Below are positions 1-35,199 of a stretch of DNA of 35,199 nt, piece by piece (positions within the stretch are counted from its first letter, which is position 1; every line of letters starts with the position of its first letter). This DNA comes from Lachnospiraceae bacterium. GTDB lineage: Bacteria > Bacillota > Clostridia > Lachnospirales > Lachnospiraceae. The stretch covers positions 1 through 35,199 of the forward strand of contig JAILRO010000056.1 of assembly GCA_024698145.1 (NCBI GenBank). Direction: 5' to 3'. The notes under the pieces were generated by a model. That model worked only from the letters and a program-made list of their open reading frames with translations, did not search any database and had not been told where the DNA came from. A program made the position numbers and the translations under genes.

Positions 1-87
1 AATTATGTTGCAGTATCCATAAGCAGGTCCTCTTTGACCGCCGGTACTTAGTGAGTACGTAGTACGAACTTAGTACCGTTGCGCTCA
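1..87. repeat. Exact direct repeat with window end (35113-35199)
   Basis: Bases 1-87 are identical, base for base, to 35113-35199. Both lie inside copies of the structured repeat. An exact overlap that stops precisely at both contig ends is typical of a de Bruijn graph contig broken at, or looped through, a repeat. It is not by itself evidence of circularity. Confidence 0.95.
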
Positions 88-185
88 AAACGGGCGAAAG
101 CTTGCCTGCGTTGGAACTGCAATCATAAGAGACGCTTAAAACAATTAGAAGTTTCGCTCGTAAAATGTAACTAAACAGCAATTTA
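1..185 (+). repeat. 3' part of structured TIR repeat (copy C)
   Basis: This is the right-hand part of the repeat found complete at 14333-14907 and as a left-hand part at 34728-35199. It contains the second structural domain. TTGCAG at 8-13 pairs with CTGCAA at 117-122, GCAGG at 23-27 can pair with CCTGC further on, and there is an inner CGGTAC/GTACCG stem. The outer end, CAGCAATTT at 176-184, is the inverted repeat of the left terminus. It ends about 5 bases before the rnpA stop codon. No conserved ORF is present. Confidence 0.85.
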
Positions 186-190
186 GGAAA

Positions 191-541
191 TTAAGAGGAA
201 GCCTCTTCTGAAAAGATGTGATGCAGTTTAGCTAAATGAAGAAATGCACTCTCAATATCCCAATAGCTATGACCTTTAGAATTAACCCTTGCCACAATTA
301 CTATGTCATGACCGGTAGACAACTCATTAACATGTAATCTATAGGCTTCTCTAATCAATCTGGTGATTCTGTGACGGACAACAGAATTGCCCACCTTCTT
401 ACTAACAGATATCCCAAGTCTGTTAATCTCCAGATTATTGTCTGTTATATACATAACAAGATACTTATTAGCATAGGATATACCCTGTTTATATACATTT
501 CCAAATTCTAAACTGTTTTTTAAAGAAATTAATTGTTTCAT
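191..541 (-). CDS. rnpA: Ribonuclease P protein component
   Basis: 116 aa, the usual length for RnpA, the basic protein subunit that helps the RNase P RNA cleave 5' leaders from pre-tRNAs. The family signature is visible mid-protein as RLGISVSKKVGNSVVRHR followed by RLIREAYR, the basic RNR-like helix that contacts RNA. It starts with ATG at 541 behind a weak AAGG Shine-Dalgarno and lies 91 nt downstream of rpmH on the same strand, as in most bacteria. An intrinsic terminator in that gap probably lowers rnpA expression relative to rpmH. The usual next genes (yidD, yidC, jag) are not seen because the structured repeat and the window edge follow immediately. Confidence 0.97.
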   Translation of the reverse strand: MKQLISLKNSLEFGNVYKQGISYANKYLVMYITDNNLEINRLGISVSKKVGNSVVRHRITRLIREAYRLHVNELSTGHDIVIVARVNSKGHSYWDIESAFLHLAKLHHIFSEEASS

Positions 542-570
542 TATAATATTGTACCTTATTAGTTCTTTAA

Positions 571-600
571 GGAAAAATAGGTCACAATAATGTGACCTAA
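571..600 (-). terminator. Intrinsic terminator/attenuator between rpmH and rnpA
   Basis: The inverted repeat TAGGTCACA (578-586) / TGTGACCTA (591-599) forms a 9-bp stem with a 4-nt loop. On the minus strand it is followed directly by TTTTTCC, the layout of a Rho-independent terminator. It sits between rpmH and rnpA, so it probably makes most transcripts stop after the ribosomal protein gene. Confidence 0.8.
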
Positions 601-632
601 AAGAAATATCTTATATTATTATGCTGATTAAA

Positions 633-767
633 TTAAGCAGATAATCTTTTTCTTCCCTTAGCACGTCTAGCTGCCAAAACCTTACGTCCGTTAGCTGTGC
701 TCATTCTCTTTCTGAAACCATGAACTTTAGATCTCTGTCTTTTCTTTGGCTGAAATGTCATCTTCAT
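633..767 (-). CDS. rpmH: 50S ribosomal protein L34
   Basis: 44-codon gene reading from ATG at 767 to TAA at 633. The product begins [19 protein letters not shown] and ends AKGRKRLSA, the near-invariant L34 sequence, highly basic and at normal family length. L34 is a small protein of the large ribosomal subunit. The start is fixed by a strong Shine-Dalgarno AGAAGGAGG just upstream (about 776-785) and a near-consensus promoter 50-75 nt further upstream. It is the first gene of the leftward rpmH-rnpA unit, divergent from dnaA across the origin. Confidence 0.98.
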
Positions 768-818
768 ACTCAAATACACCTCCTTCTGTTCTTTGCATTT
801 TTGCAAAACATCGTTGAC

Positions 819-847
819 ATTATATTAAAAAACCCTTTATAAGTCAA
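819..847 (-). promoter_or_regulatory. rpmH promoter
   Basis: On the minus strand, TTGACT (847-842) and a perfect TATAAT (824-819) are separated by 17 nt. This is a near-consensus housekeeping sigma promoter about 50 nt upstream of the rpmH start, as expected for a highly expressed ribosomal protein gene. Confidence 0.85.
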
Positions 848-881
848 GCAATTATTTAACTTTTTGCTATATTTTCTAACA

Positions 882-1103
882 ACCACAAAATGTTGTGGTG
901 CTAATTAAAATGGTACACATTTTTTTTGCTGTTTACATAATTTTATCCACAAATTGTTTATAACTTGTGGATAACTTCTTATTTTGATGTTAATTTATAC
1001 ACATTTTCTTTTATTTTAATGTTCTTTTTTTTGGATTAAAGTTATCCACATAAAAAACGCCTCAACGAATAATCAACATTTCCATAAAATTTATTATGGT
1101 AAC
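882..1103. other. oriC upstream part: DnaA-box cluster before dnaA
   Basis: Non-coding AT-rich DNA between rpmH and dnaA. Perfect DnaA boxes TTATCCACA lie at 943-951 and 1042-1050, with an inverted perfect box TGTGGATAA at 966-974. The variant TTATACACA is at 995-1003 and a weaker TAATCAACA at 1070-1078. A 7-bp hairpin ACCACAA/TTGTGGT (882-899) and an inverted repeat CCATAA/TTATGG (1082-1099) flank the cluster. This is the typical left half of a bipartite Bacillota oriC and probably also mediates dnaA autoregulation. Confidence 0.88.
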
Positions 1104-1161
1104 CTCAAAATTTTTTTCGAACATATATTCACTAATTTGCTATTTAATGTAGCATTTTTCC

Positions 1162-1190
1162 TTGATTAAATATATTATTTAGTGTATTAT
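1162..1190 (+). promoter_or_regulatory. dnaA promoter
   Basis: TTGATT (1162-1167) and TATTAT (1185-1190) are separated by 17 nt, about 75 nt before the dnaA ATG. It lies downstream of the DnaA-box cluster, which fits autoregulation by DnaA. Confidence 0.75.
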
Positions 1191-1264
1191 GAATATGTAT
1201 GCGTATGCTTATTTGACGACGCTTTATATTATTATATACCTTATTTTAGAAAGGATATTACATA

Positions 1265-2632
1265 ATGAAAGAAACCCTTATCGAACAATGGGACAGAATA
1301 CTCAATATTCTCGAAGTTGAATATGATGTGCCTCTTATGATGATTAATACCTGGATAAGAGCACTTAGTATAGAAGAAGTAAAAGAAGATACTATTATTT
1401 TATCAATTGATAAGAAACTTGGTAAAAGAGGTATTGATTTTATTAATAAGAAGATGTACAACATTTATCTTGAATCCTCTATAGAAGCAATTCTTAACAA
1501 ACATTTTGATATATTATTCTGCGTAGAAGGAGAAGATATTTCTTCTGTTGGTAACAACGAAACCGGATATGACGGACATGTTCAAATGGAACTTGAGAGA
1601 AGTAATCTTAATCCAAAGTACACATTTGACACATTCGTTATTGGTGATAATAACAGACACGCTCATGCAGCATGTGTTGCCGTAGCAGATGAACCATCTT
1701 CCGCTTATAATCCATTATTCCTTTATGGAGGAGCCGGACTTGGAAAAACTCATCTTATGCAGGCTATAGCTCATCACATAATTACACACAATCCTAATCT
1801 TGAAGTTTTGTATGTTACAAGTGAGACATTTACTAATGAAGTAATTGAATCCATAAGAAAGAACAAGAGTGAAGAATTAAGAGCCAAATATCGTAATCTC
1901 GATGTTCTCTTAATTGATGATATTCAATTTGTAATAGGTAAAGATTCAACTCAGACAGAGTTCTTTAACACATTTAATGATCTTTATAATGCTTCAAAGC
2001 AAATTATTATATCCTCTGATAAACCTCCTAAAGAGATTGAAACATTAGAGGAAAGAATGAGAACCAGATTAGAATGGGGAGTTCCTATTGATATTCATGC
2101 TCCTGATTATGAAACAAGAATGGCTATTCTTAAGAGAAAACAGGAAATGGATCAAGTTGAAATTCCTGATGATATTCTCGACTACATTGCTAAGAATGTT
2201 GTTTCTAATATAAGAGAGCTTGAAGGAGCATTTAATAAGATAAGTATTTACAAAAGATTAGAAGGTAATCAGGAAGAACTTACAGTTTCCAAAGCAGAAG
2301 ATATTCTTAAGGATATCATCTCAACCAACTCTATTAAGGAAATAACACCTGATCTTCTTATTAAAGTTGTATCAGATCATACAAACATTCCTTATGATGA
2401 TATTATATCTTCAAAACGAAGTAAGGAAATTGCCACTGCCAGACAGATTGTTATGTATCTTTGCAGGAAATACTTAGACAGATATTCACTTGATCAAATT
2501 GGTAATGCTATAGGAGGCAAGGATCATTCTACTGTTATTCACGGTATAGAAAGAATAACAGGTCTTATAGAAACAGACTCTAATATGAAGATAACTATTG
2601 ATGAAATAGAAAATAAAATAAGCAACAGGTAA
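1265..2632 (+). CDS. dnaA: Chromosomal replication initiator protein DnaA
   Basis: 455 aa, normal for DnaA. The N-terminal ~80 residues are the oligomerisation/helicase-loading domain, followed by a short linker (~95-110). The AAA+ ATPase carries Walker A GGAGLGKTH (about residues 154-162) and Walker B LLIDDIQ. The C-terminal helix-turn-helix ends in the signature GGKDHSTVIHG, which reads DnaA boxes. It assembles on the boxes on both sides of its gene and opens the origin. The ATG at 1265 follows AAAGGAT. DnaA-box-like repeats begin at the stop codon, so the gene sits inside a bipartite oriC. Confidence 0.99.
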   Translation: MKETLIEQWDRILNILEVEYDVPLMMINTWIRALSIEEVKEDTIILSIDKKLGKRGIDFINKKMYNIYLESSIEAILNKHFDILFCVEGEDISSVGNNETGYDGHVQMELERSNLNPKYTFDTFVIGDNNRHAHAACVAVADEPSSAYNPLFLYGGAGLGKTHLMQAIAHHIITHNPNLEVLYVTSETFTNEVIESIRKNKSEELRAKYRNLDVLLIDDIQFVIGKDSTQTEFFNTFNDLYNASKQIIISSDKPPKEIETLEERMRTRLEWGVPIDIHAPDYETRMAILKRKQEMDQVEIPDDILDYIAKNVVSNIRELEGAFNKISIYKRLEGNQEELTVSKAEDILKDIISTNSIKEITPDLLIKVVSDHTNIPYDDIISSKRSKEIATARQIVMYLCRKYLDRYSLDQIGNAIGGKDHSTVIHGIERITGLIETDSNMKITIDEIENKISNR

Positions 2633-2936
2633 TTATCAACATTTTATTTAACATTTTATCAACATGCTAACACATTTTCGTAATTTATTAAGTGGATTAA
2701 TTGTTAACTAACTATACTTTTTAATTTTAATAATATTTTGGTTAATAATAATCAACTTTTAATTAACAACAATTTTTATTATTATTTCCAATATTATTAA
2801 CACTCATTTTTTCATATATCATAAGAGTTAGAAGTTGGTATTAACATTTCCACTTATACTACTACTGTTACTACTAAATATATTATATATTTTATTATGG
2901 TTTCATCCACGATATTAACTTGAAAGGAGAACAAAA
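2633..2936. other. oriC downstream part: DnaA boxes, AT-rich DUE, DnaA-trio-like run
   Basis: 304-nt gap between dnaA and dnaN. TTATCAACA boxes occur at 2633-2641 and 2656-2664, and TCATCCACG (7 of 9 matches) at 2903-2911. Between them is very AT-rich DNA (about 2690-2815). At about 2857-2876 the minus strand reads as TAG/TAA-type triplets, matching the DnaA-trio pattern known next to the unwinding site in Bacillota. It abuts an A/T-only stretch at about 2876-2897. By analogy with B. subtilis this is the probable strand-opening site. Confidence 0.75.
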
Positions 2937-4040
2937 GTGAAAATAAGTTGTTCAAAATCGTCTTTAATGAATGGTATCAATATTGTATCAAAAGCAGTAT
3001 CTTCAAAAAGTGCTATGACTAATCTTCAATGTATATTAATTGAATCTTCACTTAGTGAAATCAAATTAATAGCTAACGATATAGAGATAGGAATAGAAAC
3101 AATAATTGAAGGTAATATATCAGAGGCAGGAAAGATAGCTATAGATGCCAAGATGATAAATGATATAGTAAGAAGACTTCCTGAAAGTGAGATATTAATA
3201 GAAACTAATTCTAAAAATCAGGCTCATATCAAATGTGAAAGATCAGAGTTTTATATTCCATTTACTTCAGGTGAAGATTTTAACTATCTTCCGGAGGTAT
3301 CAAAAGACAAATCTATAAGTTTATCTCAATTAACATTAAGAGATGTTATACAAAAGACAATTTTTTCTATATCAGATCAGGAGAATACCAAGATTATGAC
3401 AGGTGAGTTATTCGAAGTAAATGGTAATGAGCTTAAAGTTATTTCTCTTGATGGTCATAGAATTTCTATTAGAAAGGTAACTCTTAAAGAAAGCTATGAC
3501 AATATGAAGGTTATTGTTCCGGGTAAGGTTCTTAATGAAATAACCAAGATTATAAATGGTGGAGCAGAGGATAATATTGATTTGTTTATAACAGATAAGC
3601 ATATATTGTTCGAGTTTAATAACACCAAAGTTGTTTCAAGACTTCTTGAAGGTGAGTTTTATAAGATAGACCAGATGATAACCAATGATTATGAAACAAA
3701 GTTCTCTGTTAACAAGAAGGAATTTATGAGTTGTATAGATAGAGCTTCTTTGTTCATTAAGGAATCTGATAAGAAACCTATTATTATGAATATAGAGAAT
3801 TCAGGAATTTATATGAAAATAGATTCTTCATTTGGTTCAATGAATGAGGAAATAGAAATCAACAAAGAAGGAAAAGATATTAAGATAGGATTCAATCCTA
3901 AGTTCTTAATGGATGCACTTCGTGTTATAGATGATGAGAATGTAGATATTTATATGATTAATCCTAAGTCTCCATGTTATATAAGAGATAAGGATAATAC
4001 TTATATATATCTTATTCTTCCTGTTAGTATAGCAGCTTAG
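2937..4040 (+). CDS. dnaN: DNA polymerase III beta subunit (sliding clamp)
   Basis: 367 aa, the expected length for the ring-shaped beta clamp, with three successive DNA-clamp domains of about 120 residues. It tethers the replicative polymerase and docks mismatch-repair and translesion enzymes. The N-terminus MKISCSKSSLMNGINIVSKAV and the C-terminus ending in a hydrophobic LPV segment are typical. The start is GTG at 2937, chosen because AAAGGAGAAC lies just upstream and no better ATG is near. It is the first gene of a tight rightward run with the S4 protein (9 nt gap) and recF. Confidence 0.98.
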   Translation: MKISCSKSSLMNGINIVSKAVSSKSAMTNLQCILIESSLSEIKLIANDIEIGIETIIEGNISEAGKIAIDAKMINDIVRRLPESEILIETNSKNQAHIKCERSEFYIPFTSGEDFNYLPEVSKDKSISLSQLTLRDVIQKTIFSISDQENTKIMTGELFEVNGNELKVISLDGHRISIRKVTLKESYDNMKVIVPGKVLNEITKIINGGAEDNIDLFITDKHILFEFNNTKVVSRLLEGEFYKIDQMITNDYETKFSVNKKEFMSCIDRASLFIKESDKKPIIMNIENSGIYMKIDSSFGSMNEEIEINKEGKDIKIGFNPKFLMDALRVIDDENVDIYMINPKSPCYIRDKDNTYIYLILPVSIAA

Positions 4041-4049
4041 GAGATAATT

Positions 4050-4265
4050 ATGGAAGAATTCAGAATAAGAGAAAAAGATGAATTTATCAATTTAAGTCAG
4101 CTTCTTAAGGCATTAAATCTTGTTGAATCAGGTGCTATGGCCAAAGAAATCATAGACGATGGTTTGGTTAAAGTAGATGGAGAAGTTGAAAGTAGATATA
4201 GAAGAAAACTATATGATGGAATGATTGTTGAATATGAAGACAACAAGATTAAAGTCATAAAGTAA
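4050..4265 (+). CDS. yaaA: Small S4-domain RNA-binding protein (YaaA/RlbA-like)
   Basis: 71 aa, consisting almost entirely of one S4 RNA-binding fold (LSQLLKALNLVESGAMAK, then EIIDDGLVKVDGEVE). Small S4 proteins sit between dnaN and recF in most Bacillota and are thought to bind rRNA or help ribosome assembly. The exact role here is not shown by the sequence. The ATG at 4050 follows GGAG. Gaps of 9 nt to dnaN and 21 nt to recF indicate one transcript. Confidence 0.93.
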   Translation: MEEFRIREKDEFINLSQLLKALNLVESGAMAKEIIDDGLVKVDGEVESRYRRKLYDGMIVEYEDNKIKVIK

Positions 4266-4286
4266 TTATTAAATGGATGTTTTTAT

Positions 4287-5393
4287 ATGTATATTAATTC
4301 TTTAGAATTAAATAATTACAGGAACTACAATGAGCTTAATATTTCATTCAACAAAGGAATAACAATTCTTTGCGGTGACAATGCACAAGGTAAAACCAAT
4401 GTTCTTGAAGCATTATATCTTGCGGCAACTACGAAATCTCATCGTGGAAGCAAGGATAGAGAGATAATAATGTTTAATGAGAATGAAGCTCATATAAGGG
4501 TTCATTTAAGCAAGCATGATGTAGGACATAAGATAGATATGCACCTTAGAAAGAATAAGAATAAAGGTGTTGCAATTGATGGACTTAGCATCAAAAAAAG
4601 TGGTGAATTGTTTGGTCTTATCAATATTATATTCTTTTCACCGGAAGACCTTTCTATAATTAAGAATGGGCCCGGACAGAGAAGAAGGTTTATGAATCTC
4701 GAATTATGCCAGCTTAATAAGATTTATTATTATAACTATGTTAATTACAACAAAGCTCTTAATCAAAGGAATACACTGTTAAAACAAATTGCAACTGATA
4801 AGAGCAAGAAGGATATGCTTGATGTTTGGGATGCTTATCTTATTCAATATGGCAAAGCAATAATTGAGGAAAGACAGGCATTTATAGATAAGTTAAATGA
4901 TATAGTCAAGGTTATTCATAATCATTTGACAGGTGGAAGGGAATCAATAGAGATAACTTATGAAACCAATGTGTCATTTAAGGATTATGAAAAAGTGATG
5001 AGAAAGAAGAGAGATACTGATATCAAGTATCAATCTACTCAAACAGGACCTCACAGAGACGATATTTGTTTTCTGGTTAATGGTATAGATGTAAGAACTT
5101 TTGGTTCACAAGGACAGCAAAGAACTGCAGCTTTGTCACTTAAGCTAGCAGAGATAGAGCTTGTCAAATCAATCATTCATGACAATCCTATATTATTGCT
5201 TGATGATGTTATGAGTGAGCTTGATTCTAACAGAAGGAATTACCTTCTTGAAAGTATCAAGGATATACAAACTATTATAACCTGTACCGGTTATGATGAT
5301 TTTATCAAATCAAGACTTACAATTGATAAGATTTATGAGGTTGTTAACGGTACAATTAGTGAAATGAATATAGATGAATCAACTGTTGGTTAA
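4287..5393 (+). CDS. recF: DNA replication and repair protein RecF
   Basis: 368 aa, normal length. It is an SMC-like ATPase that helps load RecA at single-strand gaps. The N-terminal YINSLELNNYRNY and Walker A GDNAQGKTNVLEA are present. The ABC signature region FGSQGQQRTAALSLKLAE and Walker B LLLDDVMSELD lie in the C-terminal third. It is adjacent to dnaN and the S4 gene and 49 nt before gyrB, the classical oriC cluster. Its Shine-Dalgarno (GGATG) is weak, so translation may depend partly on coupling to the upstream gene. Confidence 0.98.
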   Translation: MYINSLELNNYRNYNELNISFNKGITILCGDNAQGKTNVLEALYLAATTKSHRGSKDREIIMFNENEAHIRVHLSKHDVGHKIDMHLRKNKNKGVAIDGLSIKKSGELFGLINIIFFSPEDLSIIKNGPGQRRRFMNLELCQLNKIYYYNYVNYNKALNQRNTLLKQIATDKSKKDMLDVWDAYLIQYGKAIIEERQAFIDKLNDIVKVIHNHLTGGRESIEITYETNVSFKDYEKVMRKKRDTDIKYQSTQTGPHRDDICFLVNGIDVRTFGSQGQQRTAALSLKLAEIELVKSIIHDNPILLLDDVMSELDSNRRNYLLESIKDIQTIITCTGYDDFIKSRLTIDKIYEVVNGTISEMNIDESTVG

Positions 5394-5442
5394 TTAGATT
5401 ATTACAAAATAATATATAGATAATATAAGTAGGAGGAAAGAA

Positions 5443-7365
5443 ATGGGTAACAAAGTAGAACAAGAATATGGTGCTAACCAGATTCAGATTCTTGAAGGAT
5501 TAGAGGCAGTTAGAAAAAGACCGGGTATGTATATAGGTACAACTTCAGAAAAAGGATTGCACCATCTTGTATATGAGATTGTGGATAATGCTGTTGATGA
5601 GGCATTAGCAGGATATTGTAATGAAATCCTTGTAACAATTAACAAGGATGGTTCTGTTACAGTACTTGATAATGGACGTGGTATTCCTACAGGTATCCAG
5701 GAAAAAGCAGGTATTCCAGCCGTTGATGTAGTATTTACAATGCTTCATGCAGGCGGAAAGTTCGGCGGTGGAGGATACAAAGTTGCCGGTGGACTTCATG
5801 GTGTAGGTGCTTCCGTAGTTAATGCTCTTTCTGAATGGTTAGAGGTAGAAATATATCGTGATGGTAAGATTCACAGTCAGCGTTACGAAAAAGGTAAAAT
5901 CATTCATCCGTTAGAGGTGATTGGTAATACAAGAAAGAGGGGCACAAAGGTAACATTTATGCCCGATGATTCTATATTTGAAACACTTAACTTTGATTTT
6001 GATACACTTCGTACAAGACTCCGTGAGATGGCATTCCTTACAAAAGGACTTAAAATTACTTTAAGTGATAAGCGTGCCGGACGTGAGAAGGAAAGAGAAT
6101 TCCACTATGAAGGTGGTATCAAGGAGTTTGTAGAATATATTAACCGTCACAAAGATCCTTTATATGACAAGATTATATATTGTGAAGGTGAAAAAGACGG
6201 AGTTGTGGTTGAAGTTGCAATGCAGCACAACAGCTCTTATAGTGAGTCGGTTTATACTTTCGTTAATAATATCGGTACGGTTGAAGGTGGTACACATCTT
6301 ACAGGTTTCCGTTCAGCTATTACAAAAGTATTTAATGATTATGCAAGAAACAACAAAATGCTTAAGGATAACGAGGACAACTTATCCGGTGATGACCTTC
6401 GTGAGGGACTTGCAGCAATAGTTAGTATCAAGGTTGCAGATCCACAGTTTGAAAGTCAGACTAAGATTAAGCTTGGTAACTCTGAAGCAAGAACTGCTGT
6501 TGATAACGTTGTTAATGAACAGCTTACAATTTTCCTTGAGCTTAATCCAAAGATTGCAAAGATTATAGTTAATAAGGCCATTTCAGCACAGCGTGCAAGA
6601 ATTGCAGCAAGAAAAGCAAGAGATGTAGCCAGAAAATCAACACTTTCAGATTCAATGGCACTTCCCGGTAAGCTTGCTGATTGTTCTGATAAGAATCCTG
6701 AAAATTGCGAAATCTACATAGTTGAGGGAGATTCAGCGGGTGGTTCAGCAAAGACAGCACGCTCACGTGCAACACAGGCTATTCTTCCACTTCGTGGTAA
6801 GATTCTTAATGTTGAGAAAGCAAGAATAGACAAAATACTTGGTAATAAAGAGATTCAGGCAATGATAACCGCTTTCGGTACAGGTATCCATGAAAACTTT
6901 GATATTTCAAAGCTTCGTTATCACAAAATCATTATCATGACTGATGCCGACGTTGATGGTGCTCATATTGCCACATTGATGTTAACATTTTTCTATCGTT
7001 TTATGCCGGATCTTATAAGAGAAGGACATGTATATCTTGCACAGCCGCCTCTTTATAAGTTAGAAAAGAATAAGAAGACATGGTATGCGTATAGTGACGA
7101 TGAACTTGATTCAATACTTAAAGAAGTAGGACGTGACCAGAACAACAAGATTCAGCGATACAAAGGTCTTGGTGAGATGGACGCAGAGCAGCTTTGGGAA
7201 ACAACAATGGATCCTGAAAAGAGAATACTTCTTCGAGTTGGAATAGAAGATGATAATGAGTCTGAGGTTGACCTTGTATTTAACACACTTATGGGTGATA
7301 AGGTAGAACCAAGACGTGAGTTTATCGAAGAAAATGCCAAGTTCGTTAAGAACCTTGATATATAA
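5443..7365 (+). CDS. gyrB: DNA gyrase subunit B
   Basis: 640 aa, typical of Bacillota GyrB. The GHKL ATPase domain includes [14 protein letters not shown] and [16 protein letters not shown] transducer domain follows, then the TOPRIM domain with [10 protein letters not shown] and DADVDGAHI, whose acidic residues bind magnesium. The C-terminal [18 protein letters not shown] segment contacts GyrA. It supplies ATP-driven negative supercoiling with GyrA, encoded 40 nt downstream. The ATG at 5443 follows AGGAGG. Confidence 0.99.
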
Positions 7366-7405
7366 TCAATGTCATTATTAGAGCACAACATAAAAGGAGA
7401 TAGTA

Positions 7406-9928
7406 ATGGAAGACAATATTTTTGATAAAGTAAATGAGGTTGACCTTAAGAAAACCATGGAAAGTTATTATATCGACTATGCCATGAGTGTAATTACCTC
7501 ACGTGCTTTGCCTGATATAAGAGACGGTTTAAAACCGGTTCAAAGAAGAATTCTTTATTCTATGATAGAGCTTAACAATGGTCCCGACAAGCCACATCGT
7601 AAATGTGCGCGTATCGTCGGTGATACAATGGGTAAATATCACCCTCATGGTGATACATCTATCTATGATGCATTGGTTAAGCTTGCACAGGATTGGAATA
7701 CAAGATATCCGTTAGTTGACGGTCATGGTAACTTTGGTTCTGTCGATGGTGATAGTGCCGCTGCTATGCGATACACTGAAGCAAGACTTTCAAAGATTTC
7801 CATGGAAATGATTGCAGATATCAACAAAGATACAGTTGATTTTGCACCTAACTTTGATGAAACAGAGAAGGAACCTGTAGTACTTCCTTCACGTTATCCT
7901 AACCTTTTGGTTAACGGTACAGGTGGTATTGCGGTAGGTATGGCAACTAATATACCTCCTCATAACCTTCGTGAAATAATAGATGCAGTAGTTAAGATTA
8001 TAGATAATCATGTTCAGGAAGACAGAGAGACAGATATAGAAGAAATATTAGAGATTGTCAAAGGTCCGGACTTCCCGACAGGTGCTACAATTCTTGGTCG
8101 TCAGGGTATTGAAGATGCATATCGTACAGGACGTGGTAAAATTAAGATTCGTTCTGTTACAAACATAGAGCCAATGGCTAATGGCAAACAGAGAATTATA
8201 GTTACAGAACTTCCTTATATGGTTAATAAGGCAAGACTTATCGAGAATATTGCAGACCTTGTTAAAGAGAAGAAGATTGAAGGAATTACAGAACTTCGTG
8301 ATGAGTCTTCAAGAGAAGGTATGAGAATAGTAATCGAGCTTAAGCGCGATACTAATGCTAACGTAATTCTTAATCAGTTATATAAGCATACACAGTTACA
8401 GGATAGTTTCGGTGTAATAATGCTTTCACTTGTAAATGGTGAGCCAAAAGTTCTTAATCTTTTGGATATGCTTAAGTATTATCTTGAGCATCAGAAGGAA
8501 GTTGTTACAAGAAGAACAAAGTTCGAACTTAACAAAGCTGAAGAACGTGCTCACATTTTAGAGGGATTACTTATAGCTCTTGATAATATTGACAGAGTTA
8601 TTGAGATAATAAGAGGTTCTAACAATGTCGGTGAAGCCAAAGAAGGATTGATGAAAGAGTTCAAACTTTCCGACGCACAGGCACAGGCAATCGTCGATAT
8701 GAGACTTCGTGCTCTAACCGGTTTGGAAAGAGAGAAGCTTGAAGGCGAATACAGAGAACTTATGGAAAGAATTGCAGAGTTGAAAGCGATTCTTGCAGAT
8801 GAGAAAAAACTTCTTACTGTTATCAAAGAAGAGATTCTTATAATCTCTACCAAATACGGTGATGACAGAAGAACAACTATCGGATTTGACGATGATGATA
8901 TTACAATCGAAGACCTCATTAAGAAAGAGAACACAGTTATTACAATGACAAAGCTTGGATATATCAAGCGTATGACAGTTGATAACTTCCGTTCACAGCA
9001 TAGAGGCGGTAAGGGTGTTAAGGGAATGTCAACAATTGAAGATGATTTCATAGAGACACTCTTTATGACGACAACTCATCATTTCATATTATTCTTTACC
9101 AATAGTGGTAAGGTATATCGTATGAAAGCATATGAGATACCGGAATCTTCAAGAACTTCAAGAGGAACAGCAATAGTTAATCTGTTACAACTTAATCCGG
9201 GTGAACAGATTACAGCAGCTGTTGCCATAAAGAATTACGATGAAGATAAATACCTGTTCATGGCAACAAAGAATGGTATTGTTAAGAAAACAAAGCTTTC
9301 AGAGTATTCTAATGTAAGAAAGACCGGACTTGCAGCTATCACTCTTAAGGATGGCGATGAGCTTATTCAGGTTAAGATAACTGATAACAGCAAGGATATA
9401 TTCTTAGTAACAAAACTTGGTATGTGTATCAGATTCAACGAAACTGATGTAAGAAGCACCGGAAGAACTTCAATGGGTGTTATAGGTATGAATCTTACAC
9501 CGGGTGATGAAGTAATAGGAATGCAGTTAGATACCCAGGGTACAGACTTACTTATAGTTTCTGAAAGAGGTCTTGGTAAGAGAACTGATATGGAAGAGTT
9601 TACACCTCAAAGACGTGGTGGTAAGGGTGTTAAATGTTACAAGATTAATTCAAAGACAGGTAATGTTGTCGGTATGAAGGCAGTTAATGATGATAACGAG
9701 ATTATGCTCATTTCTTCAGACGGAACAGTTATAAGAATGGAGTGTAGTTCAATATCACAGCTTGGTAGAATTACATCAGGTGTTAAGATGATGAGAATGG
9801 ATGAAGCAAAAGATATTCTTGTTGCTTCAATTGCCAAGGTAAGAGATAAATCACCGGAAGATTCCATTGCACAGTTTGAAGAGGAACAGGCAAAGGAAGA
9901 AAAGGCAGAGGGTAACGGAGAAGAATAA
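7406..9928 (+). CDS. gyrA: DNA gyrase subunit A
   Basis: 840 aa. The N-terminal breakage-reunion domain has the active-site tyrosine in [10 protein letters not shown] (Tyr123). The C-terminal half has six-bladed beta-pinwheel repeats, including the GyrA-box-like [10 protein letters not shown] (residues ~532-541), which wrap DNA and distinguish gyrase from topoisomerase IV. The quinolone-resistance region reads [13 protein letters not shown], with Thr at the position of E. coli Ser83 and the conserved Asp, the wild-type pattern in several Clostridia. A short acidic tail ends the protein. A response-regulator gene begins 23 nt downstream, so the gyrase transcript probably continues into the signalling genes. 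Confidence 0.99.
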
Positions 9929-9951
9929 TGTAATCGGAGGAGGTATATGCG

Positions 9952-10734
9952 ATGGCGTACAGAGTGTTATTAACAGGAAAAAATGTTCCAATTATTGACA
10001 CATTCTTCAACTTTTTATGGGAGAGTTATGAACTTATAACTTCATCAACACGATTTGAAGATTTGAAAAGACATATAGAGCTTACAAGCCCTGATATTGT
10101 AATATATTGTCTTTACAATGAAACTCAAGATGAGATGATGACGGTTAATGAAGTACGTAAGAGATTGGGACATACTTCAACATTTGTTATTGTCGGTGCG
10201 GCAGAAGATTGTGATGAATTCCAGGAAAAATCAGAAGTTCCTGCAGACCTTGTTCTTAAGAAACCTCTTACAACAGAGATGATTAAGAAACAGATTGATA
10301 ACTATATGGAAGATGCCAAACGCGCAGAAGAGCGTGCTGAAAGAATGCGTTTAGCAGAAGAAGAAGCCAATCGTAAAAAACATATCCTCGTAATAGATGA
10401 TGATCCGATGATGCTCAAACTTATCAAGGAACATTTACATCACAAATATGATGTAGCAATTGCCAAAGGTGGTATGATGGCATACAAGTTCCTTGAAAAG
10501 AAGGATACAGATCTTATTCTTCTTGATTATGAAATGCCACTTGAGAATGGTCCTGTAGTATTTAAAAATATAAGGTCAATGGAAGGTAAGGAAGGTGTAC
10601 CTATTGTATTCCTTACAGGAATAAATGACAGAGAAAGAATTATGGAAGTAGCAAAGCTTCAGCCTCAGGGATATCTGTTAAAACCTATAGATAGAGCCAG
10701 TTTACTTGATAAGATTAATCAGTTGATTGGATAA
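9952..10734 (+). CDS. Double-receiver response regulator without output domain
   Basis: 260 aa. The C-terminal half (about 143-260) is a canonical receiver: acidic pocket DDD (149-151), phospho-acceptor Asp192 in LLDYEMP, Thr222 and Lys244 in LLKPID. The N-terminal half (1-115) looks like a second receiver fold, but the acceptor position is Cys53 (DIVIYC) and the acidic pair is missing, so it is probably a pseudo-receiver. A charged helix (117-143) joins the two. There is no DNA-binding or enzymatic output domain, so a phosphotransfer or protein-interaction role with the next-door hybrid kinase is likely. The start at 9952 follows GGAGGAGG by 8 nt. Confidence 0.88.
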   Translation: MAYRVLLTGKNVPIIDTFFNFLWESYELITSSTRFEDLKRHIELTSPDIVIYCLYNETQDEMMTVNEVRKRLGHTSTFVIVGAAEDCDEFQEKSEVPADLVLKKPLTTEMIKKQIDNYMEDAKRAEERAERMRLAEEEANRKKHILVIDDDPMMLKLIKEHLHHKYDVAIAKGGMMAYKFLEKKDTDLILLDYEMPLENGPVVFKNIRSMEGKEGVPIVFLTGINDRERIMEVAKLQPQGYLLKPIDRASLLDKINQLIG

Positions 10735-10763
10735 ATACATCTTTACTTAACGGGGTGCGCTAT

Positions 10764-13496
10764 ATGAATAATTATAAAATTACGGATCTTATAGAATTGA
10801 ATATATTACAGGAAATACAAGATGCTTTTTCTAATCTTGTTGGAATGGCAGCACTTATTACTGATGCGGATGGTAATTTGATTACAAAGCCCTCTAATTT
10901 TAATGATTACTGCGCGTGTACACAGAAATCCGATATAGGATGCACAAAATGTACAGAGTGTCACAAAGAAAGTGCCAAAACCTCATATGAAAAAGGAATG
11001 TCTATTTCAAATGTATGCTTTGCAGGTCTTTCAGGTTATGCTGCACCGATTATTGTGAATAATGAAATAATCGGATGCTTTCATGGCGGACAGGTTCTGA
11101 CAAAAGAGCCTGACGAGGAAGAAGTTAGGAAAATTGCCAATGAAATAGGAGTTAATCCCGACGAATATTTTAAAGAAATTAAGAAAATCAAAGTTGTTGA
11201 TAAGCAGCAGGTTGATATGGCAATTCAATTCCTTGAAACATTTTCAAAGATTTTCTCGGATATTGCTGAAGGAAAGAATAAAACACTTCTTGCAAGCGAG
11301 GAAATTGCTCGTGCAGCTAAGATGAAAACAGATTTCCTTGCTAACATGAGTCACGAGATTCGTACACCTATGAACGCGGTTATCGGTATGGCGGAGATGG
11401 CACTTCGTGAGGATATTCCTAATACTGCAAGAGATTATATTATTCAGATCAAATCATCCGGAAGAGCATTGCTTGCAATAATCAACGATATTCTTGATTT
11501 TTCAAAAATCGAGTCCGGCAAAATGGATATTATACCAATTGAGTATGATTCTATGTCGATGTTTAATGATGTGTCAAATATTGCAATGACAAGACTTGTT
11601 GATAAAGATGTTGAACTTGATCTTGATATTACACCTGATCTTCCTGCAATGTTGTTTGGTGATAATATTCGTATAAGACAGATACTTATCAACCTTACTA
11701 ATAATGCAGTTAAGTTCACTAAGACAGGATCAATCAAGATAATTGTTGATTTTGAGCGTCAAGAGAACTCTATTGGAATCTTGAAGGTTGCTGTTAAGGA
11801 TACAGGTATCGGTATCAAGAAGGAAGATATGCAGAGAATTTTTGAATCCTTCCAGCAGGTTGACAGTACGAGAAACCGCGAGGTTGAAGGAACGGGACTT
11901 GGTCTTGCTATATGCCAGAATCTTCTTAAGCTTATGAATGGTTCACTCCATGTAGAGAGTGAATATGAGAAGGGTTCTTGTTTCTCATTTGAGATTCCAC
12001 AGATAATTGTTGATGCTGATGCAGCAATGGTTGTCAAAGAGCCTAAGAAATCCATTGCAATCAGCATGTTCTCTAACAAACTTCTTGCAGAAAGCTTTGC
12101 CAGAGATTCAGCCAAGCTTGGAGTTAAGGTCGTTAATCTTCCAAAAGATATGGACCTTGATGAATTATACACAGCAATTAAGAACAAGAATATCGATGCA
12201 ACATTATTCTTCTTCATAGAAAAAGAAAAGCTTACATTTAAGCGTAAGAAATTCATCAGAGAGCATCCGGAAATTATTGCCGTTCTTGTCGCAGACTTTA
12301 TTGCAGAGGCAAGGCCTTCGCTTTCTAACATGCTTATAGTTAAGAAGCCTCTTTCTGCAATGAATCTTTCTATGATATACAATCGTGAGAAGATATCATT
12401 TGCCGGAAGCCATAATGAAGATGATGATATTGACTATACAGCACCGGAGGCATGGGCACTTATTGTTGATGATAACGCGGTTAACCTTACGGTTGCAGAG
12501 GGACTTCTTGAGCCTCTTAAGATTAAGACAGCTACTGCTAATAGTGGAAAGGAAGCATTGAAGAAGACATTAGAGCGCCGATACGACCTCATTTTCATGG
12601 ATCATATGATGCCGGAGATGGACGGAATTGAGGCAACACAGAAGATAAGAGAATTAAGAGAAGGTTACAAGGATGTTCCTATAATTGCACTTACTGCTAA
12701 TGCGGTGGGTAACGCAAGAGAAATGTTTCTTGAAGCAGGACTTAATGATTTTATTGCCAAGCCGATAGAGGTTAGAACTCTTCTTACAAAGGTAAAACAG
12801 TGGCTTCCTAAGGATAAGGTAGTTATGATGTCAGAGGAAGAACGCAAGGAACGTATGGAAGAGAGAAGGGACCCTGAAGAACTTACTGAAGAGAATATTG
12901 AGAAGGAGACCTTAGAGATTGATGATCTTGATATTAGCGGTGCAATAAGACTTCTTGGTTCTGAGAAGCTTTTCTGGAGTGTACTTAAAGAATACTATCG
13001 TGTTATCAAATCAAAGACAGAAACGATTAGAAAGTATTATGCTGAAGAAGATTGGCAGGCATATACAATAGAGGTACATGCTCTTAAGAGTTCTTCAAAA
13101 CAGATAGGCGCTTTGGAACTTTCTGCCATGGCACTTGATCTTGAGATGGCAGGTAAGGAAAAACGAATAGATTTCATCAGAGCAAATACCGAAAAAGCAT
13201 TGGAAAAATATATGTCGTATGAGCCGATTTTTGCCCCGTATTTTGAGGAGGCAGAAGAAAATGCAGCAGACAAACCGCCTATTAGTAAAGACGTGTTGAT
13301 AAATCTATTTGCAAAAATTAAAGAGGCACTTGATGATCTTGACATGGATACAGCGGAAGGTGTTTGTAATGAGCTGGACAAATACAGCTATTCCGATAAC
13401 CAGAAGGATTACCCGAAGAAAATAAGGTCAGCATGTGATGATATCGATGTTGATCAATGCCTTGAAATAATTAGTGATTGGGAAAAGATTATATGA
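10764..13496 (+). CDS. PocR-domain hybrid sensor histidine kinase (HisKA–HATPase–REC–Hpt)
   Basis: About 910 aa from the ATG at 10764, preceded by GGGGTG. Residue numbers here count from that ATG. The N-terminal ~165 residues match the PocR ligand-binding domain (clustered Cys in YCACTQ and CTKCTECHK, then GYAAPIIVNNEIIG). No membrane segment is seen, so sensing is probably cytoplasmic. Then come HisKA with His197 (MSHEIRTP), HATPase (LTNNAVKFT, DTGIGI, GTGLGL), a receiver-like segment lacking clear acceptor residues (~425-545), a canonical receiver (DDN, then LIFMDHMMPEMDG) and an Hpt domain with His772 (VHALKSSSKQ). It encodes a full phosphorelay in one chain. It lies 29 nt after the double-receiver gene and overlaps fumA by 4 nt (ATGA). 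Confidence 0.92.
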   Translation: MNNYKITDLIELNILQEIQDAFSNLVGMAALITDADGNLITKPSNFNDYCACTQKSDIGCTKCTECHKESAKTSYEKGMSISNVCFAGLSGYAAPIIVNNEIIGCFHGGQVLTKEPDEEEVRKIANEIGVNPDEYFKEIKKIKVVDKQQVDMAIQFLETFSKIFSDIAEGKNKTLLASEEIARAAKMKTDFLANMSHEIRTPMNAVIGMAEMALREDIPNTARDYIIQIKSSGRALLAIINDILDFSKIESGKMDIIPIEYDSMSMFNDVSNIAMTRLVDKDVELDLDITPDLPAMLFGDNIRIRQILINLTNNAVKFTKTGSIKIIVDFERQENSIGILKVAVKDTGIGIKKEDMQRIFESFQQVDSTRNREVEGTGLGLAICQNLLKLMNGSLHVESEYEKGSCFSFEIPQIIVDADAAMVVKEPKKSIAISMFSNKLLAESFARDSAKLGVKVVNLPKDMDLDELYTAIKNKNIDATLFFFIEKEKLTFKRKKFIREHPEIIAVLVADFIAEARPSLSNMLIVKKPLSAMNLSMIYNREKISFAGSHNEDDDIDYTAPEAWALIVDDNAVNLTVAEGLLEPLKIKTATANSGKEALKKTLERRYDLIFMDHMMPEMDGIEATQKIRELREGYKDVPIIALTANAVGNAREMFLEAGLNDFIAKPIEVRTLLTKVKQWLPKDKVVMMSEEERKERMEERRDPEELTEENIEKETLEIDDLDISGAIRLLGSEKLFWSVLKEYYRVIKSKTETIRKYYAEEDWQAYTIEVHALKSSSKQIGALELSAMALDLEMAGKEKRIDFIRANTEKALEKYMSYEPIFAPYFEEAEENAADKPPISKDVLINLFAKIKEALDDLDMDTAEGVCNELDKYSYSDNQKDYPKKIRSACDDIDVDQCLEIISDWEKII

Positions 13497-14335
13497 GAAC
13501 AATTCATACAGACATAATAACAGATAACGTAAAACAAATGTGTATAGAAGCCAACCTTCGTCTTTCGGATGATGTTAAGGGTGCAATCGAAAAAGGAGCA
13601 CAGGAAGAGGAAGGTGAGCTTGGACGCAAGATTCTTTCACAGTTATGTGAAAACATGGACATTGCCGATAAGGAAGGAATTCCTATTTGTCAGGATACCG
13701 GAATGGCAGTGTTCTTTGTCAAGGTTGGACAAGACCTTCATATAGAAGGAGCCAATCTTACAGATGCAATAAATGAAGGTGTAAGACAAGGTTATACAGA
13801 GGGATATTTGCGTAAGTCGGTTGTTGGTGATCCTTTGCTTAGAGAGAACACCAAGGACAATACACCTGCAATAATTCACTATGATATTGTACCCGGAGAT
13901 AAGTTAGAAATACTTATTGCTCCTAAGGGTTTTGGCTCAGAGAACATGAGCAGATTGTATATGCTAAAACCCGCTGATGGAGTTGAAGGTGTCAAAGATG
14001 TAATATTACAGACTGTTCGTGAGGCAGGACCGAATGCATGTCCGCCGGTAGTGGTTGGTGTAGGAATAGGTGGAGATTTTGAGAAATCTGCAATTCTTGC
14101 AAAGAAGGCTTTGACACGTAATCTTAATGAGCATTCTAATCTTTCACATATACGTGAGATTGAAGAGGAAATGCTTACAAAGATTAATTCTTTGGGAATC
14201 GGTCCGGGAGGACTTGGAGGAAGAACTACAGCGCTTGCTGTTAACATCGAAACATATGCAACACATATTGCCGGACTTCCGGTTGCAGTTAATATGTGTT
14301 GTCATGTGAACCGTCATGTGCGACGAATCTTGTAA
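13493..14335 (+). CDS. Fumarate hydratase class I, alpha subunit (Fe-S)
   Basis: 280 aa from ATG at 13493, the usual size for the alpha chain of two-subunit Fe-S fumarases or tartrate dehydratases. These interconvert fumarate and malate (or related hydroxyacids) with a [4Fe-4S] cluster. Conserved segments are PICQDTGMAVFFVK, YLRKSVVGDPL, GFGSENMSRL, CPPVVVGVGIGG, GIGPGGLGGRTTALAV and a terminal Cys-His segment. The start overlaps the kinase stop codon as ATGA with little Shine-Dalgarno, indicating translational coupling. No beta-subunit gene is next to it. Its TAA stop (14333-14335) is the first three bases of the structured repeat. Confidence 0.93.
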   Translation: MRTIHTDIITDNVKQMCIEANLRLSDDVKGAIEKGAQEEEGELGRKILSQLCENMDIADKEGIPICQDTGMAVFFVKVGQDLHIEGANLTDAINEGVRQGYTEGYLRKSVVGDPLLRENTKDNTPAIIHYDIVPGDKLEILIAPKGFGSENMSRLYMLKPADGVEGVKDVILQTVREAGPNACPPVVVGVGIGGDFEKSAILAKKALTRNLNEHSNLSHIREIEEEMLTKINSLGIGPGGLGGRTTALAVNIETYATHIAGLPVAVNMCCHVNRHVRRIL

Positions 14336-14907
14336 ATTGCTGTTTAATGCACTTTTATATATGACGGACGCGTAAGGATTACCAGATACATGAATATCCT
14401 GTATCCAGGTGAAAGACGTCAAGAGTTTGTAAGTATGCCGGCTACGTTTTCTTATAATACGCGACCGGCTATGGATTCGACATCCTGTCTCAACATGCCT
14501 TGCCTGACATCCATGTCAGGCATTCGCTTATGTACTCACGGCATACCAACAAACTCTAGGCGTCTTTCAGATGTCACAGGATATTACATGCACAGATAAT
14601 CCCACGCTGTTTCGTTATATGTATAAAGTGCATCAAAGCAGCTGATGCGAGCCACAGGCGAGTCGCGTGCCGCCCCCTATGTTGTACATGCGAAACTTGG
14701 AAAAAGTATATTATGCGTTTCGTGTGATTACAGCTTCCATAAGCAGGTGCTCATAAAACGCCGGCACTTAGCGAGTACAAGGTACGAGCTTAGTACCGTT
14801 GCGTTCTTATACGCAGCGAAAGCGGCCTGCGATGGAACTGTAATCATAAGAGACGCCTTAAAACAATTAGAAGTTTCGCTCGTAAAACTTAACTAAACAG
14901 TAATTTA
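14333..14907 (+). repeat. Complete ~575-bp structured TIR repeat (copy A)
   Basis: Fills the whole gap between convergent fumA and panB. Terminal inverted repeats are TAAATTGCTGTTTA at left and the inverse of TAAACAGTAATTTA at right, extending imperfectly to about 26 bp. Domain 1 (about 14370-14610) is a long nested hairpin. Its layers are GCGT/ACGC, GGATTA/TAATCC, AATATCCTG/CAGGATATT, GACGTC/GGCGTC, GAGTTTGT/ACAAACTC and GTATGCCG/CGGCATAC. Inside is a separate 10-bp stem, TGCCTGACAT/ATGTCAGGCA. Domain 2 (about 14714-14857) is closed by GATTACAG/CTGTAATC. Many stems keep pairing in the other copies despite base changes. There is no transposase, and the internal ORFs are not conserved between copies. 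Confidence 0.9.
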
Positions 14908-15732
14908 ATAAAGCTTCGACAATACATCATCATCAATGGTGTATTCATGCTTTGTTTCAGGAAATGTACCTGCTTTGACTTCTTTGTCATAGTTTGCAAA
15001 TGCTTCCTTCATAATCTCTCCGATATCAGCAAAGCGCTTAACAAACTTCGGCGTAAAGTCAGAGAACATTCCAAGCATATCCTGATAAACAAGCACCTGG
15101 CCGTCACATACATTACCTGCTCCGATTCCGATTGTCGGAATTGAAAGTTCCTTTGTAACTATCTCTGCAATTTTAGATGGAACACACTCAAGTACTACTG
15201 CAAATGCTCCTGCTTCTTCAAGAAGCTTTGCATCTTCTATTAACTTTTTAGCAGCAGCTTCAGTCTTTGCCTGAACCTTAAAACCACCAAAAGCATTAAT
15301 AGACTGAGGTGTAAGACCAAGATGTCCACAAACAGGAATACCGCAATTAACGATTGCACGTACCTGCTCTATAATCTCTTTTCCACCTTCAAGTTTGACC
15401 GCCTGAGCACGTCCTTCTTTCATAAGACGTCCAGCATTGACAACTGCATCATACACATTGGTCTGATAGCTCATAAACGGCATGTCACACACTACAAGTG
15501 CATTCTTGGCACCACGTGCAACCGCAGCACAATGATGAATCATATCCTCCATGGTTACAGACAATGTATCTTCATATCCCAAAATAACATTGCCCAATGA
15601 ATCACCGACAAGAATCGAATTAATCCCTGCTTCATCAATCAATTTGGCAGTTGAATAATCGTATGCCGTAAGCATTGTAAGCTTCTCGCCCTTTTCCTTT
15701 GCCTGCTTATATGTCATAACCGTATTTTTCAT
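14905..15732 (-). CDS. panB: 3-methyl-2-oxobutanoate hydroxymethyltransferase (ketopantoate hydroxymethyltransferase)
   Basis: 275 aa, standard PanB length. It adds a hydroxymethyl group from 5,10-methylene-THF to alpha-ketoisovalerate to give ketopantoate, the first committed step to pantothenate and CoA. Family segments include [30 protein letters not shown] (metal-binding Asp), [30 protein letters not shown] and PTIGIGAG. The ATG at 15732 follows GGAGGCG. It lies 49 nt downstream of the DUF2520 gene, probably in one transcript. panC and panD are not in the window. Its TAA stop (14907-14905) coincides with the terminal three bases of the structured repeat. Confidence 0.97.
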
Positions 15733-15781
15733 AAAACACGCCTCCTTATTATTTCAAAACATTAATTGCTTTTTAGTAAAA

Positions 15782-16636
15782 TCAGTTATCTAACAACTCC
15801 TGTAAATGCACGTAATCTCTGTCAGGATTCTTGACCTTTGAGATATCCACAAGCACTTTGCCACACATTTTATATAACCTTTTCTTATCATCATCAAGGA
15901 CTTCTAAATGCTTCTTAACTGTTCCGATATCATTTCTTTCAATCGGTCCGGTAAGCGCTGCAATCGTTCCGTCCTCAACTACATGAGCAACATTTTTCAT
16001 AACAAGCATTCCTGTATATTGTCGTGCCTGTTCATCAGAAAAACCGCAATCCATAAGCATCTTATATCCCGTATCAAGAATAGCAACCACGTGATTACTC
16101 AAAACACTTGCTGCCGCATGATATAGCGGTTTCTTTTCCTTCTCAATAGTCACAACTTCATTGCCACAAGTTTCCAGCATTTTTTTCCACGCAGAAACTG
16201 CAAAGGGATGTCCCTCTAATGTGAAACAAACATTATTAAGTTGTTTGTAAACGGATTCTTTGTCGCTGAACGCGAATAATGGATGAATCGATATCGGATA
16301 ACCACCGAAGTTTTCGATTCCTGAAAAAACATCAGATGATAAGGAGCCACTCAAATGACAGACTATCCTGCCTTTAATCATTGCTTTATCCAGGCTATCC
16401 CATACTTCCCTTATCGCTCCGTCAGGAGTCGATATGATGATGGAATCATTAGCAACAACCACTTCATCTGAAGTGTCAAACACTTGCGTATTGGTAAATG
16501 CTGCTGCCCAATTGGCTTCTTCCTCAATTAAACTGTAATAACCGGTAACTGTCAAATTATCTTTGTCGCAGGAACTTGTAAAATATTTTCCAAGACTACA
16601 GCCTGCTTTACCGGCACCTATAAAACCTACGTTCAT
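15782..16636 (-). CDS. Rossmann-fold DUF2520 oxidoreductase-like protein, possible ketopantoate reductase
   Basis: 284 aa. The N-terminus is MNVGFIGAGKAGCSLGKYF, a GxGxxG-type dinucleotide-binding beta-alpha-beta. The rest of the N-terminal half is Rossmann-like, and the all-helical C-terminal half (YHAAASVLSNHVVAILDTG, then LTGPIERND) matches DUF2520/6PGDH-like dimerisation domains. It directly precedes panB in an apparent operon, and no classical panE is seen. A reasonable inference is that it is an alternative ketopantoate reductase making pantoate from the PanB product. This rests on context, not on a demonstrated activity. The ATG at 16636 follows GAGGTGA. Confidence 0.82.
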   Translation of the reverse strand: MNVGFIGAGKAGCSLGKYFTSSCDKDNLTVTGYYSLIEEEANWAAAFTNTQVFDTSDEVVVANDSIIISTPDGAIREVWDSLDKAMIKGRIVCHLSGSLSSDVFSGIENFGGYPISIHPLFAFSDKESVYKQLNNVCFTLEGHPFAVSAWKKMLETCGNEVVTIEKEKKPLYHAAASVLSNHVVAILDTGYKMLMDCGFSDEQARQYTGMLVMKNVAHVVEDGTIAALTGPIERNDIGTVKKHLEVLDDDKKRLYKMCGKVLVDISKVKNPDRDYVHLQELLDN

Positions 16637-16810
16637 GCTATCACCTCACTTTACGAAAACGGTTACACACGTTACCATGCATACTCTCAAAACGTATTGT
16701 AAGTGACAACACTTATCATCGATGCAGTTTCATAAATGAATACCGCTCGACTGTAATTTACCAAATAATTATCATATAATCAAGTTCTTTTTTAGGAACA
16801 ATTATTATTG
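16637..16810. promoter_or_regulatory. Leader of DUF2520–panB with 16-bp inverted repeat
   Basis: This is the non-coding stretch before the DUF2520–panB unit. It contains the inverted repeat TAAGTG-ACAA-CACTTA at 16700-16715, which could be an operator or a small hairpin. A TTGTCA with a poor -10 lies nearby on the minus strand, so the promoter assignment is weak. Nothing else stands out. Confidence 0.35.
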
Positions 16811-17461
16811 TCATTCTCTTATCCGATTAATCACTTCATCCGGCGTGTTTGCAAATACTTTTGCACCAACATTTTCAAGGTAATCTTTATCACGAAATCC
16901 CCACAATACTTATATGCACGGAAGCGATGAATTCCTGGCAGTTTCAAAGTCAACTTCCGAATCGCCAATATATACCGATCTCTCTGCAGAACTATTAAGC
17001 TCTTTTAATGCTTCAAAGACTGTATCCGGTGCAGGTTTTCTTCTTATTCCTGCCCTTTCTCCTATTGCCACTTCAACCAGACCTTTAAAAAAACGTTCAT
17101 TTAATTCCTTTACTGCAGAATCAATTTTATTGGATACTATTGCCATCTTGTATCCGTCTTTCTTCAAGCGTTCCATCAACTCAATTATTCCATCGTATGG
17201 TCTTGTATTATCAAGGCAATGCACATCGTAATGTTCTTTGAAAACAACAATCATGTCATCTAACACTTCAGGCTTTGTACCTTCCGGAACAGTTTCCTCT
17301 AAAGCGTATCTGATTCCATTACCAAACGCACGTCTGTATTCCTCCAAAGTATGAATCGGAAAACCAAACTTCCTCATTGTATAGTTCATAGATTCAGTCA
17401 AATCATCCAACGTATTAAGAACGGTTCCGTCCATATCAAAAATAACAGTATCTATCATCAT
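16811..17461 (-). pseudogene. HAD-family phosphatase (Gph-like) interrupted by in-frame TAA
   Basis: From ATG at 17461 (AGGAG 7 nt upstream) the frame encodes a phosphoglycolate-phosphatase-like HAD hydrolase. Motif I is FDMDGTVLNT, motif II is IVSNK, the motif III lysine is in RRKPAPD and motif IV is IGDSEVDFETA. After SLPCI a TAA at 16912-16910 stops the protein at 183 aa. The same frame then continues without a gap as VLWGFRDKDYLENVGAKVF and on to a TGA at 16811, which would give the usual ~216 aa. A single-base change (for example TCA to TAA) explains it. All catalytic motifs precede the stop, but the last strand and helix of the core fold are lost. Confidence 0.85.
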
Positions 17462-17495
17462 GCCATCTCTCCTGTAATCAAAATTAACTTTTCCT

Positions 17496-17501
17496 ATCAT
17501 A
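17496..17501 (-). promoter_or_regulatory. Possible extended -10 promoter for the HAD gene
   Basis: On the minus strand TGGTATGAT is an extended -10 element about 35 nt upstream of the HAD start, between that gene and the terminator of the methylase. No good -35 is present. Confidence 0.4.
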
Positions 17502-17511
17502 CCACAAATTA

Positions 17512-17567
17512 TTAAAAAAAAAGCCGATACCGGAAACTTTCGTCTCCGATACCGGCTTTATTTTTTC
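17512..17567 (-). terminator. Intrinsic terminator after the adenine methylase
   Basis: Read on the minus strand, GCCGGTATCGGA and TCCGGTATCGGC are separated by a short loop and followed by an uninterrupted run of about ten T. The stem is complete only in minus-strand RNA, where two positions are G-U wobbles. Read on the plus strand they would be A-C mismatches. This identifies it as the terminator of the leftward methylase gene. Confidence 0.88.
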
Positions 17568-18670
17568 ACAATAAAAAGTATCTCATCTACATACAAAGAT
17601 CTTCCGTTTAAGTTTCTGGATGCTCTGTAGGCATTATATTTCTTCTCAAGCACTTCAACTTCACCGACTTTGTTAAGCATCTCTATCATTTCTTCCTTTG
17701 TAATGAAACCTTCGGAATTATAAGATATCACAAGATATTTTGACTTTATGTTGCGACACAAATCCTCCATCGAATTAAGTGCTTCTCTTTTTTTGTTGTA
17801 GTTTGATCTGTTCCAATTAGTAGGAATTCCCGACACTTTACTTATCTTGTCAGGTTTTTTATAGTTATTGATAAGATTAAGCATGAAATAATTGGATCCG
17901 TACGGATGCTGATTATATGGTGGATCCATATACACTACGTCAATATCATTTAACTCCTTCGAAAGCTCGTTTGCATCCTTTTTATAATTGATTACCTTAC
18001 ACTCAAAATCACTAAATACCGGAAAAGGAATATTGATATCTGCCATGATTCTCGACAAGGCATTCTTTCCCTGTCCTCCATACTGCCCTTTGCCACTCTT
18101 ATCCTTATAAAATCCCTTAAAAACTCCACCTGTGTTATTCTTAACAGATGCTTCTGCCAAAAGCGGTGCAATAAAAAATGGTTGTACATCATCGGGAAAT
18201 GTTTCTATAATCTGCCTACAGGTATCAATATAATTAGCATTTTTTTTGGTAAAGAATACTCTTTCACCTTCCTGTATATTATCAGTATCAGCAGGTGCGT
18301 ACATATCCGAAATGAAACCATCATGCAGATTGCAATTAAGCTTATCAACAAGCTGATTGTAATAACCGGTAAGTCTATCCATATCAAGTTCACTTTTATT
18401 GGCAAGATAACATGTATTGATTGTACAAGAATAATCTTCCAAATCATTAGTTATCAATGTATCCGAATACTTCTTAAGATACCTTGCAACAATTCCCGAT
18501 CCCGAAAACATATCAACTATAGTTAATTTTTGTTTTCCCGAATCCCTTTGAATCATTTCAATCGCTTTGCCTATATAATCAAGCAAAGACCTTTTATTGC
18601 CAAGATATGTAATTATCTGTTCTGTCAGATATTTTTCATTATCGTTTTTCTTAATCATACCCATTTTCAC
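17558..18670 (-). CDS. Solitary DNA adenine-N6 methyltransferase (D12 class)
   Basis: 370 aa if the GTG at 18670 is used. ATGs at 18664 or 18658 are equally possible because no clear Shine-Dalgarno is visible. The N-terminal YLGNKRSLLDYI and DMFSGSGIVARYL (SAM-binding motif I) are followed by a central insert, probably the target-recognition part. The catalytic motif DPPYNQHPYGSNYF is around residue 255. The order FxGxG then DPPY places it in the alpha/D12 class, which makes N6-methyladenine. No restriction endonuclease or specificity subunit is adjacent, so it may be a regulatory or protective orphan methylase. Its target cannot be read from the sequence. Confidence 0.9.
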   Translation of the reverse strand: MKMGMIKKNDNEKYLTEQIITYLGNKRSLLDYIGKAIEMIQRDSGKQKLTIVDMFSGSGIVARYLKKYSDTLITNDLEDYSCTINTCYLANKSELDMDRLTGYYNQLVDKLNCNLHDGFISDMYAPADTDNIQEGERVFFTKKNANYIDTCRQIIETFPDDVQPFFIAPLLAEASVKNNTGGVFKGFYKDKSGKGQYGGQGKNALSRIMADINIPFPVFSDFECKVINYKKDANELSKELNDIDVVYMDPPYNQHPYGSNYFMLNLINNYKKPDKISKVSGIPTNWNRSNYNKKREALNSMEDLCRNIKSKYLVISYNSEGFITKEEMIEMLNKVGEVEVLEKKYNAYRASRNLNGRSLYVDEILFIVKK

Positions 18671-18681
18671 TTAACAATATT

Positions 18682-18721
18682 AAAGTTGCGACCAAAACCA
18701 ACTTGTTTTAGTCACAACTTT
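18682..18721 (-). terminator. Long hairpin closing the DUF4230 operon
   Basis: Arms 18682-18698 and 18705-18721 can form a 17-bp stem with a 6-nt loop. On the minus strand the two imperfect positions become G-U wobbles, so the structure belongs to leftward RNA. It sits just after the DUF4230 lipoprotein stop. The T-rich tail that follows (TTTAATATTGTT) is weak, so it may act as an RNA-stabilising 3' hairpin as much as a terminator. Confidence 0.65.
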
Positions 18722-18729
18722 GTTACACA

Positions 18730-19371
18730 TCAGTTGTCAGATGTTTCATCCTTCCAGATTATAATATACGTAACCCCGGTAATCTCACCCATTTGTTTTA
18801 TATAATTCTCAATTATATCCTTTGCCTGATTTCTTGCAGTTGACATCAGCGAAGAATTGCTCTCAATACTTTCTTTCATCTGCTGTTCGGCAGAACCGAT
18901 AGCTTTCGTCTCATCCTCTGCAGTAATCTCATTCTTCTGAATAACATTATCTTCAGACATAACAAGCGAATCCTCATTCCAGTTCTCAACCTTGACGTGA
19001 CAATTAACTTCCGGCTTTGGAAGTGTTATCGTAACATCAGTGCCATTCTGCTCTACCTGTATATCGTTAGTTTGAAAACTGATTTCTGCTTCACCGACAT
19101 ATTCAATCCAGAATACTCTGTCTCTTTCTCCAAGATGAGCAAGACCCGTGCCTGCTTCTTTGACCGACTTTGCAACATTATGATATGTACATTTAAGCGT
19201 CACAAGCTCGCAGATATTCCTAATCTCATCAGCTCTAAGTTCAGTATTAACACTTTCCGTTGTCGCCTGTGTTGTCGTATTATTATCAGGTGCCTTCGTG
19301 TCTTTTCCGCATCCACTTACAAGAAGCATCAATACACACATAGCAGCAAATGTAATTCTTCTAGTTCTCAT
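18730..19371 (-). CDS. DUF4230 lipoprotein
   Basis: 213 aa from ATG at 19371. This start is chosen because GGAGAGGAGG lies just upstream and because it gives a clean lipoprotein signal: basic MRTRR, a hydrophobic stretch, and lipobox LVSGC. After a Thr/Asn-rich linker comes a DUF4230 domain (LVTLKCTYHNVAKSV, then FWIEYVGEAEISF, then VTITLPKPEVNCHV). The function is unknown. The mature protein should be anchored outside the membrane. It overlaps the upstream DUF4230 gene by 11 nt and is the last gene of a five-gene leftward operon. Confidence 0.85.
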   Translation of the reverse strand: MRTRRITFAAMCVLMLLVSGCGKDTKAPDNNTTTQATTESVNTELRADEIRNICELVTLKCTYHNVAKSVKEAGTGLAHLGERDRVFWIEYVGEAEISFQTNDIQVEQNGTDVTITLPKPEVNCHVKVENWNEDSLVMSEDNVIQKNEITAEDETKAIGSAEQQMKESIESNSSLMSTARNQAKDIIENYIKQMGEITGVTYIIIWKDETSDN

Positions 19372-20035
19372 CTTTAGCCTCCTCTCCGAAAGCCAAAATG
19401 TTGACCTTATAAGAATCCGCATCCTCTAACTGACTTATCCATGCATCAATTATCGCTCGTTCTGTAGATTTGGCAGTAAAAACCGCACTTTCCATGAAAT
19501 CCTTATCAGCATACAACTTATTTGTCAGATCTTCTATCGCTTTAGCATATGCTTCCTGCGCAACATTTTCCTTGTTATACTTATCCTTTGCAAATATGTA
19601 TTCCATAGTTCCGGCGTTTACAACCGGCGGATAAATCGTTATCTCCGGAAGCCTTACCGTAATTTCTTTCTTTTCTTTATCAATGGAACACGTTATCTTG
19701 CTAACATCTTCAATTCCGGCCTTAACCGTACCCTCATAAGAGACATAATACTTAATATTACCTTCTTCATCTCTCACGGCCACATAACCATTGTAAGGAT
19801 ATTCAGCAGTGTAGAGTTTTGCCGACTTAACAACATTTTCCAATCTGGCATAAATGGTTGTTGTAACCTCGCCCTCATGTCCTATAACAGCCTCTTTAAC
19901 GCTCTCTTGTACCTTTCTGTTATGAACAGCTCTTGTACACACAATCCCAATAATCACGCCTATTACAAGCACAACAACGGTAAAAACAATATACAATTTG
20001 AAGTTGTTATCATTCCTGTCTTCTCTATCTCTCAT
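19361..20035 (-). CDS. DUF4230 membrane-anchored protein
   Basis: 224 aa from ATG at 20035, 8 nt after GGGGAAG. A longer TTG reading at 20041 would leave no room for that site. One N-terminal membrane segment (LYIVFTVVVLVIGVIIGIVC) is followed by an extracellular DUF4230 domain (YYVSYEGTVKAGIEDVSKI, then ITVRLPEITIYPP). It is a paralogue of the downstream lipoprotein: the same fold held by a transmembrane helix instead of a lipid. The pair overlaps by 11 nt, implying coupled translation. The molecular role is unknown. Confidence 0.84.
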   Translation of the reverse strand: MRDREDRNDNNFKLYIVFTVVVLVIGVIIGIVCTRAVHNRKVQESVKEAVIGHEGEVTTTIYARLENVVKSAKLYTAEYPYNGYVAVRDEEGNIKYYVSYEGTVKAGIEDVSKITCSIDKEKKEITVRLPEITIYPPVVNAGTMEYIFAKDKYNKENVAQEAYAKAIEDLTNKLYADKDFMESAVFTAKSTERAIIDAWISQLEDADSYKVNILAFGEEAKDEN

Positions 20036-20059
20036 AAGCAAATCTTCCCCTTTGCCACA

Positions 20060-21769
20060 CTATTGCTTATCAACGCTGATTATCTGCTTTATCTCACTAT
20101 CCTCAATAGCTTCGTATGTCATCTTAACCTTATCGCCTGCTGAAATGAATATAATATTCTCATCATCGGCAAATGGTGCCTTATATACATTACCTTTATC
20201 GTCCTTGATATAAACGACAGTCTCACCCGAGGTTGTAACATATTGAATATCTTTTATGATAAATGATACCTCTTCCACAGAATCCTCCAATTCTGTATCC
20301 GGCTGTTTATCCTTTGATTTCTTTGATGTGCCTTCACTCTTAAGAAGCTTTCTGTATTTTGCAAAAACCTCCCGTTGCGATTCTCCTGTTGCAACAAGAT
20401 TATACTGCTCAACATTTACCATGGCATACATTTTCACAAGTCCGCCGTTATCGACCATTACCATAATATATGTTGGATCACCGTCAACATTAATAAGACT
20501 TGGGAAAGATGCAACGTAATTCTTCTCCTGCACTTCACCTTCGGCAGAAGCCATTGCAGAGTATTCTTCAGCTCCGGATATTTGATAGTAACGAGCCTCT
20601 GATGTTCTCTGGTTTATCATCACAAAACCTATATTGGACGCATCTCCCGTTACAGATGTAACACCGGTATAAATCCATACATCATCCTCAATTGTCTTAT
20701 AACCATAGTCATTGGTCGTCTGCACGCAGCCCTTCTGTCCGACAATACTGTTCCAGTATCCGTTTTTGTATAAACCAAACCAGTTATATTTTCTCTCTAA
20801 AAGTTCTCCATCATATACCCTGTCAACCCATGTCGGTATATCCTTAACATCGTAGTATTCCATGTCTCCGGTCACAGGATCACATATAACCGCACCTTTG
20901 ACATCCATACCGTTAAAAAGCCCTACTCTTGCATGAAGTACCGGGCAAATATATACAGGTGTACCATCGTCCTTAACTTCAAAATAGCATCCGTCAAAAA
21001 TCTTTGTCGGATTGTGCATCTGTACATGTCTATAGATATTATCATTAAAATATCCGGAAGGGACGTATTTCATTCCCTTATCAAGCTTAACATACTTAGC
21101 TGTTGAATCCACAGGATTAACTGTTACATAACCGGGTATTCCATTGTCTTTATTACTCAAAAACTTAAAGAAATCCGCATACTTAAGATTAGCTACCTTC
21201 ATTGGTTTATTATCAATGTTAATCTGAGTATACTCATTTTCTACTTCAAACTGACTTACAACATCTGAAAGTGAACCTATCTTTCTGTCACCGAATATCT
21301 TGGCACTGTTAGTATCCATAAGCGCAATATTATCAACATTTTCAGACTGTGGTATATCCTCAACAAAGTCTCTGTTCTCTACCTTGAGAAGACTTGCATA
21401 TTTCTTGGCATTAAATATAGGTGCCCCTGCAATATTACCAAACACAAGAACAAGACCACAGAATATCGGAACAAGGAACAAAGTAAGTATCTGGAACTTT
21501 CCGCGTCCTTTGAAAAAATACTGAATATTTGACTTAAAAGCACCGACAAACTTTCCCTCTTTTCTGCTTCTTGCAATCACACCGGACAGAATAAAAATCA
21601 GCGTTACAACAATTGTATGGAATATCATCCACTCCCAAAAATAACTATTCTGAATATTCAAAGCAGGGAAATATATATAATAATTAACAAACAACCATAT
21701 TGCTGATATTACGGTCGCAACAATTATACTTCCTGCACTTTTTCCTGTTTTCTTATTATTCGAGCTCAT
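20060..21769 (-). CDS. Three-TM protein with large extracytoplasmic domain, function unknown
   Basis: About 569 aa from ATG at 21769, placed by GGAGGAGGT 5 nt upstream. Three membrane helices lie in the first ~120 residues (SIIVATVISAIWLFVNYYIY, WMIFHTIVVTLIFILSGVIA, and ILTLFLVPIFCGLVLVFG). After them come about 360 residues rich in beta-strand-like segments with many Tyr, Asp and Gly, then a charged linker and a small C-terminal domain that looks OB-like (VVYIKDDKGNVYKAPFADD). I do not recognise a family. It lies 18 nt before the first DUF4230 gene and 16 nt after the YhfC-like gene, so these envelope proteins are probably one system. Confidence 0.8.
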   Translation of the reverse strand: MSSNNKKTGKSAGSIIVATVISAIWLFVNYYIYFPALNIQNSYFWEWMIFHTIVVTLIFILSGVIARSRKEGKFVGAFKSNIQYFFKGRGKFQILTLFLVPIFCGLVLVFGNIAGAPIFNAKKYASLLKVENRDFVEDIPQSENVDNIALMDTNSAKIFGDRKIGSLSDVVSQFEVENEYTQINIDNKPMKVANLKYADFFKFLSNKDNGIPGYVTVNPVDSTAKYVKLDKGMKYVPSGYFNDNIYRHVQMHNPTKIFDGCYFEVKDDGTPVYICPVLHARVGLFNGMDVKGAVICDPVTGDMEYYDVKDIPTWVDRVYDGELLERKYNWFGLYKNGYWNSIVGQKGCVQTTNDYGYKTIEDDVWIYTGVTSVTGDASNIGFVMINQRTSEARYYQISGAEEYSAMASAEGEVQEKNYVASFPSLINVDGDPTYIMVMVDNGGLVKMYAMVNVEQYNLVATGESQREVFAKYRKLLKSEGTSKKSKDKQPDTELEDSVEEVSFIIKDIQYVTTSGETVVYIKDDKGNVYKAPFADDENIIFISAGDKVKMTYEAIEDSEIKQIISVDKQ

Positions 21770-21785
21770 GTTATACCTCCTCCTG

Positions 21786-22541
21786 TTATCTTTTCTCATA
21801 CATTTTCCACTTAAGACTGTCAGTCACAATAAAACTTGCAAATGCTGCCGCACCAAGAATAATATATACCATTATAAGCGTTGTTGACCTATCAAAAACT
21901 TCAAGAAAATCTTCTGTAGAAAATGCCACCAAAAATCCCGGAATAAATGCAATAATTCCCTGTGCAATAGCCTTGAATAGAACCGCTTTTATATCCGATT
22001 TCTCCTCTATCCAATGAATAAAAATAACTATAAGTCCTGTCCCAATAATTGTAAGAAGGAATCTTTCAAGTGACGTAAGTAACAAATCACTTGTTGATTG
22101 GCCAATTTCCTTTTGTCCGTTCTTGATAATATCAATTAGAGTATTAACTGCCTTATATCCTACAAGCATTGTAGATTCTGCCGCACAATAACCTATTCCC
22201 ATGGCAAGTGCCTGCATATATGTTATCTTCCTTCTGCATATCAATCTTACAGTAATCCATTCAGGAATTACAGCAAGCAGCGCACCCGCTAACGCAACAA
22301 CCAACATATAAAGAGCATAGTGTTCACGCATAAAGTTCTCAAAACCTGTATTAACAAACAAGTACGACAATATGTATTGCTTAAGCCACCATGACACTCC
22401 GACATAAAATGCTGCCGAAACCAAAAAAAGCAAAAATATTCCGATTCTTTGATTCTTCCCCTTCGCAAGTAATATTATCCAGACAATAACAGGTATTACA
22501 ATACTGACACCCACTATCAAAAAAAGTGACAACAATTCCAA
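21786..22541 (-). CDS. YhfC-like multi-pass membrane protein
   Basis: 251 aa with about seven hydrophobic segments. The best start is TTG at 22541, 9 nt after GGAGG, and no ATG is near. The pattern resembles YhfC-type glutamic intramembrane peptidases: Glu94 and Arg99 in PEWITVRL, a GxG..E element in GIGYCAAES (Glu122), and SLERF (Glu159, Arg160). The His residues expected in the GIGHGG and the later helix motifs are replaced (Tyr, Thr). It may therefore be an inactive or divergent member, and the family call is tentative. It is the second gene of the DUF4230 operon. Confidence 0.6.
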   Translation of the reverse strand: MELLSLFLIVGVSIVIPVIVWIILLAKGKNQRIGIFLLFLVSAAFYVGVSWWLKQYILSYLFVNTGFENFMREHYALYMLVVALAGALLAVIPEWITVRLICRRKITYMQALAMGIGYCAAESTMLVGYKAVNTLIDIIKNGQKEIGQSTSDLLLTSLERFLLTIIGTGLIVIFIHWIEEKSDIKAVLFKAIAQGIIAFIPGFLVAFSTEDFLEVFDRSTTLIMVYIILGAAAFASFIVTDSLKWKMYEKR

Positions 22542-22559
22542 CTCAGTATTCCTCCAAAT

Positions 22560-22781
22560 TTAATGATGATAATTGGCAAGCCTTGACGTATACTCGTTGG
22601 CTATACTCTTATATTTATTATAATCCTTTTCCTTGAGACTCCCATTTGCCTTAAGTTCATCGAGCGTACTGTGCAGTTTCTTTAATGCATCATGTGCCTG
22701 ATCCTTATAATTATTCTCAAGGTTCATTTTCATTTCATTCATTATGCCCTCGATTTGCAATTTCACACTTCTTTTAATCAT
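22560..22781 (-). CDS. Small helical protein, first gene of DUF4230 operon
   Basis: 73 aa, highly charged and predicted almost all helix (amphipathic pattern MNEMKMNLENNYKDQAHDAL, then LHSTLDELKANGSLKEKDY). There is no signal peptide or membrane segment, so it is probably cytoplasmic, perhaps a two-helix coiled coil. I do not recognise the family. The ATG at 22781 follows a G-rich GGGGG site. It is 18 nt upstream of the YhfC-like gene, and it is divergent from the subtilase gene across a 154-nt shared promoter region. Confidence 0.7.
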   Translation of the reverse strand: MIKRSVKLQIEGIMNEMKMNLENNYKDQAHDALKKLHSTLDELKANGSLKEKDYNKYKSIANEYTSRLANYHH

Positions 22782-22827
22782 GCATCAAGCCCCCGTTTCC
22801 ATCTAAAATCGTAACCTTTATAAACAT

Positions 22828-22856
22828 TTGACATATTATAATATATGATTTGTATT
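22828..22856 (+). promoter_or_regulatory. Promoter of the subtilase gene, in shared divergent region
   Basis: TTGACA (22828-22833) is followed after 17 nt by TGTATT (22851-22856). The AT-rich spacer also contains TATAAT on the minus strand, so the leftward operon may start from an overlapping divergent promoter. The minus-strand -35 is poor. Confidence 0.6.
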
Positions 22857-22935
22857 TCTACTTTGTATATATTACCACAAATATGTGTAATTGTTTAGAA
22901 GAATATTAATAAATCATTTCAAAATGAGGTGTCTG

Positions 22936-23862
22936 ATGTCAGTCGTTTCAAAAATCCCCGTAAATGTCTCCGGTGCATCGCAATTTCATAAAGCAGGGAT
23001 AACCGGAAACGGCACGACTATCGCCTTTTTGGATTCCGGGCTTGCACCTCACGACAATATAAAACGTTCACGAATACTTGCCTTTCGTGATTTTGTAAAT
23101 GATTCCGTAAAAATATATGACGATTACTCTCACGGCACACATGTTACGGGTATTGCAGCCGCAACATCTATAGGCATAGCTCCGGAATGTAATCTTGTAA
23201 TATTAAAAATTCTAGACAGCAAAGGGCACAGCGATACCGAACTTTTTATAAAAGCTATCAAGTGGATTCTAATCCATCATCAAAGTTACAATATAAGAAT
23301 TGTCAACATATCAATAGGTGGTAATACTGCCACTCTTTGTGCCAAAGATAATCTGATTAATACTTGGATCAAAAAACTTTGGTCACGAGATATTATCGTA
23401 TGCTGTTCCGCCGGAAATAACGGTCCGACTCCCGATTCAATCTGTGCCCCCGGAAATTGCCCTGAGGTCATAACAGTCGGCTCTTATGACGGGCGCAATT
23501 TCTCTTCTGCCGGACCTATATCTGAAAACATAACAAAACCCGAGGTCGTCGCCCCGGGTCATCACATATTAAGTCTTAATACCACTAACGGTTATTCCAT
23601 CAAAAGCGGAACTTCAATGTCGGTACCATTTATAAGCGGGTATTGCGCCCTACTGTTGCAGATAGAGCCTTCTCTTTCCAATGAAAATGTCAAAAATCAT
23701 TTGATGAATTGTGCTTATAACGTTCCTTATCTTCCTTACAATATGCAGGGTGCCGGAATTGTCAGCCTTGACAAATTACTGCTATCTATTCCTCTTCAGG
23801 AAACAAAGGTGAAATCTCATCAATCAGCAATTGGTATGTCTGCATCATATCCGCATGGTTAG
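22936..23862 (+). CDS. Intracellular-type subtilisin-like serine protease (S8)
   Basis: 308 aa from ATG at 22936, chosen because GAGGTG lies 4-5 nt upstream. The longer TTG frame at 22891 lacks a Shine-Dalgarno. The catalytic triad is complete: Asp in IAFLDSGL, His in SHGTHVTGIAA, Ser in SGTSMSVPF, with the oxyanion Asn in SAGNNGP. There is no signal peptide or long propeptide, resembling intracellular subtilisins (Isp/AprX-like), so it probably acts in the cytosol. The last ~25 residues (after SLDKLL) look non-conserved and run 77 nt into the 3' end of the convergent kinase gene, suggesting loss of an earlier stop. Confidence 0.93.
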   Translation: MSVVSKIPVNVSGASQFHKAGITGNGTTIAFLDSGLAPHDNIKRSRILAFRDFVNDSVKIYDDYSHGTHVTGIAAATSIGIAPECNLVILKILDSKGHSDTELFIKAIKWILIHHQSYNIRIVNISIGGNTATLCAKDNLINTWIKKLWSRDIIVCCSAGNNGPTPDSICAPGNCPEVITVGSYDGRNFSSAGPISENITKPEVVAPGHHILSLNTTNGYSIKSGTSMSVPFISGYCALLLQIEPSLSNENVKNHLMNCAYNVPYLPYNMQGAGIVSLDKLLLSIPLQETKVKSHQSAIGMSASYPHG

Positions 23863-26800
23863 CGATGATAAAGTCAATATCTTTATTATTACCGGCATGT
23901 TCTAATGCCTCTGCCTTATCACCTAACTCTAATGCACCGGCTAATCGTGAACTACTCTTAAGTGCATGAACTTTTATAGTATAATTTTCAAAATCCTTCG
24001 ACTCATAAAAACTCTGTAGTTCATCATATCTTTCCTGATATGCCTCATTAAACAGTTGCAATACCATATAAAACATGTCTTCACTACCACTGTTTGTAAG
24101 AGCAGCCTTTGCATCTATTCCTTTGAGATTGTCGTACCATTTTGATTCTTTATTCTCTACAGCATTATCAGTATTATCTTCTTCATCAAAATCTGATATC
24201 TTATCTTCCGGAAGATATTCAAGCAACATATACTCAAGTCTGTCCGGCTCTATAGGTTTTGTAAGATAGTCATTAAAGCCCTCAGAGATATATCTTTCTC
24301 TTGCGCCTGATATCGCATTAGCCGTAAGACAAACTGCAGGTGTGTCAACATTGAGCGCTTTCTCTCGCAATTCATGAAGTGTTTCTATACCGTCTTTGTC
24401 CGGCATCATATGGTCAAGGAATATGATGTCATATTTCTTATCACGTGCAAGAGCAAGTCCCTCATCACCACTTTCGGCAGTATCAATTTTAACACAGTTT
24501 TGTTTCAAGAGACTCTTGAATACCATAAGATTTTCAGGGGTATCATCAACTACCAATATCTCGGCTGTAGGCGCCTTAAATTTCTCCTTATACTTCTCAC
24601 GCTTACCCAAAGCCGCCTTGTATGCCGCCTGATAATCGCCAAGTTTTTCCCACTTAACAACCTGTTGCTTTAATTTAAATGAGAACTTAGAGCCAAGTTT
24701 GTATATACTTTCAACCTCAAGTATGGAATCCATCATCTCAAGAAGACGTTTCGTGATACTCATACCAAGACCGGTTCCCTCGACTCCACGATTGCGCTCC
24801 TCTTCAATTCTGTCAAACTCCGAGAAAAGCTTATACATATCTTTCCTCTTTATACCAATACCGGTATCCTTAACAGAAACATTGAGCATAACATTATCAG
24901 GTTCATCAGGTATCACTTCATAATCAATAGAAAATGTTACGCTTCCCTTCTCGGTATATTTAACTGCATTAGTTAAAATATTTGTAATTACCTGTTTTAT
25001 ACGAACTTCATCACCATGTAGCTGCTTTGGCACATCCTTATTTATATCAAGTATAAGCTTAAGTCCCTTATCGTCAGCCTTCTTTTGAATCATGTTAACA
25101 AGGTCACTGATTACCGAAGACAAATCATAATCAACAGGTATAATCTCTAATTTGCCGGCTTCGATTTTGGAAAAATCAAGTATATCATTGATAAGTCCAA
25201 GAAGTGTTGAACCCGCAGTTCTTATACTATTTGAATACGATACAATATTCTCATCATCACATTCACGGAGTATCATTTCGTTCATTCCGAGAACTGCATT
25301 AATAGGTGTTCTTATCTCATGAGACACATTAGACAAAAAGGCAGATTTGGCTTCACTTGCAGCAAGTGCGCGCTGCGACATATCTATAAGCTTGTCTCTT
25401 TCTTTTTTCTCGGCATTGATATCCTCGGTAAGCCAAATAACACGAAGAAGTCTGCCTTGTTCATCACGTTTGGAAGCAATGAATCGTCCTCGTCTCCACA
25501 ACTTTTCCTTATTCATATACTCGATAGTAATTGTATCGAATTTGCGCATACGTCTTTCAATTGTTCTAAGATTAACAAACTTACGTATGTCCTCTATGAA
25601 AGTTTCGTCAACAACGTTATCCATAACTTTCATCAGAGTATCGTGTGCATTAATATGCGACTCTCCGATAACATCATTAACGTAATCTATATTTGATCTT
25701 ATCTCTGTAAATGTATCAGTAGTCAAATCTATCTCATGAGCAGTCATGTAAATATTGGCAATTGAGGAAATACGGTCATTAAGAGTCTCTGCTGCCTGCG
25801 TAAGCATATCACGCCTTCTCTTTTCCTCGTCAATAATCTCAACAAGCCATAAAGCATGTGCAACCGTTCCGTCTTCATTTCTTTTTGAAACAACGAATCT
25901 CGCACGACACCAACCGATATCTTTGCTTATAAACTCTTCCGTTATTGTATTGGTGTTTCTTAATCTATCATTGATTGTGTCAATATTAACAAAATCAAAC
26001 ATTGCATGTTTTGAAACATCCTCAACAAACTGATCCAAAACTCGCCTTACATTCGCATAAGCACCATGAATAACTTCACCGACATAGTTATCCATATCAT
26101 CCTGATATTCAGTCCTGATCATTCTCATGGTATCATTAACGATATCCAAATCAGCCATTCTAAAATAAATACGTGCAACAGACGAAATCTGTTCATTCAT
26201 CATATCAATCGTCTCAAGTGCCGTATCTCGTTCTATTTTTTCTTTGTCTATATCCTCAATAAGATATAATGCACGTGCAACATGTCCTGCCGGTGTTCTC
26301 TCTGAAACAATATATCTGGATCTGCGCCACTCTCCATCTGCATTTAACCATTCCAGAGTTAGAGTATTACGATCCTTAAGGCGCTCATTTATTTTAGAGA
26401 AATCGACAAAATCAAGTAACGCTTCTCTCGATGATTCATCCGAAAACTCAGTCATTATTGTTCTGATTATATATTGACTGTCTGTTCGCGTTTCACCAAT
26501 TATAGCCGACGCTTCTTTTTTGTTGTTTATAACTTCAGAAAAAGTATCTGTCAGGAAATTAATCTCATGCATGGATATATAAATATCCGCTGTAGCAGAA
26601 AGCTGAGAAGCAATTTCTCTTCTTTTCCTTTCCCCATACAGCAAATTAGCGGCCAACAGAAAACTTATAAACAAGGTAACAATAAGAACACCAAAAATGA
26701 TACTCTTTTCCTTTATTAACTGTGTGTCATACCAATCCTTACTAAAATCAACCGCAACAATACCTGCAACATTGCCATCTGAATCAAACACAGGACTGTA

Positions 26801-27268
26801 CCCACTATAAAATGTTCCCCATGAATCTTCATATGGCTCTTCATCAACCGAAGCAGTTCCAAGACTTGCTTCATATAAAGCGTCGGTATATCTTACAGGC
26901 GAACCAAACTCTCCCGGGTCTTCAACCGTCGGATCCAGACCAAAAACAAAATTCTTATTGCCCATATTTTGAATACAATATATATATTTCAGATCAATAT
27001 TATTCTGAAAATATGTAAGCGTATCCATTATTGATTCGTAAGCTTCTGTACCTTTATCTTGTGGCGTTATATTTTTTAGTGCATCACCATCTATCATATC
27101 TGACGCAGTTTTGACTATATCGAGCATTCTCATATCCATAAGTTCTTTCATGGACATACTCGATTGTGACATTAACAAAAGACCTAATGTTACATTAACC
27201 ACAACCAAAAAAAATATAAGCAAAGCGTATCTTAATTTGCCTTTTTTTATCTTGTTACCAACTTCCAT
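23786..27268 (-). CDS. Hybrid sensor histidine kinase with three PAS-like repeats (HisKA–HATPase–REC–Hpt)
   Basis: 1160 aa. An N-terminal membrane helix (residues ~13-34), an extracellular sensor (~35-185) and a second helix (~188-210) come first. Three tandem PAS-like modules follow, at about 220-350, 353-490 and 495-625. Each ends in W-R-x-R-(F/Y)-(I/V) ... (L/I)-x-E-(D/I)-I-(D/N)-x-E-K. Then come HisKA with His650 (SHEIRTP), HATPase (LTNAVKYT, DTGIGI, GTGLGM), a receiver (VVDD 907-909, Asp952, Lys1004) and Hpt with His1101 (VHALKSSSRL). This is a complete phosphorelay. It starts 31 nt after its paralogue, probably on the same transcript. Its 3' end overlaps the convergent subtilase gene. 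Confidence 0.93.
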   Translation of the reverse strand: MEVGNKIKKGKLRYALLIFFLVVVNVTLGLLLMSQSSMSMKELMDMRMLDIVKTASDMIDGDALKNITPQDKGTEAYESIMDTLTYFQNNIDLKYIYCIQNMGNKNFVFGLDPTVEDPGEFGSPVRYTDALYEASLGTASVDEEPYEDSWGTFYSGYSPVFDSDGNVAGIVAVDFSKDWYDTQLIKEKSIIFGVLIVTLFISFLLAANLLYGERKRREIASQLSATADIYISMHEINFLTDTFSEVINNKKEASAIIGETRTDSQYIIRTIMTEFSDESSREALLDFVDFSKINERLKDRNTLTLEWLNADGEWRRSRYIVSERTPAGHVARALYLIEDIDKEKIERDTALETIDMMNEQISSVARIYFRMADLDIVNDTMRMIRTEYQDDMDNYVGEVIHGAYANVRRVLDQFVEDVSKHAMFDFVNIDTINDRLRNTNTITEEFISKDIGWCRARFVVSKRNEDGTVAHALWLVEIIDEEKRRRDMLTQAAETLNDRISSIANIYMTAHEIDLTTDTFTEIRSNIDYVNDVIGESHINAHDTLMKVMDNVVDETFIEDIRKFVNLRTIERRMRKFDTITIEYMNKEKLWRRGRFIASKRDEQGRLLRVIWLTEDINAEKKERDKLIDMSQRALAASEAKSAFLSNVSHEIRTPINAVLGMNEMILRECDDENIVSYSNSIRTAGSTLLGLINDILDFSKIEAGKLEIIPVDYDLSSVISDLVNMIQKKADDKGLKLILDINKDVPKQLHGDEVRIKQVITNILTNAVKYTEKGSVTFSIDYEVIPDEPDNVMLNVSVKDTGIGIKRKDMYKLFSEFDRIEEERNRGVEGTGLGMSITKRLLEMMDSILEVESIYKLGSKFSFKLKQQVVKWEKLGDYQAAYKAALGKREKYKEKFKAPTAEILVVDDTPENLMVFKSLLKQNCVKIDTAESGDEGLALARDKKYDIIFLDHMMPDKDGIETLHELREKALNVDTPAVCLTANAISGARERYISEGFNDYLTKPIEPDRLEYMLLEYLPEDKISDFDEEDNTDNAVENKESKWYDNLKGIDAKAALTNSGSEDMFYMVLQLFNEAYQERYDELQSFYESKDFENYTIKVHALKSSSRLAGALELGDKAEALEHAGNNKDIDFIIANHADMMQTYQLLIDEISPLFPEEE

Positions 27269-27299
27269 AAACCGATTCTTTAACGTAAGCAGTATTTGC

Positions 27300-30146
27300 T
27301 TAGTCGTTACTTACGACCTCCTGTTTTAATTCAAACGAAAACTTAGAACCCATTCCCGAAATACTCTCAACCTGAAGTGTAGAATCCATCATTTCCAATA
27401 ACCTTTTTGCAGTTCTCATAGACAGACCTGAACCTTCTACCTTACCTTCTTTTGGAAAATCACCATCAGATGACAGTTTACCCATATATTCTTTTTCTAT
27501 ACCGCATCCGGTATCTATTACAGATACATTAAGCATTACACATTCTGGCTCATCTTTTATTTCATCGCAATCAATACTAAGAGTAACCGAACCTTCTTCT
27601 GTGTATAATATTGCATTATTAAGCATTTTTTCAATTACATTCTTAATACAGTCAATTGAACCGTGCAGACTATCCGGAACATTTTTGTTTATGTCTGTTT
27701 CAAAGATAATACCCTTTGTATCAACTGCATTTTGAACTTTTTGCTTAAGCTCTTCCACCATCTTGACAGGTTCATAATTAACCGAAGTTAAATTCATGTT
27801 TTTAGACTCTATTTTTGAATACTCGCGAATTTTCTCCACAAGTTCCTGCAAAGACGAAGTATCTTCTTTGATGTCATTTTCTATTTCATTTGCTATATTT
27901 GAAAGGAACGACGAATCAATTTTCTTGACTGAACTTGCCTGCTTTGATATTTTTTCAAATTTGTCATGTTCTTTTTTCTCATTATCTATATCTTCTGTAA
28001 GCCACATCACGTGTGTGATTCCGCCATTCTCATCACGTCTCGATACAACAAATCTACCACGTCGCCACTCATCATTAACATTTTTAAATTCAATTGTTAT
28101 CGTATCGTTATTACCCATACGTTCCCCAAGAGTCTTCAAATCAATAAAACTCATGACGTCTTTCTTGAATCTTTCCGCCGTACGGTATTTCATAACATTT
28201 CTGAAATTATCCTGAGCATGTGTACGCGCCTCTCCGATAATATCTGTAATGAACTCTGCACCGTTTTTGAGTGGCACAAATGTATCATTGGTAATATTAA
28301 TCTCATGCGCCGAAACATAGATGTTAGCAATTGAAGATACACGATAATTAAGTGTTTGTGCCGCCTCTGTCAAATTATCTCTTCTACGCTTTTCATCATC
28401 TATACTTTCAATAAGCCATAGAATATGTGCTATTTTACCTTGATTATTACGTTTTGATACAACAAGTCTTGCTCTGCACCATTCATCATCACAATTGTAA
28501 AACTCTTCTGTTATAACATCACTATCGCCAAAACGTTCCTCCAAAGTTGAGAAATTAAGAAATTGATGCATCGCATCTCTTGACATTTTATGCGTAAATC
28601 TTTCAACAACCTCATATGCTATCTGCTGGGCATTTTCAACAAGTGGTGTCAAAAATTCAGAAGGGTTCGAAGCCTGAAGTTTGATTTCACGAAATGTGTC
28701 ATCTATAAGATTAACATCATGCATCGAAAAATAAATATTGGCAATAGACGAGATCTGATTATTCATAAGTTTAACGGTCTCTATTGTCGTATCCCTCTCT
28801 GTCTTTTCCTTGTCGATATCCTCTACAAGATACACCACACGGGCGACCATTCCCACAGCGGTTCTTTCAGATACAATAAAACGGGCTCTACGCCATTCTC
28901 CGGCTGTACTCTGGAATTCATGTGTTATTGTATTAACATTCTTAAGTCGTGAACTGAGTGTATCAAGGTCAACAAAATCGAGCATATCCTCCTTTGACGA
29001 CGGAGCCGTATATTCCTCATATATCTCCTTAATAAGCTTACTTGCATTATCACCGGAAGATGCAACTTTTGCAGCGGTTTTTTTCTCGTTGTTATATACC
29101 TCGCTGTAAGTATCATTTAGTAAGTTTATCTCATACATGGACATATAGATATCCGCTGTAGAAGAAAGACGACTACTGAGTCGTTCAAGCATAAGACGCT
29201 TTTTGTTTGAACTAATCATCATCGCAAGAATAATAATTATAATAAGTATTATTGTTGCTATAGTAACTTCAAGTATCATTAACAAAGGCTTGAATACGGA
29301 CGTTGCGTTATTGACAGACACGCACAAGAAATCATTCTTAAGCCCCGCTACATAAACAATATAATGTTTTTTGTTGTATCTTAACTCAAAATACCCTTCA
29401 TCTTCATTGTCATTTAAGTTAATCTTTTTAAATATCTCGGAACCAATACCATTTGATTCTTCACTATAATTCTTGCCAATTTCTTCCTTGTCGGAATGTG
29501 CAACCACATACCCATTCCTATCAAGAACAATATGTAAATCAGATGTCTTTGAAGATACAGACTGCTCCGTCATCTTCTGTATGGCATCAAGCGTGATATC
29601 CATAGATACAACACTTTCACCATCATCTAACATTTTAGATATCGCCATAAGAATAGTTCCTGTCTGTGCATCAAGATAAGGTTCAATCATTGCAACCTCA
29701 CCATTTTTCTCTTTTGCCTTGATATACCATGGGCGTTCTGTAGGTACAAAATCCTCATCCGGTTCCCATAACAAACCGTCAAGGAACTCTCCATTGATAT
29801 AACCATACAATCCTGATGTATTCTCAAAAACAGTATTCTGAATAGCAGTTGTCTGACCTACAAGATAATCAAGTATCTGCTGATTTGAATTATTCTCAGC
29901 CATCATCCCTTCTATAGTGTATGCAGTAAGTTTGACAGCATCCGTACTTGTAGAAAGATAATCGTCCAACTTTTCTTCAACTTCTCTTGCCGATGCTTCA
30001 CCGTTTTTAATGATTATCTCACGTTTAGCATTATAAAGCATATTATAAAACACAATTATGGTACCAACAATAAATGTTGCTACCATAATCGTTATTATTA
30101 CGCTTCTTAAAAGTATAAGATTGCTATTGACGTTTCTTTTATCCAT
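27300..30146 (-). CDS. dCache-type sensor histidine pseudokinase with three PAS-like repeats
   Basis: 948 aa, paralogous to the next gene. The extracytoplasmic sensor between two helices (~15-37 and ~288-311) is dCache_1-like, with RPWYIKA (138-144) and SMDITL, resembling amino-acid-binding dCache domains. Three PAS-like modules follow (~325-452, 458-590, 598-730). The dimerisation segment reads FLSNIANEIEND where the paralogue has FLSNVSHEIRTP, so the phospho-accepting His is Asn753. The ATPase still has N-box (LNNAILYT), DTGCGI and GSGLSM. No receiver or Hpt follows. It probably cannot autophosphorylate and may signal through the kinase downstream. The ATG at 30146 follows AAAGGATC. Confidence 0.9.
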   Translation of the reverse strand: MDKRNVNSNLILLRSVIITIMVATFIVGTIIVFYNMLYNAKREIIIKNGEASAREVEEKLDDYLSTSTDAVKLTAYTIEGMMAENNSNQQILDYLVGQTTAIQNTVFENTSGLYGYINGEFLDGLLWEPDEDFVPTERPWYIKAKEKNGEVAMIEPYLDAQTGTILMAISKMLDDGESVVSMDITLDAIQKMTEQSVSSKTSDLHIVLDRNGYVVAHSDKEEIGKNYSEESNGIGSEIFKKINLNDNEDEGYFELRYNKKHYIVYVAGLKNDFLCVSVNNATSVFKPLLMILEVTIATIILIIIIILAMMISSNKKRLMLERLSSRLSSTADIYMSMYEINLLNDTYSEVYNNEKKTAAKVASSGDNASKLIKEIYEEYTAPSSKEDMLDFVDLDTLSSRLKNVNTITHEFQSTAGEWRRARFIVSERTAVGMVARVVYLVEDIDKEKTERDTTIETVKLMNNQISSIANIYFSMHDVNLIDDTFREIKLQASNPSEFLTPLVENAQQIAYEVVERFTHKMSRDAMHQFLNFSTLEERFGDSDVITEEFYNCDDEWCRARLVVSKRNNQGKIAHILWLIESIDDEKRRRDNLTEAAQTLNYRVSSIANIYVSAHEINITNDTFVPLKNGAEFITDIIGEARTHAQDNFRNVMKYRTAERFKKDVMSFIDLKTLGERMGNNDTITIEFKNVNDEWRRGRFVVSRRDENGGITHVMWLTEDIDNEKKEHDKFEKISKQASSVKKIDSSFLSNIANEIENDIKEDTSSLQELVEKIREYSKIESKNMNLTSVNYEPVKMVEELKQKVQNAVDTKGIIFETDINKNVPDSLHGSIDCIKNVIEKMLNNAILYTEEGSVTLSIDCDEIKDEPECVMLNVSVIDTGCGIEKEYMGKLSSDGDFPKEGKVEGSGLSMRTAKRLLEMMDSTLQVESISGMGSKFSFELKQEVVSND

Positions 30147-30169
30147 TGATTACTGATCCTTTGTTACAG

Positions 30170-30198
30170 ATTATTCATATTCAAAATATAATTGTAAA
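30170..30198 (-). promoter_or_regulatory. Promoter of the tandem kinase genes
   Basis: On the minus strand TTTACA (30198-30193) and AATAAT (30175-30170) are 17 nt apart, about 25 nt upstream of the pseudokinase start. It probably drives both kinase genes. Confidence 0.65.
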
Positions 30199-30224
30199 AG
30201 CATCGAATTGTGTTATTAGCACTT

Positions 30225-31214
30225 TTAAGCTATATCGTTGCCATTCTTAACTCCGTTTGCTGCATCCATCATGTTGGTAAGTGTTGTCTCGGCAATCGAT
30301 TCCAGTGCTTCTAAAGTATAGAATCCCTGATGAGAAGTTATCATTACATTAGGGAACGAAAGCAATCTTGCCGTTACCGAACTTTGCATAATCTCATCTG
30401 ACTTATCCTCATAAACATAACCGGTTTCTTCCTCATACACATCAAGTCCTACTCCAAGGAACTTATTAAGTCTTATTCCTTCAATAAGCTCATCTGTATC
30501 AACAAGCGCTCCTCTTGATGTATTAACAAGAATTACGCCATCTTTCATTTTCTTAATATTCTCAATATTAATCATGTGGTATGTGCTGTCAAGAAGCGGG
30601 CAATGAAGTGAAATAAGGTCACTTCGCGATAACAGTTCATCAAGAGATACATACTCCACAAACTCCTTAAGATCTGGATTCTCATACACATCATAGGCAA
30701 TAACTTTCATACCGAATCCGCGACATATTCTTGCCATAGCAGCACCTATCTTACCGGTACCGACTATACCTGCTGTCTTTTCAAAGAAGTTAACACCGCG
30801 AAGTCCTTTCAATGTATAATCGTTCTCACGTACCTTGTTGTAAGCTTTGTATAAACGTCTGTTAACAGCAAGAGCAAGTCCCATAGCAAGCTCTGCAACA
30901 GATTCCGGTGAATATCCCGGCACTCTTTTAACAATTATGCCAAGTTCTTTTGCTTTTTCCACATCAACATTATTGAATCCTGCACATCTCATAAGCACAT
31001 ATTTCACGCCCTCGTCATGAAGTATCTGCAACGTCTCCGCACCCACATTAGCGCTAACAAATGCACATATTCCATCGTACCCCTTTGCAAGTGGCGCAGT
31101 CACCGGTTCTAACTCATGATCGATATAATCGATTTCTATATCCGGGTAATTCTCACTCACCGGACCAAATGATTTCTTATCATAGATTTTTGCCGCATAA
31201 AATAACAATTTCAT
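30225..31214 (-). CDS. ldhA: D-lactate dehydrogenase (D-2-hydroxyacid dehydrogenase)
   Basis: 329 aa. It belongs to the D-isomer-specific 2-hydroxyacid dehydrogenases, probably the fermentative enzyme that reduces pyruvate to D-lactate with NADH. The NAD-binding motif is GIVGTGKIG (about residues 148-156). Catalytic residues are Arg in VNTSRGALVD, Glu in LDVYEEE and His in ITSHQGFYT. The last motif, with its aromatic residues, is typical of D-lactate dehydrogenases. The ATG at 31214 follows GGAGGAAGG. It has its own upstream region and lies 78 nt before the pseudokinase gene. The gene symbol is by family resemblance. Confidence 0.92.
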   Translation of the reverse strand: MKLLFYAAKIYDKKSFGPVSENYPDIEIDYIDHELEPVTAPLAKGYDGICAFVSANVGAETLQILHDEGVKYVLMRCAGFNNVDVEKAKELGIIVKRVPGYSPESVAELAMGLALAVNRRLYKAYNKVRENDYTLKGLRGVNFFEKTAGIVGTGKIGAAMARICRGFGMKVIAYDVYENPDLKEFVEYVSLDELLSRSDLISLHCPLLDSTYHMINIENIKKMKDGVILVNTSRGALVDTDELIEGIRLNKFLGVGLDVYEEETGYVYEDKSDEIMQSSVTARLLSFPNVMITSHQGFYTLEALESIAETTLTNMMDAANGVKNGNDIA

Positions 31215-31289
31215 AGTAACCTTCCTCCTTCTTCACGCCTTTTTATTTTACATAGTAATTTAACTATATTATTATATCAAATCAACGAA

Positions 31290-31332
31290 AAAAATGCAAA
31301 AAGATACCTACTAATATAGGTATCTTTTTTTC
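31290..31332 (-). terminator. Bidirectional-looking intrinsic terminator after uvrD-type gene
   Basis: AGATACCTA (31302-31310) and TAGGTATCT (31317-31325) form a 9-bp stem. It has A-rich DNA on its left and seven to eight T on its right, so U-tracts exist on both strands. It directly follows the leftward helicase gene and precedes ldhA. Confidence 0.85.
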
Positions 31333-31337
31333 GATAA

Positions 31338-33176
31338 TCATTCTTCCGAAACTTCCGCCAAAAACCTTGATGGTTCAAGTTCTCTGTTGTAATAATTTTT
31401 CACCTCATATATATGTAAATGATGCCTTGCACGTGTCATTGCAACATAAAACATTCTGCGCTCTTCCTCAATGTCTGTCGAAAGAACAGCTTTCTTATAT
31501 GGCGACAATCCTTCATTTGCCTCCGGAATAAATACAACATCGTACTCTAAACCTTTTGCGCTATGCATTGTTGTAATTGCAACACCTCGTTTTTCTTCCT
31601 TGACATTGGCTCTGCTGTGGGCGAGCAACTCCTCACGATAAACCGCTATCGAAGCAAACCAATCCTCATATGTCTTATACTGTCTTGATGCTTCCGCAAC
31701 TTCATCCAAAACATCATAAAACTCATCAACATTCAGATGTCTGTATGTTGCATATTCGCTCAAATATTCATCATATCCAATTGATTTCCTTATAAAATTG
31801 ACAGCAGCATACGGTTTTAACTTTGTAAGAAGCTCAAGGTCGTAAGATAACTGTGTTAATCTGTCTGCAATCCAGTCTTTACGTCCCAGTTTGTCTTTAA
31901 TCCTATCAAGACTAATCTCCTTTTCATCAAGCAAATCCCTTGAAATATACCTGTTTGGTTTGTTGATGATTCTAAGGAAAAGTGCCCTGTCCCTATTGCC
32001 GAGCGCAGCATTTATATAGTCGAATATCGTTCTTACCGCAAAATGATCATAAATGCACGTCACTTTATCCCTTGTATAGAACGGAACATTAAACTCTAGT
32101 AATCTATGTGCAAGACTACCTGCCTGTGCGTTGGTTCTATATATCACACTTATTGCGTTATATGGTATTCCCTGCTCATGGTACTTCCTTATCATATCCA
32201 GAATATGACCGTTCTCTTCGCTTCGGTTTTTCATATGATGTATGTATATAGGCTCCTCATATCCTAAGAAACTTACCAATGCCTTTTCGTATCTTGAAGA
32301 ATTATTCTTAATAAGCCTTGCCGAGCCCTCAACTATATTACTGTTGCATCTGTAATTAACGTCCAAAAGTGTCATTTTTACATCCGGATAATCCTCTTTA
32401 AACTTAAGCATTATCTCCGGTCTGGCACCTCGAAAACCGTATATACTCTGATCATCATCGCCAACCACAAACAAGTTATTATCCGGTTTTGCAAGAAGTT
32501 TTGTTATCTCATACTGAAGCTTGTTAATGTCCTGAAACTCATCGACAAGAATATACTTGTAACGGTTTTGCAAAGATGCCAGGATATCCGGTCTTTTTGT
32601 AAGTAAGTCATAGCAATATACCATCATATCATCAAAATCAAGCTTACTGTTGCGCGAAACCGTTTCATTATACTCCCTATATATTTCTCTGAAAATCTCT
32701 TCTCCAACTGTTTGCGAATAAAAATTATCGACATCTATCATATCGCCCTTAACAAGGCTGATTTCACCGATAATATCCGAGATTACTTCTTCCTCGTCAT
32801 CATACTCTAATTGTTTTTTTACAATCAGTTCTTTCACTAACGCATATTTGTTTTCTTCCGAGAAAATGTTGCCTGAATCATAACCGTACGCAACTTTTAA
32901 GATATAAAAGAATACAGAATGAAACGTTCCGAAAGTAGGGCGACGCTTCAGTTTTCTTTTGTATAACGAATAAAATCTCTCCTGCATCTCACTGGCACTT
33001 GCTCTTGTAAAGGTTATAACAAGAATATTTTCAGGTCTTACCTTTGCCTCATCAATAAGATACATTATTCTGTGGACCATCGATGTTGTCTTGCCCGAAC
33101 CCGGACCTGCAAGTGCAAGCATCGGACCGTTCACATGATGTATTGCATCAAGTTGTCCTTTGTTAAAACGTGACAT
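31338..33176 (-). CDS. UvrD/PcrA-like superfamily 1 DNA helicase
   Basis: 612 aa from ATG at 33176, fixed by GAAGGAG 6 nt upstream. SF1A helicase motifs run in order: Q-motif FNKGQLDAI, motif I ALAGPGSGKTT, motif Ia ITFTRASASEMQER, motif II ILVDEFQD, motif III VVGDDDQSIYGFRGA, motif IV NYRC, motif V TTMHSAKGLEYDVVF and motif VI RRMFYVAMTRARHHL. It should unwind DNA 3' to 5' in repair or clear proteins from DNA. It is about 100 residues shorter than PcrA, lacking the long C-terminal extension. It may be a second, short UvrD paralogue rather than the main PcrA. It is 69 nt downstream of gltX, with a hairpin between. Confidence 0.93.
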   Translation of the reverse strand: MSRFNKGQLDAIHHVNGPMLALAGPGSGKTTSMVHRIMYLIDEAKVRPENILVITFTRASASEMQERFYSLYKRKLKRRPTFGTFHSVFFYILKVAYGYDSGNIFSEENKYALVKELIVKKQLEYDDEEEVISDIIGEISLVKGDMIDVDNFYSQTVGEEIFREIYREYNETVSRNSKLDFDDMMVYCYDLLTKRPDILASLQNRYKYILVDEFQDINKLQYEITKLLAKPDNNLFVVGDDDQSIYGFRGARPEIMLKFKEDYPDVKMTLLDVNYRCNSNIVEGSARLIKNNSSRYEKALVSFLGYEEPIYIHHMKNRSEENGHILDMIRKYHEQGIPYNAISVIYRTNAQAGSLAHRLLEFNVPFYTRDKVTCIYDHFAVRTIFDYINAALGNRDRALFLRIINKPNRYISRDLLDEKEISLDRIKDKLGRKDWIADRLTQLSYDLELLTKLKPYAAVNFIRKSIGYDEYLSEYATYRHLNVDEFYDVLDEVAEASRQYKTYEDWFASIAVYREELLAHSRANVKEEKRGVAITTMHSAKGLEYDVVFIPEANEGLSPYKKAVLSTDIEEERRMFYVAMTRARHHLHIYEVKNYYNRELEPSRFLAEVSEE

Positions 33177-33202
33177 ATACACTCCTTCAAATGTACTTAA
33201 AA

Positions 33203-33226
33203 TCGCCACCTGTCATCAGGTGGCGA
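33203..33226 (-). terminator. Hairpin terminator after gltX
   Basis: TCGCCACCTG (33203-33212) and CAGGTGGCGA (33217-33226) form a perfect 10-bp GC-rich stem with a 4-nt loop. On the minus strand it is followed by the short T run ATTTTAAG. It lies between gltX and the helicase gene, 27 nt upstream of the helicase start, so it may give partial termination. Confidence 0.7.
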
Positions 33227-33245
33227 CTGTATTACTGTTATCTAA

Positions 33246-34706
33246 TTATGCATTCTCAAGCTTGGCAATACCAACCTCGATTCGTCTTATCGACTCTTCC
33301 TTACCGAGTATATCCATTATTTCAAATGCTCCACCCGGTGTCATCTGCTTACCGGATACAGCTATACGTACAGGCCAAAGACCGGTACCATTCTTAATAC
33401 CCTTGTTGGCAATATACTCCATAAGTGTATCATGCAGATTATCAAGTGACCAATCATCAACATTTTTAAGAATGTCATACTCCTCTTTTAATATTTCAAG
33501 AGAGTTTTCTGAATTGGTCTTCATTTTCTTATGAGTGTAAAGCTCGATGTCGTAATCCGGAAGTTCCTCGAAGAAATCAATGTGCTCCTTGATATCCGGG
33601 AATACCTCTATACGAGTCTTAACAAGCTCCAATATCTCATCAATCTTGACATCCTTGGTAATAACTTCCTTCACATACGGAAGTGCCATTTCCTTGAACT
33701 TGTCAAAATCCATGTTCTTAATATACTCACCATTCATCCAGCGAAGCTTAACCATGTCAAACACAGCCGGTGATTTGGAAATGTGCTTGTAATCAAAAGC
33801 TTTACAAAGTTCTTCAAGCGAGAATATCTCCTGATTGTCTGTAGGGCTCCAGCCAAGAAGGGCTACAAAATTAACAATAGCCTCTGTAACAAAGCCCTGC
33901 TCAAGAAGGTCCTCATATGAAGAATGTCCGCTTCTCTTAGAAAGCTTCTCATGATTCTCATTAGTAATTGTCGGGCAGTGAATGTAAGTAGGTACATCCC
34001 ATCCAAAAGCCTGATAAAGTCTGTTATATTTCGGTGAAGAAGAAAGGTACTCCTGTCCTCTTACAACATGAGTAATTCCCATCAAATGATCATCTACAAC
34101 GTTAGCAAAATTGTATGTCGGATAACCATCTGACTTAATAAGAATCATATCGTCAAGCTCATTATTAGGAACGGTAATTGTGCCGTATAACTCATCTTCA
34201 AAACTTGTCTCGCCTTCAAGAGGAACATTCTGTCTTATAACGAATGGCTTACCTGCTGCAAGATTAGCCTCTATCTCTTCTTTTGAAAGATTGAGACAAT
34301 GCTTGTCATACTTCCTGATACTCTTGCCGTCAACAACTTCCTCTTTCAAGTTATCAAGTCGCTCTTTATCACAGAAACAATAATATGCCTCACCTTTTTC
34401 AATAAGTTTCTTGGCATATTCCATGTAAAGTCCCTGTTTTACTCTTTCACTCTGAACATACGGACCAACACCACCATCTTTGTCAGGTCCCTCATCATGA
34501 ATAAGACCGGTTCCTTCCATGGTACGATATATAATATCTACCGCGCCTTCTACGTATCTTTCCTGATCCGTATCCTCTATTCTTAAAATGAAATCGCCAT
34601 CCTCATGCTTTGCAACAAGGTACGCATACAAAGCAGTACGCAAATTACCTACATGCATACGACCTGTGGGACTTGGCGCAAATCTTGTTCTTATCTTACC
34701 ACTCAT
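33246..34706 (-). CDS. gltX: Glutamyl-tRNA synthetase
   Basis: 486 aa, a class I aminoacyl-tRNA synthetase of standard length. It charges tRNA-Glu, and in many Bacillota also mischarges tRNA-Gln for the Gat amidotransferase. The HIGH-type motif is in [18 protein letters not shown] and the KMSKS-type motif is [10 protein letters not shown]. The catalytic, stem-contact and helical anticodon-binding domains follow in the normal order. The ATG at 34706 follows AAGGAGAA. The structured repeat begins only about 21 nt upstream, so any promoter must lie inside or beyond that repeat. Confidence 0.98.
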
Positions 34707-34727
34707 TATCTATATTCTCCTTAATTC

Positions 34728-35199
34728 AAATTGCTGTTTAATGCACTTTTATTCCTAACAAACGCGTATAGATTATCTGATGTATGAATATCCTGTTTCC
34801 AGGTGAAACGTACTAAGAGGTTGTAGGTATGCCGACTACACTTTCTTATAATACGCGACCGGCTATGGATTCGACATCCTGTCTCAGCATGCCTTGCCTG
34901 ACATCCATGTCAGGCATTCGCTTAGGTACTAACGGCATACCAACAACCTCTAAGTACCTTTCAGATGTCACAGGATATTGCACACACAGATAATCTCACG
35001 CTGTTTCTTCATGTAGGAAATTGCATCCAATCAGCTGATGTGAGCCGAAGGCGAGTCGCGTGCCGCCCTCTATGTTGTACATGCGAAACTTCAAACCGTA
35101 TATCAGGCGTCGAATTATGTTGCAGTATCCATAAGCAGGTCCTCTTTGACCGCCGGTACTTAGTGAGTACGTAGTACGAACTTAGTACCGTTGCGCTCA
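34728..35199 (+). repeat. 5' part of structured TIR repeat (copy B)
   Basis: Left-hand ~472 nt of the same element as copy A, in the same orientation, cut by the window end. The terminus AAATTGCTGTTTA matches copy A. The nested helices are kept with different bases: AGATTA/TAATCT, CGTACT/AAGTAC, GAGGTTGT/ACAACCTC, plus the unchanged TGCCTGACAT/ATGTCAGGCA stem. Joined to 88-185 it would give a full element of about 570 bp. The ORFs seen in copy A are stopped early here, so it is not protein coding. Confidence 0.88.
35113..35199. repeat. Exact direct repeat of window start (1-87)
   Basis: Identical to bases 1-87. It lies in the second structural domain of repeat copy B and ends exactly at the last base of the window. 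Confidence 0.95.

What the first reader, a model, noticed from the sequence alone, without database searches (positions are those of the whole stretch)
14333..14907. A ~570-bp structured, terminal-inverted-repeat element in at least two locations, of no family I recognise
One complete copy (14333-14907) and two part copies (34728-35199 and 1-185) share the same ends, the same order of helices and the same two-domain layout. By eye, about four fifths of positions are the same. The element fills gaps between genes, carries no transposase and no conserved ORF, and folds on paper into a very long nested hairpin plus a second compact domain, with its two ends pairing. That size and order fits a large structured non-coding RNA or a structured non-autonomous mobile element.
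Basis: partly seen in the sequence, partly recalled or inferred. Interest (0 to 1): 0.85.

Follow-up and report, generated by a model that had tools for sequence, protein, structure and literature searches.

The report
Paired-hairpin mobile repeat in Lachnospiraceae
A repeated stretch of DNA in a bacterium of the Lachnospiraceae family is a two-part hairpin element: one half is a known but unexplained RNA motif that looks like a binding site for the regulator CsrA, the other half is a structured motif absent from the RNA family database, and in relatives the same parts are scattered through the genome, in some species as small jumping elements.

Summary
The two "part copies" are the ends of one contig, whose first and last 87 bases are identical. 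The left half is a known Rfam family, TwoAYGGAY (RF01731, 87.6 bits against a threshold of 43), on the minus strand. The right half ("R") matches no Rfam family. A covariance model of R matches 100 of 200 genomes of the own family and 11 of 391 of the class, all 11 in that family. T (TwoAYGGAY) and R modules sit alone or as head-to-head pairs: 29 of 30 close pairs in four other genera are divergent, as in the window; I chose these four genomes because pairs were visible in them. In sister species R lies in 210-bp elements with terminal inverted repeats, and 9 of 13 copies read have direct repeats of 8-13 bp; an IS1182-like transposon has the same ends. The own genome lacks that transposase, and its composite has other ends. 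T co-occurs with CsrA (34 of 35 genomes against 74 of 165). Best reading: a modular, non-autonomous, REPIN-like repeat carrying CsrA-decoy-type hairpins. The role of R is unknown.

The parts
14333..14907 (.). complete composite element, between the fumarase stop codon (TAA 14333-14335) and the stop codon of the convergent panB-type gene (14905-14907)
14337..14346 (+). left terminal inverted repeat, end type A (TTGCTGTTTA followed by ATGCAC)
14894..14903 (-). right terminal inverted repeat, end type B (TTACTGTTTA followed by GTTAAG, read on the minus strand; one mismatch to the left end)
14408..14571 (-). T module: TwoAYGGAY RNA motif, RF01731, 87.6 bits; tip of the long left hairpin that spans about 14333-14641
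14507..14516 (-). CsrA-consensus-like site ACATGGATGT in the first terminal hairpin of the T module
14480..14488 (-). CsrA-consensus-like site ACAGGATGT in the second terminal hairpin of the T module (3-nt GGA loop; the loop scan needs a longer loop and does not count it)
14740..14830 (+). R module: new structured motif, model R1, 73.7 bits; tip of the second hairpin domain (about 14680-14892)
34728..35199 (.). copy cut by the contig end: A end, T module at 34802-34965 (-), R fragment at 35147-35199 (+)
8..185 (.). copy cut by the contig start: R module at 20-109 (+, 79.2 bits) and B end; bases 1-87 of the window are identical to its last 87 bases

Best explanation
The element is a modular, non-autonomous repeat. 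It consists of two structured hairpin modules placed head to head between short inverted ends: T (RF01731 TwoAYGGAY) on the minus strand and R (new) on the plus strand. Shown: copy number, modular make-up, covariation, divergent pairing in the genomes examined, restriction of R to one bacterial family in the genomes searched, and, for the R-only form in sister species, ends shared with an IS1182-like transposon and direct flanking repeats. Inferred: such elements are copied in trans by a DDE transposase of an insertion sequence that need not persist, settle between genes, and recombine with each other. Inferred, supported by co-occurrence and by sites: when transcribed, T tips present GGA hairpin loops that bind and titrate CsrA. 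The function of R and the reason for the divergent orientation are not known.
For: Own genome: at least 40 loci. Sister species: R elements of 209-212 bp (one of 192) with ends TAGGYAATTGCGAAAC; 9 of 13 distinct copies have exact direct repeats of 8-13 bp (counted by eye). The same ends bound a 1770-bp transposon with a 502-aa frame and direct repeat TCATTTTAACC (L260) and a comparable one in G002 (504 aa); both proteins are IS1182-like. R model: 249 cells with changes on both sides against 94.6 +/- 8.6 shuffled, and at most 84 in slid controls. R1 in 100 of 200 family genomes. Head-to-head in 29 of 30 close pairs. T with CsrA 34 of 35 against 74 of 165, p 1.8e-9. GGA hairpin loops in 52 of 52 T modules on the RNA strand; 51 CsrA-like sites there, 0 on the opposite strand. 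R orientation random to neighbouring genes: 43/42/19/16 of 120.
Against: The IS1182-like transposase (one 105-aa piece, E up to 1e-10) was found in 4 of 26 genus genomes, not in the own genome and not in several genomes rich in these ends (G004, G008, G012, G015, G020). The exact 16-base end is absent from the own genome; 2 of 11 single own R copies have ends within 4 mismatches. The window's composite has other ends and no direct repeats that I could see; I ran no search for a transposase with those ends. Four of 13 R elements show no clear direct repeat, and 20 paired modules of other genera show neither TIR nor direct repeats of note. The four genomes were chosen after seeing pairs in them, and G207 shows a tandem T pair. 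T and R1 are not clearly associated across genomes (23 of 35 against 77 of 165, p 0.06), and R1 lay near T in 1 of 12 T loci. T and CsrA may both track motile lineages; no control gene was run. 13 of 52 T modules also have a GGA hairpin loop on the opposite strand. Weak promoter-like sites only. Wobble counts give no consistent RNA strand.
Confidence: 0.55

Rival explanations
1. REPIN/BIME-type repeats: inverted doublets of palindromes spread by a Y1 (RAYT, HUH) transposase that acts on single-stranded hairpins.
For: Between genes, multicopy, hairpins, inverted doublets; REPINs show the same layout, 93% of 430 doublets inverted (PMC3116915, passages read).
Against: No PF01797 match in the own genome; 24 of 44 genomes with at least 10 R1 matches lack it; no positive association (53 of 100 genomes with R1 against 62 of 100 without). 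The modules are far larger than REPs.
Confidence: 0.1
2. Functional RNA genes or cis-regulatory RNAs kept for the host, not mobile DNA: a dispersed set of CsrA sponges (T) and an unknown riboregulator (R).
For: Conservation and covariation of the tips; GNRA loop in 120 of 144 modules examined (129 matched the hairpin pattern); T-CsrA co-occurrence; 11 of 24 element ends of G002 match element ends of G000.
Against: Random orientation to genes and to GC skew, 58 against 50; the space between paired modules can be as short as 71 bp including both inner arms, which leaves little room for two promoters; R sits in TIR elements with direct repeats; 16 to 77 R1 matches per genome in four genomes.
Confidence: 0.22
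3. DNA-level palindromes whose arms are kept complementary by template switching or arm-to-arm conversion, or by a need for cruciforms; the RNA fold is incidental.
For: Arms differ between copies but stay self-complementary: 0.82 within a copy against 0.51 between copies for 22 T modules of G127, 0.75 against 0.62 for 20 R modules of G101. G.U and A.C mismatches are about equal: 67:65 in 86 representatives, 6:7 and 15:13.
Against: CsrA-like sites in T and GNRA loops in R lie on one strand; inner arms of R show a G.U excess, 61:34 in 83 representatives.
Confidence: 0.2
4. Bidirectional terminators or 3'-end structures for convergent genes.
For: 27 of 77 listed ends have a stop codon 3-8 bp before the TTGCTGTTTA core (a few of the 77 are chance motif hits).
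Against: The one terminator-like site found in 1 kb lies outside the element; R also lies between divergent genes (16 of 120).
Confidence: 0.06

Closest known systems
TwoAYGGAY RNA, Rfam RF01731
   Same: The left half is a member by score (87.6 and 90 bits, threshold 43).
   Different: Listed as a probable RNA, probably not cis-regulatory (one table row seen in PMC2864571) and proposed as a CsrA-binding RNA (passages of PMC4333381). Here it is one module of a repeated, often paired element.
REPINs and GTAG/CGTC-tagged REPs (PMC3116915, PMC3733652; passages seen)
   Same: Multicopy hairpins between genes, singlets and inverted doublets, including doublets of unlike units.
   Different: Modules of about 90-170 nt instead of 20-40 bp; no Y1 transposase in the own genome; R matched in one Clostridia family only; the words Firmicutes and Clostridi- do not occur in the text of PMC3733652.
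MITEs of IS1182-like insertion sequences
   Same: R-only elements in sister species share their 16-base ends with a transposon that encodes an IS1182-like transposase, and 9 of 13 have direct repeats of 8-13 bp.
   Different: The window's own element has other ends; the transposase is absent from the own genome and below the NCBIfam IS1182 cut-off (77 and 71 against 270 bits).
CsrB/RsmZ-type CsrA-sequestering RNAs (recalled; also named in PMC4333381)
   Same: GGA in hairpin loops, more than one site per RNA.
   Different: Dispersed repeats in Clostridia, without identified promoters; binding untested.
Large structured RNAs ROOL, GOLLD, OLE, raiA
   Same: Size of about 570 nt and extensive pairing only.
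   Different: No Rfam match to any of them; two separable modules on opposite strands.

Membership tests
Rfam RF01731 TwoAYGGAY | covariance-model score at or above the gathering threshold of 43 bits | tested here: met
   87.6 and 90.0 bits over the full model, 1-168
Rfam RF01731 TwoAYGGAY | GGA in the two terminal loops on the RNA strand | tested here: met
   At least one GGA hairpin loop in 52 of 52 modules, at least two in 38 of 52 (3-nt loops are missed by the scan); opposite strand: at least one in 13 of 52, CsrA-like sites 0
REPIN | inverted doublets of palindromes between genes | tested here: met
   29 of 30 close pairs divergent in four chosen genomes; 4 R modules inside an ORF against 120 classified between genes. 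Many modules are single
REPIN | associated RAYT (Y1_Tnp) transposase | tested here: not met
   PF01797: none in the own genome; 24 of 44 genomes with at least 10 R1 matches lack it
IS1182-type MITE | ends shared with an autonomous element, and target duplication | tested here: not met
   Not met for the window's element (other ends, no direct repeats seen). Met for R-only elements of sister species, with direct repeats in 9 of 13
IS1182 family (transposase of L260 and L261) | NCBIfam NF033551 cut-off of 270 bits | tested here: not met
   70.7 and 77.3 bits: related, not a formal member
CsrA-sequestering sRNA | binds CsrA and lowers its activity | not testable with these tools
   Only sequence sites and co-occurrence with csrA
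CsrA-sequestering sRNA | transcribed from its own promoter | tested here: inconclusive
   6 weak promoter-like matches in 1 kb, not all inside the element, against 2.5 +/- 1.7 in shuffles
ROOL/GOLLD/OLE/raiA | match to the Rfam model | tested here: not met
   cmscan by threshold over the window and by E-value up to 5 over 14300-14950

The most novel reading that the evidence does not exclude
An unrecognised class of mobile element of Lachnospiraceae: interchangeable structured hairpin modules (T, R) with variable but self-complementary arms, assembled as head-to-head pairs. It moves without a Y1 enzyme by borrowing DDE transposases, and it carries decoys for the host regulator CsrA, so that a selfish repeat is tied into host gene control. 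R would be a second, undescribed decoy or docking module for another host factor.
Probability: 0.25. Interest if true: 0.85.

Novelty: new variant of a known kind. Interest (0 to 1): 0.66.

Why it matters
It gives a long-standing orphan Rfam motif a genomic setting and a testable partner: in the genomes sampled TwoAYGGAY is almost confined to those with csrA. It adds a structured motif without an Rfam 15 match that occurs in half of the sampled genomes of a major gut family. The divergent pairs and the co-varying arms pose a clear question: is DNA or RNA under selection? Practically, these repeats break assemblies (30 of 40 own loci lie at contig ends) and lie at rearrangement points.

Tried and rejected
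Large single ncRNA: rejected, no Rfam match and two separable modules. Phage or plasmid carriage: no match in phages or plasmids, and 0 exact matches for the R core in viral contigs. Y1/RAYT spread: rejected for the own genome. Cis-regulation with fixed orientation: not supported (ORFs were called by length only, and modules without a neighbour on both sides were dropped uncounted). Replication-strand preference: none, 58 against 50. Strand of selection from wobble counts: contradictory (full arms 153:118 in all 159 and 67:65 in 86 representatives; inner arms 108:68 in all 137 and 61:34 in 83; model pairs: outer helix 26:9, central helix with its base 13:47); left open. Independent promoters between paired modules: little room in the shortest pairs. 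Empty site of the window element: an ORF start that I take, from recall, for fumarase beta is visible just after fumarase alpha in 11 of 15 relatives other than G002, but the own lineage is rearranged there, so no clean empty site was obtained. Literature for a prior description of R: searches listed nothing relevant (listings only); most subscription papers are not held, so this is weak evidence of absence.

Full report
The observation. The element at 14333-14907 is real. It has inverted ends (TTGCTGTTTA, one mismatch on the right), folds with z-scores of -13.1 (plus strand) and -10.6 (minus strand) against 100 shuffles, and fills the gap between two convergent genes whose stop codons lie at its borders: a fumarase gene (stop 14333-14335) and a panB-type gene (stop 14905-14907). 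The own genome (2.89 Mb, 71 contigs) has 51 matching pieces, a lower bound since 40 of 85 candidates were scored. They merge into 40 loci, 30 of them within 200 bp of a contig end. The window is a whole contig and its first and last 87 bases are identical. The two part copies are therefore assembly breaks inside the repeat, and some of the 40 loci are halves of one element. Of 40 genomes searched, own included, 17 match, all in the own genus (17 of 24; none of 16 others).

The left half is known. Rfam 15 gives TwoAYGGAY, RF01731, on the minus strand at 14408-14571 (87.6 bits) and 34802-34965 (90.0 bits); its threshold is 43 bits. Earlier work listed it as a probable RNA that is probably not cis-regulatory (one table row of PMC2864571) and proposed that it binds CsrA (passages of PMC4333381).

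The right half has no Rfam 15 match (18 and 8 further loci). Its core is CGNCGGYACTTRRYGAG - loop - CGARYTTAGTACCGYNNCG followed by a small hairpin. By their titles most are Lachnospiraceae, Butyrivibrio, Agathobacter and other Clostridia; three, from one isolate, are titled Bacteroides. From 56 sequences I built model R1. In that alignment 249 cells change on both sides of a pair and stay paired, against 94.6 +/- 8.6 in shuffles and at most 84 in slid controls; 18 of 28 pairs have such changes (shuffles 15.3, reached by 4 of 500). The pattern fixed parts of the central helix, so the unbiased evidence is in the outer helix (6 of 6 pairs), the small hairpin (2 of 2) and the base of the central helix; in that base up to 29 of 56 sequences fail to pair at one position. 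The small hairpin's loop is GNRA in 120 of 129 modules that fit the hairpin pattern; 15 of 144 did not fit.

Distribution. R1 matches 100 of 200 genomes of the own family, 99 of 199 genera. In a draw of 391 genomes of the class it matches 11 at a stricter limit, all in the own family. RF01731 matches 35 of 200 family genomes and 0 of 14 controls. In four genomes searched more deeply (G101, G221, G127, G049) R1 has 77, 53, 16 and 22 matches and RF01731 8, 4, 31 and 7. Across the 200 genomes T and R1 are not clearly associated (23 of 35 against 77 of 165, p 0.06).

Paired layout. In the window T is on the minus strand and R on the plus strand, head to head. Pooling the 200 modules printed for those four genomes (18 R1 matches were not printed), 30 neighbouring pairs lie within 700 bp: 29 are divergent (TT 11, RR 10, TR 6, RT 2) and one is tandem; a rough chance expectation is about 3 close pairs of any orientation. 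I had chosen these genomes because pairs were visible in earlier listings, so the frequency of pairs is biased upwards; the orientation is the informative part. A tandem T pair is visible in G207. Most modules are single; R1 lay within the flanks of 1 of 12 T loci.

Mobility. In sister species the R module forms elements of 209-212 bp (one of 192) with ends TAGGYAATTGCGAAAC. Counting by eye, 9 of 13 distinct copies have exact direct repeats of 8-13 bp outside them, e.g. GACATAATAAAG and GTATATACTATT; 4 have none that is clear. The 16-base end occurs in 19 of 24 genus genomes and not in the reversed control; it has no exact match in the own genome, where 2 of 11 single R copies have ends within 4 mismatches. 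A decayed 902-bp copy (L228) and a 1770-bp copy with an open 502-aa frame (L260, flanked by TCATTTTAACC) share these ends; G002 has a comparable copy with a 504-aa frame and no exact direct repeat. The protein is IS1182-like but below the family cut-off (77 and 71 bits against 270), with a DUF772 domain. A search with one 105-aa piece found it in 4 of 26 genus genomes, not in the own one and not in several that are rich in these ends. Trans-mobilisation is thus supported for the R-only form, with a transposase that has been lost from most genomes or replaced. For the window's composite it is not shown: its ends differ, I saw no direct repeats in the 23 copies listed, and I ran no search for a transposase with those ends. 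Recombination between copies may have removed such traces: 11 of 24 element ends in G002 match element ends of G000; G002's L083 joins a flank of L071 with a flank of L001, and the two flanks of L074 lie at two different G002 elements.

Arms. The outer arms differ between copies, yet each copy pairs with itself: 0.82 within a copy against 0.51 between copies for 22 T modules of G127, 0.75 against 0.62 for 20 R modules of G101. Wobble counts do not settle which strand is selected: G.U to A.C is 67:65 in 86 representatives (which includes some chance flank alignments), 61:34 in inner arms of 83, 39:56 over the model's pairs, and 6:7 and 15:13. GNRA loops and CsrA-like sites favour one RNA strand; the arms do not. 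Orientation is random to genes (43/42/19/16 of 120 classified, 4 inside an ORF) and to GC skew (58 against 50).

How it probably works. T shows at least one GGA hairpin loop on its RNA strand in 52 of 52 modules (13 of 52 also on the other strand), and 51 sites like the CsrA consensus (consensus recalled) against none on the opposite strand. In the 35-kb window 4 of 5 such sites lie in the two T modules. CsrA (PF02599 over cut-off) is present in 34 of 35 genomes with T against 74 of 165 without (p 1.8e-9); for R1 the link is weaker, 70 of 100 against 38 of 100. The genomes come from 199 genera, but no phylogenetic correction and no control gene was run. I infer that T tips titrate CsrA when transcribed. 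For R no partner is known.

Known kinds. The layout works like REPINs, inverted doublets of palindromes between genes (passages of PMC3116915 and PMC3733652). It is not a REPIN by membership: Y1 transposase is absent from the own genome and from 24 of 44 genomes with at least 10 R1 matches. Searches for a prior description (listings only) showed none. I rate it a new variant of a known kind, with the R motif and the head-to-head pairing as the new parts.

Noticed in passing
window 191-541 (-) and 1265-2632 (+): An rnpA-type and a dnaA gene lie at the start of the window, so the contig end with an R module is next to the presumed chromosomal origin.
   Followed up: no
window 13478-14335: The fumarase gene is followed by the element, whereas in 11 of 15 relatives other than G002 an ORF that looks like the fumarase beta subunit (recalled) starts just downstream. 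In G020 an R-like element, and in G006 possibly another repeat, sits at this spot.
   Followed up: partly
element ends in G000 and G002 (L001-L093): 27 of 77 listed ends have a stop codon 3-8 bp before the core TTGCTGTTTA, and others lie just upstream of start codons, so the elements often take up the whole intergenic region.
   Followed up: partly
L001/L083, L016/L093, L018/L080: The same flank abuts an A end in one species and a B end in the other, suggesting inversion or exchange of elements at fixed sites.
   Followed up: no
L232, L233, L237, L252: The TAGGYAATTGCGAAAC ends also bound much shorter elements of 36-99 bp.
   Followed up: no
alignment A2, columns 28 and 60: One central pair of R alternates between U-A and C.A (16 of 56 sequences) without compensation; unexplained.
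   Followed up: no
window 14645-14896 (+): An 83-aa open frame lies inside the element; conservation not tested.
   Followed up: no
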